Positions 1 to 64,000 of a stretch of 64,000 nt of DNA are shown piece by piece. Under the pieces are notes generated by a model. That model saw only the letters and a list, made by a program, of their open reading frames with translations. It made no database searches and had not been told where the DNA came from. The stretch's first letter is position 1. Every line of letters begins with the position of its first letter. The translations under genes were made by a program, and so were the position numbers. This DNA is from Halomonas sp. JB37 (GTDB lineage Bacteria; Pseudomonadota; Gammaproteobacteria; Pseudomonadales; Halomonadaceae). The DNA lies in the NCBI RefSeq assembly GCF_002332255.1, contig NZ_NRGW01000001.1, positions 3,410,001-3,474,000 of the forward strand, in the 5' to 3' direction.

Positions 1-692
1 AGGGACATCAATAGCAGCGTGACCGGTACCCCGCTGCCCACCGCGAGCAAGCGAGCGGCCCAACGACCTTCACCCCAACGCCCGGAATAAGCGCCCCACT
101 CCCAGAAGATCAATGCAAGGGTATTGATCCCCAACAACCCCCACAGCGCAGCGTCACTGTTTGCCAGGGCGCCAAACGGTCCACCCCAAGTACGAAAATA
201 AAGCCCGATTGCAAGATTGAGCAGCCCTAACCACAGAACCCAAAGTAGCTCAAAACGTGCCACCCAGACCCAGGGCAACGTTAGCAACGCCCAGATAAAG
301 AACAGCTGCCAGGGGTCAGCACCGGTTTGGTACACCTGACCAAACAGCGCTAGCAGTACACCCACTAACAAAGTGGCCGACGTTAGCGCCACACGCTGTA
401 AGGTCAGGCGAGTCTTGGCCCACACGGCGATACCTACCGCCAGCAACACCGCGGCTTGCACCACGCCAAAGCGCAGCCAACGCTCCATCTCGAGCCAGTT
501 ATAAGCAATAAAAAACAACACCGCAAAGGCTAGCGCCAGCCCGCCTAGCCACAGCAGTAATCGATCAACAAAGATCGCCCAGTCACGGGGCGATGGCCTC
601 AACCCAGCAGCCTCAATAGCGTGTGTCACCTGCTCTGGCGGTATGACGCTTTGCTCAATTAACGACACCAGTTCACGGCGTGAAGAAGCCAT
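1..692 (-). CDS. DUF2157 membrane protein, C-terminus cut by window edge
   Basis: About 230 codons of an integral membrane protein are open from an ATG at 692 to the window edge; the rest lies outside. The soluble N-terminus (about 45 residues, starting MASSRRELVSLIEQ) is followed by a run of hydrophobic segments with aromatic-rich turns such as FFIAYNWLEMERW. This order, a short regulatory-looking N-terminus then many membrane helices, is typical of the DUF2157 family. An AAGGAA ribosome binding site lies just upstream of the ATG on the minus strand, so the start is well supported. The function of the family is unknown. The gene diverges from sseA across about 230 bp. Confidence 0.75.
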   Translation of the reverse strand, partial: MASSRRELVSLIEQSVIPPEQVTHAIEAAGLRPSPRDWAIFVDRLLLWLGGLALAFAVLFFIAYNWLEMERWLRFGVVQAAVLLAVGIAVWAKTRLTLQRVALTSATLLVGVLLALFGQVYQTGADPWQLFFIWALLTLPWVWVARFELLWVLWLGLLNLAIGLYFRTWGGPFGALANSDAALWGLLGINTLALIFWEWGAYSGRWGEGRWAARLLAVGSGVPVTLLLMS

Positions 693-922
693 GGCATTCC
701 TTGGGAAGGTAGAGAAGTTAGCACTCAACAATGCCGATCGGTCAGCATAGCCTGACCATAGACGCTAACGCGCGCGAGCGAAAGAGGCCGTCAGTGCCAT
801 TGATGCGTACTTAGGATTAACAATGAAAGAAGGAAGCACTATAAGGTTTTACGTCTTCCAGGCCCACGCCTTATAAGAAATGCAGTAGGATCAATGTTCG
901 ACTTATTTTTCAGGAGCCCGCT

Positions 923-1777
923 ATGTCCCTCGCACAGCTAATTAGCCCACTTGCTCTAGGCCAAAAGCAACAGCAGCCCGGCCTGGTGATTCTGGATTGC
1001 CGCTTTGCTTTGGAAAACCCGGGCTATGGGCAGCAAAGTTATGCCGCGGGGCATATCGCCGGGGCGCATTTCGCTGACCTGAACCGCGACCTGAGCTCGC
1101 CGGTTATCCCGGGAGTGACCGGCCGTCATCCCTTACCGGACCCCGCACAGCTGGTTGATCGCCTGCGAGACTGGGGCATTGATAACGACGCTACCATCGT
1201 GCTTTATGACGATGGCACCGGTGCCTATGCCGCCCGGGCGTGGTGGCTGCTGGCGTGGCTGGGTAAGCGAGATGGCGTGTTCATTCTTGATGGCGGCTTG
1301 AACGCCTGGCTCGCCGTCGGCCTGCCCTTGAGCCAGGATTCACCGCAGAGTGTTCCCGGGCATTTCAGCGGTCAGCCAGATAACCGCCTGCTGCTGGAGG
1401 CCAAGCAACTACAGCAGCGCCTTGGCCAGCCGAACCTCACCTTACTGGATGCCCGAGGCTTGCCACGCTTTCGAGGTGATGTAGAGCCTATCGACCCGGT
1501 AGCCGGGCATATCCCCGGCGCGCAATGCGCGGCGTTTACCGACAACCTGGGCAGCGACGGACGTTTTTTGCCCGTGCCGCAGCTCAAGCAGCGTTTTGCC
1601 GAGAAGCTTGGCGGGCGCTCACCGGAAGCGTTGGTGGCCTATTGCGGCTCTGGCGTAACCGCCTGCCATAACCTGTTTGCCCTTTGCCTGGCAGGTTACC
1701 CTCTGGCCAGCCTGTACGCAGGTTCCTGGAGCGAATGGATCACCGACCCTCAACGGGCTATCGCTACCGGCGACTAA
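923..1777 (+). CDS. sseA: 3-mercaptopyruvate sulfurtransferase (two-domain rhodanese)
   Basis: Transfers sulfur from 3-mercaptopyruvate to a thiol or cyanide acceptor in the cytoplasm. The 284 residues fit the usual length and contain two rhodanese domains: an inactive N-terminal one (about 20-130, with LDCRF and the GHI.GA.F motif) and a catalytic C-terminal one (about 165-280). The active-site loop is CGSGVTA with Cys241. That loop type marks mercaptopyruvate sulfurtransferases, while thiosulfate-specific rhodaneses usually carry a basic residue (CRKGV). An AGGAG site precedes the ATG by about 7 bases. It stands alone, convergent with the FMN-binding glutamate synthase-like gene. Confidence 0.88.
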   Translation: MSLAQLISPLALGQKQQQPGLVILDCRFALENPGYGQQSYAAGHIAGAHFADLNRDLSSPVIPGVTGRHPLPDPAQLVDRLRDWGIDNDATIVLYDDGTGAYAARAWWLLAWLGKRDGVFILDGGLNAWLAVGLPLSQDSPQSVPGHFSGQPDNRLLLEAKQLQQRLGQPNLTLLDARGLPRFRGDVEPIDPVAGHIPGAQCAAFTDNLGSDGRFLPVPQLKQRFAEKLGGRSPEALVAYCGSGVTACHNLFALCLAGYPLASLYAGSWSEWITDPQRAIATGD

Positions 1778-1835
1778 ATCCTCACTCCCAACGCTAAACG
1801 CAGGTGAGCACTCGGAAACCCAGTAGCCATAGCTG

Positions 1836-3491
1836 TCACTCCAACTTAGTAAAGCGCAGCCGCTCTATCGCCGGGGGCGGCAAGAAAGAGTCCGCTCGGG
1901 CATCTTCCCAATAGTGCTTAAACACGGTGTGCTCACATTTAGAATGCAGTAGCTCATTGGGTTTCAAGAACGTAAAGACCTGATCGTAGGACTGAATCTC
2001 ATTTTCCGATACGCGGCGGATGATATGTTCTGGCCCCAGCTCACTCGGGTGGGTGAGCCCTGCCGCCCCTAGCATTTCCGCCAGCGCTTTTAGCGTATTG
2101 CGGTGGAAGTGATATACCCGCTCCGTTTTGTCAGCAATATCCAAATGACGGCTGCGCTTAGGATCCTGGGTTGCCACGCCGCTTGGGCACTTATCGGAGT
2201 GACAGTTGAGCGCCTGAATACAGCCCAGTGAAAACATAAAGCCCCTGGCGGCATTGCACCAGTCGGCCCCCAGCGCCAACGTGCGGGCAATATTAAAACC
2301 CGATGTGATTTTGCCAGCAGCACCGATGCGAATTTCCTCGCGCAGCCCAGCCCCAACAAGCGTGTTGTGCACTAGCGTCACGGCTTCGGTGAGCGGCACG
2401 CCCATACGGTTAATAAATTCTAACGGCGCGGCACCGGTTCCCCCTTCGCCGCCATCCACCACAATAAAATCAGGCCGCTCACCGGTCTCCAGCATGGCCT
2501 TTACAATCGCAAACCACTCCCAGGGGTGGCCAATTGCCAGCTTAAACCCAACCGGCTTGCCGCCGGAAAGCGCACGTAGGCGGGCAATAAATTCCATCAG
2601 CTCTAGCGGTGAAGAGAAGGCGGTGTGAGCGGCGGGAGAAATCACATCCTGGCCCATGGGCACTTCCCTGGCCTCGGCAATTTCTGCGGTCACTTTAGCC
2701 GCCGGCAGTATGCCACCATGGCCGGGCTTGGCTCCCTGCGACAGCTTTATTTCGATCATTTTGACCTGATCATCGCTGGCGTTGGCGGCAAACCGTTCCT
2801 CGTTAAACGAGCCATCGTCGTGGCGGCAGCCGAAATAGCCGGAGCCGATTTCCCAGACTAAATCGCCACCGTGAATGCGATGATAGCGGGAAATCGACCC
2901 TTCACCGGTGTCGTGATAGAAGCCCCCTTTGCAGGCGCCCGCATTCAGCGCTTCGATGGCATTGCCTGAAAGCGAGCCAAAGCTCATCGCCGAAATATTA
3001 AGCACGCTAGCAAAATAAGGCTGACTACAGCGGCTACCGCCTACTCGAACCCGAAAGTCAGCGTCTTCAATTGCATAGGGCAGCAGCGAATGATTGATCC
3101 ACTCATGGCCCGGTTTATACATATCCAACAGTGAGCCGAAAGGCTTCTTATCGCTCTCATTTTTAGAGCGCTGATACACCACGGCACGCTGCTCGCGGGA
3201 GAACGGGCGCTCGTCCAAATCCGACTGAATAAAGTACTGGCGTATTTCAGGGCCAATGGATTCCAAGGTATATCGAATGTGGGCCAAGATTGGGTAATTA
3301 CGGCTGACCGTTCGCCGCGTTTGGCGCATGTCGTGCAAGCCTAGCCAAGCAAGAAGGCCAAAAAGTGCCACGCCCACTAGCCATACAAGCGAAAACACTA
3401 AGCCAATAAGCGAGATGACCAGTAGGATCACGCAGGCAACAAAGGCGGCATTGCGCAAAGGAATGCGGGTTAATCCCCGAGCTTCTATCAT
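1836..3491 (-). CDS. Membrane-anchored FMN-binding glutamate synthase family protein
   Basis: A 551-residue protein equivalent to the FMN/synthase central part of glutamate synthase large subunit, without the glutamine amidotransferase or GXGXG domains. Two hydrophobic segments near residues 15-55 anchor it to the membrane, which GltB lacks. The catalytic barrel carries the phosphate-binding and glycine-rich segments (GQGAKPGHGG, VDGGEGGTGAAP) and a cysteine set C424-x5-C430-x4-C435 matching the [3Fe-4S] cluster ligands of GltB. No GltD-type reductase lies nearby, so the electron donor is unknown. Such orphan proteins are common in proteobacteria but their reaction is not established; ammonia transfer to 2-oxoglutarate should not be assumed. 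Confidence 0.8.
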   Translation of the reverse strand: MIEARGLTRIPLRNAAFVACVILLVISLIGLVFSLVWLVGVALFGLLAWLGLHDMRQTRRTVSRNYPILAHIRYTLESIGPEIRQYFIQSDLDERPFSREQRAVVYQRSKNESDKKPFGSLLDMYKPGHEWINHSLLPYAIEDADFRVRVGGSRCSQPYFASVLNISAMSFGSLSGNAIEALNAGACKGGFYHDTGEGSISRYHRIHGGDLVWEIGSGYFGCRHDDGSFNEERFAANASDDQVKMIEIKLSQGAKPGHGGILPAAKVTAEIAEAREVPMGQDVISPAAHTAFSSPLELMEFIARLRALSGGKPVGFKLAIGHPWEWFAIVKAMLETGERPDFIVVDGGEGGTGAAPLEFINRMGVPLTEAVTLVHNTLVGAGLREEIRIGAAGKITSGFNIARTLALGADWCNAARGFMFSLGCIQALNCHSDKCPSGVATQDPKRSRHLDIADKTERVYHFHRNTLKALAEMLGAAGLTHPSELGPEHIIRRVSENEIQSYDQVFTFLKPNELLHSKCEHTVFKHYWEDARADSFLPPPAIERLRFTKLE

Positions 3492-3699
3492 GAGAACACA
3501 AACTCCTTATCAACCGTCTGCAAAAGGGTATGACGGCCTAGGTAGCATATCGGAGCAAGGTAGCGGCTCACCAGCCCAATTCGCTCTATTTAATGGAGAG
3601 GATTAGTATAAGTTTTGGTGAACTTACCACTCTAAGTAATATCCAATGCAGCATTCACTACCCACGCTGTGCGCAAGCTTTTCCTAGCGGAGGCATCAT

Positions 3700-4722
3700 A
3701 TGCTTATAAAAATTGCCAAACCCAGTGATTTACACGAATCCGATGTAACGCCGGAGTCTATTTACCTTTCACGTCGTCGCTTTATGGGTGGCATGGCGGG
3801 CCTAGGCGCGGGGATTGCTCTGGCGGGACAAAAAGCTTACGCCAATGCCGCTGACTATTCTGATGTGCCCGACGGCAGTGCACCGCCCTGGTTAAGCGAA
3901 AAGATTAGCCAAACTGAGTGGCGCGCAGTCACCCCAAGCGATCCTGAAAAAGACATTATCGCCCCCTTTGAGGATGTCAGCAGCTATAACAATTTTTTCG
4001 AATTCGGTTCGGGAAAAAGTGACCCAGCCCGTCATGCAGGCAGCTTAGAAACTCAGCCCTGGAGCGTGGTGGTCGACGGTGAAGTTAACAACGGCGGGCG
4101 CTTTACGCTTGAAGACTTCGCCAAGCCGTCGCAGTTTGAAGAGCGTATTTACCGCCTGCGCTGCGTCGAGGCGTGGTCGATGGTCATTCCCTGGTTAGGC
4201 ATTCCCCTAGCCGAGATAATCAAGCGCGCCGATCCTACCAGCAAAGCAAAATACGTGCGTTTTGAAACGCTGGTAGACCCGGATCAGATGCCAGGGCAGC
4301 GCTCGTCGTTCTCGCTGATTGACTGGCCCTACGTGGAAGGTCTGCGTTTAGACGAGGCCATGAACCCGCTCACGTTACTGGCGATGGGCATGTATGGCCG
4401 CGAACTGCCTAATCAAAACGGCGCCCCCTTACGATTAGTGGTGCCATGGAAATATGGCTTTAAGAGCATCAAATCGATTGTGCGCATTTCGTTAGTTGAA
4501 GAGCAGCCGGTCAACTCCTGGCAGGAGATTGCCGCCAACGAATACGGCTTCTACGCTAACGTGAACCCACAGGTTGACCACCCACGCTGGAGCCAAGCCT
4601 CCGAACGGCGGCTGCCCAACAGCCTGTTCAGCCCGAACCATATTGATACGCTTATGTTTAACGGCTACGCGGACGAAGTTGCCGAGATGTATGCGGGATT
4701 GGATTTAAGGGCTAATTACTGA
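3700..4722 (+). CDS. msrP: Protein-methionine-sulfoxide reductase, molybdopterin catalytic subunit
   Basis: Periplasmic enzyme that reduces methionine sulfoxide in exported proteins damaged by hypochlorite or other oxidants. The 340-residue protein starts with a twin-arginine signal (RRRFMG at about 25-30, then a hydrophobic stretch ending AKAYA-like before residue 50), so it is exported folded with its molybdenum cofactor. The expected cofactor-ligating cysteine is Cys155 in YRLRCVEAWS, and the sulfite-oxidase-fold core is complete. A GGAGG site sits 6 bases before the ATG. The stop overlaps the start of msrQ by one base, so the two are translationally coupled. Confidence 0.93.
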   Translation: MLIKIAKPSDLHESDVTPESIYLSRRRFMGGMAGLGAGIALAGQKAYANAADYSDVPDGSAPPWLSEKISQTEWRAVTPSDPEKDIIAPFEDVSSYNNFFEFGSGKSDPARHAGSLETQPWSVVVDGEVNNGGRFTLEDFAKPSQFEERIYRLRCVEAWSMVIPWLGIPLAEIIKRADPTSKAKYVRFETLVDPDQMPGQRSSFSLIDWPYVEGLRLDEAMNPLTLLAMGMYGRELPNQNGAPLRLVVPWKYGFKSIKSIVRISLVEEQPVNSWQEIAANEYGFYANVNPQVDHPRWSQASERRLPNSLFSPNHIDTLMFNGYADEVAEMYAGLDLRANY

Positions 4723-5339
4723 TGGCAGCACCGCGCATATGGCTTGTTTGGCGCATTGGCGTTTTCTTGGCGGCATTAACACCGCTACTGTTTTGGGGCT
4801 GGCAAGTCGCCAATAACGCTGCTGGCCCTGAGCCCGGGCGTTACCTGCTACTCAACATCGGCATTGGCGCACTGTGGATGCTGCTGCTCACGCTAAGCCT
4901 CACGCCTCTCACCAAGCTGACCCGTTGGAAAGGCTTTGCACTCATTCGGCGCCAGCTAGGTTTATGGACACTGGCCTACGCCACGCTGCATTTGCTCAGC
5001 TATGCGCTATTTATTCTGGGGCTTAACTGGGCGCTGCTAGGCAGCGAAATTGTCAAACGGCCCTACATTATTGTGGGCATGATCGCGCTAACCGGCCTTG
5101 CCGTGCTGGGTGCGACTTCCAACCGCTGGGCGATGAAACGCCTAGGCAAGCGCTGGAAACCATTGCACAAATTCTCTTACGCTATTTTAGCATTGGCACT
5201 GCTGCACTTCTTTTGGATAGTGCGCGCCGATCTGCGCGAATGGGCCATCTATGCCGCCGTTGCTGCATTGATAATGGCCACCCGCCTACCGCCTGTTGCT
5301 CGCACCCTGCCTAAGTTTCGTCAGCGGTTTAGCCGTTAA
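4722..5339 (+). CDS. msrQ: Heme-binding membrane subunit of the MsrPQ system
   Basis: Integral membrane b-type cytochrome that passes electrons from the respiratory chain to MsrP. The 205 residues contain about six membrane helices of the ferric-reductase-like fold. The conserved histidines expected to bind heme are visible in ATLHLLSYALF (near residue 90), in KPLHKFSYAILALALLHFF (near 150 and 162). The gene starts inside the stop codon of msrP (TGATG), the standard arrangement of this pair. Confidence 0.92.
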   Translation: MAAPRIWLVWRIGVFLAALTPLLFWGWQVANNAAGPEPGRYLLLNIGIGALWMLLLTLSLTPLTKLTRWKGFALIRRQLGLWTLAYATLHLLSYALFILGLNWALLGSEIVKRPYIIVGMIALTGLAVLGATSNRWAMKRLGKRWKPLHKFSYAILALALLHFFWIVRADLREWAIYAAVAALIMATRLPPVARTLPKFRQRFSR

Positions 5340-5443
5340 ATACCCTTGACAAGGTAAGCTCTTGCAGGCTGGGTTCATGTTCAGTTCACCTAATGCCGTT
5401 ATGCTATGGGCAGACAGTCTAATACCGTATTGGAGTAGTAATA

Positions 5444-7231
5444 ATGGCCGTAAAATATTTAGGCGCTACCCGTCGGGTAATAGCGTTAGGATCGCTATTG
5501 CTCGCAGCTGACGCAAGCGCGGAGCAGTCTATAGGTGATGAACAACCTTTGCGCGTTGAACAACTGCAGCGCTGTGGCGATCTTTTACAGCAAGATATTC
5601 AAGAGTTCTGCCTGAACGTCAGCGGGCTTGATAACAGCGATTTTCAGGTAAAGCTGAACGGAATACCGCTTCAGGCCGAAAACCTTGATCACACGGATGA
5701 AAATATACGTGTCCGCATCACCAGCGCCGACACACAAAGCGGCCCGCTGTGGTTTGAGCAACACGACCAAGCGAGCAACCCGGTATGGATAAGCCTCAAA
5801 GGCAGTCACGTGGTAGCGGCCACGGACCAAGAGCTGGCGGAGAACATGGATGGCCTGACCACCTACGTGGATCTGGTCAGCGTGATTATTGAAGAAAGCT
5901 ACGAAGGTGCCGAAGAAGCCCAGCGATTAGCAGAAAAGTACGGTGCAGAGGTGGTCGGTATAATCCCGCCGCTTAACACCTACCAGCTGCGCCTTCCGGT
6001 CAGCAACTTAGATGCACGCGATGCGCTAGTACTCAGGCTAGGCAGTGAAGTCAGCGTCGATGCGGTGGTGGTCGAAGAATCAGGCGCAGAAGAAAGCGTT
6101 GAGAGCGAGACCGATGAGCTGCCCGCAGCCGACGACCAGGACTGGGCGTCAAATCGCTTTTTAGACGCGGTAAATTATTATAAGCGGCGCCTGCCACGTC
6201 AGGGCGGCGATATCGAGACTCAGCCCATTCGCATTGGCGTCATCGAGCGGGAAGTAGACTTCGACGCACCGGATTTTGCCGACTACCTGGGCGACTGTCG
6301 CACGGACTCTCTTAGAACCTGTGTCTATGCACGCGATGCCGTCGCGCCCGACGGGCATGGCACAACGGTTGCCGGCGTATTTGCCGCCGCCTGGAATGAA
6401 GGCGGCAATAGCGGCTTTCTACGCGGGCTAGACTCGGTAGGCCCAGGCTTCGATGTGATTGTTGACCGCAATTCGGATGCGGGCATTACCGCCAATATCG
6501 CCGCGTCGGTCAATCTGGTGGAAGACGGTGTACGCGTACTCAACTGGAGCTGGGGCATTCATCGAGTGGGGGCCATCGATATTGACGGAGAAGAAGTCGA
6601 CTCGCTGGTGCGTTCCGGTATCGCCATGAGCGGCTATGAGGAGCTACTCGAAGAATTCTTCTTATGGCTACGCCGCGAACATCCCGACGTGGTAGTCGTC
6701 AACTCAGCGGGTAACGCCTCGTCGTTTTCTGGAAGTGATGATTATCGTCTACCGTCCTCTTTCGTGACCGACCAGCTGTTTGTGGTGGGTGGTCATCAGC
6801 AAGGCGATCAAGAACTGCAGGTTGACGACCCTGGTTACGTGGTCAAACGCGACGCGTCGAATATTGATATGCGCGTCGACATAACGGCAGCCGCCTGCGT
6901 TAGAGGCTCTTCTCTGATAGAGGGAGAGCAAGGCCCTGCCCATTGCGGCACCTCTTACGCAACGCCCCTGGTGGCCGGTTTATTGGCAGCCATGATGTCG
7001 ATAGACCCCGCTCTTACACCGGCGCAATTGCGCATGCTATTGCGTCGTAGCGCTATGACCATCGGTGAAGAGTACGATTTCGAACCGACCGATGCCGATG
7101 ACCTCACCGCGCCGATACTGCCATCGGAACGTGCTAATGAACTCGATCACCCGGATATCGGCCTGTCAGCCAGGTTAGACATGTACAAAGCGCTAGACCT
7201 CACCGTTCAGAGCTTGGACCGAGAGCGCTGA
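5444..7231 (+). CDS. Exported S8 (subtilisin-like) serine peptidase with a Glu at the catalytic Asp position
   Basis: A 595-residue protein with a probable N-terminal signal peptide (cleavage after the ADASA region, about residue 26), an unrecognised region to about 140, a segment at about 140-215 that resembles an inhibitory propeptide, then an S8 domain at about 260-540. The His motif (DGHGTTVAG, His305), the oxyanion Asn (NSAGN, Asn424) and the Ser motif (CGTSYATPLVAG, Ser504) are all present. The first triad segment reads IGVIEREVDF, where the family has IDTGVD, so Glu268 stands at the Asp position. Asp272 in the same segment could be an alternative. The C-terminal tail after 540 is acidic. 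A strong bidirectional terminator follows. Activity is uncertain; it may be a degraded or specialised peptidase. Confidence 0.8.
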   Translation: MAVKYLGATRRVIALGSLLLAADASAEQSIGDEQPLRVEQLQRCGDLLQQDIQEFCLNVSGLDNSDFQVKLNGIPLQAENLDHTDENIRVRITSADTQSGPLWFEQHDQASNPVWISLKGSHVVAATDQELAENMDGLTTYVDLVSVIIEESYEGAEEAQRLAEKYGAEVVGIIPPLNTYQLRLPVSNLDARDALVLRLGSEVSVDAVVVEESGAEESVESETDELPAADDQDWASNRFLDAVNYYKRRLPRQGGDIETQPIRIGVIEREVDFDAPDFADYLGDCRTDSLRTCVYARDAVAPDGHGTTVAGVFAAAWNEGGNSGFLRGLDSVGPGFDVIVDRNSDAGITANIAASVNLVEDGVRVLNWSWGIHRVGAIDIDGEEVDSLVRSGIAMSGYEELLEEFFLWLRREHPDVVVVNSAGNASSFSGSDDYRLPSSFVTDQLFVVGGHQQGDQELQVDDPGYVVKRDASNIDMRVDITAAACVRGSSLIEGEQGPAHCGTSYATPLVAGLLAAMMSIDPALTPAQLRMLLRRSAMTIGEEYDFEPTDADDLTAPILPSERANELDHPDIGLSARLDMYKALDLTVQSLDRER

Positions 7232-7276
7232 GCTGAGCTAGTCAAGAGGAGGCAAGACAAGCCACACGATCCAGAC

Positions 7277-7300
7277 AAGCCCACCTTACGAGGTGGGCTT
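7277..7300. terminator. Bidirectional Rho-independent terminator
   Basis: A perfect 10-bp stem (AAGCCCACCT / AGGTGGGCTT) with a TACG tetraloop lies between the convergent peptidase and mdaB genes. T- and A-rich flanks suit termination from both sides. Confidence 0.85.
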
Positions 7301-7310
7301 TAACTTATGT

Positions 7311-7889
7311 TTAGCCAAAAACTGTGCGCAGATGGCGGCGATAAGCATCGGTATCACGCTCAACGTTAGGCACTTTCATCACATCGTTGGCAATAAACGT
7401 CGGCAGCGCCGCTAAGCCGATAAACTCCTGCGATTTATGAAACGGAAAGTACACCCCATCCACTCCTCGCCCTTCAAAGAAGTTACCCGGCGCTTCGAAT
7501 GCTTCCAAAGGCGCGTTCCAGGTCAACGACAGCATATAGCGGCGCCCCTGCAGTAAGCCTCCGCTGCCGTACTGCTTGCTAGGATCTTGGCGCGAACGGC
7601 CATCGCTGGCGTAGAGTGAACCGTGCCCCGCAGTAAACACTTCATCAATATAGCGCTTGACGATCCAGGGGGCGCCCATCCACCAGCCAGGCATTTGATA
7701 CACAATCGTATCGGCCCACAAATAGCTCTGCACCTCGGCATCTGCATTATAACCTTGGTCAATCACTGTCTCGCGCACCTCATGCCCCAACGCCTGCAAT
7801 GTACTCACTGCCACGCTTTGCAGCGTATTATTGAGTTCACCGCCAGAGTGAGCGAACGCTTTTCCGCCATTAATCAGTAAAATCTTCAT
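7311..7889 (-). CDS. mdaB: NAD(P)H:quinone oxidoreductase, MdaB family
   Basis: Cytoplasmic FAD-dependent two-electron quinone reductase that limits redox cycling. The 192 residues from ATG 7889 match MdaB over the whole length, including the N-terminal MKILLINGGKAFAHS, the QMPGWWMGAPWIVKRYIDE segment around residue 70 and SLTWNAP near 125. An in-frame start ten codons upstream would add residues the family lacks; AGGAA lies 8 bases before ATG 7889, so the shorter form is preferred. A LysR gene diverges from it and is a natural candidate for its regulator. Confidence 0.92.
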   Translation of the reverse strand: MKILLINGGKAFAHSGGELNNTLQSVAVSTLQALGHEVRETVIDQGYNADAEVQSYLWADTIVYQMPGWWMGAPWIVKRYIDEVFTAGHGSLYASDGRSRQDPSKQYGSGGLLQGRRYMLSLTWNAPLEAFEAPGNFFEGRGVDGVYFPFHKSQEFIGLAALPTFIANDVMKVPNVERDTDAYRRHLRTVFG

Positions 7890-7923
7890 TGCTTGAATTC
7901 CTAAATAATTACCTAGCAACTTG

Positions 7924-8056
7924 GCTATATAATATAGCTAAGCAGCATAGCTAGAGCTGCATATGGCGCGTATTGTGAGATCAAAAGAGATGGAAAAGAA
8001 GCCGTGCTGGGTCAAAATACTTTTGATTTAAAATCAACAATACTGATAACGTTATC
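7924..8056. promoter_or_regulatory. Divergent mdaB/LysR promoter with two symmetric elements
   Basis: The spacer between mdaB and the LysR gene holds a perfect 7-1-7 inverted repeat GCTATAT-A-ATATAGC at 7924-7938 and a perfect 12-bp palindrome GATAACGTTATC at 8045-8056. Either could bind the adjacent LysR protein. The first lies about 35 bases upstream of the mdaB start codon. Binding is inferred from symmetry and position only. Confidence 0.4.
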
Positions 8057-8112
8057 GACTCATCTCAAAACAACAGATAAAGATCGAGATGCCTGATTAA
8101 TGAGCCTCCCAT

Positions 8113-9015
8113 ATGAAAAGCACCCTTGAAGAACAGCAGGCATTTGTCACAGTGGTCGAAAGCGGCTCAATCACTAACGCCGCGGAACGGCTCGGCATTA
8201 CGGTCTCTGGCGTTAGCCGTGCGCTTAATCGCCTAGAGCGAAAGCTCGGCACTACCTTGCTGCGCCGAACCACGCGTCGTTTGGAGCTCACAGAGGAAGG
8301 CGAGACGTTCTTGGGGCACTGCCGCCACATTCTGGCGGCCGTGGACGAGGCTGAAGAAGCAATGCTGGATCGCCATAGCCAGCCCAAGGGCAGGCTGAGG
8401 ATCAACGCAGCCCCTAGCTTTATGCAGTTCGTGATTGTGCCGGTGATTGGCAAGTTTCGTGCTCGCTATCCTGGTATTACACTAGCGCTCGACACTCATG
8501 ACCGGTTTGTCGACCTGCTAGAACAACGGGTTGATCTGGCCATCCGTATCGGCGAGTTGGAAGATTCCTCGCTTCATGCACGCTTACTCGGCTACAGCCC
8601 ACTGCGCATTCTGGCAAGCCCCGCCTACCTTGAATACCATGGCGCACCGCAAAGCATTGATGATCTCAAACAGCACAGCCTGCTGGGCTTCAATCAGCTC
8701 GATCATCTCAATCGCTGGCCGCTGCGTCACGCCGATGGGGCACTCTTGGCTATTACCCCAACGCTTGCGGCCTCTAGCGGCAGCACGTTAGTGGAGCTGG
8801 CCGTAGCGGGCGAAGGCATCGTGTGTTTAGCCGACTTTATGACCATTACGCCGCGCCAGAAAGGCACCCTCGTTGAAGTGCTTCCCAACCACATTGAGCT
8901 ACAGACCCAAACCGTCAATGCCGTTTACTACCGCCAAGCCACGCTTTCACAGCGTACGCGGCTGTTTATGGACTTCTTAGCAGAGCAATTACCGGGGACG
9001 TATTTACAGCGCTGA
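8113..9015 (+). CDS. LysR-family transcriptional regulator (next to mdaB)
   Basis: A 300-residue regulator with the winged helix-turn-helix at about 1-60 (AFVTVVESGSITNAAERLGITVSGVSRALNRLE) and an effector-binding domain from about 90. The RTTRRLELTEEGE segment is typical of the subgroup that controls adjacent reductases and oxidoreductases. It is transcribed away from mdaB, so control of mdaB and of itself is the simplest reading. Confidence 0.88.
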   Translation: MKSTLEEQQAFVTVVESGSITNAAERLGITVSGVSRALNRLERKLGTTLLRRTTRRLELTEEGETFLGHCRHILAAVDEAEEAMLDRHSQPKGRLRINAAPSFMQFVIVPVIGKFRARYPGITLALDTHDRFVDLLEQRVDLAIRIGELEDSSLHARLLGYSPLRILASPAYLEYHGAPQSIDDLKQHSLLGFNQLDHLNRWPLRHADGALLAITPTLAASSGSTLVELAVAGEGIVCLADFMTITPRQKGTLVEVLPNHIELQTQTVNAVYYRQATLSQRTRLFMDFLAEQLPGTYLQR

Positions 9016-9042
9016 ACGCAACAATTGCGATGCCATTTAACG

Positions 9043-9810
9043 TTAAGCTTTTCTGGCGACCATCAGCTTGCTGGCCATACGCACCGTCATAACAATGGCG
9101 CTCAAGGCAACGACGATCAAAAAAACACCTAGCGCCAACATCGCGTGGAAGCCGAATAAATCAAACAACACTAATCCGGCCAGACACCCGCTAAGGAATG
9201 AAAAAATCGTCGTTAAATGCGTGTGCAGCTGCTTTTGAAAAAAACGCCGGTCGAGCCCCTTATCGCGTGAAACAAATGACGACAAGAACGAGCCTAGTGC
9301 AATGCCAACATCCGTCAACGTGCCGGTCACGTGAGTGGATCTCACTCGCCCATTCGACAGCTGAGTTGAGGTGGAGTTGTGTACTCCCATCAGAAAGCCC
9401 AGGGTTATCAGTATTTCCCCATTGAAGCGTACCGAGTAAAACAAAATTTCAAACACCGACACTGCGGTTAATGCCACACCTTCCGCCAGGAGAATCAAGC
9501 AAAAGATTGTTCTGAATTTTTGCCCAGCAATCACGGCAACCCGCGCAAGGCCACCGCCTATCACAAATGCCAGAAGCAGAGCGGCTAGAAACAAAAAGCC
9601 ATACGTATCTGAGCTAGCCACCTCACTCGATATTTGCGAGGCATTGCCACTCATATGCGAAGGGAGAAAACCAAAGGCGCCCAAGGCCATGGCGTTGAGA
9701 ATACCGGCGGCCGTCGCTAACACCAGTGCCAGATAACGATCTTCGGTATGGGATCGAGCTTTCTTCTTTTTAATCAGCACAAATCTTTTCCACCATTTTG
9801 AAGTAGACAA
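9043..9810 (-). CDS. DUF1275 (YoaK-like) membrane protein
   Basis: A 255-residue membrane protein with about six hydrophobic helices. The motif around residues 40-60 (NAMALGAFGFLPSHMSGNAS) and the later VGIALGSFLS segment are those of the DUF1275/YoaK family, whose function is unknown; a transport role is only a guess. The longest frame starts at a TTG; a GTG eleven codons in (9780) is preceded by GGTGGA and is an equally good start. A lysine-rich stretch (LIKKKKARS) precedes the first helix. Confidence 0.8.
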   Translation of the reverse strand: MSTSKWWKRFVLIKKKKARSHTEDRYLALVLATAAGILNAMALGAFGFLPSHMSGNASQISSEVASSDTYGFLFLAALLLAFVIGGGLARVAVIAGQKFRTIFCLILLAEGVALTAVSVFEILFYSVRFNGEILITLGFLMGVHNSTSTQLSNGRVRSTHVTGTLTDVGIALGSFLSSFVSRDKGLDRRFFQKQLHTHLTTIFSFLSGCLAGLVLFDLFGFHAMLALGVFLIVVALSAIVMTVRMASKLMVARKA

Positions 9811-10061
9811 AATAAGACGTTAAGACTAAAGCATAACTCTTAAAACGTTAATGAAACTTGAACGATTCTCTAACGCCCTACGCTGATGGTTATTGTGCTT
9901 CCCAAGCGTGCAGTGGAAAACTCAGCTTATGCTCTATCACGCTAAGGGAAAAATTGGTGTAATCTTTCTATACTGGCAGGTGGAAAAACCGCCCAACGTG
10001 CGTGATTCACCTCGCTACACTCATCGCTATTTATGTTGCTTCCAGGCCATTTAAGGATGTT

Positions 10062-10280
10062 ATGGGTCTTCAAGAAATCGCTTTTGGTGGCATTTACCTC
10101 AGCCCACTGCTGATTTACGCATTGATTGGGTTTGTCGCAACGCTAGTGACACGCTCCCTGCTCCACTGGGCAGTCGGGCAGTATGCGCTGTGGTACGAGG
10201 CCTGGTTCGATATCTCGCTTTTTGTCATCTTTACGGCAGCCACCACCTTCATTTTTACCATTTTGCTTGAGAGCCCTTAA
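10062..10280 (+). CDS. aaeX: DUF1656 small inner-membrane protein (AaeX-like)
   Basis: A 72-residue membrane protein with two hydrophobic helices, MGLQEIAFGGIYLSP at the N-terminus being typical of DUF1656. These proteins sit first in operons encoding AaeAB-like efflux pumps. ATG 10062 is chosen because AAGGA lies 5 bases before it; a longer frame from 10002 lacks a convincing ribosome binding site. Its stop overlaps the next start by one base. Confidence 0.8.
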   Translation: MGLQEIAFGGIYLSPLLIYALIGFVATLVTRSLLHWAVGQYALWYEAWFDISLFVIFTAATTFIFTILLESP

Positions 10281-11152
10281 TGCGCCCTTCGCTTCGTATT
10301 CTGCTGACCCTTATTATTGTCGCGATTGCCATTGCCGCCGGTGCCTGGCTATGGCGCTACTATCTGTACACTCCCTGGACCCGCGACGCCCGCGTACACG
10401 CCGAAGTGATCACCATTGCCCCCGATGTTTCCGGCTGGGTGCGTACCCTTGACGTTGCGGACACCGATTACGTAGCGCAAGGCGATGCGCTGTTTGATAT
10501 CGATGAAACGCGCTATCAGTCTGCCGTCGACAGCGCCCAAGCCACGGTGGACCATCGCCAGGCAACGCTTGAGTTAAACCGCGCGGAAGAGGGCCGACGC
10601 AACCAATTAAGCAATAGCCGGGCGATTAGTGCCGAAAATCAGCAGATTGCACAAATTAATTCGCGTATTGCCGCCGCTGACTTAGAACAAGCCCAGGCGC
10701 AATTAGCCAGCGCCCAGCTTGATTTAGCACGCACAAAGCTTACAGCCCCCGTCAGCGGGCACGTACTTAACGTACATCTCACCACAGGCAACTACGTGAA
10801 TCGCGGCACGCCGGTGATGGCACTGATAGCCGACAACTCTTACTACGTCGTCGGTTACTTCGAAGAAACCAAAATGACATCGATCAACGTTGGCGATCCG
10901 GTCAATGTCATCCTGATGAACGGTGATACTCATTTAGACGGTCGGGTTGCGGGCATTGGCCGCGGCATTGCCGATAGCAACACCAGCCTTAACCCGCAGT
11001 TGCTACCCCAGGTAGCGCCGACGTTTAACTGGGTGCGCCTGGCGCAGCGTATCCCCGTTCGCATTACGTTAAACGAAGTGCCTGATGAGATGCTGCTGAG
11101 CGTGGGTATGACGGCAACCGTGCGCGTTCGCCCTGCCGCGCAGCCTGAGTAA
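10280..11152 (+). CDS. aaeA: HlyD-family membrane fusion protein (AaeA-like)
   Basis: A 290-residue periplasmic adaptor with one N-terminal membrane anchor (about 8-28), the YTPWTRDARVHAEVITIAPDVSGWV segment marking the first half of the lipoyl domain at about 35-60, a short helical hairpin at about 80-150, and the second lipoyl half (LTAPVSGHVLNVHLTTGNYV). It couples the inner-membrane FUSC protein to an outer-membrane channel not encoded here. It is translationally coupled to the DUF1656 gene and lies 3 bases from the FUSC gene. Confidence 0.87.
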   Translation: MRPSLRILLTLIIVAIAIAAGAWLWRYYLYTPWTRDARVHAEVITIAPDVSGWVRTLDVADTDYVAQGDALFDIDETRYQSAVDSAQATVDHRQATLELNRAEEGRRNQLSNSRAISAENQQIAQINSRIAAADLEQAQAQLASAQLDLARTKLTAPVSGHVLNVHLTTGNYVNRGTPVMALIADNSYYVVGYFEETKMTSINVGDPVNVILMNGDTHLDGRVAGIGRGIADSNTSLNPQLLPQVAPTFNWVRLAQRIPVRITLNEVPDEMLLSVGMTATVRVRPAAQPE

Positions 11153-11155
11153 GTC

Positions 11156-13213
11156 ATGTCGCCGTTTCTGCAAACCTACCTGACGCCCAACGCCACGGCG
11201 GTGAAGTTCGCCATCAAGACCACGCTTGCAATGATGCTTGCGCTCTACATTGCGCTATTGTTCGATTTAGAACGCCCCTACTGGGCGCTAATTTCCGCGG
11301 CCTTTCTGCAAATTCGTCCGATGAGCGGCATGGTGGTCGAAAAAGGCATCTGCCAGCTTGTCGGCACTTTTATTGGTGCTGTAGCGGGCATTGTAATCAT
11401 GGCATTCTTCGCTCAAGCCCGCATACCCGCACTTATCACGTTGACTAGCTGGATTATGCTATGCACCTATGTTGGCTCGCTATGGCGTAATAACTATACC
11501 TATGGCTGCCTGATGGCGGCCGTCACCGCGATGCTGATCGTAGTTATTTCCAGCGGTAGCACGCCCGCGGGAATTTTCGATATCGCGGTGGCGCGCCTAT
11601 CCGAGCTAGGGCTGGGCGCGGTCTGCGCCATGTTAGTTAGCTCGCTGCTATGGCCATCCCATGTGGGAACGCATCTTGCCACCCAGGCCGACAGCGTGAT
11701 CAACGAAGCCTTTGAGCATGCCGCCCTGCGCCTGGAAGCTAGCGACGATATTTCCGCCATGCAGAAGGCTCTTCGAGGTAGCTTAGGCCCGTTAACCTTA
11801 CTAGAAACCGATAGCCAAGCTGCGCGTTTTGAAGGCCCTATTGGCCCGGGGCGGGTACGCGCGACCCATGTGCTAACGCGCCGCACCCTGCGCTTTTTCG
11901 CCAATTTACAGGCACTCCATCAACTTATGCACGACCACGCCGACCGGCTTGACCCACAAAGCCTTCAGTTGGCATGTCGCGTTGCGCAGGGTTTTCGTGA
12001 TGCAGAACACGTCAAAGGCGTCATTGAGGCCAGAAAAGCGCTTCAAGCGCTGCGTCATGAGGTCCATGAAAGCGATGATGAAAGCAGCTTAGCACCGCTA
12101 GACCGCCGCCTTCGATTAGGGCTACGTGAATCAATTGGCCACGCTATGGTCATGCTCGATGCCCGTGAAGCCATAGCCTCGCCAGGACGCTATAAATTAC
12201 GTTCATCGCAGCTAGCCTGGCACCGCGATCACCTTGCCGCTAGCATTAATGCCATACGCTCAGGGCTGGTGTTTTCGCTGCTGGCGACCTTTTGGATTGT
12301 CACTGCTTGGCAGAGCGCGATGATTGCGATGATGCTAGGCACTCTGTTTTCGGCTTTCTTCGCCAGTCGTGACAACCCGATAGCGATTACCATGATGTTT
12401 TATAAGGGCATGCTGGCCGCCATTCCCAGCGCTTTTCTATTTGGCCATGTGCTGCTTTCTCAGGCCAATAGCTTTCCGTTACTCGCACTCATTTTCGGAA
12501 CACCGCTATTTTTAGGCCTGTTAGGGGCCACGAGTATGGCGACCATGGGGTACTGCCTCGCCTTTACTATTTTCAACATCCTATTGACGATGCCCGGCAA
12601 TGGTATGGACTTCTCGTTTGATAGTTTTGCCAACCGAGCCATCTCGGTGATTATCGGCCTTAGCTGCGTCGTCATGGCCTTTCGTCTGCTCCCAGGCCTG
12701 GGCACTCAGCTGAGACGACGACGCCTGATAAAAGCGATCTCCAAAGATATCCATGCGCTGAGACGAAACTCCATTCGCGACGCCGAAACCCGCTTCAGCG
12801 GCCACATGGCGGACCGTCTACTGCATCTAGCACAGCACGATGACATGCTGCCCGATGAGCAGCGCCACCTGTTCATTCTTGGCCTTACCGGGCTCGATCT
12901 CGGCACCGCCACGCTAAGGCTGCGCGACCGGCTAGACGATGCCCCGCATCCGCAGATCCGCCAAGCGCATCAAAACCTTCTGCGCACACTCGCTACCGGT
13001 TTTGAGCACAGCGCTACCGGCCACCAGCCACAAGGCATTCGCGAGGCAGGAAAAGAGCTGGATGCAGCGATTACAACCTACGGCAATGTACCCGCCGACC
13101 GCCGCATCCTGCTGGAAGGCCTGATTGAACGGTTGGAGCTCTCGCTTGAGCGTCTGGCGCGCATCATGGCAGAGCGGCCGCATCTTAAGCTTGAAGGTGG
13201 TCCGAATAAATAA
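11156..13213 (+). CDS. aaeB: FUSC-family efflux transporter (AaeB-like)
   Basis: A 685-residue inner-membrane protein with two halves, each containing a cluster of membrane helices (about 20-170 and 360-510) followed by a cytoplasmic helical domain. This is the layout of FUSC/AaeB proteins, which export aromatic carboxylic acids such as p-hydroxybenzoate. It is the last gene of an aaeX-aaeA-aaeB type operon. Substrate is inferred from the family; no dedicated AaeR-type regulator is adjacent. Confidence 0.88.
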   Translation: MSPFLQTYLTPNATAVKFAIKTTLAMMLALYIALLFDLERPYWALISAAFLQIRPMSGMVVEKGICQLVGTFIGAVAGIVIMAFFAQARIPALITLTSWIMLCTYVGSLWRNNYTYGCLMAAVTAMLIVVISSGSTPAGIFDIAVARLSELGLGAVCAMLVSSLLWPSHVGTHLATQADSVINEAFEHAALRLEASDDISAMQKALRGSLGPLTLLETDSQAARFEGPIGPGRVRATHVLTRRTLRFFANLQALHQLMHDHADRLDPQSLQLACRVAQGFRDAEHVKGVIEARKALQALRHEVHESDDESSLAPLDRRLRLGLRESIGHAMVMLDAREAIASPGRYKLRSSQLAWHRDHLAASINAIRSGLVFSLLATFWIVTAWQSAMIAMMLGTLFSAFFASRDNPIAITMMFYKGMLAAIPSAFLFGHVLLSQANSFPLLALIFGTPLFLGLLGATSMATMGYCLAFTIFNILLTMPGNGMDFSFDSFANRAISVIIGLSCVVMAFRLLPGLGTQLRRRRLIKAISKDIHALRRNSIRDAETRFSGHMADRLLHLAQHDDMLPDEQRHLFILGLTGLDLGTATLRLRDRLDDAPHPQIRQAHQNLLRTLATGFEHSATGHQPQGIREAGKELDAAITTYGNVPADRRILLEGLIERLELSLERLARIMAERPHLKLEGGPNK

Positions 13214-13319
13214 AGCACTCCTATCGGAACCATCGGCTTACTTCGCTGCAGACCCGTTTAATGGCTTAAACAGCATCCATATTTCACCCATTGCAGGACA
13301 TAACGCGACACTTGGATAA

Positions 13320-13347
13320 GCTCATCTTAGGCCTTTAATAGATGAGC
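13320..13347 (+). terminator. Probable terminator after the efflux operon
   Basis: A 7-bp stem GCTCATC / GATGAGC with a 14-base loop is followed by CCTTTTAAT. The rest of 13214-13547 is AT-rich, with no coding sequence I can recognise; it should carry the promoter of the DUF805 gene. Confidence 0.55.
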
Positions 13348-13547
13348 CCTTTTAATATAGAAGAGTAGCAACCATCCAGTGCAAGCAGGCGCTTCGTATC
13401 ATTATGTGTTTTGATGCGCATTTTCGCCTGAAGTCTATCAAAAATTTATTTCATTGACCTGCCTGACAATATCCATTGGCGCCAAACTAAGCTATTATTA
13501 ATTAATATTAAAAAACATTTAACTTACTGTATTTATTGAGGAAGCCG

Positions 13548-14018
13548 ATGTCTTGCCACTCATTACCGGATGATAATGACACTAAAAAAAGTAAATTATT
13601 AGGATTTAAACCCGATATTTTCAATAGCAGAGGACGACTTGGCAGGCTTCGCTTCATAACCTACTCCTTACTTATTTTTACCTTATGGGCAGCAATCAGC
13701 GCCATTAGCAATGTTCTATGGCAGTTATATTATAATCAATGGCATGACGCCTTAAGCTTGATGATGATTTTCATATCTATTTTTGCATCGATTATGGGAA
13801 TTATTTTTTGTACCCGACGATTAAACGACTTCAATAGTTCGGGATGGTGGATGCTAATCTTCTTCGCTGTTTTACCCATAATGCTGCTGATAATGATTTT
13901 TAGGCCAGGAACACGAGGCGAAAATCGCTTCGGCACTGTCGCCATAAAAAATACTACCTGGGTATACGTAACGTTGTGCTCACTATTAATACTGCTGCTA
14001 CTGGCAAGCATTCTATAA
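13548..14018 (+). CDS. DUF805 membrane protein
   Basis: A 156-residue protein with four hydrophobic helices. The family hallmarks are present: SRGRLGRLRFITYSLL before the first helix, CTRRLNDFNSSGWW in the middle and FRPGTRGENRFG near the end. ATG 13548 has GAGGAA upstream; a TTG four codons earlier is less likely. The gene is markedly more AT-rich than its neighbours. Function of DUF805 is unknown. The N-terminal region (about 1-25) is hydrophilic. Confidence 0.82.
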   Translation: MSCHSLPDDNDTKKSKLLGFKPDIFNSRGRLGRLRFITYSLLIFTLWAAISAISNVLWQLYYNQWHDALSLMMIFISIFASIMGIIFCTRRLNDFNSSGWWMLIFFAVLPIMLLIMIFRPGTRGENRFGTVAIKNTTWVYVTLCSLLILLLLASIL

Positions 14019-14191
14019 AATCTTAGATGCCTTAAGGCGAAGTAGGCTGGTTTTAAAACCCAAGAATGGCTATGACCACAACCCACAATGAACCTAGCCA
14101 ATTCTTCGACTGAGGTTGTAGCAGCGCTCAATGCCCTAACACCGCATTTGCTGTGCGCCACTCCAAACTATCTGCGCAGGATTGGCATGCG

Positions 14192-14931
14192 TTACTGTTT
14201 GCGCTTTTTCTGCAGCGCATCGCTAAATGCGGCGGCTAGAATACCGGTAGGCATGGCGATGATACCGATGCCTGCCACGGCGGTTAGGCCCGCAAAGAAC
14301 TTCCCAAGCGCCGTGATAGGCGTTACGTCGCCATAGCCAACGGTGGTTAGCGTGGCGATGCTCCACCACAATGCGCGCGGCACGCTGCCAAACGCCTCGG
14401 GCTGCGCGGCGGCTTCCACCACGTAAAGACAGCAGGATGAAAATAGTAGCAGCAACCCCGCCACGCCCGCGCTTAGCAAAAGCTCATGAGAACGGGACTT
14501 TAACGCGTCAGCCAATGACACCCAAGCCTGGCTAAACCGCCCCAGCCGGGCGAGACGCAGCATGCGCGCTAAGCGTAAGAGCCGCAGCAGGAAGGCGTAA
14601 AACCCAAGAAGTAAGGCAAGATGGCGATTAGGTCCACCAGCGCCCAGAACGTAAACATATAGCGAAGCCGACCACCGAATCCGCGATAGCGCGGGTCTTC
14701 ACCCATGGCATAAAGCCGTAACAGATACTCAACCGTAAAGATCACAACAAACGCGGTCTCAAGTACAGAGAATAGCCCCGGTGCTCGTTGGCGAAGTGTG
14801 GGTTCGGTCTCTAAAATGGCCGCGAAAGAGGCAACCAAAATCAGCGCGCAAATCACCTTATTGAGCAGCGACAGCCCAAGCTGCTGACGGGCTTCCGCCG
14901 CCAACTGACGGTATAAAATAGCTCTATTCAT
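14192..14931 (-). pseudogene. Voltage-gated potassium channel gene broken by a frameshift
   Basis: Two adjacent minus-strand frames together make one six-helix ion channel of about 245 residues. The first (from ATG 14931) encodes the voltage-sensor half, with EYLLRLYAMG and ALVDLIAILPYFLGF; it then runs out of frame and stops near 14569. The second frame carries the positively charged S4-like LLRLLRLARMLRLARL and the pore with the filter TTVGYGD, ending at 14192. Reading F-L-G-F-Y-A-F-L-L across the break needs one extra base in the AAAACCC run at 14599-14605 on the plus strand. It is either a true one-base deletion or an assembly error in a homopolymer. Confidence 0.82.
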
Positions 14932-15167
14932 ACCTTCGCTCCAACAGTCGTCGGTTGACGTAAATCAATCGAGAGATGACCACCTTAGCATGCATGTTCG
15001 GACGCTTATTCCTTGGATACAAGGCGTAGATCACCAATGGAGGCCAGCGCAGTTTGAATGGTTCTTATGCTGTTCTCGCTACGTGATATGTGAATTATGC
15101 TATCGGCGCCTCCAGCCGGACTCTTTATAGATCATTATTAATACAATATTGAATACCTTTTTCGCAA

Positions 15168-15193
15168 AAGCCCCCAGCCTGGGCCGGGGGCTT
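15168..15193 (-). terminator. Rho-independent terminator of glpK
   Basis: An 8-bp stem AAGCCCCC / GGGGGCTT lies 30 bases beyond the glpK stop; on the minus strand it is followed by TTTTGCGAAAAA. The remaining spacer 14932-15167 shows no gene. Confidence 0.8.
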
Positions 15194-15222
15194 GTAAAAC
15201 ACTTGAGCCTAACGCGTTAAGC

Positions 15223-16764
<1,542 letters not shown>

Positions 16765-16815
16765 TTAAAAAATCAGCAGGCTGCCTTAATAAATGCTGAC
16801 TTAATAAACTCTGAC

Positions 16816-17538
16816 TTAATAAACATAGGCGGCAAGCCCAGCAAGGACACTGCCGATAGCGGGCCCTAGGATTGGCACCCATGCGTAGGACCAGTTGCTT
16901 GTCCCTTTATGTTTAATGGGAAGTAGCGCGTGAGCAATACGCGGCCCCAAATCTCGGGCGGGGTTGATTGCATAGCCTGTTGGCCCGCCTAGCGAAGCGC
17001 CAATCGACACTACCAGCAGTGCTACGGCCAGCGGGCCAAGCCCTGACGGCGTATGGCCAAACATGATAATGACAAATATAAGCACAAAGGTACCAATGAT
17101 CTCGGTCACCAGATTCCACCCGTAGGAGGGAATTGCCGGGCCTGTAGAGAACGTTGCTAATATGCTTGAAGCATCCTCAGTGTCATCGTAATGCTTTTTA
17201 TAGGCTAGGTAACAAACGACTGCGCCCAGCCAGGCACCGATGATTTCAGCCGTAAAATAGGCGGCGGTGGTAGCAACGTTGATAGGAATGCCGGGCGCGT
17301 ATTCAGTTGCCGGGCCTACAAGCAGTCCAAGGGTAACGGCAGGGTTAATATGGGCACCGGTGTCAAAGGCGACGTAAACCGCGCAAAAAACCGCCAACCC
17401 CCAACCAAAGAAGATAACGATACCATCGCTGCCATTACCGTTGGTTTTGTTCAACAGCACGTTAGCCACCACCCCACACCCCAAGAGCGTTAATACCGCT
17501 GTACCGGCTATTTCATGTAGAAAAATTGTTCCAAGCAT
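16816..17538 (-). CDS. glpF: Glycerol uptake facilitator (aquaglyceroporin)
   Basis: Inner-membrane channel for glycerol entry. The 240-residue protein has six helices and both pore motifs: HINPAVT (about residue 65) and the second in YAINPARDLGPR (about 200), where the Asp after Arg marks aquaglyceroporins rather than water-only aquaporins. ATG 17538 is preferred over a GTG two codons upstream because a G-rich GGGGTGAC site ends just before it. It is the first gene of glpFK. Confidence 0.93.
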   Translation of the reverse strand: MLGTIFLHEIAGTAVLTLLGCGVVANVLLNKTNGNGSDGIVIFFGWGLAVFCAVYVAFDTGAHINPAVTLGLLVGPATEYAPGIPINVATTAAYFTAEIIGAWLGAVVCYLAYKKHYDDTEDASSILATFSTGPAIPSYGWNLVTEIIGTFVLIFVIIMFGHTPSGLGPLAVALLVVSIGASLGGPTGYAINPARDLGPRIAHALLPIKHKGTSNWSYAWVPILGPAIGSVLAGLAAYVY

Positions 17539-18029
17539 TGTCACCCCGCCGCCCTTTTTGCCCCAGCTCGCTTTTATTGAAAGCAGCCAATGTTGTATTT
17601 CGAAAATATTTTTCTTTTTGGCATCCTATAGCGGGTATTAAAAAAAACAATATAAAAAAAACAACGCCTTTCAAATAACCACATATGCAGTTGATTTTAA
17701 AGGAATACAAAGAGCGATAGACATTAGTTTAATATGGAGTTTACATTGTTAATAGTCATCATTAATTCACATAGGCAGCAAATCCTGTCAAATAACGAAC
17801 ATTTTATGATGCAGTTGTTTCCGGCTCGTTACCGTTAAGCCCACGTAATTTATAGGCGCAATTGATAGCTAATATCCTGCAGGAATGGCTAATAGCCTAC
17901 CGTCAGCATCAAATACTAAGAATTCTCATACACATTTACATTTACGAATCATTTTTATATGATCACCCCGTTATTGAACGATATAAAACTAATGAGCGAG
18001 CGCCGCCAAGGCGTGACTAAAGGGATCAT
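17539..18029. other. AT-rich divergent spacer between glpF and the siderophore receptor
   Basis: No coding sequence was recognised in these 491 bases. It must hold the glpFK promoter and the promoter of the iron-uptake locus. Two weakly symmetric AT-rich elements, at 17917-17928 (TAAGAATTCTCA) and 17946-17964, lie where a Fur operator would be expected, but neither matches the Fur consensus well. Confidence 0.6.
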
Positions 18030-20240
18030 ATGAAAACGTCGTCACTTCATGTTTTAGATTGCATGCAACATTCTGTGCCTAGCCATTTAACGGCCTCTTT
18101 CTCCTTGCGAAGCGCTACCTTCACCGCACTTATCGCGGGCTCTCTATTTGCTTCGAGCAGCGCATTGGCTCAGTCGGGTTCCGCCAACGATGCCGAATCG
18201 CTAGGCACCGTGACAGTGACCGGCACCAATTTATATGAGAACGTTGGCTATACGCGGCGCACCACTAGCGCAGGCACAGGCTTAACGCTGAGTCAGAAAG
18301 AGCTGCCACAAGCCATCAGCATCGTCACCGAGCAGCGTATTCAGGATCAAAATCTGGCCACCATCGAAGACGTCTTGAGAAACACCACCGGCATTTCAGT
18401 GCGCAATGTTGATAGTGACCGCGTCAGCTTTGCAGCGCGCGGCTTTCGCATCAATAGCTTTCAGTACGACGGCATTCCGACGCTCAATACCGATAACCGC
18501 TGGTACTTCGGCGAAGGCCGGCTGAATACGGCGATCTACGACCGCGTTGAGGTGATTCGCGGCGCTAACGGGCTCGTTAGCGGTTCGGGAAACCCGGGGG
18601 CATCGGTTAACTTTGTGCGTAAGCACGCTGACAGCCGCGAGTTTACTGGTTCGGTTTCCGGCACGCTGGGCAGTTGGGATCAGCAAGGTACCACCGTTGA
18701 TCTCACCACACCGCTAACGGCTTCAGGCAATGTGCGTGCGCGGTTTATCGGCGGTTACGAGGAGGGCGGCGCCCACCTTGATCGCCAGGACAAGCGCCGC
18801 ACGTTCGGTTACGGGATTATCGACGCCGATGTGACCGATGCCACCACGCTTTCGATAGGCTTTGATTACCAGGATAGCCATACCTCCTCGCCCACCTGGG
18901 GCGGTTTACCGCTATGGTTCAGCAACGGTACGCCCACCAACTACTCACGTTCATTTAGCGTCGCACCAGACTGGTCCTACTACGATTTCGAGTCTGAGAA
19001 AGTCTTCGCTGAAATCAGCCACCGTTTCGACAACGACTGGCAAGTGCGCGTCGTGGGCACGCATGAAAAAACCGATATGGATGGCAAGAAGGCTTACCCT
19101 TACGTAGAGGCAACGCTGCCGGATCAAATGGATGGTAGCGGAGTGGACTTCTTTACCGGATGGAACCGTGGGCACCGTGAAGTCGACTCTGTAGACGTCC
19201 AGGCCAGCGGCCCGTTTGCACTATTAGGTCGTGAGCATGAACTTGTCATCGGCGGCAGCTACAGCGACCAAACCAACGACTACGAAAGCACCTTCATCTC
19301 TGGCTTTGACGTTGATGATTTAAACCATTGGGATGGCTCGGCCCCGAACGAAGGTTGGCCTGAATTCACCCCTTCTGAAGCTTCCAGCACCCGTCAGAAA
19401 GCCGTTTATACTGCCTCGCGCTTTTCGCTAGCTGATCCGCTAACGCTGATTGTGGGCGCACGCTATACAGAGTGGGATGGGATGACGCTATTCCGCAGCC
19501 TGGATAGCCAGAGCAAGTACGAAGTCACGCCGTATGGCGGCTTAGTGTTTGATTTTAATGATACCTACTCGGCCTTTGCCAGCTACACCGAAATTTTTGA
19601 GCCCCAGAACTATCGCGATGCTGACGGTACCTACCTAGATCCGGTCGTGGGCAAAAACTACGAAACCGGCCTCAAGGCTGCGTGGTTCAATGGTCTGCTC
19701 AACGGCTCTTTCTCCGTGTTTCGTATCGAGCAGGACAACGTTGCTGCGGCCCTGCCAATGGTGGGCCCTGGCCAAACCGAGACGTTTTATTCTGCCGCTG
19801 ACGGCGTAGTGAGTGAAGGGTTTGAAATGGAGCTGAGCGGCGCGGTGACCGAGGACCTTAATATGACCGTCGGCTACTCCCACTTCACTGCAACGTCCGA
19901 CGATGACTCGTTCAACATTAATCAGCCGCGTTCGCTGTTCAACCTCTTCGCCAGCTATAACGTACCGCAACTACGCGAGCTGACCCTCGGCGGTGGCGTT
20001 AACTGGCAGAGCAGCCTCTTCGCCGGTGACCTTACTACCCCGCCCGGAATACCCAACGAGTTCGAGCAGAGTAGCTATACGCTGGCCAACCTGTTTGGCC
20101 GCTACCAGTTCACGCCGGACCTGTCGCTTCAGGTTAACGTCAAGAATCTGTTCGATGAGAAGTACTACAGCAATGTGGGTGGCTACGGCGTTTACGGCGA
20201 ACCCGCAAGCATCTCCTCAACACTGCGCTACGCGTTCTAA
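18030..20240 (+). CDS. TonB-dependent siderophore receptor
   Basis: Outer-membrane gated channel that takes up a ferric siderophore using TonB energy. The 736-residue precursor has a long signal peptide ending near residue 48 (SSALAQ), a TonB-box-like GTVTVTG, a plug domain at about 75-190 (LPQAISIVTEQRIQDQNLATIEDVL, DRVEVIRGANGL) and a 22-strand barrel ending in the required C-terminal aromatic (RYAF). It lacks the N-terminal STN signalling domain, so it probably does not drive a sigma/anti-sigma circuit. The plug resembles FpvA/FoxA-type receptors for hydroxamate siderophores, but the ligand cannot be read from sequence. It opens the five-gene uptake locus. Confidence 0.92.
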   Translation: MKTSSLHVLDCMQHSVPSHLTASFSLRSATFTALIAGSLFASSSALAQSGSANDAESLGTVTVTGTNLYENVGYTRRTTSAGTGLTLSQKELPQAISIVTEQRIQDQNLATIEDVLRNTTGISVRNVDSDRVSFAARGFRINSFQYDGIPTLNTDNRWYFGEGRLNTAIYDRVEVIRGANGLVSGSGNPGASVNFVRKHADSREFTGSVSGTLGSWDQQGTTVDLTTPLTASGNVRARFIGGYEEGGAHLDRQDKRRTFGYGIIDADVTDATTLSIGFDYQDSHTSSPTWGGLPLWFSNGTPTNYSRSFSVAPDWSYYDFESEKVFAEISHRFDNDWQVRVVGTHEKTDMDGKKAYPYVEATLPDQMDGSGVDFFTGWNRGHREVDSVDVQASGPFALLGREHELVIGGSYSDQTNDYESTFISGFDVDDLNHWDGSAPNEGWPEFTPSEASSTRQKAVYTASRFSLADPLTLIVGARYTEWDGMTLFRSLDSQSKYEVTPYGGLVFDFNDTYSAFASYTEIFEPQNYRDADGTYLDPVVGKNYETGLKAAWFNGLLNGSFSVFRIEQDNVAAALPMVGPGQTETFYSAADGVVSEGFEMELSGAVTEDLNMTVGYSHFTATSDDDSFNINQPRSLFNLFASYNVPQLRELTLGGGVNWQSSLFAGDLTTPPGIPNEFEQSSYTLANLFGRYQFTPDLSLQVNVKNLFDEKYYSNVGGYGVYGEPASISSTLRYAF

Positions 20241-20273
20241 TTGACGCACGCGCTGTCAGCCACTGATGGCTAC

Positions 20274-20306
20274 ATGGCCGCCTTGAACACCGTTTGAGGC
20301 GGCCAT
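20274..20306 (+). terminator. Hairpin between receptor and binding-protein genes
   Basis: A perfect 10-bp stem ATGGCCGCCT / AGGCGGCCAT followed by CTTATT sits in the 85-base gap. It probably lowers transcription of the transporter genes relative to the receptor, or stabilises the receptor mRNA end. Confidence 0.65.
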
Positions 20307-20325
20307 CTTATTCATTTGGAGCGTC

Positions 20326-21321
20326 ATGATGACCTGGTTACTGAGTAGTAAAACGCTCGGCCTTGCGATGATTGCAACACTCGCTTTGAACTCAACACTG
20401 GCTACCGCCCAAGAATATCCGCTTGAAATTGAGCACGCCCTGGGCACAACCGTGCTGACCCAAAAGCCTGAGCGGATCGCGACGGTGGCCTGGGCAAACC
20501 ATGAGATACCGCTTTCTCTTGGCGTTGTGCCGGTTGGCTTTGCTGCCGCAGGCTTTGGTGACGATGACAACTCTGGCCTGCTTCCTTGGGTAGAAGCACA
20601 TTTTGCAGAGATTGATGCTCCGCTTCCGGCGCTGTTCGACGAAGGTGACGGAATTGATTTCGAAGCCGTTGCCGCCAGCCAGCCCGATGTCATTCTTGCC
20701 GCGTACTCAGGGCTCAGCCAATCCGACTATGACACCTTGAGTCAGATAGCGCCGGTCGTCGCCTACACCGAAGGCCCCTGGGCCACCGATTGGCGCGATA
20801 TGATTCTGCTCAATAGCGCGGGCATGGGCATGGCTGAAGAAGGTGAGGCGCTGGTCGAACGTCTTGAGACAACCATTGCCGATACCGCCGCCGCCCATAC
20901 CGAGCTTGAAGGTAAAACGGCGATGTTCGTGACCCACCTTGATCCCACTAACCTTGGGCGTATCTCTTTTTACAACGACAACGATGCGCGCGTGCAGTTT
21001 TTTCATGATTTAGGGATGGTCTCGCCAGCGATCGTCAAACAGAACTCACCGCCCGGCAAATACTCAGGCGAAATCAGTTCTGAGCTGATTGATGAGCTCA
21101 ACGATGTGGATATTCTCGTCACCTACGGTGGCCAAGCGCTGGTTGATCAGCTCGAAGCCCACCCGCTAACGTCCCGACTCCCGGCCGTTGAAAACGGCGC
21201 CATTGTGCTGCTGGGCAATACACCGCTGGGCGCTGCGGCCAACCCTACCCCGATGTCGATCCCTTGGTTATTAGACGATTATGCTGACCTACTCTCAGAA
21301 GCCGCACGTCAGTCAGACTAA
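20326..21321 (+). CDS. Iron-siderophore ABC transporter substrate-binding protein
   Basis: Periplasmic carrier that receives the ferric siderophore from the receptor and delivers it to the permease. The 331-residue protein has a signal peptide (cleavage near residue 27, LATAQ) and the two-lobed FecB/FhuD-type fold, with PERIATVAWANHEIPLSLGVVPVGFA at the start of lobe one and PDVILAAYSGLSQSDYDTLSQIAPVV marking the ligand cleft. No lipobox cysteine is seen, so it is soluble. An in-frame ATG one codon later is equally possible as the start. Confidence 0.9.
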   Translation: MMTWLLSSKTLGLAMIATLALNSTLATAQEYPLEIEHALGTTVLTQKPERIATVAWANHEIPLSLGVVPVGFAAAGFGDDDNSGLLPWVEAHFAEIDAPLPALFDEGDGIDFEAVAASQPDVILAAYSGLSQSDYDTLSQIAPVVAYTEGPWATDWRDMILLNSAGMGMAEEGEALVERLETTIADTAAAHTELEGKTAMFVTHLDPTNLGRISFYNDNDARVQFFHDLGMVSPAIVKQNSPPGKYSGEISSELIDELNDVDILVTYGGQALVDQLEAHPLTSRLPAVENGAIVLLGNTPLGAAANPTPMSIPWLLDDYADLLSEAARQSD

Positions 21322-21346
21322 CGGTGTCACGGCGCCTGGCGATAGG

Positions 21347-22375
21347 ATGGCGACGGATGACAGTACGCTCCTTAGGCAGCGCCAACTGAGTAAGCGGTTA
21401 GCGGCGGGTATAGCGTTGCTAGCGTTACTGGCCCTGGCGGTGATGCTTTCCGTGGCCTTTGGCACCCGTGATGTTGGCTGGCCAGAAATAGCGGCGGCGT
21501 TGAGCGGACAGGTCGAAAGCATCGGAGATGCCGCCGTGGCCAATCGCATTCCGCGCACGCTGCTGGCAATGCTTGCCGGGGCCGCGCTGGGCGTTTCGGG
21601 CGGCGTTATGCAGGGCCTGACGCGCAACCCGCTTGCTGACCCCGGCCTGTTAGGCGTGAACGCCGGAGCGGCGCTGGCCATTGTGATTGGCATCGCCTGG
21701 TTTGGGATTGATGAAACGACTGCCTATATCTGGACCGCGATTGCGGGCGCCGGGCTAACGGCCGTTGCGGTTTACGCCATTGCGAGCCTCTCCCGCGGTG
21801 GCGCCACGCCGCTGCGGCTAGCGCTTGCCGGCGCTGCCACCACGGCGGCGTTGAGCTCGCTGGCCACAGCGGTCATCTTGCCGCGTAACGATATTGCCGG
21901 ACTGGTGCAGTCTTGGCTGGTGGGGGGAGTCGGCGGCGCCACTCATGATCAAATAGTGCCAGTGCTGCCCTTTTTACTAGTAGGATTTGTGATCACCCTG
22001 CTGGCGGCACGCAAGCTCAACCTACTAGCGCTTGGGGATGATACGGCCGCAGGGCTGGGTGAAAAAATCGCCGTCGCTCGGGCTATGTCCGCGATCGGTG
22101 CGGTACTGCTCTGCGGCGCTATTACGGCGGTCTGCGGCCCGATTGGCTTCGTCGGCCTAGTCGTGCCGCACGCCTGCCGACTGCTGGTCGGCGGTGATTA
22201 TCGCTGGCTGCTGCCCTTCTCTGCTCTGGCCGGTGCCGTACTCCTCACGCTGTCTGATGTCGTTGGGCGCTTAATAGTGCAACCATCGGAGCTAGATGTA
22301 GGTATTGTGACGGCGTTTATTGGCGCCCCCGTGTTTATCTGGATTGTACGTAACCGAAAAGTAGGGTCGCTATGA
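21347..22375 (+). CDS. FecCD-family siderophore permease (first)
   Basis: Inner-membrane permease half of the siderophore importer, with about nine to ten helices in some 342 residues. Family motifs include NRIPRTLLAMLAGAALGVSG, GLTRNPLADPGLLGVNAGA and the ATPase-contact loop before CGPIGFVGLVVPH. A longer frame from 21281 would overlap the binding-protein gene by 41 bases and has no ribosome binding site, so ATG 21347 is chosen. Its stop overlaps the next start (ATGA). Confidence 0.88.
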   Translation: MATDDSTLLRQRQLSKRLAAGIALLALLALAVMLSVAFGTRDVGWPEIAAALSGQVESIGDAAVANRIPRTLLAMLAGAALGVSGGVMQGLTRNPLADPGLLGVNAGAALAIVIGIAWFGIDETTAYIWTAIAGAGLTAVAVYAIASLSRGGATPLRLALAGAATTAALSSLATAVILPRNDIAGLVQSWLVGGVGGATHDQIVPVLPFLLVGFVITLLAARKLNLLALGDDTAAGLGEKIAVARAMSAIGAVLLCGAITAVCGPIGFVGLVVPHACRLLVGGDYRWLLPFSALAGAVLLTLSDVVGRLIVQPSELDVGIVTAFIGAPVFIWIVRNRKVGSL

Positions 22376-23415
22376 CCGGCCAGACGCTTCCCGTAACGGC
22401 TGAGTTCGGTCGAATGCGCCAAGCACAGGCCAAACACCGCCGGCGCATGATGGCGGTTCTGGTCGTTTTGTTACTAGCAGGCGTGGCGTTGACGCTAACG
22501 CTGGGGCAGTCCTTTACCCCGCTGATGACCGTACTGCGTGTTCTTGGCGGTGCGGAAATCCCTGGAGCAGGCTTTACCGTGCGTGAATTACGCCTACCGC
22601 GGGCGGTCATTTCGGTACTGACCGGGGCTTGCTTTGGCCTCGGCGGCGTCGCCTTTCAAACGATGCTACGCAACCCGCTCGCCAGTCCCGACATTATTGG
22701 CATCAGCACGGGGGCCAGTACCGGCGCCGTTTTCGCTATCGTGGTGCTATCAATGAGCGGCCCGGCCGTTTCCATGGTGGCAATTGGCGCTGGGCTGGGC
22801 GTTGCCCTGTTGATCTATGCGCTCTCTTGGCAACAGGGCGTCACCGGCGGACGCTTGATTCTCATCGGCATTGGCCTTGCCGCCATGCTGCAAAGCGTCA
22901 CTGCCTACCTGCTAATGCGCGCACCCAGCTGGACGCTGCAAGAAGCACTGCGCTGGATGACCGGCAGTGTCAACGGCGCGCAGCTTGACCAGGCGCTACC
23001 GCTATTCATCGCGCTTGTTCTCTTCGGCGGGCTGCTGCTAAGCCGTAGCCGTGACCTTGAAACCATGCGCATGGGGGATGATATAGCGGCAGGTTTAGGG
23101 GTTCGTTTAGCCGTTACGCGTATCACTATCGTCGTTTGTGCCGTGGCCCTGGTGGCTTTCGCGACGTCAGTTTCCGGCCCCATCGCGTTCGTCGCCTTTC
23201 TTTCCGGCCCCATTGCCGCGCGCCTGTTTGGTCGAAACGGCTCACTGCTGATCCCCTCTGCGCTGGTGGGCGCCCTATTAGTATTGCTAGGCGATTACGC
23301 AGGTCAGTTTCTGCTGCCCGCACGCTACCCGGTCGGCATTGTCACCGGGGTGTTGGGCGCCCCTTACCTTATTTATTTAATTATTCGCGACAATAAAAGC
23401 AGAGGCTCTTTATGA
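22372..23415 (+). CDS. FecCD-family siderophore permease (second)
   Basis: Second permease half, 347 residues, which pairs with the preceding one to form a heterodimer. RELRLPRAVISVLTGACFGLGG, QTMLRNPLASPDIIGISTGAS and SGPIAFVAFLSGPIA are the expected motifs. It overlaps both its neighbours by four bases, so the permeases and ATPase are made in step. Confidence 0.9.
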   Translation: MTGQTLPVTAEFGRMRQAQAKHRRRMMAVLVVLLLAGVALTLTLGQSFTPLMTVLRVLGGAEIPGAGFTVRELRLPRAVISVLTGACFGLGGVAFQTMLRNPLASPDIIGISTGASTGAVFAIVVLSMSGPAVSMVAIGAGLGVALLIYALSWQQGVTGGRLILIGIGLAAMLQSVTAYLLMRAPSWTLQEALRWMTGSVNGAQLDQALPLFIALVLFGGLLLSRSRDLETMRMGDDIAAGLGVRLAVTRITIVVCAVALVAFATSVSGPIAFVAFLSGPIAARLFGRNGSLLIPSALVGALLVLLGDYAGQFLLPARYPVGIVTGVLGAPYLIYLIIRDNKSRGSL

Positions 23416-24221
23416 ACGCTTCCTCGTTACTCGCCCAGGGCTTGGTGGCCGGCTACGGGGAGCGCCCCGTGCTCAATAATGTCAGCCTCACCGTTTGTGC
23501 CGGCCATACCACGGCCATTGTTGGTGCCAACGCCTGCGGGAAATCGACCCTGTTACGCGTGCTCTCGCGGCTGCTAGCTCCTACCCAGGGTGACGTATTG
23601 CTCGATGGCAATGCTATTCATAAGCTACCCACGCGACGCCTGGCGCAACAGCTGGGCTTTTTGCCGCAATCCCCTATCGCACCAGAAGGCATTACCGTGC
23701 TGGATCTGGTCAGCCGCGGCCGTCACCCCCATCAAGGGCTGTTTAAACGCTGGAATGCGAACGATGATGCCGCCGTCGCGGAGGCCTTGAGGGCCACCCA
23801 CATGACCGCGCTTGCCGATGCCCCAGTAGAAGAACTTTCGGGCGGGCAGCGCCAGCGGGCCTGGATCGCCATGGCGCTTGCGCAGCAAACGAATGTACTG
23901 CTACTCGATGAGCCGACCACCTTTCTCGACATCAATCATCAAATTGAAGTGCTCGATCTGTTGACTGATCTCAATCAGGCGCGAGGTACCACCGTGGTGA
24001 TGGTGCTGCATGAACTCAACCTAGCTGCCCGCTACGCCGACAGACTTGTAGCGATGGCCAAGGGGCAGGTTTACGCGGTGGGGCCGCCGGAGCAGATACT
24101 CACCGAGCAGATGGTGCGGGAGGTGTTTGGCCTAGAGAGCCGGGTCATTGAAGACCCGGTCAGCGGCAAGCCCATGATGATTCCACTAGGGCGCCACGGT
24201 AAGGTGCGCGACGCCAGATGA
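23412..24221 (+). CDS. Siderophore ABC transporter ATP-binding protein
   Basis: Cytoplasmic ATPase that powers the importer, 269 residues. Walker A is GANACGKSTLL (about residue 37), with Ala-Cys where most relatives have Gly-Ser, but the core GKST is kept. The Q-loop FLPQSP, the signature LSGGQRQR (about 139), Walker B VLLLDEPTTFLD and the switch His in VLHELNLAARYAD are intact. It ends the uptake operon and faces the YfcC gene with a 15-base gap. Confidence 0.92.
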   Translation: MNASSLLAQGLVAGYGERPVLNNVSLTVCAGHTTAIVGANACGKSTLLRVLSRLLAPTQGDVLLDGNAIHKLPTRRLAQQLGFLPQSPIAPEGITVLDLVSRGRHPHQGLFKRWNANDDAAVAEALRATHMTALADAPVEELSGGQRQRAWIAMALAQQTNVLLLDEPTTFLDINHQIEVLDLLTDLNQARGTTVVMVLHELNLAARYADRLVAMAKGQVYAVGPPEQILTEQMVREVFGLESRVIEDPVSGKPMMIPLGRHGKVRDAR

Positions 24222-24236
24222 TCTCGCTTTGAATAT

Positions 24237-25631
24237 TTAAAAGGGGCCGTAATTAATCAATACTGCGATGATCACAAAGGCGATACCGACTAACGTCCAG
24301 AGGCATACTAAAGGGAACGCAAAACGTACCCAGTTACTCCACGGAACACCGCCGACGGCCAGTACGGACATCAAAACACCCGACGTAGGCGTAATGATAT
24401 TGGTAATGCCATCGCCAAGTTTGAACGCGATAACAGCCGTTTGGCGTGTAATGTCGAGCATGTCTGCCAACGGAGTAAGAATAGGCATTACCACCGCTGC
24501 CTGCCCACTTCCTGAGGGGACTAAAAAGTTAAAGAACAGATTGAACACGAATATCGCCAACGCCCCTAACATGGATGGCAAGGTGCTGAGCGGTACAAAG
24601 ATGGAATTGACCACCGTGTCCAGAATCATCCCCTCTTCCATCAGTACCGTGATGCCTTTAGCGATGCCAATAATAAAAGCGCCATACAGCATTCCCTGGG
24701 CACCTTTCATGAACATCCGCACAAACTGATTGGGCGAAAACCGAGCAAGTACCGCGCTACCGATACCGTTAATCATGAAAATAGCGGAAAGCTCATTAAC
24801 GCCCCAGCCCAGCCGCAAAGAGCCGTAAATAAATACGCCCAAACAGGCGACAAAGAAGCTTAAAATTACGATATGCAGGCGTGTAAAAGTTAGATTTTCA
24901 TCATCAGCACCTACCGCCTCCGTGCTAAACGGCTGGCTACCCATCAAGCTTCGGCTTGGGTCGTCGCTAATTCGTTTGATATAGCGGCAAACATAGGTAA
25001 TGGTGACTGTGAGCAGGACAAAGAAAAGGACAACTCTCAATGGCGCCCCCGAAAAGAGCGGGAGCCCTGCAATAGACTGAGCAATACCCAACGTGATGGG
25101 GTCGAAAACAGCGGCTGCGGAACCTGAGAAATAGCCAAGATAGACAATCGCGATGCCCGCAATAGCATCTAACTTAAGCGCTCGCGCTAAGACGATACCG
25201 AGAGGTATAAAAGCGATAACCGCATTCGATCCAACGCCAATCGCTGATACCACGCCAAATACAAACGACACGACGATAGCCAGCAAGTACTTGTGGCCTC
25301 TAGTTTTATCAACCAGCCTTTTGATACCCGCATTGATAGCCCCGGTAGACTCGACAACCGCAATGGCACCCCCCATCACCAATACGAGCGCAATTAAGTT
25401 CGCTGAGCTGACAAAACCGTTCTGAATCGAAAGAAAGATATCAAAAAAATTCAGGCCGCTGGATTCGACCATATGAAAGCTGCCGGGGATAACGGTTGGA
25501 CGGCCTTCCGTCGTTCGTTCGAATGCCCCGGCAGGAATGAAAAAACTTAACAACCAAGCGATTAGTAAAAGCCCAAACAGAATGACAAAGGCATCGGGCA
25601 TAGTGAACTTTTGTAATGATTTAGTCTTCAC
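24237..25631 (-). CDS. YfcC-family membrane carrier (first copy)
   Basis: A 464-residue inner-membrane protein with about twelve helices and two copies of the re-entrant segment ending SGSGQAAVVMP and the partner ITPTSGVLMSV, as in the YfcC/DcuC-like ion transporter group. Proposed substrates for the family include dicarboxylates, basic amino acids and peptides, none proved. The start is GTG with AGGAAAC upstream. It follows an M20 peptidase gene on the same strand after 73 bases, which suggests import of the peptidase substrate or export of a product. A close paralogue lies at 32561-33976. Confidence 0.87.
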   Translation of the reverse strand: MKTKSLQKFTMPDAFVILFGLLLIAWLLSFFIPAGAFERTTEGRPTVIPGSFHMVESSGLNFFDIFLSIQNGFVSSANLIALVLVMGGAIAVVESTGAINAGIKRLVDKTRGHKYLLAIVVSFVFGVVSAIGVGSNAVIAFIPLGIVLARALKLDAIAGIAIVYLGYFSGSAAAVFDPITLGIAQSIAGLPLFSGAPLRVVLFFVLLTVTITYVCRYIKRISDDPSRSLMGSQPFSTEAVGADDENLTFTRLHIVILSFFVACLGVFIYGSLRLGWGVNELSAIFMINGIGSAVLARFSPNQFVRMFMKGAQGMLYGAFIIGIAKGITVLMEEGMILDTVVNSIFVPLSTLPSMLGALAIFVFNLFFNFLVPSGSGQAAVVMPILTPLADMLDITRQTAVIAFKLGDGITNIITPTSGVLMSVLAVGGVPWSNWVRFAFPLVCLWTLVGIAFVIIAVLINYGPF

Positions 25632-25704
25632 GTATTCGTTTCCTGACTGTTTTTCTAAGTATGTTCAGTACGTTATTAAGCGAACGCCGAGAGTTCTCTC
25701 GTCG

Positions 25705-26829
25705 TTAAACTTGACGTATCAGCTCGGCTAGCATGCAGGTACGCGGCACCACCGTCTCGATTTCGATATGCTCATATTCAGCATGCGGAGCGGCTCCTGT
25801 AGCCCCCAAACCATCCAGGGTAGGAATACCTTTAGCGGCCGCAAAATTGCCATCGCTACCGCCGCCTACCGAGGCTTCTGTTAGCTCAAAGCCAAGCTCA
25901 CCCGCTGCCTTTTGGGCTATCAAAAATAGCTTTTCCGTTGCTTGCGTACGTTCCATCGGTGGGCGCGTCATGTCACCTGTCACCTTTAACGTTGCTTCAG
26001 AGTGGTGAGGCTGGCTGTTATAAATCGCCTTCTGCAGTCGTTCCGCTTCATCTAAAGCAGACACTCTCACGTCAACACCCAGTTCTGCGGTCTCCGGCAC
26101 TACGTTGAGTGGCCCGCCGCCCTGAATCATGCCGACATTAACCGTCGTCCCGCGGGAAGTATCGGCTAAGCTATGCAGGTACTGAACTTGATGAGCAAGC
26201 TCTTCAATCGCGTTCACACCGTCTTCTGGGTTATTACCTGCATGGGCCGCTCTACCCGTAATATGCATGTAAAAGCGTCCCGAGCCTTTACGAGCAGTCT
26301 TCAACGCGCTGCCTTTAGCGGTGGCCGGCTCAACGACAAGCACGACATCACTAGCGACAGATTCCTGTTCGATACGCTCACGGGACGTGGGACTTCCCAA
26401 CTCTTCATCGCTGGTGCAGAGAAAGCGAATGCGCGCACTGGGTAACTGGTTTAGCTCGTTTAGTGCTTTAACAGCCCAAACCGCCTGCACAAGGCCAGCC
26501 TTCATATCGAGAATTCCCGGGCCGTAAAACTTGTCTTCTTCACGTCGAATAGAAAGCCGCCCGATATCCCAGACCGTGTCAAAATGCCCAAGAATGAGTA
26601 TCTGGCGCTTGCCCTCACCTATGGTAAAGCCGAGGTGATCGCCTTTCTCGGCCTGTGGATAAACATCCGGTTGGCAGTTGAGCCTATCCAGAAATAACTG
26701 GCTCAACGTTTGTCCGCACGCATCGACAGCCGCTTTATCATTCGAGGGCGACTCAGCTCTTACCAGTTTTTCAATATCGTCCAAAATGAATCGTTGATTT
26801 GCATGCAAATAATCGTGGATAGTTTTCAT
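25705..26829 (-). CDS. M20-family metallopeptidase (carboxypeptidase G2-like)
   Basis: A 374-residue zinc-dependent hydrolase of the glutamate carboxypeptidase/CPG2 subgroup, which removes C-terminal glutamate or cleaves N-acyl amino acids. Metal-binding segments are visible: GHFDTVW (about 78), GPGILDMKAGL (about 107, bridging Asp), DEELGSP (about 140, catalytic Glu and ligand Glu), an EPA ligand region, and the late PHAEYEHIE (about 350). No signal peptide, so it is cytoplasmic. GAGGTTGT precedes the ATG. Its operon partner is the YfcC carrier and a LysR gene diverges upstream. Confidence 0.88.
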   Translation of the reverse strand: MKTIHDYLHANQRFILDDIEKLVRAESPSNDKAAVDACGQTLSQLFLDRLNCQPDVYPQAEKGDHLGFTIGEGKRQILILGHFDTVWDIGRLSIRREEDKFYGPGILDMKAGLVQAVWAVKALNELNQLPSARIRFLCTSDEELGSPTSRERIEQESVASDVVLVVEPATAKGSALKTARKGSGRFYMHITGRAAHAGNNPEDGVNAIEELAHQVQYLHSLADTSRGTTVNVGMIQGGGPLNVVPETAELGVDVRVSALDEAERLQKAIYNSQPHHSEATLKVTGDMTRPPMERTQATEKLFLIAQKAAGELGFELTEASVGGGSDGNFAAAKGIPTLDGLGATGAAPHAEYEHIEIETVVPRTCMLAELIRQV

Positions 26830-26959
26830 ACAACCTCATCGCTGTTGATAACAAGCCGACGCGTCGTTAAAAGCCTTAAGTACGGTGCGCTGCTCTATTG
26901 GTAATCATCAGTATGTGGTCGCCCCACAGTAGAAAGAATAAGAAGCAAGCAACATAATC

Positions 26960-26976
26960 GTTGCCTTGAAAGCAAC
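26960..26976. promoter_or_regulatory. LysR-type operator candidate upstream of the M20/YfcC operon
   Basis: GTTGC-CTTGAAA-GCAAC is a perfect 5-7-5 inverted repeat containing the LysR consensus form T-N11-A. It lies 33 bases upstream of the divergent LysR start codon. This supports local autoregulation, but binding is inferred. Confidence 0.5.
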
Positions 26977-27009
26977 TGTTATACATTAGCGCCAACAAGG
27001 GCAACGCCA

Positions 27010-27945
27010 ATGAGAGAGCAACTAATAGGCCAGCAAATCACCGAAAACAGGCTGGCCTATCTTTATGAGGTCGCCATGCAGGGTGGCATTAGAGCTGCCG
27101 CTGAAGCGATAGGCGTCAATCCATCCGCGGTTAGTCGTCAGGTGTCGATACTTGAGCGCTACTTACAAATTCCATTACTTGAAAAACAGGGCAGAAACGT
27201 AGTGGTTACCCAAGCGGGTAAGCTTTTGATAGAGCATCACAGAGAGATGCTCTACCGTCGGCGCCAGCTAGCCGAGACGTTACAAGATATGCGCCACTTG
27301 CGCCGTGGCAGCGTCAGCCTTCGCGTTGGACAAGGCATGATCAGTGAGTTCGTGAAAGGGCCACTAGCGCAATTTAGTGCGGATTACCCTGATGTGTTTG
27401 TCGATATTCACTCGGGCAACATGAGTGAAACCATCAACATGATATTGCGCGGAAAAGTTGACATGGCGATTAGCTTTGGGCCGCTAGGCGACCCGCCGGT
27501 CATGGTTCGCAGCTTTAACCGTGGGCCTATTTGCGCGATCCTCCCGCCGGATCATGCGCTTGCAACGCTGGAAACAATCACGCTTGAAACGTTGGCAGCC
27601 CAACGGTTAGTTTTTATGGCAGAGCAGTTCGGCATTCAGCTTTACATCAATGAGATGTTTCGTGAACAGCAGCTGGCGCCACTGCCTGCCTATCAATGTA
27701 ATCATTTTTCGACGGCAGCGGCTTTAGTGATGTCAGGGTTAGGCATTGCTTTTATGACGCGGCCGTTAGCTCGGCATTTAGTTGAGCGCGGTGACATTGT
27801 GGCAATTCCAATTGACCACCCGCTCTCCTATACCGCGACCTGTCACCTTGTCCGTAGCCAAGGGCGCAGATTCACACCTGCGGCGGAGCATCTTTGGAAA
27901 GTCCTGGTTAACTCGATGCAGTCTCAGTCAATTTGGCGCGAATAA
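27010..27945 (+). CDS. LysR-family regulator, probable controller of M20/YfcC
   Basis: A 311-residue regulator with the helix-turn-helix displaced a little from the N-terminus (about 12-70: RLAYLYEVAMQGGIRAAAEAIGVNPSAVSRQVSILE) and an effector domain from about 100. AAGGGCAACGCCA precedes the ATG. Its divergence from the M20-YfcC operon and the perfect operator-like repeat between them indicate that it senses the substrate or product of that pathway. Confidence 0.86.
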   Translation: MREQLIGQQITENRLAYLYEVAMQGGIRAAAEAIGVNPSAVSRQVSILERYLQIPLLEKQGRNVVVTQAGKLLIEHHREMLYRRRQLAETLQDMRHLRRGSVSLRVGQGMISEFVKGPLAQFSADYPDVFVDIHSGNMSETINMILRGKVDMAISFGPLGDPPVMVRSFNRGPICAILPPDHALATLETITLETLAAQRLVFMAEQFGIQLYINEMFREQQLAPLPAYQCNHFSTAAALVMSGLGIAFMTRPLARHLVERGDIVAIPIDHPLSYTATCHLVRSQGRRFTPAAEHLWKVLVNSMQSQSIWRE

Positions 27946-27956
27946 CGGCTGGCAGC

Positions 27957-28883
27957 TCACGTAGCCAGACGATTCACGATAGGCGCATGCTGATCCATTA
28001 ACTCCACCACCCAATCGATGAATACGCGCAGCTTAGCGCTGACGTGACGATTCAGTGGAAATGCGACATACATCGGCATCGGTGCCAGGTGCCACTCATC
28101 AAACAAGCGAACCAGCTCCCCGCGGGATACGTGCTCCTTGGCCATGTAATCCGGGAGCCAAAGCACGCCGAGCCCCGCCAGCCCCGCGGCAAGTCCAGCA
28201 TTCCCGTCGTCGACCGAAATCACATAACGCCCTTTCACTGAGAGATGCTCACCGTGGCGGTACATGGCATAAGGAAAGTCCAAGCCCGCGCGCGACCACC
28301 TGAAACCGACGATGTAGTGAGGCGGAAGCGATAGTTCTTGTGGGTGTACAGGTATCCCAGCACGCTCCAGATAGCTCGGCGCAGCGTAAACACCAAGGCT
28401 CAGGTCGCCCACGCGACGTGCCATTAACGATAAATCGGTAAGCTCCCCACCACGCACCACGCAGTCCACACTTTCACCAATTAAATCCACCATGCGATCA
28501 CTCACCCCCATATCGAGCTGAATATCGGGATATCGAGCATGGAACGCAGGCAGGGCCGGAATGAGGATCATGCGGGCCAGAGGGGCGGGAACATCGACTC
28601 TAAGCCGGCCACGAGGCAACACCGAGGCGTTGGAAAGGCTGGTTTCGGCATCATCCATATCGCCCAGCAGCTTGATGACGCGCTCGTAGTAGGCCGCGCC
28701 ATCCGCAGTGACGTTCACCTTGCGTGTGGTCCGGTTAAGCAGCGTTACTCGCAGCCGTGCCTCCAAGGCCTGCACGAGTTGCGTCACGCTGGTCTTACTC
28801 ATGTGAAGTGTTTCAGCGGCCTTAGTAAAGCTGCCTGTCTCCACGACCCGAGCAAATGCCTGCATTGCGTTGAAACGATCCAT
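27957..28883 (-). CDS. LysR-family regulator, divergent from the RidA-like gene
   Basis: A 308-residue regulator of the CrgA/AaeR-like subgroup: AMQAFARVVETGSFTKAAETLHMSKTSVTQLVQALE is the DNA-binding domain and LLNRTTRKVNVTADG follows. ATG 28883 (MDRFNAMQAF) is chosen because this is the conserved N-terminus; a longer frame to 28922 would add 13 residues and would run through the inverted repeat at 28905-28927. It is convergent with the previous LysR gene (11-base gap). Confidence 0.86.
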   Translation of the reverse strand: MDRFNAMQAFARVVETGSFTKAAETLHMSKTSVTQLVQALEARLRVTLLNRTTRKVNVTADGAAYYERVIKLLGDMDDAETSLSNASVLPRGRLRVDVPAPLARMILIPALPAFHARYPDIQLDMGVSDRMVDLIGESVDCVVRGGELTDLSLMARRVGDLSLGVYAAPSYLERAGIPVHPQELSLPPHYIVGFRWSRAGLDFPYAMYRHGEHLSVKGRYVISVDDGNAGLAAGLAGLGVLWLPDYMAKEHVSRGELVRLFDEWHLAPMPMYVAFPLNRHVSAKLRVFIDWVVELMDQHAPIVNRLAT

Positions 28884-28904
28884 AGCTGTGCCAACCACCT
28901 CGTG

Positions 28905-28927
28905 ATTGTTTGAAATATACAAACAAT
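28905..28927. promoter_or_regulatory. Perfect 8-7-8 inverted repeat, probable LysR operator
   Basis: ATTGTTTG and CAAACAAT flank a 7-base AAATATA spacer, between the LysR gene and the RidA-like gene. Symmetry, spacing and position fit the recognition site of the adjacent LysR protein. Confidence 0.6.
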
Positions 28928-29024
28928 GTTGAACAGAATTCGCCGTTTATCCAGCACGAAAGCAGGTTTAAAGTGATTTCACTGTAAACAAAAGGTCGGT
29001 GTCGACCTATTGATGGAGATACAC

Positions 29025-29417
29025 ATGGCTAAACGTGACGCTGTTTTCCCCCTTGGCCGCCAGGCGCTTTATGAACAGAATGCCTATTCCGCCGCCGTCC
29101 GCTCTGGTGATCTTCTATTCGTATCCGGCCAGGTCGGCAGCCGTGAAGACGGCTCGCCCGAGCCGGACTTTGCCACTCAGGTACAACTCGCTTTCGATAA
29201 CCTACAGAGTATCCTGGAAGCGGCCGGTGCAAGCTTTGAGGATATCGTCGATGTGACGAGCTTTCATACCGACCCCGAAGCTCAGTTCGCCACCTGGTTG
29301 GAAGTCAAAGCGCGTGCATTTCCAGACAAACCCTACCCAAACTGGACGGCCGTTGGCGTGACCTGGCTGGCAGGGTTCGACTTTGAAATCAAAGTCATTG
29401 CACGGTTACCCGGTTAA
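29025..29417 (+). CDS. RidA (YjgF/YER057c/UK114) family protein
   Basis: A 130-residue protein of the trimeric RidA fold: NAYSAAVRSGDLLFVSGQVG near the N-terminus and WTAVGVTWLAGFDFEIKVIA at the C-terminus. RidA itself hydrolyses reactive imines using an Arg located just after the PxR position of the FPARSCVEV segment; here that segment reads PYPNWTAVGV, so the Arg is missing and imine deaminase activity is doubtful. It is closer to the Rid subfamilies of unknown activity. GGAG lies upstream of ATG 29025. The divergent LysR gene and inverted repeat suggest substrate-induced expression. Confidence 0.83.
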   Translation: MAKRDAVFPLGRQALYEQNAYSAAVRSGDLLFVSGQVGSREDGSPEPDFATQVQLAFDNLQSILEAAGASFEDIVDVTSFHTDPEAQFATWLEVKARAFPDKPYPNWTAVGVTWLAGFDFEIKVIARLPG

Positions 29418-29483
29418 TCACGCCGCGCCGATAGTGGCCACGCATCCAGACTTATTAGCCAGTTTAAGCAACGCTAGCATCGC

Positions 29484-30386
29484 TTAGCACGTCACGTCAC
29501 GTAGACAGCCTAATAACGCGTCGCTAGCCGCGTGACGAGACGCCCCCTGACGCGTATATAGAGCGATAGCATCATGCTGAGGCAAACTCTCAACGACAGG
29601 CCGTATCAGTTCGCCATTATCAATCAGCCGCTGCGTCGTGCGCCGCCAGCCTAAGGCGATACCGTGCCCGGCGACCGCGGCTTGTAGCAATAACGGGTAG
29701 CTATCAAAGGCAGCACTGTGATCTAGCGAGCTATTGGCGATACCCATAACGCTTAACCAACCTTCCCACTCCAGCCAATCTGCCGGTTCAGCACGATGGT
29801 GCAGCAACCGATGCGTAGGCAACGATGCCAAGTTCAACGGTGTCATGACATCGCTCACATAAGCCGGGCTGCAGACCGGAAATATCTCATCGTAAGCGGT
29901 AAACATTAGGCGATGACCGCCACTCGGCCTGCCGTTGGTTTGCAGCGCAACATCAAAGCGACCGGTAAATTCAGTTATTGGGCGTGTCGAGGTGGCCAGC
30001 TGAATCTCAATCTCAGGATGGCGGCGATTAAAGTCAGCCAGCTGAGGCATTAGCCAATAAAAGGCTTCGCATAGCTGGCAGAACAGTATTACGCGCTGAT
30101 CGTCAGGGTCGCCGCGCAGTGTTTGAGCGCTGCTAGCAATGCTTTCCAGTGCCTGGGACACCGTGCGACCAAATTCACGTCCCTCTCGGGTAACAAACAC
30201 ACCGCGATTACGGCGCTCAAAAAGCATGACGCCAAGGTCGTCTTCAAGCGCACGAATCTGTCGGCTGATAGCCGCTTGGGTTAGATGAAGTTCATCGGCG
30301 GCTCGCGAAAAGCTTTCAAGCCGCGCGGCGGCCTCAAAGGGTCGAAGGGTCGCAAGCGGCGGAAGAGACTTGATATATTTATCCAT
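29484..30386 (-). CDS. LysR-family regulator (GcvA-like), divergent from an EamA exporter
   Basis: A 300-residue regulator with the GcvA-type N-terminus: LPPLATLRPFEAAARLESFSRAADELHLTQAAISRQIRALEDDLGVMLFERRNRGVFVT. The remaining 200 residues form the effector domain, with the FDVALQTNGRPSG segment. A 93-base gap separates it from the divergent exporter gene, which it probably regulates. Confidence 0.87.
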   Translation of the reverse strand: MDKYIKSLPPLATLRPFEAAARLESFSRAADELHLTQAAISRQIRALEDDLGVMLFERRNRGVFVTREGREFGRTVSQALESIASSAQTLRGDPDDQRVILFCQLCEAFYWLMPQLADFNRRHPEIEIQLATSTRPITEFTGRFDVALQTNGRPSGGHRLMFTAYDEIFPVCSPAYVSDVMTPLNLASLPTHRLLHHRAEPADWLEWEGWLSVMGIANSSLDHSAAFDSYPLLLQAAVAGHGIALGWRRTTQRLIDNGELIRPVVESLPQHDAIALYTRQGASRHAASDALLGCLRDVTC

Positions 30387-30479
30387 AACCTGAGCTTATG
30401 TATTGTAATTCAAAAGTCGTTTGAAGCACTGATAGCGGCAGGCGCATTCTAGTATAGAACTCATACTCGGAACGCTGCA

Positions 30480-31400
30480 ATGAAGCCTGCTACAACCAAA
30501 GAAGATAATATTTCACAAGGAATCATGCTGATTGTGGGGGCGGTTTTTCTGCTCGCGTTAACCGACGCGCTGGTTAAGTATCTCAGTGACAGTATGTCGT
30601 TATGGCAGCTTTATGTCATCGCATCGTTGCTCTCGCTACCGGTATTAGGAGGGTTGTTGATTGGCACTTCTGGGCCGAGACCCCGCGTTAAATCACTGCG
30701 ATGGGTCGCGATCAGAAGCCTGCTTTTGCTGTTTATGTGGATTGCGTATTACGCCGCGCTACCGCTTATTCCACTGTCGGTAGCGGCTGTCGCTATTTAT
30801 ACCACGCCCTTATTTATTGCCCTGCTGGCTGCCTTTAGTGCAGGCGAGCGCCTGTCATGGCAGGCTTGGGTGGGAATTATCTGCGGGTTTCTAGGCGTGC
30901 TAGTCGTCTTACGGCCTGGTGAGGACACCTTTACACCCGCCACCCTTTTGCCCGTACTTGCGGCTATCTTCTATGCCCTGGCGATGATGATCACTCGTCG
31001 TCACTGCCAAAGAGAACACCCTCTTATCCTCACCCTCGGGCTAAACCTAGCCTTCCTAACGGCAGGCATTGTCTTCAGTGCCTTAGTGGCTACCGGCGCA
31101 ACTGCCCAGCTCGAAGAACGCACTCCTTTTCTCTTTGCTCACTGGCAACCACTCGATATCTCAGACTTTTTACTGATAGCGGCCTATACGCTCCTGCTCA
31201 TCATCGTTAATAGCGGTGTAGCCAGGGCCTATCAAATCGCACCGCTGGCGTTAATAGGAACCTTCGATTACGCCTACCTCATCTTCGCCAGTGCGTGGGG
31301 GTATCTGCTGTTTAACGAAATACCTGACGCCATGACCTGGCTGGGAATGGGCATGATATTAACGGCAGGCGTGGTAGTGCTGCTTGACGATGTACAGTGA
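30480..31400 (+). CDS. DMT-superfamily EamA transporter
   Basis: A 306-residue inner-membrane protein with ten predicted helices in two EamA repeats (about 15-145 and 165-300). LTDALVKYLSDSMSLWQLYVIASL and GFLGVLVVLRPGED are characteristic. Members export amino acids or other metabolites; the substrate is not evident. It follows the divergent GcvA-like LysR gene and is followed by a TetR remnant. Confidence 0.87.
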   Translation: MKPATTKEDNISQGIMLIVGAVFLLALTDALVKYLSDSMSLWQLYVIASLLSLPVLGGLLIGTSGPRPRVKSLRWVAIRSLLLLFMWIAYYAALPLIPLSVAAVAIYTTPLFIALLAAFSAGERLSWQAWVGIICGFLGVLVVLRPGEDTFTPATLLPVLAAIFYALAMMITRRHCQREHPLILTLGLNLAFLTAGIVFSALVATGATAQLEERTPFLFAHWQPLDISDFLLIAAYTLLLIIVNSGVARAYQIAPLALIGTFDYAYLIFASAWGYLLFNEIPDAMTWLGMGMILTAGVVVLLDDVQ

Positions 31401-31409
31401 CCGATTTAA

Positions 31410-31578
31410 ACCACAAACATAGATACTACGATTAATCTAATTTCTACAGCAGAACACCTATTTGATTGGCACGGATTCACTGCCACCGGCATGAACCGGT
31501 TAACACACTCAGCTGGCATATCGAGCCGTACACTCTATAAACATGCGGGCAGCAAGACGTCGCTAGTGTCACTGCGCT
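31410..31578 (+). pseudogene. Truncated TetR-family regulator (DNA-binding domain only)
   Basis: An open frame without a usable ATG encodes STAEHLFDWHGFTATGMNRL and then the helix-turn-helix with AGISSRTLYKHAGSKTSLV, which is the complete TetR N-terminal DNA-binding domain. Homology stops abruptly near 31575, and the frame then runs on as unrelated sequence into the LysR gene. The ligand-binding domain is absent, and no ATG or GTG start is visible before the first conserved residues. The stub marks a junction where the LysR-YfcC-M24 block meets older sequence. Confidence 0.7.
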
Positions 31579-31644
31579 ACCCGACCGATGAAGGTATTAT
31601 AATCAGCAACCAGGCTAGCGTTGAACGACAACCGAGAGAACATC

Positions 31645-32541
31645 ATGGAACTGAGACACTTACGATACTTTATCGTGGTAGCGGAGCAGCTGCATTTCAG
31701 GCGCGCCGCTAAGTTACTCAATATTTCTCAGCCGCCGTTAAGTAATCAAATAAAATATCTTGAAGAAGAGATTGGCGTTCAGTTGCTCATTAGGAATAAT
31801 AAAGAAGTTAAGATTACACCGGCAGGTCAACATTTTTTAGAAGCTGCTAGAGCATGCATTGCCAATTTAGATAAAGAAATCGAGTTCACTCAAAGAATCG
31901 CTCAAGGAAAAGAAGGTGCCATTTCAATCGGATTTAGTGGCACCATGTCGTTTCACCTTATCCCCATCATTGTGAAAGATTTCAAGCGACACCACCCTGG
32001 GGTCGATATACGCTTGCAGCAATTAACCACCTATGACCAGATCGTAGGGCTTATCCATGGCACAATCGATATCGGTTTCCTGGTTTCCCCTGTAGCCGAT
32101 AAAAGAATCGAGAGTCTCGTCATATTGGAGGAGCGTTTCATTGCCTGCCTACCCAAAAGCCACCACTTGGCGGATGCCGATCACGTTATCGACGTGAGCG
32201 TACTTTGCGATGAAAACTGGGTTATGACACCTAGAAGCGCGGGGCATGGTTACTACGATGCCATCATGTCACTCTGCAAAGACCATGGCTTTATGCCCAA
32301 CGTCATTCAAACCGCCCAAGAGCAGCAAACATTGGTCGCCTTGGTCGCCGCTGAAATGGGCATTACGCTACTCCCCCATTCCGCCAAATACATTAAAAAC
32401 GAACACGTGGTGTATAAGGACATCAGCTCAGATGTCAAAAAAATCAGTTCGATGGCCTGGAATCCCAACCTATTAACCGATACAGCAGGCTTTTTTATTC
32501 AGTATATAAAGCAGGGACTCAAAGCAGGCACGATCGAATAA
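31645..32541 (+). CDS. LysR-family regulator next to the second YfcC module
   Basis: A 298-residue regulator starting MELRHLRYFIVVAEQLHFRRAAKLLNISQPPLSNQIKYLEEEIG, the classic CatR/BenM-type N-terminus. ATG 31645 has GAGAG upstream; a TTG eight codons earlier is unlikely. Base composition is clearly more AT-rich than most of the window (for example the AATAATAAAGAAGTTAAG stretch), as in the following YfcC and M24 genes, hinting at shared recent transfer. It converges on YfcC with a 19-base gap. Confidence 0.87.
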   Translation: MELRHLRYFIVVAEQLHFRRAAKLLNISQPPLSNQIKYLEEEIGVQLLIRNNKEVKITPAGQHFLEAARACIANLDKEIEFTQRIAQGKEGAISIGFSGTMSFHLIPIIVKDFKRHHPGVDIRLQQLTTYDQIVGLIHGTIDIGFLVSPVADKRIESLVILEERFIACLPKSHHLADADHVIDVSVLCDENWVMTPRSAGHGYYDAIMSLCKDHGFMPNVIQTAQEQQTLVALVAAEMGITLLPHSAKYIKNEHVVYKDISSDVKKISSMAWNPNLLTDTAGFFIQYIKQGLKAGTIE

Positions 32542-32560
32542 CCGAGCGTGCCTACCGACG

Positions 32561-33976
32561 TTAAAATGGACCGAGATTGATCGCGACTGCGATGCCAAGC
32601 GCTATAGCACCAATGGCCATCCAAATTAACAGCAAGGGAAATACGAACTTGAGCCACTTGACCCAAGGCACTCCGCCAATCGCTATACTGGCCATCAAAA
32701 TACCCGAAGTAGGCGTAATGATATTGGTAAACCCATCACCAAAATTATAGGCCAACACAGCCACTTGCCGAGTCAAGCCAATCGTATCTGCCAACGGTGC
32801 CATAACAGGCATCACAATAGCTGCCTGGCCACTTGCAGAGCTAATAATCAGATTGAACGCCAAGTTAAAGGCATACATCCCCCACGCCGCAAATATGCTT
32901 GATAATGGCTGCAGTAAAATAGCCATTGAGTTGACGATAGTATCCAACACATTGGCGTCACTAAGCACGACGACAATGGCTCGGGCCAGACCCACAATCA
33001 AGGCCGCATACAGCATGCCCTGCGCTCCTTTTACAAAAAGCGTCACATACTGATTAGCCGATATCTTGTCGATGACAGCGGTCCCCAGGCTTATTACCAG
33101 GAACAGCGCCGCCATTTCATTAAGGCCCCAACCTAGATTAAACACACCCACAATGTAACCGACCATACAGGTCGTGAAATAACCCAGTACCACCTTATGT
33201 TTGCTGTTGAATTCATCTGGAATTGTATTGGTATTTTCAACTTCCGCAGGAAACGGGATAGCTCCAAGCACAGACCGGCTGGGATCTTTTGAAATTTTCG
33301 AAATGTAATGACATAAGTACAGGACAGTAGACGCTAAAATACAAAGATAAACGAGAAAACGGAACCAAAGGCCGCTAAAAACCGGGAGTCCTGCTATCTC
33401 TTGCCCAAACCCGGTCGTGATAGGGTCCAGCCCCCCAATCGTATAGCCTGCATAAGCCCCTAGGTAGATAATAGCGACGCCCGCTATCGCGTCGAGTTTG
33501 AATGCTTTCGCAATAATGATGCCAATAGGAATAAAGGCGATAACTGCGGTTTGTAACGCCCCAATAAAGCCCGCAGCTGAAAAGGCGATCGATACAACAA
33601 CGATCAACGCATACTTCCTATCACGTGTTTTTTTGATCAGTTGCATTATTCCCGCTTGAATGGCGCCAGTATAATCCAAGATGGCAAAAGCGCCGCCTAT
33701 CGTCAGCACAAGAAATATGATGCCCGCCGAGTCGGTTAGGCCTGACTGTATCGAAAGAAAAAAATCGTAAAGCGTGGTCGGGGTAGATGGAAGCGATACA
33801 TAGCTGTCTGGCACCACCATCGCAACGCTGCCTTCGGTGGTACGTTCAAAGCTTCCTGCAGGAATAAACCACGTCGAGATAGACGCTACCACCAACATCG
33901 CAAAAAGAATCACATAAGAATCAGGTAAGCTTTTCTTCTTTTTAAGTGCCTGCGTATCAGGTTCTATTTTTTTCAT
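32561..33976 (-). CDS. YfcC-family membrane carrier (second copy)
   Basis: A 471-residue protein collinear with the first YfcC copy: both begin with a Lys-rich tail, then a PD(A/S)(F/Y)VILF helix, IPAG(A/S)FERTTEG, and end with GPF. The re-entrant motifs are SASGQAAIVMPV and IITPTSGILMASIAIGGVPW. About twelve helices. GGGAGAT lies before the ATG. It is downstream of the M24 gene with a hairpin in the gap. The substrate is unknown; being paired with a different hydrolase than the first copy suggests a different but related substrate. Confidence 0.87.
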   Translation of the reverse strand: MKKIEPDTQALKKKKSLPDSYVILFAMLVVASISTWFIPAGSFERTTEGSVAMVVPDSYVSLPSTPTTLYDFFLSIQSGLTDSAGIIFLVLTIGGAFAILDYTGAIQAGIMQLIKKTRDRKYALIVVVSIAFSAAGFIGALQTAVIAFIPIGIIIAKAFKLDAIAGVAIIYLGAYAGYTIGGLDPITTGFGQEIAGLPVFSGLWFRFLVYLCILASTVLYLCHYISKISKDPSRSVLGAIPFPAEVENTNTIPDEFNSKHKVVLGYFTTCMVGYIVGVFNLGWGLNEMAALFLVISLGTAVIDKISANQYVTLFVKGAQGMLYAALIVGLARAIVVVLSDANVLDTIVNSMAILLQPLSSIFAAWGMYAFNLAFNLIISSASGQAAIVMPVMAPLADTIGLTRQVAVLAYNFGDGFTNIITPTSGILMASIAIGGVPWVKWLKFVFPLLLIWMAIGAIALGIAVAINLGPF

Positions 33977-33998
33977 TTTTATCTCCCTAAAAATTATA

Positions 33999-34023
33999 AG
34001 GGCAAGGTAAATAGCCTTGCCCT
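33999..34023 (-). terminator. Intercistronic hairpin between the M24 and YfcC genes
   Basis: A 9-bp perfect stem (AGGGCAAGG / CCTTGCCCT) with a 7-base loop, followed on the minus strand by TATAATTTTT. It may be a partial terminator that makes the hydrolase more abundant than the carrier. Confidence 0.6.
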
Positions 34024-34028
34024 ATTTG

Positions 34029-35210
34029 TTAACCGATAATTAACGACTCAAAATCTCTGGGGAAATAAGTAATCATATCCATGCCATCTTCCGTTACCAC
34101 GATAGTATCGGAGTGTCTAAAAGCACCCAAGCCTTCAACATACAGCCCAGGCTCAACCGAAAAGACCATGCCAGCTTGCAGAAGAGTGTGATCGCCTAGA
34201 TCAAAAAACGGCGCTTCATGGTTTAAAAGCCCCATATTGTGACCGGTATGATGTTTAACGTATTGCGTTAGTCCATTATCTTTAAAGTACCGTTGCACTT
34301 CTTGCTCCACGGTTGAAGCAGGAATGCCCGGCTTGATGTTTTTGAAAGCCACTTCCTGCGCCTCATACATGTGCTGGAAGAACTCCTCCTGCACCTTAGA
34401 CGCCTCTTCAATGAACATGGTGCGTTCCAGTTCACTCTTGTAGCCCCACACATCACAGGCTGCCTGAGAAACGACGTTATAGCCTTTCTTAAACAGGGCG
34501 TTCTGGTTTTGCGAATGAGGAAAAGCGGAGTGCGGGCCAATCTGTCCACGGTAGAACGCATGCGCAGGCGAACCGTAGGGCCGGTACCCAGCGCCCAAGG
34601 TTTCAAACATCGCCTTGGTTGCCTCCTGCGTGGCGCGGCTTTCCGCTTCCATTTCCCGCCCGCCTGCCAGGGTATATTTAGCAAGCAAGCTATGAGCGAG
34701 ATTCCCCCAGCGCGCCGACTCTTTAATTAACTCGATTTCAGTCGTCGACTTGATATAACGCTGTTCTTCGACGACGCCCTTAATAGATACCTTCTTAGCA
34801 AACGACACTAACGCCGTAATGGCGGGGCCAGCGTATCCCTTGGCAGAACCATAACCTTCAGCATCGACGCCAACGCTTAAAGCGCTGAAATTTTTATCTT
34901 GCAGCACCTGCTTGAGATACTCCATCGGATGCGTAATACCCGGGTACTCAGGATAATCGAACGTATCGGTAATAACGGCGTATTCTCGCGCATGCTCAAC
35001 TTCCATTTTAGGAACAAACAGACTAAACGCGCCCTTCCCATCCACAATAAGAGCCATGGGCCTTTCTGAAGGACGAAAGTTAAACCCAGTGAGATAGAAA
35101 ATATCGGTAACGCTAAAGAGCAAGGCAGCATCACAGCCCTTATTCTTTAAATTAGTTAAAAAAGTTTCTTGTCTACCTTTAATTTCTGAAACGGAAATTT
35201 CCAAAATCAT
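34029..35210 (-). CDS. M24-family (creatinase/Xaa-Pro peptidase fold) hydrolase with altered metal site
   Basis: A 393-residue pita-bread-fold protein with a creatinase N-terminal domain (to about 150) and a catalytic domain. Of the five usual metal ligands, Asp253, His324 and Glu354 are in place (SQAACDVWGY, TGHNMG, SVEPGLY). The second Asp is replaced by Glu260 (SELERT where SDxxRT is expected), and the last Glu position reads Ser in RHSDT. This pattern points to a creatinase-like C-N hydrolase, possibly metal-free, rather than a standard aminopeptidase. ATG 35210 has AGGAG upstream. It heads the operon with YfcC; a compatible-solute or amino-acid conjugate is a plausible substrate but unproved. 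Confidence 0.83.
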   Translation of the reverse strand: MILEISVSEIKGRQETFLTNLKNKGCDAALLFSVTDIFYLTGFNFRPSERPMALIVDGKGAFSLFVPKMEVEHAREYAVITDTFDYPEYPGITHPMEYLKQVLQDKNFSALSVGVDAEGYGSAKGYAGPAITALVSFAKKVSIKGVVEEQRYIKSTTEIELIKESARWGNLAHSLLAKYTLAGGREMEAESRATQEATKAMFETLGAGYRPYGSPAHAFYRGQIGPHSAFPHSQNQNALFKKGYNVVSQAACDVWGYKSELERTMFIEEASKVQEEFFQHMYEAQEVAFKNIKPGIPASTVEQEVQRYFKDNGLTQYVKHHTGHNMGLLNHEAPFFDLGDHTLLQAGMVFSVEPGLYVEGLGAFRHSDTIVVTEDGMDMITYFPRDFESLIIG

Positions 35211-35216
35211 GCTCAA

Positions 35217-35524
35217 GCTCCTGAGAAAGTCACTTCAAGAAGCTATCAGCGCCTTCCAGTAGGGGTAAAATACTAAGTTAATGTCGCTCGATATCTTTTA
35301 GATATCAAAGATAGTTGCGTTTGGTTCCCTGTTAGACTACCTCCGTGATTTATCGACGATGAATGGAGGTAGGCCGCCGCCCCCCCAGCTTCACTTTGGT
35401 CAGAATGCCATGCGTCAACTATACTGCGCACTAACGAATATGACGTCGTTCCCTGACGTGTTTTGGCACGAGCAGCTAACATTTCAGGTACATCCATTAG
35501 CTTGATCAGCATAAGGAGATTGCC
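35217..35524. other. Spacer with no recognised gene
   Basis: The 308 bases between the M24 gene and the DUF2231 gene should hold the promoters of both divergent units. I see only two GATATC palindromes five bases apart (35290-35306) and an AAGGAG site belonging to the DUF2231 gene. Confidence 0.5.
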
Positions 35525-35953
35525 GTGATAGCCACCGCCGACCGCACTTATCGACGCGGGTTACATCCGCTTCATGCCGTACTGCTTGCCGGAATGATTC
35601 CCCTTTTCCTGGGCGCCGCGCTGAGCGATTACGCCTACTCATCGAACTTCCATATACAGTGGAGCACCTTTTCTTCCTGGCTTATTGCAGGAGGGCTCGT
35701 TTTCAACGGCTTGGCGTTGCTCGCCGCCCTTATTGGCCTGTTCAGCGCTGACGGCCGTCGTGGCCTTTCGCTGATTTACGTTGCCCTGCTGCTGATCACG
35801 TGGTTCGTTGGTTTTATTAACGCGCTGGTTCATGCACGAGATGCCTGGGCCATGATGCCGACCGGCTTAATTCTTTCGATCGTTGTTACCGTGCTGGCTT
35901 GCGCGGCGACTTGGGTCGGTTTCTCACGTCTCAGCGCCGAGGGTAAGCCATGA
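35525..35953 (+). CDS. DUF2231 small membrane protein
   Basis: A 142-residue protein with four hydrophobic helices and the family's HPLHAVLLAGMIPLFLGAALSDYAY N-terminal segment, where the conserved His residues near the membrane boundary could bind heme or metal. The start is GTG with AAGGAGATT upstream. Its stop overlaps the start of the dehydrogenase gene (ATGA), so the products are made together; a role as membrane partner or electron acceptor for that dehydrogenase is inferred. Confidence 0.8.
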   Translation: MIATADRTYRRGLHPLHAVLLAGMIPLFLGAALSDYAYSSNFHIQWSTFSSWLIAGGLVFNGLALLAALIGLFSADGRRGLSLIYVALLLITWFVGFINALVHARDAWAMMPTGLILSIVVTVLACAATWVGFSRLSAEGKP

Positions 35954-37254
35954 AAGTGTCTAATCTCGTTTATGTCAGCACGCTTTCGGTGTTACTGGGA
36001 GCCAGTGGCAGCAGCGTCGCTCAATCGGAACAGCCGTATGGCGCTAACCCGACGCTGCCCGAGCCGCAGCGCGGGCTGTTGCCTAACATGACCGTGCCTG
36101 AACAAGCAGAATGGGGCGATCAACAGCCCATCGTACCCGAAGGCTATTCGATCACGGCGATCGCCACCGATCTGAAAGTACCGCGCCAGACTATCGTGCT
36201 CCCTAATGGCGACATTCTGGTGGCAGAAGGCAAAGGCGGCGGTGAAGCGCCAAAATCAAGACCGAAGGATTTTATCGCTGGATTAATTCAGGCACGCGGC
36301 ACCACCTCGGTTGAGAGTGGTAATCGGCTAACGCTGCTGCGTGACGCTGATGGTGACGGCACCTATGAAGAGCAAACGGTGTTTGCCGAGAATCTCAACG
36401 CGCCTTACGGGCTAGCATTGGTGGATGACAACATTTACGTCGCCAACCAAGATGCGCTTGTCCGTTTCGACTATGAGGAAGGTCAGACCGAAGCCAGCGG
36501 CCCACCAGAAGTCGTGACACTGCTTCCGTCGGCGATTAATCACCACTGGACCAAATCACTGACCGCTAGCGCTAACGGGCGCTTTCTTTATGTTGGTATT
36601 GGCTCCAATAGCAATATCACCGAGCGAGGCATGGAAGCCGAGGTCGACCGCGCTGAAATCTGGGAAATTAACGCGCGAACCGGCGCTCATCGTGCTTACG
36701 CTACTGGCGTGCGCAACCCCACGGCGCTGACCATTCAGCCAGAGACCAATCAGCTTTGGGCAGTGGCGAACGAGCGCGATGAACTCGGCCCAGACTTAGT
36801 GCCTGACTATCTCACCTCCATTCAGGACGGCGGCTTCTATGGCTGGCCTTACAGCTATTGGGGGCAGAACGTCGATACGCGCGTTCAGCCGCAAGCCCCT
36901 GACAAAGTCGCATCCGCGATTGCGCCGGACTACAGCCTTGGCTCGCACAGAGCGCCACTTGGCGTTACTTTCTCAACGCCTGAAATGGGTGATGCGTTCG
37001 CTGAGGGCGCGTTTGTCGGCGAACACGGCAGCTGGAACAGCTCAGACCCGGTTGGCTACAAGGTGGTCTTTGTGCCCTTCAGTGACGGCAGCCCTTCCGG
37101 CGACCCGATTGATTTTGTTTCCGGCTTTCTCACCGAAGATGGCCAAACCCGCGGTAGGCCGGTGGGTGTCACTATTGACCCGGCAGGCGCCCTTATTATC
37201 GCTGATGACCTAACGAATGCCATTTGGCGCGTGACGTACGACGGTAATGAGTAA
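35950..37254 (+). CDS. PQQ-type sugar (sorbosone/glucose) dehydrogenase, exported
   Basis: A 434-residue periplasmic beta-propeller with a signal peptide ending SSVAQ (about residue 25). The propeller begins with PEGYSITAIATDLKVPRQTIVLPNGDILVAEG and includes the GVRNPTALTIQPETNQLWAVANERDELG blade and the EHGSWNSSDPVGYKV segment, all typical of soluble glucose/sorbosone dehydrogenase-like proteins that use PQQ. The exact sugar or alcohol cannot be told. No PQQ biosynthesis genes are in the window. It is translationally coupled to the DUF2231 membrane protein and ends before a terminator. Confidence 0.85.
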   Translation: MKVSNLVYVSTLSVLLGASGSSVAQSEQPYGANPTLPEPQRGLLPNMTVPEQAEWGDQQPIVPEGYSITAIATDLKVPRQTIVLPNGDILVAEGKGGGEAPKSRPKDFIAGLIQARGTTSVESGNRLTLLRDADGDGTYEEQTVFAENLNAPYGLALVDDNIYVANQDALVRFDYEEGQTEASGPPEVVTLLPSAINHHWTKSLTASANGRFLYVGIGSNSNITERGMEAEVDRAEIWEINARTGAHRAYATGVRNPTALTIQPETNQLWAVANERDELGPDLVPDYLTSIQDGGFYGWPYSYWGQNVDTRVQPQAPDKVASAIAPDYSLGSHRAPLGVTFSTPEMGDAFAEGAFVGEHGSWNSSDPVGYKVVFVPFSDGSPSGDPIDFVSGFLTEDGQTRGRPVGVTIDPAGALIIADDLTNAIWRVTYDGNE

Positions 37255-37282
37255 CGCTATTCTCTAGCGCGATGAGTAAGGT

Positions 37283-37301
37283 GGCAGCCAATATGGCTGC
37301 C
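37283..37301 (+). terminator. Rho-independent terminator after the dehydrogenase
   Basis: A 7-bp stem GGCAGCC / GGCTGCC with a 5-base loop, followed by GCTTTTCC. Confidence 0.75.
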
Positions 37302-37369
37302 GCTTTTCCCGCTGGAAAAATCACAGTAGCGGGTGATCAACAACGCTGTTTCTCTACAGAGGGACTTAT

Positions 37370-37879
37370 ATGATCGAATCATTAGAAGAGCTCGAAAAAG
37401 TTAAAAAGTCCTGTTACTCAATGGTAACAAAGAGCTCAACGCTTTCAGCGGGCGCTGCCGTCATTCCCATCCCAGGCCTGGATTTGGGGTCGGACGTGAC
37501 CCTGCTGCTAAGGCTCATTCCGAAGATTAATGATAAATTTGGCTTAACGCCTGAGCAGATTGAAAACTTGGATACAGAATCCAAGATAATGGTCATGACG
37601 GCGATCTCCAATGTAGGCAGCAAGATGGCCGGGAAGTACATCACGAAAAAACTGGTTCTATCGCTGCTTCAAAAGATGGGCGTCAAGATGGTCGCAAAAG
37701 GGACGACCAAGTTCGTACCCTTCATCGGTAGCGCTGTGGCTGGCGGCATTAGCTTCACGTCCATGAAGTACATAGGCAACCGCCATATCGAAGATTGCTA
37801 CCAAATTGCTTTAGCAACGCTAGAAGAAAAGCGGCTAGAGCAAGAAATCGTGATCGAGCCTGAAACCGAGCAGCACTAA
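37370..37879 (+). CDS. DUF697-like protein without a GTPase domain
   Basis: A 169-residue protein with two amphipathic/hydrophobic stretches: AAVIPIPGLDLGSDVTLLLRLIPKINDKFGLT at about 30-62 and FVPFIGSAVAGGISFTSMKYIG at about 122-143. The PIPGLD motif followed by a helix and a C-terminal glycine-rich FIG..AG segment is what DUF697 (YcjF-type) domains show, usually attached to or next to a dynamin-like or Era-like GTPase. None is present here. GAGGGACTTAT precedes the ATG. Function is unknown; a membrane-associated role is inferred. Confidence 0.6.
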   Translation: MIESLEELEKVKKSCYSMVTKSSTLSAGAAVIPIPGLDLGSDVTLLLRLIPKINDKFGLTPEQIENLDTESKIMVMTAISNVGSKMAGKYITKKLVLSLLQKMGVKMVAKGTTKFVPFIGSAVAGGISFTSMKYIGNRHIEDCYQIALATLEEKRLEQEIVIEPETEQH

Positions 37880-37900
37880 CCGCTACGTAAGGATAATGTA

Positions 37901-38197
37901 ATGCCCGCTTATGTCGTACTCACCCGAGAACACACTCACGACGCCCAGGAAATGGAGCAATACGCCACAAAGGCCAAAGCGGCCCGCGAAGGCCACGACC
38001 CGCAACCACTCGCCTTCTACGGCGACGTTGAAGTAATGGAAGGCAGCTCGATGGAAGGCGCTGTGATTCTACGCTTTCCCGATATGGCCGCCGCCCGCGC
38101 CTGGTACCAAAGCCCCGCCTACCAGGAAGCCCGCAAGCACCGCTTCCTTGGGGCTGATTACCGCGTGTTTATTGTTGATGGTATTGAAGAAGCGTAA
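37901..38197 (+). CDS. DUF1330 protein (ferredoxin-like fold)
   Basis: A 98-residue cytoplasmic protein with the DUF1330 pattern: AYVVLTRE at the start, GDVEVMEG in the middle and ILRFPDMAAARAWYQSPAYQEARKHR near the end, a dimeric alpha/beta barrel as in EthD/monooxygenase-like proteins. AAGGATAATGTA precedes the ATG. The last 13 codons plus stop are exactly duplicated at 46005-46048, with the block 38200-46048 in between. Its original terminator now appears to lie beyond that block. Confidence 0.85.
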   Translation: MPAYVVLTREHTHDAQEMEQYATKAKAAREGHDPQPLAFYGDVEVMEGSSMEGAVILRFPDMAAARAWYQSPAYQEARKHRFLGADYRVFIVDGIEEA

Positions 38198-38199
38198 AG
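38156..38199 (+). repeat. Left copy of a perfect 44-bp direct repeat (island boundary)
   Basis: The 3' end of the DUF1330 gene, from GATTACCGCG to the AAG after its stop codon, is identical base for base to 46005-46048. The sequence differs at once on both sides. This is the form of an attachment-site duplication made when an element integrates into the 3' end of a gene and restores it. Confidence 0.9.
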
Positions 38200-38220
38200 C
38201 CTTTTTGCAGTAGCGCTTAG

Positions 38221-38266
38221 AAACAGAAAGGGCCATTCGTCGTTTAACGAATGGCCCTTTCTGTTT
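38221..38266. terminator. 20-bp perfect hairpin, bidirectional terminator
   Basis: A perfect 20-bp stem with a 6-base loop; A-rich on the left arm start and TTT-ending on the right arm, so it can terminate both the DUF1330 gene and the IclR gene. It lies just inside the left boundary of the island. Confidence 0.85.
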
Positions 38267-38379
38267 CCTACGTTACTATTTTCTTTACTTTCCATCCAAA
38301 AAATTTCGCTTCAAACGATAGCCTGAATATCCTTTTTTCTATCACAGCAAGAAGCCAAAGAGCAGGCCCCCTTCACTAT

Positions 38380-39063
38380 CTAAGGCATGGTCTCACGCAA
38401 GGCGTCACAGCTCGCTTGGAGTAGTGCAACTGTTGATTCGACCTTTTCATCGGTTAGCCGGGTAATTAACGCAGAAACGGATATTGAGCCTCGCATTACT
38501 CCATGCCGATCAAGTACAGGTAGTGCTATGGCAGCAACATCCGGGTCCCGCTCGCCCTTCGAGAAGGCATAGCCTTTAGCACGGATATCGTCATAAAACG
38601 CGCCTTCTTCCCCATTAAACGCCAAAAGAACGCGGCCTGTCGCACCCCGGTCGATAGGTAGTAGCGCGCCTTCATCCAGATGATGCCGAGCAGGCTTTGG
38701 CGAGTTAAGCCGATAAAGGCACATGCGCTGGCTACCCAAGCGGATAAAGAACGATGCCGTTTCCTGAGTTTGCTCTACCAAGTGAGCCAGCTGTGGGCGA
38801 ATCAGCTCACCCATATCGCCGGTATGGCGGAATAGATTCCCTAGCCGCCACAGGCTGGGGCCTAAAGCATAGGTGCCATCGCCTTCACGCACGATATAGC
38901 CAAAGCGCTCCAAAGATCCTATCAGCCGAAGGATAGTGCTTTTATACAGCCCGGTACGCTCCGCTAACGTAACGAGCGATAGCGATCTCTCCTGATCCGT
39001 AAACGCTTCCAGGATCGTTAAAGCACGCTCAACAGCTTCTACTCGATTTTGCTTTTGGACCAA
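38380..39063 (-). CDS. IclR-family transcriptional regulator of the island
   Basis: A 227-residue regulator with an N-terminal winged helix (RALTILEAFTDQERSLSLVTLAERTGLYKSTILRLIGSLERFGYI, about 12-60) and a C-terminal GAF-like effector domain (from about 80), including DRGATGRVLLAF and the later ISVSALITRL. The start is TTG with a strong GGAGGTG site 5-6 bases upstream. It diverges from the catabolic operon, and GTTCT-N7-AGAAC palindromes lie in the shared promoter, so it is very likely the substrate-responsive regulator of the island. Confidence 0.88.
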   Translation of the reverse strand: MVQKQNRVEAVERALTILEAFTDQERSLSLVTLAERTGLYKSTILRLIGSLERFGYIVREGDGTYALGPSLWRLGNLFRHTGDMGELIRPQLAHLVEQTQETASFFIRLGSQRMCLYRLNSPKPARHHLDEGALLPIDRGATGRVLLAFNGEEGAFYDDIRAKGYAFSKGERDPDVAAIALPVLDRHGVMRGSISVSALITRLTDEKVESTVALLQASCDALRETMP

Positions 39064-39085
39064 GCTACACCTCCATTTGCACTTA

Positions 39086-39160
39086 GTTCTACCTGACAGA
39101 ACGAATAAATTTTAAAATAGAACAGATTTGACATGCCAAAAACGTTCTGCCATAAAGAAC
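39086..39160. promoter_or_regulatory. Paired GTTCT-N7-AGAAC operators for the IclR protein
   Basis: Two 17-bp palindromes of the same form sit at 39086-39102 (GTTCTACCTGACAGAAC) and 39144-39160 (GTTCTGCCATAAAGAAC), 58 bases apart centre to centre. A further half site with the same CCTGACAGAAC sequence ends at 39180. Shared arms and placement between the IclR gene and the operon support a regulator-binding site. Confidence 0.65.
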
Positions 39161-39232
39161 ACCATTATGCCTGACAGAACAAAAAGGAACCATTATGGTG
39201 CTCATCAAAATTACAGCATTCGGCAAGCCCCC

Positions 39233-40450
39233 ATGTCTGATTTGTTAGAAGGGATTCGGGTACTGGATCTAACCAATGTACTTGCTGGTCCTTACTGCTG
39301 CTATCAGTTAGCTCAGCAAGGTGCCGATGTCATCAAAGTTGAGCAGCCCGGCAGTGGAGATTTGGCCCGCCAGCTAGGAGCCGACCCCGAACTAAATGCC
39401 CAGCTGATGGGGGTTTCATTTCTCGCCCAAAATGCCGGCAAGCGCTCGATCGAACTCAACTTAAAATCCGACCAAGGTAAGCAGGCTTTTCGCAAACTGG
39501 TACAGACCGCCGATGTACTGGTCGAAAACTTTCGCCCTGGCGTAATGGACCGGCTTGGCCTTGGCCATGAGAGCCTGCAAGCGCTTAATCCACGCCTGAT
39601 CTACTGTGCTATTTCAGGTTTTGGACAAACCGGTCCACTGGCGAAAAACCCTGCTTACGATCAGATCATCCAGGGTCTTTCCGGAGTAATGAGTGTGACA
39701 GGCGATGAAACGTCTGCACCACTGCGCGTTGGCTACCCCGTTTGCGACACCATCGGTGGTATGACCGCAGCTTTCGCCATTTCAAGCGCTTTGGTCGGAC
39801 GGCATAAAACCGGGCACGGTGAGGTCATTGATGTATCCATGCTGGAATCGATGATGGGCACTATGGGCTGGGTGGTGTCCAACTGGCTGACGTGTGGCAT
39901 TGAGCCAATGCCTATGGGAAACCAAAATACAACGGCGGCACCATCCGGCACCTTCCGCACTGGTGATGGTTTGTTGAACATCGCAGCGAATAAGCAAGAA
40001 CAGTTCGAGATTCTGTGTCAGTTGATTGAGCGCGTGGACTTGATCTCCGACCCACGTTTTCAACTGCGCGAAGAACGCAAGCGTCATCGTAACGCTCTAA
40101 CCGCCGAGCTGGAAACCGCCTTACAAACCGCCTCTGCGGAGCAGTGGGCAACACGCATGAATGCCCATGGCATACCCGCAGGAGAAGTGCTCACCGTTCC
40201 CCAGGCGCTTCGCCACCCCCAAGTAAAAGAGCGCGAATTAACACGCACTTTCCCAAATGTTATCGGCCAGACAAACCTTTCAGTCGTGCGCTCAGGTTTT
40301 CGCCTGGGCAGCGGCGACCCTGAACCCAAAACTCCGCCTCCCACATTGGGTCAGGACACCGATGCGATTCTTGCAGAGCTCGGCTATGACGCTGCCGCAC
40401 GCGCCGCCTTCACTCATCCAGACATAACAACCAAAGAGACGGAAAAATGA
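39233..40450 (+). CDS. CaiB/BaiF class III CoA-transferase
   Basis: A 405-residue family III CoA-transferase, which moves CoA between carboxylic acids through an enzyme-bound anhydride on a conserved Asp. The N-terminus LLEGIRVLDLTNVLAGPYCCYQLAQQGADVIKVEQPGSGD and the later VENFRPGVMDRLGLG and AISGFGQTGP are diagnostic. ATG 39233 (MSDLLEG) matches the family start; an in-frame ATG at 39167 would add 22 unrelated residues. The ATG is not preceded by a clear ribosome binding site, while a better one (AAGGAAC) serves a short overlapping frame from 39195. It overlaps the next gene by four bases. It most likely activates the imported acid as a CoA ester. Confidence 0.88.
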   Translation: MSDLLEGIRVLDLTNVLAGPYCCYQLAQQGADVIKVEQPGSGDLARQLGADPELNAQLMGVSFLAQNAGKRSIELNLKSDQGKQAFRKLVQTADVLVENFRPGVMDRLGLGHESLQALNPRLIYCAISGFGQTGPLAKNPAYDQIIQGLSGVMSVTGDETSAPLRVGYPVCDTIGGMTAAFAISSALVGRHKTGHGEVIDVSMLESMMGTMGWVVSNWLTCGIEPMPMGNQNTTAAPSGTFRTGDGLLNIAANKQEQFEILCQLIERVDLISDPRFQLREERKRHRNALTAELETALQTASAEQWATRMNAHGIPAGEVLTVPQALRHPQVKERELTRTFPNVIGQTNLSVVRSGFRLGSGDPEPKTPPPTLGQDTDAILAELGYDAAARAAFTHPDITTKETEK

Positions 40451-41283
40451 ATGAAGAGAACCGCCGTACCGCCGGTGAAGACTGGTGGTCTACCGATATC
40501 ATAGAAATGCACCCCGGCATAATCCGCTACCACGGCTACGCTATTGAGGATCTGATTGGCAAGGTCGGCTTCCCGGAAATGATCTGGTTGATGCTACGTG
40601 GCGATCTACCCAGTGCAGCCCAAGCCTCTCTGTTAAGCACGGTACTGATGAGCGCCATTGACCACGGGCCACAAGCGCCATCTATCGCCATTGCGCGCAT
40701 AGCCTCCACCTGTGGTGTAGGCATCAACAACGCCATGGCTTCTGCAGCCAACGTACTAGGCGATGTACATGGCGGGGCGGGCGAGCAGTGCGTGGCGCTA
40801 TATAACGCTATCCAGGCACGCTGTGAAGCTGGTGAGGATATTACCTCCGCCACTCATACCGAGCTTGCCAAGCTTAAAGAACGTGGCGTGCGCTATATCC
40901 CAGGATTCGGGCATCGCTTCCATCCCAAAGACCCGCGTGCTCCAAAATTGATGGAGGTTCTACGCGCCACTGCCGACAACAGCATCAATACGCATTTTGC
41001 CGATATTGCAGAAGAAGTTGAGCGCCAGATATCCCAAGGCCGCAGTCGCGTAATTCCAATGAATGTGGATGGTGCAACCGGCGCTATTTATGCAGCACTA
41101 GGATTTCCACCAGCGCTATGTCGTGGTCTGTTCGTGCTATCTCGTTCGGTAGGCATCATGAGCCATGCCTGGGAACAGATGCAGCGACCTGAGCGCAATA
41201 AAGGCCCACTCCCCCGCACCGAAACCTGGACCTATACCGGCCATGCTCCCCGTAGTGTTGAGCAGGAAGGCGACCAGCCATGA
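40447..41283 (+). CDS. Short citrate synthase-fold protein (citryl-CoA lyase-like)
   Basis: A 278-residue protein equal to the catalytic two thirds of citrate synthase, much shorter than housekeeping citrate synthases (about 430). The three catalytic residues are conserved: His108 in GDVHGGAGE, His156 in GFGHRFHPKDPRAP, and Asp208 in MNVDGATG. Proteins of this size and context are annotated as citryl-CoA lyases or citrate synthase-like enzymes and are expected to cleave or form a C-C bond beside a CoA ester. With a CoA-transferase directly upstream, cleavage of a 3-hydroxyacyl-CoA into acetyl-CoA and a 2-oxoacid is a sensible reading. It overlaps both neighbours by four bases. Confidence 0.82.
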   Translation: MNEENRRTAGEDWWSTDIIEMHPGIIRYHGYAIEDLIGKVGFPEMIWLMLRGDLPSAAQASLLSTVLMSAIDHGPQAPSIAIARIASTCGVGINNAMASAANVLGDVHGGAGEQCVALYNAIQARCEAGEDITSATHTELAKLKERGVRYIPGFGHRFHPKDPRAPKLMEVLRATADNSINTHFADIAEEVERQISQGRSRVIPMNVDGATGAIYAALGFPPALCRGLFVLSRSVGIMSHAWEQMQRPERNKGPLPRTETWTYTGHAPRSVEQEGDQP

Positions 41284-42251
41284 GTTATACGATTCTGGTG
41301 ACAGCCCCACGCCTGGCTGATGAAGGCAGGGATGTGCTGGAGCAAGCAGGCTGCCGCCTGCTATTCATCCCCAAAGGGGAGGAAGATAGCCTGGGTGAGA
41401 TAATGGCCAGCCAGCCCATTGACGCCGTCATCGCACGCACGCTCACGCTGAACAAAGCAACCATTGCATCCTGCCAAGGGCTGCGCACGATATCCCGCCA
41501 TGGCGTAGGCCATGACGCGGTAGATATTCAAGCAGCGGCTGAGCTGGGCATTCCTGTGACAGTCGTCGGTGATACCAACGCGCAATCAGTCGCTGAGCTA
41601 GCCATAGGCCTGATGATCACCGTGGCGCGTAATGTCTCGGATCTAGGCCAACGTATCAGTGCCGGAGAATGGCCGCGACAAACTCCTGGCTTACAGCTTT
41701 CAGGCCGCGTGCTGGGACTGGTGGGTTGCGGCACCATCGCACGCCATGTCGCCCGAATGGCCAATGCCATTGGTATGCGCGTCATCGCCTATGACCCCGC
41801 TCTTGAAGCCATGCCAGAAGGTATTTTTAAGGCGGCTAGCCTAGACGACTTGCTAACCAGTAGCGATGTGCTCTCTCTGCACTGCCCGCTGCTGCCCTCT
41901 ACCCAAAACCTAATTGATGCCGCAGCACTCGCGAAGCTCCACTCGGGTGCCATTGTGATCAATACCGCACGCGGTGGGCTCATTGATGAGAATGCCCTGG
42001 CCGACGCCATCATGGCTGGCCGTCTAAAGGGCGCAGGACTGGACACCTTGAACATTGAGCCTCCTCCCGAAAACCATCCTCTTCTGCGCTTACCCCAAGT
42101 GGTACTCACTCCACATGTAGGCGGCAATAGCGATGCAGCGCTAGCACTGACTGCCCGTGCCGCTGCCGAAAATGCCTTGGCACTGCTGGCAGGGCATCCC
42201 CCTGCGCATGGACGCATCGTCAACGAACACTTACTGGAGATAACTCAATGA
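41280..42251 (+). CDS. D-isomer-specific 2-hydroxyacid dehydrogenase
   Basis: A 323-residue NAD-dependent dehydrogenase of the SerA/phosphoglycerate dehydrogenase fold. The Rossmann motif is GLVGCGTIARHVARMANAIGMRVIAYD (about 145-171, Asp at the end favouring NAD). Catalytic residues are visible in order: Arg in NTARGGLID, Glu in LDTLNIEPP and His in LTPHVGGNS. Within the island it probably interconverts a 2-oxo and a 2-hydroxy acid. It overlaps both its neighbours, so the four enzyme genes form one translationally coupled unit. Confidence 0.87.
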   Translation: MSYTILVTAPRLADEGRDVLEQAGCRLLFIPKGEEDSLGEIMASQPIDAVIARTLTLNKATIASCQGLRTISRHGVGHDAVDIQAAAELGIPVTVVGDTNAQSVAELAIGLMITVARNVSDLGQRISAGEWPRQTPGLQLSGRVLGLVGCGTIARHVARMANAIGMRVIAYDPALEAMPEGIFKAASLDDLLTSSDVLSLHCPLLPSTQNLIDAAALAKLHSGAIVINTARGGLIDENALADAIMAGRLKGAGLDTLNIEPPPENHPLLRLPQVVLTPHVGGNSDAALALTARAAAENALALLAGHPPAHGRIVNEHLLEITQ

Positions 42252-42949
42252 GCACGACTCTTGATGGCGAAAACTGGCCTGCTGGCTTTGCTGTTCAACC
42301 ACGTCAAACCACGCTAACGCAAAAGCTGCTGACCGCCTTTAAGCAAGTGCCAGTCGCTCATGCAGGCGATGTGATGGGGCGCCATACGGGCGCAGTAGGA
42401 CTTAGCGCTTATCACAACGACCTTGGGCTCACCATGTGTGGTACGGCTATTACGGTACGCACCCGCCCAGGTGACAACCTCATGGTGCACGTCGCAATAC
42501 AACGCGCCCAACCAGGCGACATTATCGTTATCGACGGGGGCGGCGACCTTTCCACCGCAGTGATCGGTGGCCTGATGCGCACAACAGCGATTGCCCGCCA
42601 ACTGGGTGGCTTCGTAATTGATGGCGCGCTGCGCGACGTCGCTGAATGGGCCGAAGGCATTTTACCCGTTTACGCCCGCGGCCATGTTCACCGTGGCCCC
42701 AGCAAGGACGGCCCTGGCCAGATAAATACGCCCATTTCATGTGCGGGCATGACAGTGATGCCTGGCGACTTAATTCTGGGTGACGCTGACGGCGTTATCG
42801 CTATCCCCGCTAGTGAAGCCGAGGCGATTTTAAGCCTGTGTCAGTCCCAGGCAGAGCAAGAAGCGCGCATACGTGCGCAGAATGAAACCGGCAAGATCGA
42901 CCGCGAGCGCTTCGATTCCATCCTGCGTAAGAAAGGCTGTCCGCTTTAG
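42248..42949 (+). CDS. RraA-family aldolase/decarboxylase-like protein
   Basis: A 233-residue protein of the RraA/HMG-aldolase fold. The substrate-binding motif is visible as DIIVIDGGGD...GGLM and GGFVIDGALRDVAEW, where the Arg-Asp of IDGALRD binds substrate and divalent metal in 4-hydroxy-4-methyl-2-oxoglutarate aldolases. Such enzymes also decarboxylate oxaloacetate. RNase E inhibition (true RraA) is unlikely given the length and context. It closes the enzyme part of the operon and precedes the transporter genes by 74 bases. Confidence 0.83.
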   Translation: MSTTLDGENWPAGFAVQPRQTTLTQKLLTAFKQVPVAHAGDVMGRHTGAVGLSAYHNDLGLTMCGTAITVRTRPGDNLMVHVAIQRAQPGDIIVIDGGGDLSTAVIGGLMRTTAIARQLGGFVIDGALRDVAEWAEGILPVYARGHVHRGPSKDGPGQINTPISCAGMTVMPGDLILGDADGVIAIPASEAEAILSLCQSQAEQEARIRAQNETGKIDRERFDSILRKKGCPL

Positions 42950-43023
42950 CTACTACGTCAGCATACAACGTTACTTCAGCACACAACAATAAGCCGTACG
43001 ACAACATAAACAAGGAACACGCT

Positions 43024-43995
43024 ATGAAAAACAACGCCTTAAAATCTATCGCCTGCGCTGCATTGCTTATACTTCCGGCTGTAGGAATGGCCCAATCCTA
43101 TCCCAAAGGATCCATCGACTTTATTGTGCCCTTCTCCGCCGGTGGAGGTACCGATTTTGCCTCACGCGTACTAACGGAGAAGCTCTCCGAGCAGCAAGGA
43201 TGGAACTTCGTTATTGAGAACCGAGGCGGAGCGGGCGGCAACATCGGCCTTTCACAACTCGCTCGTGCTAAAAATGATGGGCAGGTGATGGGCATGGGGC
43301 AAACGTCTAACATGGCGATTAACCCGACACTTTACGCCAGCATTCCCTATGACTCATTGAATGATTTTACGCCTATTGCGCTAATTAGTTCTCAACCCAT
43401 GGTTCTAGCCGTTAACCAGAACTCGGCCTACGAAGATTTTGAATCTTTAGTCGCCGCCGCCAGAGAAAACCCCGGCAAAGTGTCCATGAGTACGCCCGGC
43501 TCTGGCACGGTAAGTCACCTGTCAATGGAAGTATTTAGCGACCAAGCAGACGTAGAGTTCATGCATGTACCCTACCCCGGTGCGGCCCAAGCAGTAACGG
43601 ACGCCATTGGCGGGCATGTGGACTTTGTTACTGCCAGCCTTCCCAGCTTATTGTCGCATATCCGATCAGGCTCATTAAAAGCGTTAGCGGTTACCTCGGC
43701 TGAGCGTAACGCGGCGCTACCCGATGTTCCCTCGATAGCCGAATTAGGCTATGAAGGTTTTGAAGCCTCCGATTGGAAAGCGGTGGTCGGTCCTGCCGGT
43801 CTTCCTGACGATGTAGTCGCAACGTTTAACGCCGCTATCAATCAGGCCCTTCAGGATGAGCGCCTGATCGAAACGATAGAGAGCGAAGGCAGTACGGTAG
43901 AGGGCGGCTCTGCTGATGAACTTGAGGCTTATCTGCAGGCCGAGTATGAGCGTTGGGCTGAAGCCGTCAGCACCTCGGGCGCGACAGTGGAGTGA
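43024..43995 (+). CDS. tctC: Tripartite tricarboxylate transporter, periplasmic binding protein (TctC/BUG)
   Basis: A 323-residue exported binding protein with a signal peptide (MKNNALKSIACAALLILP..., cleavage near GMAQS, residue 24). The BUG-family landmarks PFSAGGGTDFASRVLTEKL, VIENRGGAGGNIG and VPYPGAAQAVTDAIGGHVDF are all present. It captures a carboxylate or related small molecule for the TctAB membrane part. Ligand is unknown. AAGGAACACGCT precedes the ATG. Confidence 0.9.
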   Translation: MKNNALKSIACAALLILPAVGMAQSYPKGSIDFIVPFSAGGGTDFASRVLTEKLSEQQGWNFVIENRGGAGGNIGLSQLARAKNDGQVMGMGQTSNMAINPTLYASIPYDSLNDFTPIALISSQPMVLAVNQNSAYEDFESLVAAARENPGKVSMSTPGSGTVSHLSMEVFSDQADVEFMHVPYPGAAQAVTDAIGGHVDFVTASLPSLLSHIRSGSLKALAVTSAERNAALPDVPSIAELGYEGFEASDWKAVVGPAGLPDDVVATFNAAINQALQDERLIETIESEGSTVEGGSADELEAYLQAEYERWAEAVSTSGATVE

Positions 43996-44048
43996 TCATT
44001 TAAGGCCGGGCATTTACTTATTTGCTCGGCCTTATGGGAGACATCATT

Positions 44049-44501
44049 ATGCTAAATCGCGATATTGTTGACATTATTACGGGAATGGCACTGGCAGCCC
44101 TTGGCCTTATCATTGCCGCCTATGCTTCTACGCATTATAACCTGGGGACACTTCAGCGCATGGGGCCTGGCATGGTTCCTATGGGCATAGGATTGATTAT
44201 TGCCCTACTGGGAATAATGCTTTCCATTGGAGGCGCATCGCGCCCGCGTTTTCCGATGCCTAGCATTGAATGGCGTCCACTGACTGCAATCCTCGGCGGA
44301 ATCTTGCTCTTCTCTCTCGCCGTACCACGTGTTGGCTTAGTGCCTGCAATTTTCCTGTTAACACTGATCACTTCGCTTGCCGATAAGCAGCTGCGAATTA
44401 AGACGGTTTTGGCACTCATCGCCTTTCTCATCCTGGCAGCCATTTTGATCTTCCGCTTGGCACTTGGCATGAACATACCGATCTTCAGGTGGGCATTCTA
44501 A
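44049..44501 (+). CDS. tctB: Tripartite tricarboxylate transporter, small membrane subunit (TctB)
   Basis: A 150-residue membrane protein with four helices, low in conserved residues as is usual for TctB. GGGAG lies 8 bases before ATG 44049; alternative starts upstream (TTG 44022, ATG 44034) are weaker. Its stop overlaps the tctA start by one base. Identity rests on length, topology and position between tctC and tctA. Confidence 0.85.
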   Translation: MLNRDIVDIITGMALAALGLIIAAYASTHYNLGTLQRMGPGMVPMGIGLIIALLGIMLSIGGASRPRFPMPSIEWRPLTAILGGILLFSLAVPRVGLVPAIFLLTLITSLADKQLRIKTVLALIAFLILAAILIFRLALGMNIPIFRWAF

Positions 44502-46003
44502 TGGACTTTTTTGGCAATCTTTCGCTTGGCCTGCATACAGCGCTTTCACTTAGCAATCTGTTTTACTGCTTTGTTGGCGTGTTTCTAGGAACATTACTTG
44601 GCGTTATACCTGGTGTTGGCGTTTTAGCAGCCATTTCCATGTTGTTTCCCATAACGTTTCATATGGAAGTGACATCAGCACTCATAATGCTGGCGGGAAT
44701 ATGGTACGGCACGAGTTACGGTGGCAGCACGGCGTCTATCCTGCTTAACGTGCCAGGCACGCCTGCCAATGCGGTGGTCTGTTTGGATGGCTACCCTATG
44801 GCGCAAAAAGGTCGTGGTGCCGTAGCCCTCTTTATGACTACAGTGGCCTCTTTCGTTGGCGGCTCCATCGGCATCGTCATCCTGACGCTATTCGCACCAG
44901 TGATAGCACAATATGCACTGAGCATGGGCCCCGCTGAGTACTTCTCATTAATGCTGCTTGGGCTAATTGCGGCGACCGGTATTGCTGATGGCTCGGCAGT
45001 CAAAGGGTTCGTCATGGTCATGCTAGGCATTTTCCTGGGTAGTATCGGTACCGACGTTTACACAGGCACACAACGCTTTGCTTTTGGTATCCCGGAACTC
45101 GGTGACGGCATTAGCCTTGTAGCGCTTGCCATGGGAGTGTTTGGGGTCGCGGAACTCATTATTAGCGTTGGCAGTGTTAAGGCAAACCGCTTTAAATCGT
45201 CTGACTTGACGCTACGCGCCATGAAACCTACACGGGATGACATGCGACGTTCGTGGCTCCCGATGCTGCGTGGCTCAAGCATCGGCTCATTCTTTGGCGC
45301 CCTACCGGGAACAGGCCCCTCACTCGCTGCCTTCATCGCTTATGCGGTGGAAAAGCGCTCATCCAAAGATCCAAGCCGATTTGGTAAAGGGGCAATTGAA
45401 GGCATCATGGCTCCAGAATCCGCCAATAACGCAGCTGACCAAACGTCTTTCATCCCAACTCTGGCCTTGGGTATACCCGGCAGCCCGACAATGGCATTAA
45501 TGTTAGGTGCGCTCATCATCCATGGCGTTACGCCAGGGCCCGCCTTGATGACAGAGGAGCCCAGCCTTTTTTGGGGGCTGGTCATGAGCTTCTGGATCGG
45601 CAATATTATGCTGGTCATTCTTAACGTCCCCCTTATTGGAGTATGGGTGCGCCTGCTTGCCGTTCCTTATCATCTTCTTTTTCCAGTCGTATTGATGTTC
45701 ATTTGTCTGGGCACCTACAGCGTCAATAACAGTGCCTTTGATGTGCTACTGGTGATGATCTTCGGTGCCCTGGGCGTTTTAATGCGCAAACTGGCTTTCC
45801 CTGCAGCGCCCCTCATTTTGGGTTTTGTACTAGGGCCGATGATGGAGGACAACTTCCGCCGCGCCATGCTGCTCTCATCGGGTGATTTTGCGACCTTCAT
45901 TAATAGGCCTATTAGCGCAACCATCCTCTCCATTGCTGCCTTTATCATGCTATGGAGCTTTTTTTCCACGCTTAAAGCACGCCGCGCGCTTACTCAAGGC
46001 TAA
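44501..46003 (+). CDS. tctA: Tripartite tricarboxylate transporter, large membrane subunit (TctA)
   Basis: A 500-residue membrane protein with about twelve helices that forms the translocation path. TctA hallmarks are GVFLGTLLGVIPGVGVLAAISMLFP (about 25-50), the GGSTASILLNVPGTPANAVVCLDG segment near 70-93, and the pseudo-repeat FGALPGTGPSLAAFIAY near 265. ATG 44501 coincides with the tctB stop. The right-hand 44-bp repeat begins one base after its stop codon region, so the island ends with this gene. Confidence 0.93.
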   Translation: MDFFGNLSLGLHTALSLSNLFYCFVGVFLGTLLGVIPGVGVLAAISMLFPITFHMEVTSALIMLAGIWYGTSYGGSTASILLNVPGTPANAVVCLDGYPMAQKGRGAVALFMTTVASFVGGSIGIVILTLFAPVIAQYALSMGPAEYFSLMLLGLIAATGIADGSAVKGFVMVMLGIFLGSIGTDVYTGTQRFAFGIPELGDGISLVALAMGVFGVAELIISVGSVKANRFKSSDLTLRAMKPTRDDMRRSWLPMLRGSSIGSFFGALPGTGPSLAAFIAYAVEKRSSKDPSRFGKGAIEGIMAPESANNAADQTSFIPTLALGIPGSPTMALMLGALIIHGVTPGPALMTEEPSLFWGLVMSFWIGNIMLVILNVPLIGVWVRLLAVPYHLLFPVVLMFICLGTYSVNNSAFDVLLVMIFGALGVLMRKLAFPAAPLILGFVLGPMMEDNFRRAMLLSSGDFATFINRPISATILSIAAFIMLWSFFSTLKARRALTQG

Positions 46004-46004
46004 A

Positions 46005-46048
46005 GATTACCGCGTGTTTATTGTTGATGGTATTGAAGAAGCGTAAAG
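46005..46048 (+). repeat. Right copy of the 44-bp direct repeat
   Basis: Identical to 38156-38199. It is an orphan fragment of the 3' end of the DUF1330 gene, lying one base after the tctA stop and immediately before a terminator that probably once served the DUF1330 gene. Confidence 0.9.
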
Positions 46049-46049
46049 A

Positions 46050-46083
46050 GCAAACACCCCGCCTTTAAAAGCGGGGTGTTTGC
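46050..46083 (+). terminator. Rho-independent terminator after the island
   Basis: A perfect 13-bp stem (GCAAACACCCCGC / GCGGGGTGTTTGC) with an 8-base loop. It ends tctA transcription and, before insertion of the island, would have ended the DUF1330 gene. Confidence 0.85.
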
Positions 46084-46128
46084 ATTTGCAGCCTTAATGG
46101 CCAAACACGTAAGGGCTTGCCGCCTGCT

Positions 46129-47328
46129 CTAGGGCGCCTCGACGGCGGCACGCCCTTTGATGATAGAGCGGCCAAGCATCAGATACGCCACCAAACCACA
46201 GGCGGCCATGGCCAGAATGACCGCTTCAAGCGAATGCGGCAACATGGCGGACAATGCGCTCAGCAGCCCGGCAACACCGAACTGGGCGGCCCCCAGAAGC
46301 GCGGCGGCCGTTCCACCACTGGTGGGAAAGTACTCCAAAAAGCAGGCTTGGATATTCGGTGAGATCGCCCCCACCGTGCCGATGGTCAGCATCATGGCGG
46401 CCAGGAAAGCGTACATTGACCAGTCCATGAAGGCAGCCATCAGCAGCAAGAGTATGCCGACCGCCTGACAGCCCGTCGCCAACTGAAGAATGCGCAGCGA
46501 CGGCAGCCTGGAAAGCAGAACACGATTGAGAATATTGAAGATAAGCATCGCGACGATGTTCGCCGCAAACAGCACCGAAAAGCTTGAGGGCGACTGTTCG
46601 AAATGCCCCTGATAGATAAATGACGCATAGGTGATGAACATCATTAGGGTAGAAAAAGATGCGGCCTGCCAAACGATGAACGGTAGCGCCTGCTTTGTCG
46701 ACAGTACCAGCTTGTAACGCGCCAGCAGGCTCATCTTAGGGCTTTTCACTCGAGACACCTTGCCCGTGCCGGTAAACAGCACCCGCACCAGCAACGGCAC
46801 CAGCAGCACCGCGTATACCGCCAAGGCGAAAAAAATAGTGTGCCAGGAGCCTATTGATAGAATCGCGCTGCCCACGCTCGGGGCAATGCCCGGTGCCAAC
46901 ACCATGATAAAGCCCATCATCGAGAACAGTTTCGCGGCGTCGCGGCCCGCCACCCGGTCGCGCACCAGTGCCGGCACAGATACCAAAGTAAAACCGGCGC
47001 CAAGAGCCTGAACGGCCCGCCCGACGAGCAGCATGTTCAAGGAATCCGACATGCCGATGACGATGCTTGAAAGCGCAAAAATCGCCAGCCCGCTCATCAG
47101 CACCCGCTGTCGCCCGAAACGGTCTGAAAGCGCACCGCCGATCAACTGCCCCACCGCCATCGCGAATACATACACGGAAACGCTTAGCGATACCGCCTGC
47201 TGAGAAATACCCAGCGATTCGCCGATGACCGGAAAGGCCGGCAGATACGTATCCATGGAAAACGGGCCCAGCATCATGGTCATTGCCAGGCTCAGCACCA
47301 CAATGAAGGGCGTTTTAGATTGGGTCAT
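46129..47328 (-). CDS. Bcr/CflA-family MFS drug exporter
   Basis: A 399-residue proton-driven exporter with twelve helices. FSMDTYLPAFPVIGESLGISQQAVSLSVSVY at about 24-54 and the loop 2-3 motif GALSDRFGRQRVLMSGL are those of the Bcr/CflA (DHA1) group, whose members export bicyclomycin, chloramphenicol, sulfonamides or cysteine. Substrate is unknown. The 294-base spacer upstream (47329-47622) shows no gene or clear operator. Confidence 0.88.
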   Translation of the reverse strand: MTQSKTPFIVVLSLAMTMMLGPFSMDTYLPAFPVIGESLGISQQAVSLSVSVYVFAMAVGQLIGGALSDRFGRQRVLMSGLAIFALSSIVIGMSDSLNMLLVGRAVQALGAGFTLVSVPALVRDRVAGRDAAKLFSMMGFIMVLAPGIAPSVGSAILSIGSWHTIFFALAVYAVLLVPLLVRVLFTGTGKVSRVKSPKMSLLARYKLVLSTKQALPFIVWQAASFSTLMMFITYASFIYQGHFEQSPSSFSVLFAANIVAMLIFNILNRVLLSRLPSLRILQLATGCQAVGILLLLMAAFMDWSMYAFLAAMMLTIGTVGAISPNIQACFLEYFPTSGGTAAALLGAAQFGVAGLLSALSAMLPHSLEAVILAMAACGLVAYLMLGRSIIKGRAAVEAP

Positions 47329-47622
47329 AGAAGCTCGCGGTCAAAGGGCGTAATGATAGACAACCTTAGGTATATGATACCGAGTGTCGCTATCAAGGCA
47401 ATCATGAGGTATACGCTACTGGACGGTAATCGACAAAACACGCCGGCAGTCTCAATCACCGGTAGGCGGCTCACTAGCAGGGCTGCGAAGGTAAGGCGAC
47501 TGTTGATCAACTGTTCGATGGGCGGGACACATAGATGGGGCCACCATGGCAGCCCGCAACATTTACTTTAGCAGCTAATGCCGTGGCTAGTAACGCATGG
47601 ATATGCCGGAATCCGACCACCA

Positions 47623-49137
47623 TCACTCGTGCGCTCCTGGCTTGTCTTGGTAGCCACCCAGCATTAGAAACACCACCACCGACAGCAAAGCGATGAGAAT
47701 TGCAGCAGTGGTTAGCAAGATAGAGTGCGTGGTGGAGAATGCCGCCTTCGCGGCATTGATGAGTGCCTCCGCCTGATCTGCGGCCAGCCCTTGTGCCACA
47801 ACGATGCTGTCGCTGATTGAGCGTGCGGCCTGTGCACCGAGGGCTGGATCCAAGGGTGACGGCAGCGCGATGGTGTTGGTGTACACGCTGGCCATGAAAA
47901 CCCCGAACAGGGTGATGCCGAGCCCGCTGCCCAATTCATAGCCAGTGGCTTCCAAAGAGCCTGCAGCCCCTCCTTTACTGGCGTCCACTGCCCCCATAAT
48001 AGCAATCGAAGAAGCGGTCAGACCGATGCTAAGAGTTAACCCCAGCACGGCCAACGCTGTTGGTACGGTCCAGTCAGGTGCGTGGAAGTCAGCATGTGCC
48101 ATATAGGCCAAAGCAGCTGCCGCGAACGCCATCGACATACTAGCAACCAGCCGCAAGCCAAACCGGTTGGACAAGTAACCGGCAACGGGCCCACCTACTG
48201 CTGCGGCCGCCATGATAGGCACCATGAAAAGGCCAGCCTGCAGCGGCGTCTTGCCCAGCACATATTGGAGCTCTTGCGCCAGCGTCAGCTCGACGCCTGC
48301 CAGTGCGCCAGAAGCCACTAACGCCATCACCATGCCAGCGACGATGGCCGGATGGCGAAATAGCGATAAGTCCAGCATCGGCACCGGCGAGCGCAACTGG
48401 ATACGTGTAAACCAAGCCAGCATCACTAATCCCAGGGAGAGCACTAATCCAGCCCGCCACAGCGGCTGTCCCGCTCCCATCCCAGACTTGGTGCCATAGA
48501 CCACCGCGATGATGCCAACAAGCAGGATCAGGGCCTGACCGAACGCCCATTTGCCGGGTGTCGTAGCCTCGCGGCGCGGCAGCAGTGCATAGGCGACCGG
48601 CGCAACCACTAACATGATGGGCACATTGATGAGGAATACCGAACCCCACCAGTAATTTTCCAGCAAGGCGCCACCAATCAATGGGCCCACTGCTGCGCCT
48701 GCGGCCCCCACCGTTCCCCATAAGCCAAGCGCCATCGCACGCTCGCGCTCGTCTTCGAAGGTTTTGCGTATGACGCCCAGAACACAGGGCATGATCATCG
48801 ATCCGCCAATGGCGAGCAGCACTCGGGCACCAATCAACTGGGCGGATGTCGTCGAGAAAGCCGCCAAGAGTGACGCCACCCCGAACACGAAAAGCCCGGT
48901 CAGCAACACACGGCGTGTACCGACGCGGTCAGCCAGGGTGCCCATCGGCACCAGCATGCCCGCCATCAACAACGGATAAATATCGATGATCCACAGCACC
49001 TCAGTACCAGTGGCACCCAGCGCTGGCGTCAGCACAGGTACCGCGACGTGCAGAATCGTCATGTCGATGACAACAGGCAGGAACGCCAGCATGACGGCAA
49101 ACAGCACTAGCCAACGTTGTGGGATAGCAGAAAGCAT
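47623..49137 (-). CDS. DHA2-family MFS multidrug transporter (SmvA-like)
   Basis: A 504-residue exporter with fourteen helices. VIDMTILHVAVPVLTPALGATGTEVLWIIDIYPL at about 24-57 and GTLADRVGTRRVLLTGL are typical of the SmvA/QacA type that expels quaternary ammonium compounds and methyl viologen. ACATCCATTATTTAGGAGTTAAG-type sequence upstream gives a clear AGGAG site before the ATG. It lies downstream of the RND pump genes on the same strand with a 118-base gap and may be co-transcribed with them. Confidence 0.87.
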   Translation of the reverse strand: MLSAIPQRWLVLFAVMLAFLPVVIDMTILHVAVPVLTPALGATGTEVLWIIDIYPLLMAGMLVPMGTLADRVGTRRVLLTGLFVFGVASLLAAFSTTSAQLIGARVLLAIGGSMIMPCVLGVIRKTFEDERERAMALGLWGTVGAAGAAVGPLIGGALLENYWWGSVFLINVPIMLVVAPVAYALLPRREATTPGKWAFGQALILLVGIIAVVYGTKSGMGAGQPLWRAGLVLSLGLVMLAWFTRIQLRSPVPMLDLSLFRHPAIVAGMVMALVASGALAGVELTLAQELQYVLGKTPLQAGLFMVPIMAAAAVGGPVAGYLSNRFGLRLVASMSMAFAAAALAYMAHADFHAPDWTVPTALAVLGLTLSIGLTASSIAIMGAVDASKGGAAGSLEATGYELGSGLGITLFGVFMASVYTNTIALPSPLDPALGAQAARSISDSIVVAQGLAADQAEALINAAKAAFSTTHSILLTTAAILIALLSVVVFLMLGGYQDKPGAHE

Positions 49138-49255
49138 TAGACACTTAACTCCTAAATAATGGATGTAACTTCCAACGCTGCCACTGGCAGGACGGCTGGC
49201 ACAGAGAGCGCCGACAGCGTTAGCACGACAGGCAAAAGCCTGTCACCGCATGGCA

Positions 49256-52200
49256 TTAAGGTGCCTTGCCGTTATGAGCTCTCCAGCCACTAACTCGCTC
49301 CTGAAGGCCCATTACGAAAACGAAGAACACCGGGACGAAGAGGATGACCAGCAGCGTCCCACTGACCATACCGCCGAACACCCCCGTACCTATCGCATGC
49401 TGAGTTTTGGCGCTGGCGCCAAACGCGACCATCAACGGCACTACCCCCAAACCGAAAGCGAGTGAGGTCATAAGAATCGGACGCAGGCGCAGGCTGGCGG
49501 CTTCCACCGCGGCCTCCATCAGCCCCTTACCTTGCCCACGCAACTGTTTTGCGAACTCAACGATCAGAATCGCATTTTTCGCAGACAACCCGATCACGGT
49601 GACCATACCGACTTTGAAGAAGACATCGTTAGGCAGGTCACGCAGCAACATGGCGGCCACCGCCCCCAGCAACCCCAGCGGGACAACCAGTATGACCGAT
49701 AGTGGAATGGTCCAGCTTTCGTAGAGAGCGGCTAACACCAGAAACACCGCCAGGATTGACAGCGCAACAAGCATGGGTGCCTGGGCAGCGGACTGGCGCT
49801 CCTGAAGGGACTGCCCCGTCCAGGCCACGGCGAAGCCGGGCGTAAGTTGCTGCGCCAGACGCTCCATTTCAGCCATCGCGTCACCGGTGGAGGCGCCCGC
49901 AGCCGCACTCCCGGAAATGCTGGTGGCGGGATAGCCCAGATAGCGCACCATTTGTAGCGGTGTTTCGTCCCACACTGGGGTAACTACCTCTGACATGGAC
50001 ACCATGCCTCCCCTGCTATTACGCACGTGAAGCTTGAGCACGTCGCCGACCTGCATGCGTGCCGACGCATCCGCTTGCATAATCACCTGCTGCATCCGCC
50101 CCTCATTCGGGAAATCGTTAATGTATGACGACCCCATCGCAGTCGACAGAATTTCGCTAATGTTGGCGAACGATACCCCGAGCGCTTCGGCTTTTTGACG
50201 ATCAATATCAAGACGAATGCTCGCACCTTCCGGCAGGCCGTCGGAATAGACGTCACTGACTACCTTGCTCTGCGCCGACAGCTCCAGCAGCGATGTCTCG
50301 GCAGCCTTGAGGGCGGCCGGCCCCTGGTTGCGTCGATCCTGCAAGAACATCGTAAAGCCGGACTTGGTTCCCAACTCATCAATGGCCGGAGGCAACATGC
50401 TCATCACCGTCCCCTCGTTCAGTTGGCTCATGGCTTCCTGAGCCCCTTCCGCTTCACTAGCCGCCGTAGCGCCGTCGCGCTGCCCCCACTCCTTTAGGGT
50501 GGTGAAGGTTAGCGCCGTATTCGCGCCGGACCCTGAGAACCCGAAACCCAAAATAGACATATTGCCGTCCACTGCAGGGCGCGCCATGACGAACGACTCA
50601 TACGCCTTGACCACATCCAAAGTGCGCTCAGTCGTCGCATTGGCGGGTAGCTGGATACTGGTCATGAAATAGCCTTGATCCTCTTCCGGCAAAAAAGCCG
50701 AAGGTAACTGGCGAAAAGCGAACACCAGCACGCCTGCGATGACCACAAACACCAGCATGAACCGACCGCTGCGGGCGACGAGCCGCCCTACTCGCGACTC
50801 GTAACGGGTGGTCATACGGTTAAGCGCCCGGTTGAACCAGCCGAAGAAGCCCCTTTTGTCGTGGTGACCCGGCTTAATGGGTTTGAGAAGGGTGGCGCAT
50901 AGCGCTGGTGTCAGCGTCAACGCCAGAAACGCCGAGAACAGAATCGAGACCACCATCGCCAGCGCGAATTGCTTGTAGATCACACCGACCGAGCCACTTG
51001 AGAAGGCCATCGGAATAAACACCACCGTCAATACCAGAGTGATGCCCACCACCGCGCCCGTGATTTCCTTCATCGCTTTGATGGTGGCGTCCTTTGGCGA
51101 TAACCCCTCTTTCGCCATGATGCGCTCAACGTTCTCGACCACCACGATAGCGTCATCGACGATGATGCCAATCGCCAACACCATGCCGAACATCGTCAGC
51201 ACGTTGATGGAGAAACCTGCCAGCAGCATCACCGTGAAAGTTCCCAACAACGCAATCGGCGCAACCAGTGCGGGAATCAGCGTGTAACGGATGTTCTGTA
51301 GAAACAACAGCATCACCAGAAAGACCAATGCCATTGCCTCAATCAGCGTATGGATGACCTTCTCGATAGACATCTTTACGAACGGGGCGGTATTAAAGGG
51401 GATCGATGAGCTCATGCCCGCAGGCAGCGCCTGGTTTAACTCAGCCAAACGCGCCTGCACGCCTTCCGCCGTGCGCACCGCATTGGCCCCAGGTGCCAGC
51501 TGTATCGCCGCTGCCGTTGCTGGCTGGCCATTCTCACGATTGGAGAAGCCGTAGGATTGGGCACCCAACTCAACGCGCGCCACGTCGCCCAACACCACGT
51601 TGGAGCCGTCGACATTAGCGCGAAGTACGATAGCGGCGAACGCTTCCGGCGTGCTCAACTGCCCCTGCGCGGTCAACAGCGAGGACACCTTTTGGCCGGG
51701 TAGCGCCGGAGATGCACCGATGCTACCCGGCACAATCTGTGTGTTCTGCTCCATGATCGCGGTCGAGAGATCATTCACCGACAAGCCGAAAGCCATCAGC
51801 ATCTCCGGCTCTATCCAGATTCGCATCGCCTGCTCAGCACCGAACAACTGAACACGACCGACACCGTCAATGCGGCGCAGCTCTTCGACGATATTGCGCG
51901 CCATATAATCGTTCAGGGCAAGCTCATCAAAGCGCCCATCCTCAGAATTCAGCCCCACGATCATCAGAAAACTGGATGACGCTGACTCTACGCTCAGCCC
52001 ATCCTGACGCACCACCTGTGGTAACCGAGGCTCGACTGCCTTGAGTCTATTCTGCACATCCACTTGGGCCAGCTCTGGATTCGTCCCGGGCTTGAATGTG
52101 GCGATGACAGAAGCCGATCCAGAAGCGTCGGCCGACGACTCGAAGTACAGCAGGTTCTTGACGCTGGATAGTTCGCGTTCGATGAGACTGAGCACCGCAT

Positions 52201-52375
52201 CGTTCATGGTCTGCGGTGTGGCGCCGGGATACGTTGCGGTGATGGTCACCGAAGGGGGTGCTACCGAGGGGTAGTGAGCAACCGGCAACTGCGGAATGGC
52301 GAGCACGCCCAACAGGATGATAAACAGCGCGACCACCCATGCGAAGACTGGGCGCTGGATGAAGAACTGGGGCAT
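49256..52375 (-). CDS. adeB: RND multidrug efflux pump inner-membrane subunit (AdeB/AcrB-like)
   Basis: A 1039-residue trimeric proton/drug antiporter. The N-terminus MPQFFIQRPVFAWVVALFIILLG and the two large periplasmic loops are typical HAE1 features. The proton-relay acidic pair is in helix 4: GIIVDDAIVVVENVERIM (about residues 403-420). Length matches AdeB/MexB. It follows the adaptor gene by 18 bases. No outer-membrane channel gene is next to it, so a TolC-type channel from elsewhere must be used. The symbol rests on the linked AdeRS-like regulators. Confidence 0.92.
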   Translation of the reverse strand: MPQFFIQRPVFAWVVALFIILLGVLAIPQLPVAHYPSVAPPSVTITATYPGATPQTMNDAVLSLIERELSSVKNLLYFESSADASGSASVIATFKPGTNPELAQVDVQNRLKAVEPRLPQVVRQDGLSVESASSSFLMIVGLNSEDGRFDELALNDYMARNIVEELRRIDGVGRVQLFGAEQAMRIWIEPEMLMAFGLSVNDLSTAIMEQNTQIVPGSIGASPALPGQKVSSLLTAQGQLSTPEAFAAIVLRANVDGSNVVLGDVARVELGAQSYGFSNRENGQPATAAAIQLAPGANAVRTAEGVQARLAELNQALPAGMSSSIPFNTAPFVKMSIEKVIHTLIEAMALVFLVMLLFLQNIRYTLIPALVAPIALLGTFTVMLLAGFSINVLTMFGMVLAIGIIVDDAIVVVENVERIMAKEGLSPKDATIKAMKEITGAVVGITLVLTVVFIPMAFSSGSVGVIYKQFALAMVVSILFSAFLALTLTPALCATLLKPIKPGHHDKRGFFGWFNRALNRMTTRYESRVGRLVARSGRFMLVFVVIAGVLVFAFRQLPSAFLPEEDQGYFMTSIQLPANATTERTLDVVKAYESFVMARPAVDGNMSILGFGFSGSGANTALTFTTLKEWGQRDGATAASEAEGAQEAMSQLNEGTVMSMLPPAIDELGTKSGFTMFLQDRRNQGPAALKAAETSLLELSAQSKVVSDVYSDGLPEGASIRLDIDRQKAEALGVSFANISEILSTAMGSSYINDFPNEGRMQQVIMQADASARMQVGDVLKLHVRNSRGGMVSMSEVVTPVWDETPLQMVRYLGYPATSISGSAAAGASTGDAMAEMERLAQQLTPGFAVAWTGQSLQERQSAAQAPMLVALSILAVFLVLAALYESWTIPLSVILVVPLGLLGAVAAMLLRDLPNDVFFKVGMVTVIGLSAKNAILIVEFAKQLRGQGKGLMEAAVEAASLRLRPILMTSLAFGLGVVPLMVAFGASAKTQHAIGTGVFGGMVSGTLLVILFVPVFFVFVMGLQERVSGWRAHNGKAP

Positions 52376-52393
52376 TGCGGATACTCCTAGAAC

Positions 52394-53554
52394 TTAGTGA
52401 GAGGATGCCGCTGAGGCGTTGAGAGGCATAGGCATGTTCCAATCAGTCGCGCTGACCTCGCCCCCATCCGCCAGTCGCTCTATACCCTCGACGACGACCT
52501 TCTGCCCTTCTGTCACTCCCGTTTTCACCCGATAACGACCGTTCGCCAATTCACCAAGCTCAACTGAGACCATCACCGCCTTGTCGCCGGCACCAATCAA
52601 CCACACGTAAGGCTTACCGCCAATGCGCACCACGGACTGTTGCGGCACCGTCAACGCAGCGCCATAGCTTGCATACGGCACGCGGGCACGTACAAACATA
52701 CCGGGCAACAGGCGCCGTTCGGGGTTGTCTGCGAGGACTCGCAGCAAAATGTCACCTGTACTGGTGTCCACATTGATTCCCGAAAAAAGAAGGTGTCCAG
52801 TCACATCGTAGGGTGTGCCGTTGCTGCCGAGGATAGTGACCGGTAAGCCACTGTCGAGGGAGGGTTGCGCCGCCATCGCGTCTTGAAGCGAGTCGAGCGA
52901 GGAAGCCGAGCGCTGAACATCAACATAGACTTTATCGATCTGCTGAACACGGGCCATGGGCGTACTATCGCTGCTGGCCACCAGCGCTCCCTCCGTTACC
53001 AACGCCTGATCAATTCGGCCTGCAATGGGGGACACCACCGTGGAGAATTCCAAGTCAAGGCGGCGGCGCGACAGCGTGGCACGCGCTTGGGCCACCTCAG
53101 CGGCGGCTTGCTGACTGTTGGAGACGGCATCGTCATACGCCTGGCGACTCACCGACTGCCCCCTGACCAGCGACTCCAACCGGGCTGACTGCGAACGGGC
53201 ATGCGCAAGCTCGGCTTCAGCCTTCTGCAAAGCGGCTTCTGCCGTTTCCACCTCCGCGCGAAACGGCGCTGGGTTGATTTCGAATAGTGGCTGCCCTGCA
53301 CTCACGTCGGTTCCTTGTTCGAAAAGGCGGCGTTGGACAATCCCGCTGATCTGCGGACGAATTTCCGCCACTTGAAAAGGCACGACCCGAGCCGGCAAGT
53401 CTTCGGTCAGCTCCAATCTAACAGGCTCCAAAGTCACAACAGAGACTCGGGCAGGAGGCGGCGCGACTGCTTGCTCAACTGGACCGCAGGCGGTTAGCAC
53501 GGTTAGCAGCAAGGCACAGAAGCCACCGTTACGGTAAAAGGGGCCGATCGTCAT
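52394..53554 (-). CDS. adeA: RND efflux adaptor lipoprotein (AdeA/AcrA-like)
   Basis: A 386-residue periplasmic membrane fusion protein with a lipoprotein signal (LLLTVLTAC, lipid Cys near residue 23). The order lipoyl half (VVPFQVAEIRPQISGIVQRRLFEQGTDVSAGQPLFEI), long coiled-coil hairpin (about 105-175), second lipoyl half (FSTVVSPIAGRIDQALVTEGALV) and beta-barrel is intact. ATG 53554 has AAGGAAC upstream; a longer frame to 53587 runs into the 14-bp tandem repeats and is unlikely. First gene of the pump operon, divergent from the AdeRS-like pair. Confidence 0.91.
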   Translation of the reverse strand: MTIGPFYRNGGFCALLLTVLTACGPVEQAVAPPPARVSVVTLEPVRLELTEDLPARVVPFQVAEIRPQISGIVQRRLFEQGTDVSAGQPLFEINPAPFRAEVETAEAALQKAEAELAHARSQSARLESLVRGQSVSRQAYDDAVSNSQQAAAEVAQARATLSRRRLDLEFSTVVSPIAGRIDQALVTEGALVASSDSTPMARVQQIDKVYVDVQRSASSLDSLQDAMAAQPSLDSGLPVTILGSNGTPYDVTGHLLFSGINVDTSTGDILLRVLADNPERRLLPGMFVRARVPYASYGAALTVPQQSVVRIGGKPYVWLIGAGDKAVMVSVELGELANGRYRVKTGVTEGQKVVVEGIERLADGGEVSATDWNMPMPLNASAASSH

Positions 53555-53570
53555 GGATAGTTCCTTCAGG

Positions 53571-53626
53571 CATAGTCCTTCATGCATAGCTCTTCATGAA
53601 TAGCTCTTCATGCATAGTTCTTGCAG
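53571..53626. repeat. Four tandem 14-bp repeats upstream of the pump operon
   Basis: The unit CATAGCTCTTCATG occurs four times head to tail (53571, 53585, 53599, 53613) with one or two changes per copy; the last copy diverges at its end. The array starts 17 bases upstream of the adaptor ATG, inside the pump/regulator spacer. Response regulators of this class bind direct repeats, so it is a candidate AdeR-type site; it may equally cover the ribosome binding region of the message. Confidence 0.65.
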
Positions 53627-53630
53627 AAAT

Positions 53631-53646
53631 AGGCAAATATTTGCCT
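53631..53646. promoter_or_regulatory. Perfect 16-bp palindrome in the pump/regulator spacer
   Basis: AGGCAAATATTTGCCT is fully self-complementary and sits midway between the divergent adeA-like and adeR-like genes, right after the tandem repeats. It is a likely operator; the protein that binds is unknown. Confidence 0.6.
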
Positions 53647-53726
53647 ACTAATAGAATTGAAGGGGACTATATCGCTGTAGCGTGGTATTCACGTCGACGG
53701 TATGTGTAGATATGATGGAGAATACA

Positions 53727-54485
53727 ATGAATGTTTCATTAGGCACTTACATGTCCAAGACTCATCAGTCGCCCAGCTCTTCTCCTGCCCTACAAGCACT
53801 GGTTCTCATAGTCGAAGACGAGCCTGAGATCGCTGATATTCTTCAGGCTTATCTGAAACGAGCAGGCCTCCGAACCATCTACGCAGAAGATGGACGCAAA
53901 GCATTGGAAATGCACTTGTCGATGAAACCCGATCTCGTCTTACTTGATGTAATGATGCCTAAAATGGATGGTTGGCAGGTGCTGTCAGAGGTTCGCCATC
54001 GTGGTGAGACACCCGTCATCATGTTGACCGCCATGGATCAGGATATCGATAAACTGATGGGTTTGCGTTTTGGTGCCGATGACTACGTCGTCAAGCCGTT
54101 TAACCCTGCCGAGGTCGTCGCACGCACTCAGGCAGTGTTAAGGCGCACCATGGCTGATGCCAGCCACCAATCCCATGTACTTAGGGTTTTCCCCTTTGAG
54201 ATCGACCTGGAACAACACGAAGCCTTCGTCCAAGTGGATGGAGACTCGCACAGCCTTGCGTTGACGCTCACAGAATTCAGATTGCTGACGCACCTTGCAC
54301 GCGCGCCCAAAAAAGTGTGCACCCGCGCTGAGCTGTTAGCCACCTGCCTACCCGAGGGCGAGGCGCTTGAGCGCACTGTCGACAGCCATATAAGTAAGCT
54401 GCGTAAAAAACTGGAAGACGTCGATGTGAGAGGCATACCCGTTGGTATACGTGGCGTTGGGTATCGGCTGTGGGGAACAGAATGA
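53727..54485 (+). CDS. adeR: OmpR-family response regulator (AdeR-like)
   Basis: About 252 residues with a receiver domain (acidic pocket VEDEP, phospho-acceptor Asp in LVLLDVMMPKMDGW near residue 74, Thr in VIMLTAMDQD, Lys in VVKPFNP) and a C-terminal winged helix (ERTVDSHISKLRKKLE, IRGVGYRLWG). The stretch TAMDQDIDKLMGLRFGADD closely follows AdeR of Acinetobacter. The start is uncertain: ATG 53727 has GGAG 7 bases upstream, while a GTG at 53682 or ATG at 53751 are possible. It controls the divergent pump operon by analogy, with the sensor kinase gene overlapping downstream. Confidence 0.87.
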   Translation: MNVSLGTYMSKTHQSPSSSPALQALVLIVEDEPEIADILQAYLKRAGLRTIYAEDGRKALEMHLSMKPDLVLLDVMMPKMDGWQVLSEVRHRGETPVIMLTAMDQDIDKLMGLRFGADDYVVKPFNPAEVVARTQAVLRRTMADASHQSHVLRVFPFEIDLEQHEAFVQVDGDSHSLALTLTEFRLLTHLARAPKKVCTRAELLATCLPEGEALERTVDSHISKLRKKLEDVDVRGIPVGIRGVGYRLWGTE

Positions 54486-55561
54486 AACTCATCGGATTGA
54501 GCCGCACAATCGCGTTAACCATGGCAGCGATGGCTTTTGGGATAACGCTGCTAGTCGTGGTGACCTCTTATGTGTTCTATTTCATTGCCTTCCATTTTTG
54601 GCAGGGGTCGATTAACGATCCAAGCATGTTTCCGGCTGGGCCAGAGTGGGCTTGGCTCATTATCACAACGTTGATTGGTTTGACGTTCGCCGTGATAGTA
54701 GGTATTCACTTGGCGCGTCGCATTCTGGTACCCCTAAACTCCGTAACAGCAAGCATCCGTCGCGTCGCGCAAGGCGACCTGGACGCACGCGCCACTACGG
54801 GTGATCGCTCGTTAGGTGAGGCCGCTGTGTTAGCCAACGACTTCAATGCCTTGGCAGATCAATTACAGCGTATGTCCAAGGAAATGACTTTCTGGAACGC
54901 AGCTATTGCTCATGAGCTGCGTACACCGGTTACTATTTTACGCGGACGCCTGCAAGGCTTGGCAGAAGGCGTATTTCCCCCCGAAAAATCCCAGTTTCTG
55001 AGTCTCCTTACCCAAATCGATGGCATGGCACAATTGATTGAAGACCTTCGCGCCGTAAGCTTAGCCGAAAGCGGTCATCTGAACCTTGAGATCAAGCAAT
55101 GTGACCTTTCTGCTGAAATTGAATCAGTCGTTGAGTTTTGTAGGCATGCTCTGAATGCATCAAAACATTATCCAATCTTTGATCTGCAATCGGGCACCGT
55201 GTACTGCGACCCAGTTCGTATCCGTCAGGCGTTGCTTGCGTTGCTGGAAAACGTTCGCCAGCATGCATCACCAGGGTCGCTTATCATCGAAACGCGCCAG
55301 GATGATGGGTGGTGTGTTTTACGTGTTATAGATACCGGCCCAGGCATACCGCAGGAATATGCTTCTCAGATTTTCAAGGCATTTCGGCATGCGCGAGACG
55401 TTGACAGTGGTATGCCAAGAGACAAGCAAGGAAGTGGACTCGGATTGGCGGTAGTCGCGGCGATTGCAAGAGCCCACCATGGCGAGGCCAGATGCTACCC
55501 CTCTGATGAAGGTGGATCTTGTTTCGAATTGCGCTGGCCCACCCCATCACATAGTGCGTGA
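54482..55561 (+). CDS. adeS: Sensor histidine kinase (AdeS-like)
   Basis: A 359-residue membrane kinase. Two membrane helices (about 10-35 and 58-80) flank a short periplasmic loop, then HAMP (about 80-135), the phospho-acceptor His in WNAAIAHELRTPVTILRGRLQGLAEGVF (about 140-165), and an ATPase domain with the N box ENVRQHA, IDTGPGIP and GSGLGLAVV. The dimerisation segment follows AdeS closely. ATG 54482 overlaps the regulator stop (ATGA). The very short periplasmic loop suggests that it senses membrane-level or intramembrane signals. Confidence 0.88.
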   Translation: MKLIGLSRTIALTMAAMAFGITLLVVVTSYVFYFIAFHFWQGSINDPSMFPAGPEWAWLIITTLIGLTFAVIVGIHLARRILVPLNSVTASIRRVAQGDLDARATTGDRSLGEAAVLANDFNALADQLQRMSKEMTFWNAAIAHELRTPVTILRGRLQGLAEGVFPPEKSQFLSLLTQIDGMAQLIEDLRAVSLAESGHLNLEIKQCDLSAEIESVVEFCRHALNASKHYPIFDLQSGTVYCDPVRIRQALLALLENVRQHASPGSLIIETRQDDGWCVLRVIDTGPGIPQEYASQIFKAFRHARDVDSGMPRDKQGSGLGLAVVAAIARAHHGEARCYPSDEGGSCFELRWPTPSHSA

Positions 55562-55650
55562 TTTTTGAATGAACCAGCTTCTCATCTTTTAAGCCCTGCG
55601 CCCTATAAAGACCCGACCCACAAAACAGGCATCTCCCAAGTAAGCACCGC

Positions 55651-56466
55651 TCAACGCACGCAAACCATCACTACAAGCACCATGGTCAGCAGTAGCAGAT
55701 ACACCCTGGAATGAATACGATCAGGAATGCGCCCGATCCAGGTCGATGCTAAGCGGATACCGAGCCACGAGCCCACCGCCAGTACCAACAAGGCGCCCAG
55801 ATCCACATAACCGGCATACCAGCCCCCCCACGCGGGGTGATTTGCCGACAGCAACACATACGTCGCGCTGCCACTCACCGCCATGGGCAACGACAACGGA
55901 TTGGCCATGGCAGTGGCCGCCGTCATACTCGCGCCTCTACGACGCATGAGCGGTACGGTCATTACACTACCGCCCACGCCTAGCAAGGCAGCCACTGCAC
56001 CAATCAATGTCCCCGTCATCGCCGTTACCCCACGCCCCATAGGACGCACATCACTCTCCGACTGATGCAGAAAACCAGGCCGCAGAACGGCATCCGCAAT
56101 CGTGATGCTCAGATAGCCGATGAATGCCCAGCGCACCCACTCGCCACTTAACGACACGGCAGCCGCCGCGCCAAGCACAGCGCCCACGGCGATATAGCCG
56201 ACCAGCGGTCGCACCAGGTGCCATCGCACGGTCTTCCGTTGATGGTGGCGCCATGTGGACAGGGAAGCAGCAAACACCATCAACGCCGTCGAGGTAGCCA
56301 CTGCAATATGCATGGCCGCCTGACCGATACCACTATCCGGCCCATGGACGGTAATCAGCTGGATATACAGCAAAGGAACCACCACGAACCCACCACCAAA
56401 ACCGAACAACACGGTGGTCACTCCCGCCAACCCGCCACAAACTAGCAATACGCTATACACCGGCAC
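55651..56466 (-). CDS. TauE/SafE-family membrane exporter
   Basis: A 271-residue membrane protein with about eight helices in two related halves: GLAGVTTVLFGFGGGFVVVPLLY near the start and TGTLIGAVAALLGVGGSVMTVPLMRRRG in the middle. Members move sulfite, sulfoacetate or other organic anions, or are of unknown function. It diverges from the AraC gene with about 100 bases between likely starts, so that regulator may control it. Confidence 0.85.
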   Translation of the reverse strand: MPVYSVLLVCGGLAGVTTVLFGFGGGFVVVPLLYIQLITVHGPDSGIGQAAMHIAVATSTALMVFAASLSTWRHHQRKTVRWHLVRPLVGYIAVGAVLGAAAAVSLSGEWVRWAFIGYLSITIADAVLRPGFLHQSESDVRPMGRGVTAMTGTLIGAVAALLGVGGSVMTVPLMRRRGASMTAATAMANPLSLPMAVSGSATYVLLSANHPAWGGWYAGYVDLGALLVLAVGSWLGIRLASTWIGRIPDRIHSRVYLLLLTMVLVVMVCVR

Positions 56467-56567
56467 TCTCCTGATGAAACGAAACAGCAGGCACTATATG
56501 CTGGCGAGGTTTGGCCGACATTCGTCATTCGGACAACCATCAACGCGTTTCAGCCAGGTTCACGCTT

Positions 56568-57353
56568 ATGCTCAATACGCCGCTGTCAGAGGTGGATCAT
56601 GTAGCAAGACCCGTGGTGGCCATCGGTACTGACTACTGTTCCGGCACCCTCCTCGACTTTCATACCCACCGCCGCGCCCAGTTTCTCTATGGCATGACCG
56701 GCGTGATGGAAGTCAATACGGATGACGGCACCTGGATGGTGCCGCCTTACAGCGGCGTCTGGCTACCGGCGGGCAAGCGCCATCAAGTGCGCATGAACGA
56801 GGTGAGCACCCGAAGTCTGTATATCGAGCCCCACGTCGCACCACGCGCTTCGCCCAGCTGCGAGGTGCTGGTCGCGACACCCCTCCTACATCACTTGCTG
56901 CTGGCTTCCGCCCACATCCCCGCACTCTATGAGGAAAACGGCCGCGACGGCGCCCTGGCGCAACTACTTCTCTACGAACTGGAACAGGCTCAGGCCCTGC
57001 CACTGTTTGCGCCCCTGCCTCATGACCTTCCGCTCGCCAGCCTGTGCAGAGCATTCCTCGGCCAGCCGAACATTCACTCCCTTCCCGAAAAGTGGGCTCA
57101 GCAGTTGCATTGCAGTCAACGCACTTTCAATCGCCTGTTCCGCCAGCAAACCGGACTCTCCTTTGGCGTATGGCGCCAGCAGGCCTGCCTGATGGCGGCT
57201 ATTCCCAGGCTGCTATCCGGCAGCTCCGTTACCCGAACCGCACTGGAACTTGGCTACGACAGCCCAGCCGCTTTCTCCAGCATGTTTCGCAAGGTGCTTG
57301 GCCAATCCCCTACCGCTTTCGTCCAAGCGACTAGCCGCCAACGGGAGGAGTAG
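56568..57353 (+). CDS. AraC-family transcriptional regulator
   Basis: A 261-residue regulator with an N-terminal cupin (HTHRRAQFLYGMTGVMEVNTDDGTWMVPP, about 32-62, the PAGKRHQVRM motif following) and C-terminal paired helix-turn-helix (QLHCSQRTFNRLFRQQTGLSFGVWRQQACLMAA and VTRTALELGYDSPAAFSSMFRKVLGQSPTAF). The layout matches the NimR/YeaM type that governs adjacent exporters. The frame is open from a TTG at 56511 but no start there has a good ribosome binding site; ATG 56568 is a tentative choice. Confidence 0.82.
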   Translation: MLNTPLSEVDHVARPVVAIGTDYCSGTLLDFHTHRRAQFLYGMTGVMEVNTDDGTWMVPPYSGVWLPAGKRHQVRMNEVSTRSLYIEPHVAPRASPSCEVLVATPLLHHLLLASAHIPALYEENGRDGALAQLLLYELEQAQALPLFAPLPHDLPLASLCRAFLGQPNIHSLPEKWAQQLHCSQRTFNRLFRQQTGLSFGVWRQQACLMAAIPRLLSGSSVTRTALELGYDSPAAFSSMFRKVLGQSPTAFVQATSRQREE

Positions 57354-57772
57354 CAAGCATAGTTTGTTCAGAGGTTAGCGAGATGTGCTGGTGCTTCCAG
57401 CAGGAATTGTGCATTCCAGCGTAGCGTCGGACGACGACTCCTACATGGTCGGCGCTTAGCCACCGGATCCACCGGAACAATATCCAGAAATAAAGCGCGG
57501 CGACCCCGCGCGGCTTGCGACAGCACAGGCGCGGGTGGCTTGCGTAGCCTTACCAAAAGAATCCCCGGTAGGCGGGCCACTGGCATCACTTTGGGGAAAG
57601 GGCTCTTAGAGAGCCAAGCTCTGCCCACGGCCCATTCGGATCACATATTGAGCCGATTAGGCTTTGTATTCGGCTCAAGATCATTTTCTAGAGTGATATG
57701 AGTGAACCGATACGCGAGTGAGTACAATATGGCGGGCATTCAGATGCCTGATACACACGTCACGGCCCGCAC
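57354..57772. other. Gene-free spacer containing a hairpin shared with 62857-62883
   Basis: No gene is recognised in these 419 bases; one open frame at 57368-57628 on the minus strand has no family likeness. GAGCCGA (57650-57656) and TCGGCTC (57670-57676) form a hairpin whose arms and flanking bases recur near 62857. Confidence 0.5.
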
Positions 57773-58723
57773 CTATTCGGAATGCGCCTTCTTGGAAGGA
57801 ATGAAGTGCAGAATACCCACAACAATCGAGCCCACCAAAAAGCCAATCACCGCAGAGCACAGCGTATTGAAGCTCCAGCCCAGTATGCCGCCCAACGCAC
57901 CGGTTGCCTCGCTAATGCTATGCTCAATATGGTGTACCCAATCATAGGGTGCGTTAAACCAACCCGTTCCATCGGCGCCCAGGTTGGCCATCAGGATATG
58001 CCCGCCCACCCATAGCATGGCGACGGTGCCCACCACTGCGATAGTCGCCAGCACCTTGGGCATAGCAGTCACCAGACCACGGCCCAGCTTCTGCACGCCC
58101 GAGCTATCCCGCTTAGCGAGTTTCAGGCCGAAATCATCCATTCTGACCAACAGCGCCACCACGCCATACACCAGAATAGTGATAACAAACGCAACCACGA
58201 TCAGGCTCACCATCTGTGACCAGAACCCTTGATGCGCAACAGAAGAAAGCGCGATCACCATAATTTCGGCGGATAGAATCAGGTCAGTCCGCACGGCACC
58301 ACTCACGATCTTCTTCTCGGCTTCCGGCCCCTTTTCCACCGAAGGTTTTTCTTCATCATGGCCCCCAGAGAGCTTATGCCAGACCTTCTCCGCGCCTTCA
58401 AAGGCCAGGTAGGTGCCCCCCACCATCAGAATGATCGGCAATAGCACGGGCAAAAAGTGGTTCAGCAGTAGCGCCACTGGCAGGATGAAAACCAGCTTAT
58501 TGCGGATCGACCCCAGCGCGATCTGCTTCACAATCGCCAGTTCACGCTCCGCTGCCACCCCCTGCAAATATTGCGGCGTCACGGCCGTATCATCGACCAC
58601 CACCCCGGCCGCCTTCGCCGTCGCACGCCCAGCAGCGGCACTCACATCATCCAGTGATGCTGCGGACAACTTCGCCAATGCGGCAATGTCGTCCAGTAAT
58701 CCTATCAAGCCGCCTATGGCCAT
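57773..58723 (-). CDS. DUF808 (YedI-like) membrane protein
   Basis: A 316-residue membrane protein with about seven hydrophobic helices. The N-terminal LIGLLDDIAALAKLSAASLDDVSAAAGRATAKAAGVVVDDTAVTPQYLQG and the later LAFEGAEKVWHK are hallmarks of DUF808/YedI. Its function is unknown. GGAGGAAGC lies before the ATG. Full length. Confidence 0.88.
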   Translation of the reverse strand: MAIGGLIGLLDDIAALAKLSAASLDDVSAAAGRATAKAAGVVVDDTAVTPQYLQGVAAERELAIVKQIALGSIRNKLVFILPVALLLNHFLPVLLPIILMVGGTYLAFEGAEKVWHKLSGGHDEEKPSVEKGPEAEKKIVSGAVRTDLILSAEIMVIALSSVAHQGFWSQMVSLIVVAFVITILVYGVVALLVRMDDFGLKLAKRDSSGVQKLGRGLVTAMPKVLATIAVVGTVAMLWVGGHILMANLGADGTGWFNAPYDWVHHIEHSISEATGALGGILGWSFNTLCSAVIGFLVGSIVVGILHFIPSKKAHSE

Positions 58724-58818
58724 GGACGCTTCCTCCGTGAATAACAGTTAAAGATAGTAAAGCACATAGCGGGTGGGGCAAGTTGCCTCGTTTGCTTCAA
58801 GATTCCGATCTGTTCACC

Positions 58819-59736
58819 TTACCCTAGCAGCCCTTCCAGCTCATGACGTTGCTGAGCATGCTTGTCGGCATTTTCGTTTTTCAGCTTTTCCAGGTTGATA
58901 AGTTTCCAGCGTACGGCAGGCAGATCCGCCGCTCGAGGGCGATCAATAGCATCAAAATCGGGCGTACCGTCATGCAGGCTCATTAGGAATCGCTTGGTGT
59001 TCTCATCGAAGCGGGATTGAATATCTGCAATCAATCGGTTACGGGTGTCCAAGAGCTCTTGGAGACTGACAGAAGCTCTGGTCATTCCCTCAAATTCTTG
59101 AGTATAAGGCTGATCAAGTTTGATGAGATTCGGATTCAGCAACTCATGCGCGGGGCGCGGCGAGCTCGCAATATAGATCAGAAAAGTGCGAAATAGATCA
59201 TCCGTTAGGCCTTCGTTATCGTAAAGCAGCTTCACATCATAAAGGTCGCGCGGATGCTGACGGTCAACGGCTGCGTTCAACTTACCGCCGAACAAATCTT
59301 CGAAGGAGACAATCTGCATCTCTGCATAGCCGAACTCATCCTCAACAGCTTCAGAGACGGAAAGCGTTTCAGGATCATGAACGACGCCGCGTGTAACTGG
59401 AGAGGTTTCGATCTTGATCTCTACGCCACCCATGCGGGCAAGAAGACGAGTGGCGCCACCGCCGCCGCCCTTGATACGTTGTGTTTTGGCACCAACGATA
59501 CCGCCTTCAATGGCACACGCAATGCGATCCATAGCGTCGTTGATTTCGGAAAGGCTGTCATTCCTATCTTTAACCGGAAGGTAGGTCAGGTCGATATCGA
59601 CCGACAAACGCGGAAGATCACGATAGAACAGGTTGATCGCTGTGCCTCCCTTCAGCGCGAATACATCTTCCTTCGCCACATGCGGAAGAATGCGCACAAG
59701 GAGTGCGACCTGCGCTTCATAGGTTTCACGCGCCAT
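58819..59736 (-). CDS. AbiEii/AbiGii-family nucleotidyltransferase toxin
   Basis: A 305-residue type IV toxin of the nucleotidyltransferase fold. The catalytic core is LKGGTAINLFYRDLPRLSVDIDLTY at about 28-52, with the GG and the DID metal-binding pair intact, then KIETSPVTRG and the Lys in FGGKLNAAVDRQHPRDLYDVKLL near 145-170 (typical AbiEii). Such toxins modify or sequester nucleotides or tRNA and abort phage infection. It overlaps the antitoxin gene by 11 bases. A GGAGGCAGAAG ribosome site lies within the antitoxin end. Function as an active defence system is inferred. Confidence 0.87.
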   Translation of the reverse strand: MARETYEAQVALLVRILPHVAKEDVFALKGGTAINLFYRDLPRLSVDIDLTYLPVKDRNDSLSEINDAMDRIACAIEGGIVGAKTQRIKGGGGGATRLLARMGGVEIKIETSPVTRGVVHDPETLSVSEAVEDEFGYAEMQIVSFEDLFGGKLNAAVDRQHPRDLYDVKLLYDNEGLTDDLFRTFLIYIASSPRPAHELLNPNLIKLDQPYTQEFEGMTRASVSLQELLDTRNRLIADIQSRFDENTKRFLMSLHDGTPDFDAIDRPRAADLPAVRWKLINLEKLKNENADKHAQQRHELEGLLG

Positions 59737-60547
59737 CTTCTGCCTCCGCCTTTACAAACGCTTCAGGCACCATAATCCGATAAAGTGGATGTATCTTGCC
59801 CCCTTTTACCAGTGCACGGTCGCCACTCCCAAGATTGAATGCTGCTGGATCAAGGCGCTTGCGCCAGGGATGGTCGTGGCGATCGGCAAAGACAAAGAAC
59901 AGCCGCTTTACCTTGATCTTCTTGCAACTGTGCAGCAACGCCGACAGTAGTTTCGGCCGCAGTGTCGTCAAGCTCTCGAACACCATATCAAGGTTATGAA
60001 AACTCTCTTGGTCGGGCAACTCGTCCATGGCTTCCATAATCGCCCGTTCAGGTGCCGACATATTAAGCGTCCAGTCCCATGGCAGCGTGTCTTCGTCGTT
60101 GATATTGTTTCTGGCAAGCCCAAGTGACGGATCGGCGAACAGTAAGGTGCTGCGGGTGACGATGGGTGCGTTTAGTGGCAGTTTGCTGAGCCAGTTGGGT
60201 GTGACGTTGCCATATACCCAGATAGGCGCACTGCTACCCAGCCGCAGATAGTGATCGAAGCCCTGTTGGGTAAGTGCCGTTGTGCCACCGACATAGATGT
60301 CATAGCGCATCATATGCTGCATGGAGAGCAGGCAGGTTTTCCAATCGATTGTGGCCGACGTTGTTGCATTCGGCGCGGGGCGTCGGAAGACGCCGCGGTT
60401 AACGCGCTCCAGCCAGCCGTTATCGACGTATTTACGAGCAAGGAAACGGCTTACACCGTGGCGTTCAAGCCATGCGGTGTCGACCATGAATCCTGAAGGT
60501 ATGGCTTCAAGCACTTTCTTTAGCTTTTCTTCTTTAAGTGTACTCAT
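59726..60547 (-). CDS. AbiEi-family antitoxin
   Basis: A 273-residue antitoxin with an N-terminal winged helix (about 1-60: VLEAIPSGFMVDTAWLERHGVSRFLARKYVDNGWLERVNRGVFRRP), the DNA-binding part that represses its own operon, followed by a C-terminal domain that neutralises the AbiEii toxin. Typical gene order (antitoxin first) and overlap with the toxin. AT-rich promoter sequence upstream (60548-60640) suits autoregulation. Confidence 0.85.
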   Translation of the reverse strand: MSTLKEEKLKKVLEAIPSGFMVDTAWLERHGVSRFLARKYVDNGWLERVNRGVFRRPAPNATTSATIDWKTCLLSMQHMMRYDIYVGGTTALTQQGFDHYLRLGSSAPIWVYGNVTPNWLSKLPLNAPIVTRSTLLFADPSLGLARNNINDEDTLPWDWTLNMSAPERAIMEAMDELPDQESFHNLDMVFESLTTLRPKLLSALLHSCKKIKVKRLFFVFADRHDHPWRKRLDPAAFNLGSGDRALVKGGKIHPLYRIMVPEAFVKAEAEDGA

Positions 60548-60853
60548 GGTTCACAAATTAGCACTTAACTAAATAATCTGTCATTAGTATCTTTAATAAA
60601 ATCAAATTTTGTGTACTTTTAGCTCACCAATTATCTATCTTTTAAAGAACCACAGGAAGGCGATTTACCAGCTTAAGGCCCGCGCCTGCTTGTAGTCGCG
60701 ATACGACTGGATTCCAGGAGCGCAGAGAAAACCCGACTCATCCAACAGTTCAATTTACGTCAGTTTGCCGGCATCAAATACATACGATACGGCAGCAAGA
60801 CAAAACCAAAAGTGCCACCTACTTTAAATGTATGAATCTTCTGGAGATTAACA
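60548..60853. other. AT-rich spacer upstream of the AbiE pair
   Basis: No gene is recognised. The stretch next to the AbiEi gene (60548-60640) is AT-rich and must carry its promoter. The remaining part has a short open frame without a start and without family likeness. Confidence 0.4.
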
Positions 60854-60997
60854 ATGGTTCAACTAACGGGTGGCTGTCTCTGCGGTAAGATCCGAATCGT
60901 GGCCAATGGCGAGCCGCTCCGGGTAGGTATTTGCCACTGTATGGATTGCCGCAAGCATCACGGGGCGCTTTTGTATGCGGCCACCGCTTGCAGTAGG
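60854..60997 (+). pseudogene. Truncated GFA (glutathione-dependent formaldehyde-activating) family gene
   Basis: The first 46 codons match the GFA fold: GGCLCGKIRI and CHCMDCRKHHGA carry the zinc-binding cysteines of this family. Homology ends at about 60991, beside the LysR stop at 60998; the frame continues antisense to the LysR gene with no similarity. GGAG upstream of the ATG suggests that it was once translated. A complete GFA protein needs about 130 residues, so this copy is non-functional. Confidence 0.72.
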
Positions 60998-61882
60998 TCA
61001 CTCTCGCAACAGATCAATAAAGGCCCGCAAGCTGGGCGGTACATGGCGGTTATTGGGGTAGTAAAGATACAGGCCAGCTATGTAAGGGCACCAATCCTCA
61101 AGCACCGTTACTAACGTCTCATCGCGAAGCGCTACGTGTGCATAAGGTTCAGGCACATAAGCGATGCCCAACCCCGCCACGGCCGCCTCTACCATCAGCT
61201 GGCTGCTATCCAGCGTCATGGCTCCCGGCACATCGACCACCACCTCTTGGCCGTGCTGCTGGAATTCCCAGCGGTAACGTTTGCCACTGGGCAGCCTCTG
61301 CCTGATGCATTGATGCAGGGCGAGCTGATCGGGCGTCTTAGGTATCGGCTTGCCCTGTAAATAACCAGGCGAGGCAACGGCAAGAAACCGCAGCTCTCCG
61401 CCGACAGGCACGGCAATCATATCCTTGGGAACAGCTTCCCTTAGCCTTATCCCGGCATCGAACCCTTCCTCGACAATATCGACCAGCCGCCCTTCTGCCA
61501 CCAGATCAAGCTCGACATCCTGGTAAAGCGTTAGGAAGCGGGGCACGACACGCTCAAGCAACAGGCGAATCGCCGCTTCGCTAGCGTTAATCCTTAACCT
61601 CCCCGTGATCTTACCTTCAAGGCTTGAGGCTTCTTCCAGCAGAGTGTCCAGCTCGCCCAAGAGCGGGCCCAAACGCAAGAGTAAACGCTCACCACTCTCG
61701 GTCAACGAGACACTCCGCGTAGTTCGATGTAGTAGCCGCGTACCCAATCTGCGCTCAAGGGTTCGCAGGGTATGGCTTAGCGACGACCGACTAACGCCCA
61801 TTAGATCAGCCGCACGGCGAAAGCTCTGGTGTTCAGCCACCGCTTTAAACGCCTTAAGGTCCGCTAACGTCGGCTTGCTCAT
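60998..61882 (-). CDS. LysR-family regulator, divergent from an SDR gene
   Basis: A 294-residue regulator: LADLKAFKAVAEHQSFRRAADLMGVSRSSLSHTLRTLERRLGTRLLHRTTRSVSLTESG is the DNA-binding domain of the subgroup often placed next to oxidoreductases. ATG 61882 is used because GAGGGATG lies upstream; a longer frame to 61912 adds ten residues. Its 3' end borders the GFA remnant. Confidence 0.87.
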   Translation of the reverse strand: MSKPTLADLKAFKAVAEHQSFRRAADLMGVSRSSLSHTLRTLERRLGTRLLHRTTRSVSLTESGERLLLRLGPLLGELDTLLEEASSLEGKITGRLRINASEAAIRLLLERVVPRFLTLYQDVELDLVAEGRLVDIVEEGFDAGIRLREAVPKDMIAVPVGGELRFLAVASPGYLQGKPIPKTPDQLALHQCIRQRLPSGKRYRWEFQQHGQEVVVDVPGAMTLDSSQLMVEAAVAGLGIAYVPEPYAHVALRDETLVTVLEDWCPYIAGLYLYYPNNRHVPPSLRAFIDLLRE

Positions 61883-61918
61883 TGGTGAACATCCCTCACT
61901 AACTTGTCTCAATTGTTG

Positions 61919-61941
61919 AGTATTTTATTAACAGTAATACT
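61919..61941. promoter_or_regulatory. Inverted repeat in the LysR/SDR promoter
   Basis: AGTATT and AATACT arms are separated by 11 bases, the spacing of a LysR-type T-N11-A site, between the divergent LysR and SDR genes. Inferred from symmetry. Confidence 0.35.
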
Positions 61942-61990
61942 GGCCTAGCCTATCTCTCGCAACACTTAATCACTTCACGGGAGATAATAA

Positions 61991-62830
61991 ATGGCTAAAA
62001 CCTGGCTGATTACAGGCACCTCGACCGGCCTTGGCCGCCTGCTTACCGAACGCCTGCTCGAACGCGGCGACCGCGTGGTCGCCACGCTACGCCGACACGG
62101 TTCGCTGGACGACCTGCTGGCCAAGCATGGGGAGCGCCTTTACGTGGTGAACTTCGACGTGACCGATACGCAGGCAATGAGAAAGGGCGTAGCGCACGCC
62201 TTTGCTGCCTTCGGTCGAATCGATGTGGTGGTCAGCAACGCGGGCTATGGCGTGTTTGGCGCCGCCGAAGAAGCCACGGATGAACAGATTGAGCGGCAGA
62301 TAGCGACCAATCTCACCGGCTCGATTCAATTGATTCGGGCGGTGCTACCCCACCTGCGCGAGCAAGGAGGTGGGCGTATCGTGCAGGTATCGTCGGAAGG
62401 CGGTCAAATCGCCTACCCGTGTTTCAGCCTTTACCACGCCAGCAAATGGGGCATCGAAGGGTTCGTCGAGTCGGTCGCGCAAGAAGTCGCACCCTTTGGA
62501 ATCGACTTCATCCTTGCCGAACCCGGCCCCACCGCCACCCAATTCAGCGAGGCGCTGGACCGCACGCACCCCATGCCCGTATATGAAGAAACACCCGCGG
62601 GCGAAACGCGCCGTGCGTTGGCGTCGGGGGCTTTCGCCATTAAAGGCGATGCGGTTAAAACCGTGAGCCGCCTCATCGACACCGCCGACCTACCCTCCGC
62701 CCCGTTTAGGCTGGCATTGGGCAGCACGGCCTATCACTCCATTAGCCAAGCGCTGACGCAAAGGATGAATGAACTGGAGGCCAACAAGCCGCTAACGCTG
62801 GCGGCCGATAAAGATGCGTTCATCGAATAG
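61991..62830 (+). CDS. Short-chain dehydrogenase/reductase
   Basis: A 279-residue NAD(P)-dependent classical SDR. The cofactor motif is ITGTSTGLGRLL (about 6-17), NAG is in VVSNAGYG, and the catalytic Tyr-Lys pair is in YHASKWG, with Ser upstream in VSSEGG. The Arg-rich ATLRRHG region favours NADP. Substrate unknown. The LysR gene divergent from it is the likely regulator. Confidence 0.88.
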   Translation: MAKTWLITGTSTGLGRLLTERLLERGDRVVATLRRHGSLDDLLAKHGERLYVVNFDVTDTQAMRKGVAHAFAAFGRIDVVVSNAGYGVFGAAEEATDEQIERQIATNLTGSIQLIRAVLPHLREQGGGRIVQVSSEGGQIAYPCFSLYHASKWGIEGFVESVAQEVAPFGIDFILAEPGPTATQFSEALDRTHPMPVYEETPAGETRRALASGAFAIKGDAVKTVSRLIDTADLPSAPFRLALGSTAYHSISQALTQRMNELEANKPLTLAADKDAFIE

Positions 62831-62856
62831 AGCGTGCCCTACACAGAGGAGGAAAT

Positions 62857-62883
62857 GAGCCGATTATGGCGCCCTTTCGGCTC
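62857..62883. repeat. Dispersed hairpin (second copy of the 57650 element)
   Basis: GAGCCGATTA and TCGGCTCAA arms match those at 57650-57678; a third GAGCCGATTA half lies at 62891-62900. The central bases differ, as expected for a family of small palindromic repeats or terminators. Confidence 0.45.
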
Positions 62884-63008
62884 AAAATGTGAGCCGATTA
62901 AGGTTGATAGTCAGCTCATGGACGATGGTATGGGCAAAAAGTTATTATCCAGCTAAATACTTTTCTTGCCGACCTCATGCACTTTCATCTTCTCTGACTG
63001 GACACGCT

Positions 63009-63314
63009 ATGCATAATCTATGGATTCCCGTCGTTGCCATTTTAGCCGTTGCGGGCCTGATATTCGGCAGCCAGGCCTACTCCGAGGCCCAGCGTGATGC
63101 CCACATCGCCGCGATCATATCGGAACGCCTCGACAGCCAGGCACCGACCGAGATTTCCCACTTGGCGCGAGTCAACAAGGGCTATGGGGTATGCGGTGAC
63201 TACGAGCTCTCAGGCGCCGAGTCCGGCCACTTCTACTACAACAGCGCCACCAAGCGCCTGGCATTAGGCACCGATGCCCCGCTGTATCAAGACAACTGCG
63301 GGGGGCGTCTCTGA
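63009..63314 (+). CDS. Small exported or membrane-anchored hypothetical protein
   Basis: A 101-residue protein with one N-terminal hydrophobic helix (IPVVAILAVAGLIFGSQAY, about 5-24) and a hydrophilic tail. Two cysteines, in GVCGDYEL and DNCGGRL, could form a disulfide in the periplasm. ATG 63009 is used; the open frame extends further upstream without a sensible start. No family recognised. Confidence 0.5.
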   Translation: MHNLWIPVVAILAVAGLIFGSQAYSEAQRDAHIAAIISERLDSQAPTEISHLARVNKGYGVCGDYELSGAESGHFYYNSATKRLALGTDAPLYQDNCGGRL

Positions 63315-63332
63315 GGGTCTCTTAGAACCTTT

Positions 63333-63572
63333 TCACGATCTTTTGAGCGGTAAACGTCGCGCCATAATGGCCGCGCTTAGGGAATAGAACCGCACTGATT
63401 GCCGCTCTGACTGAGCCAGCGCGAATCAGCCCATCCAGTCTCTGTGGTGGTTGGTTAAACCACGCAGTTCAGCTTCCAACTGTTCACGGGGCGGCGCTTC
63501 AAAATGGACAGTAGGCCGATCAAGCCGCCCCGACACCACTTGCACCGAGTGAACGCCTCGCAGCTCGCCTGT
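63333..63572 (-). pseudogene. Remnant of a Fic-family gene
   Basis: On the minus strand, one frame reads VQVVSGRLDRPTVHFEAPP followed by REQLEAEL, which matches the middle of Fic-domain proteins (typically QVVSGPIGR..VHFEAPPA..L). It stops at 63426. Just downstream a shifted frame reads ERQSVRFYSLSAAIMARR, matching the segment after the Fic active site (RFYSMS.QI). The catalytic HPFxDGNGR region between them has been deleted. This is decayed and cannot be functional. Confidence 0.6.
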
Positions 63573-63632
63573 CTATCTCGTGCTGAGGCGCAAACGATAG
63601 AGTAATGTCGCGCTCTTGTGGATGCAGCGAGT

Positions 63633-64000
63633 TCAATCGCGCGTCGTCAAGCGTTGAGCTCGTCTCCGCTGGGCAGCCACCACGGCCACTACCGCGACGC
63701 AAAGGATGGCGGCAACACCCGCCAGCACAAAATGGGAAAGACTGCTCAGCCGCTCAAAAAGTGGCGCGATTGCCTGACCACACACATAACCGAGCGTGAC
63801 CCAGGCCGTTGACCAGATCAACGCCGAAATAGCATTGAGCAGGATAAATCGTGGCCAAGGAAAGTTGGTCGTGCCGATGGTCACCGCACCGACCATGCGT
63901 AGTCCGTAAAGGAATCGCAAGGAGAACGCGAAAACGTTCGGGTGGGCGTTGAACGTCGTCAGTACACGCCCACCTGCCGCGCTCCCCTGAACCGAACGAA
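63633..64000 (-). CDS. DedA-family membrane protein, N-terminus outside the window
   Basis: About 122 codons of a protein whose start lies beyond the window edge. HPNVFAFSLRFLYGLR and then MVGAVTIGTTNFPWPRFILLNAISALIW are typical of the C-terminal half of DedA/SNARE-associated proteins, which act as phospholipid scramblases or flippases. It ends with two helices and a basic tail (AQRRRAQRLTTRD). Immediately downstream lies the Fic remnant. Confidence 0.78.
   Translation of the reverse strand, partial: RSVQGSAAGGRVLTTFNAHPNVFAFSLRFLYGLRMVGAVTIGTTNFPWPRFILLNAISALIWSTAWVTLGYVCGQAIAPLFERLSSLSHFVLAGVAAILCVAVVAVVAAQRRRAQRLTTRD

What the first reader, a model, noticed from the sequence alone, without database searches (positions are those of the whole stretch)
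38156..46048. 7.85 kb catabolic island with a 44-bp direct repeat derived from the 3' end of a DUF1330 gene
The 44 bases at 38156-38199 and 46005-46048 are identical, and identity ends abruptly at both sides. The left copy completes the DUF1330 gene; the right copy is an orphan scrap placed one base after the tctA stop and directly before a terminator. This is what site-specific integration into a gene end leaves. But the block carries only metabolism and transport genes, with no integrase or transposase. So either the enzyme acts in trans, or it has been lost, or the duplication arose by another path such as recombination of a circular intermediate.
Basis: seen in the sequence. Interest (0 to 1): 0.82.

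Follow-up and report, generated by a model that had tools for sequence, protein, structure and literature searches.

The report
Gene cluster captured beside DUF1330 gene
A block of organic-acid breakdown genes was inserted in a bacterial chromosome right behind a small gene of unknown function, leaving a 44-letter scrap of that gene at the far end, most likely by homology-guided recombination with DNA from a relative rather than by a dedicated integration enzyme.

Summary
In detail: 38156-38199 and 46005-46048 are identical over 44 bases. A close relative, G035, has the empty site: its DNA matches the window on both sides of the block and runs through with one copy of the 44 bases. The 7.85 kb block is an insertion. 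Close homologues of its tctA (76-100%) occur in 5 of 275 family genomes, and in these 5 the cluster lies directly behind DUF1330 or, in G011, a remnant of it. In the window the gene is resident up to its stop, but the terminator behind it is of a kind found at a different DUF1330 arrangement, including the one that precedes the cluster in G057. A second species, G013, has the cluster plus a DUF1330 3' scrap, with different boundaries. No tyrosine integrase was found within 180 kb on the same contig in 10 genomes, though short contigs limit the view in some. Best reading: one homologous crossover in DUF1330 plus one illegitimate junction behind tctA. Site-specific integration is less likely but not excluded. 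The locus is a rearrangement zone with many DUF1330 remnants.

The parts
37901..38197 (+). DUF1330 gene, 98 aa, resident allele (94.3% to G035), the homology anchor
   Evidence: Pfam PF07045 E 1.7e-23; identity to G035
38156..38199 (+). left copy of the 44-bp repeat: 3' end of DUF1330, stop codon and two bases
38200..38268 (+). type B terminator, foreign to the G035-like resident arrangement; marks the left junction
   Evidence: aligns with sequence behind DUF1330 in G057, G034, G079, G012, G074 and not with G035; 21-bp perfect arms
38380..39063 (-). IclR-family regulator
39230..40450 (+). family III CoA-transferase (start codon chosen by me; ORF list gives 39128)
40447..41283 (+). citryl-CoA lyase
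   Evidence: NCBIfam NF004864, 407.5 bits against cut-off 261
41280..42251 (+). D-2-hydroxyacid dehydrogenase family protein
42248..42949 (+). RraA-like protein
   Evidence: PF03737; NF004850 255.1 bits against 231
43024..43995 (+). TctC, substrate-binding protein
44022..44501 (+). TctB
44489..46003 (+). TctA
   Evidence: homology to G011 and G057 ends at 46003/46004
46005..46048 (+). right copy of the 44-bp repeat: orphan 3' end of the resident DUF1330
   Evidence: contiguous with G035
46049..46083 (+). type A terminator, the resident one behind DUF1330, now behind tctA
   Evidence: aligns with G035; terminator-like site 46060-46078

Best explanation
DNA from a related Vreelandella/Halomonas strain that carried DUF1330, a type B terminator and the citryl-CoA lyase/Tct cluster entered a cell with the order hyp169 - DUF1330 - type A terminator - MFS gene. 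The incoming DUF1330 paired with the resident one, and a homologous crossover joined them at or just before the stop codon, so the resident gene stayed whole but received the donor's terminator and cargo. This is homology-facilitated illegitimate recombination. Shown: the insertion, the chimeric left junction, the end of cargo homology at the tctA stop, the repeated association of the cluster with DUF1330. Inferred: how the DNA came in, RecA dependence, that it was a single event, and the identity of the donor.
For: Empty site in G035 with exactly one copy of the 44 bases. Resident allele up to the stop (hyp169 93.9%, DUF1330 94.3%, 44 bases 95.5% to G035) and foreign sequence behind it. In the 5 of 275 family genomes with a close tctA homologue the cluster lies behind DUF1330 or a remnant, in differing surroundings. 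By a loose pattern 10 of 65 distinct loci have the type B terminator; in the 9 others hyp169 is not the gene next to DUF1330, so the window alone joins the two arrangements. G013 is a second case with a scrap of a different allele and different boundaries. No tyrosine integrase within 180 kb on the same contig in 10 of 10 genomes. The same scheme was proposed for Vibrio T6SS modules (PMC5361080, passages).
Against: The crossover lies at the very end of the homology, where an att core would also put it. Several remnants keep only the 3' end of the gene, and breakpoints gather weakly at gene positions 236-256 (6 of 15 in 21 bases, scan p 0.02; 5 of 12, p 0.05), which hints at a preferred site. 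The donor is unknown and no clear microhomology is seen at the right junction. comEC and dprA families are present but ring in most control genomes too, so they do not show competence. Serine recombinases were not searched.
Confidence: 0.6

Rival explanations
1. Site-specific integration: the DUF1330 3' end is an attB, the block is an element whose integrase is lost or acts in trans, and the two 44-bp copies are attL and attR.
For: Exact repeat at a gene end that restores the gene; a clean empty site; G013, with the same cluster, also has a 3' scrap; weak gathering of breakpoints at 236-256.
Against: Scrap starts and cargo ends differ between G000 and G013. In G013 the whole DUF1330 resembles that of G023, not only its 3' end. 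Remnants elsewhere are internal pieces or of other lengths. No integrase in the block or within 180 kb on the same contig in 10 genomes.
Confidence: 0.18
2. Two steps: the cluster first lay between two full DUF1330 copies (by duplication or by a circle integrating through DUF1330), and the second copy was later cut down to its last 44 bases by a deletion that ended behind tctA.
For: Pairs of full copies exist in G079 (second with in-frame stops) and G014, and shortened second copies in G012, G074, G050 and others. In G069 a copy was cut to its 3' end without any cargo next to it.
Against: Needs an extra event; no strain with the cluster between two full copies was found among the five genomes that carry it; the two 44-bp copies are still identical.
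Confidence: 0.15
3. The block is ancestral at this site and G035 lost it by recombination between the two 44-bp copies.
For: Such a deletion would recreate exactly the site seen in G035; the cluster-DUF1330 neighbourhood is old (tctA 76-77% in G013 and G023).
Against: By a loose pattern, 20 of 65 distinct loci have a type A-like terminator straight behind DUF1330, without the cluster; the repeat copies are identical, which suits a recent origin.
Confidence: 0.06

Closest known systems
Homology-facilitated illegitimate recombination (E. coli conjugation paper PMC3240628: start of abstract in a search listing)
   Same: Homology on one side, illegitimate joining on the other, foreign DNA gained without a recombinase.
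   Different: Known from transformation or conjugation experiments; here inferred from genome comparison, and with a short duplication of the anchor's end.
Effector-immunity module displacement in Vibrio cholerae T6SS clusters (PMC5361080, 12 passages seen)
   Same: A conserved anchor on one side, new module inserted, old gene parts left downstream as remnants; the authors suggest the same recombination type and found no evidence of an integrase.
   Different: There toxin-immunity genes with an evident selective reason; here an ordinary catabolic cluster behind a DUF1330 gene, and only scraps of the anchor are left.
Genomic islands integrated into the 3' end of a gene by a tyrosine recombinase (recalled)
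   Same: Direct repeat from a gene end, the gene restored, a clean empty site in a relative.
   Different: No integrase in or near the block, boundaries differ between insertions of the same cargo.

Membership tests
Homology-facilitated illegitimate recombination product | Homology between donor and recipient at one junction | tested here: met
   Relatives with the cluster have DUF1330 plus a type B terminator next to it (G057 full; G011 remnant); the window's left junction joins the resident DUF1330 to that kind of terminator
Homology-facilitated illegitimate recombination product | No extended homology at the other junction | tested here: met
   Sequence behind tctA in G057 and G011 shows only scattered matches with the DUF1330 sequence at 46005 (read by eye)
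Homology-facilitated illegitimate recombination product | RecA-dependent uptake of foreign DNA | not testable with these tools
   Needs a bench test; comEC and dprA families present, which is no proof
Tyrosine-recombinase genomic island | Direct repeats (attL/attR) at a gene end and an empty site | tested here: met
Tyrosine-recombinase genomic island | Integrase gene in the element | tested here: not met
   None among the eight proteins of the block; none within 180 kb on the same contig in 10 of 10 genomes, contigs of 30-397 kb in five of them
Tyrosine-recombinase genomic island | Same core boundaries in independent insertions | tested here: not met
   G000 and G013 differ; only two cases with this cargo
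Transposon | Transposase and terminal inverted repeats | tested here: not met
   No transposase in the block; no inverted repeat of 20 bases or more joins its two ends

The most novel reading that the evidence does not exclude
The last 60 or so bases of DUF1330 are a genus-wide preferred recombination site, acted on by a recombinase encoded elsewhere or favoured by the DNA itself, so that cargo without any mobility gene is repeatedly loaded and unloaded behind this gene.
Probability: 0.12. Interest if true: 0.65.

Novelty: new member of a known kind. Interest (0 to 1): 0.38.

Why it matters
It shows, with an empty site, relatives that carry the cargo and a second insertion, how a metabolic cluster can spread between species without a mobility gene by using a small conserved gene as anchor. 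An exact gene-end repeat, often taken as an integrase footprint, can probably arise without one; island finders that rely on such repeats should compare boundaries in relatives.

Tried and rejected
Plasmid origin: in 72,556 plasmid records 183 had a match but none covered 80% of the query; 182 of the 183 best places were 60-80% identical and one 80-90%; the listed ones are Tct or CoA-transferase/lyase pieces (20 rows shown).

Tyrosine integrase near the site: not found in 10 of 10 genomes; nearest on the same contig about 190 kb away in G026 and over 300 kb in G000, G035, G050 and G074; no hit on the site's contig in G011, G012, G014, G057 and G079 (contigs of 356, 30, 81, 397 and 305 kb). Serine recombinases and transposases were not searched genome-wide.

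Fixed att core: judged unlikely from unequal boundaries, though a weak gathering of breakpoints at 236-256 remains.

Microhomology at the right junction: only scattered matches, not used as evidence. An empty site for G013 was looked for in the loci held and not found.

Papers: DUF1330 with 'integration site' 0 papers; DUF1330 with Halomonas 0 papers; Halomonas with 'natural transformation' and 'competence genes' 1 review, listing only; two listings on the recombination type. No structure was predicted; the substrate of the cluster was not pursued beyond family names.

Full report
What was checked. No third place in the own 3.8 Mb genome matched at E<=0.001 apart from the hairpin's own reverse strand, and the exact 44 bases are in none of the fetched loci except those of the own genome. 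Chance is excluded. The left copy completes a 98-aa DUF1330 gene; the right one follows the tctA stop after one base.

The block is an insertion. In G035, whose DUF1330 is the closest found (94% identical, next best 87%), window bases 35413-38199 and 46005-47403 are contiguous at about 93% identity and overlap by exactly the 44 bases. The flanking gene hyp169 is 93.9%, DUF1330 94.3% and the 44 bases 95.5% identical to G035, so the gene looks resident right up to its stop codon. Behind the stop, the window's left side (38200-38268) does not align with G035 but with the sequence behind DUF1330 in G057, G034, G079, G012 and G074. The right side (46049 on) does align with G035. So the left junction is chimeric: resident gene, foreign terminator.

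Where the cargo is found. A search with tctA and 97 bases behind it over 275 genomes of the family at E<=1e-20 gave 20 genomes; five have a close homologue along most of the gene: G000 itself, G011 (92%), G057 (89%), G023 (77%) and G013 (76%). G035 and G028 matched only through the DUF1330 end in the query; the other 13 matches are shorter or weaker (63-73%). In the five, the cluster has the same gene order, and DUF1330 or a remnant lies next to IclR: full in G000, G057, G013 and G023, a remnant of profile positions 106-243 in G011. From matching contig lengths and places, G013 corresponds to Halomonas dongshanensis (L117), G023 to Vreelandella malpeensis (L128), G057 to a MAG of Halomonas sp. 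(L096) and G011 to Halomonas citrativorans (L093); for G013 the sequence of L201 confirms it, the others rest on those lengths and places. The surroundings differ: hyp169 to the left and an MFS gene to the right here; a 225-aa and a 340-aa ORF in G057; w56511 and a 340-aa ORF in G011; a 241-aa ORF and a 612-codon open frame in G013. So cluster and DUF1330 travel together or meet repeatedly.

The second case. G013 also carries a DUF1330 3' scrap behind tctA, about 250 bases behind the stop and starting near gene position 238. Its full gene ends in VDGVENI and resembles that of G023 (VDGVDNA), while the scrap ends in VDGVEEV (translated by eye), so the scrap is what remains of another allele. 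No empty site for G013 was found among the loci held. The two cases share the logic, not the boundaries. That speaks against a fixed att site, on two cases only.

A rearrangement zone. Of 82 genus genomes, 68 matched a DUF1330 query at E<=0.001. Remnants or second copies near the gene: two full copies in G079 (second with in-frame stops) and G014; partial ones in G026 (72-184), G050 (5-102 and 177-297), G011 (106-243), G074 (209-296), G012 (241-297), G013 (238-295), G069 (236-297, next to hyp169 and without cargo) and the window; G055 and G009 show only a broken gene. In the profile search three further weak hits (E 0.14 to 0.96) are not counted; a reversed-sequence control of 1.31 Mb gave one hit, at E 0.79. 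The control was not repeated for the 20 stretches. Gene neighbours of DUF1330 differ widely from genome to genome. In 65 distinct loci a loose text pattern finds a type A-like terminator behind DUF1330 in 20, type B in 10 and neither in 35. In the nine other type B loci hyp169 is not the gene next to DUF1330; the window alone joins the two kinds.

Mechanism. One homologous crossover at the end of DUF1330 and one illegitimate junction behind tctA explain this in one event. The sequence that follows tctA in G057 and G011, with a hairpin-like repeat read by eye, is missing here, and the resident DUF1330 terminator now stands behind the tct genes. The same scheme was proposed for T6SS modules of Vibrio cholerae (PMC5361080, passages). 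comEC and dprA families are present, but they ring in 10 and 11 of 14 control genomes too, so transformation is only a possibility; conjugation would also do.

Against this reading. The crossover at the very end of the homology, the several remnants that keep only the 3' end, and the weak gathering of breakpoints at 236-256 leave room for a preferred site. The donor strain is unknown. Serine recombinases were not searched. The integrase search covered 10 genomes, and in five of them contig ends limit the view. G+C does not mark the block as foreign: 0.505 left, 0.536 block, 0.577 right, which suits exchange within the genus.

The cargo. An IclR-type regulator, a family III CoA-transferase, a citryl-CoA lyase (NF004864, above cut-off), a 2-hydroxyacid dehydrogenase, an RraA-like protein (NF004850, above cut-off) and TctC, TctB, TctA suggest uptake and CoA-dependent cleavage of a citrate-like acid; this is inference from family names and the substrate is not known. 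It looks like an ordinary catabolic cluster.

Noticed in passing
L119, L120, L124/L196, L126, L127/L185, L183, L195: In one lineage the order is DUF1330 then hyp169, the reverse of the window's hyp169 then DUF1330; G069 (L195) has both a hyp169 with a DUF1330 scrap and a DUF1330 with a second hyp169.
   Followed up: partly
L036 9067-9363: The second full-length DUF1330 copy of G079 is a pseudogene with in-frame stops, 4 kb behind the intact copy.
   Followed up: partly
L102, L110, L118, just behind DUF1330: The terminator behind DUF1330 is interrupted by sequence that looks like the end of an insertion sequence (TGAACTG...ACCCC; label recalled, not searched).
   Followed up: no
53564-53619: Three copies of a 28-base unit at 14-base steps (CTTCATGCATAGCT-like) upstream of a divergent gene pair.
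   Followed up: no
38220-38267: A hairpin with perfect 21-base arms behind DUF1330 was not reported by the terminator scan.
   Followed up: no
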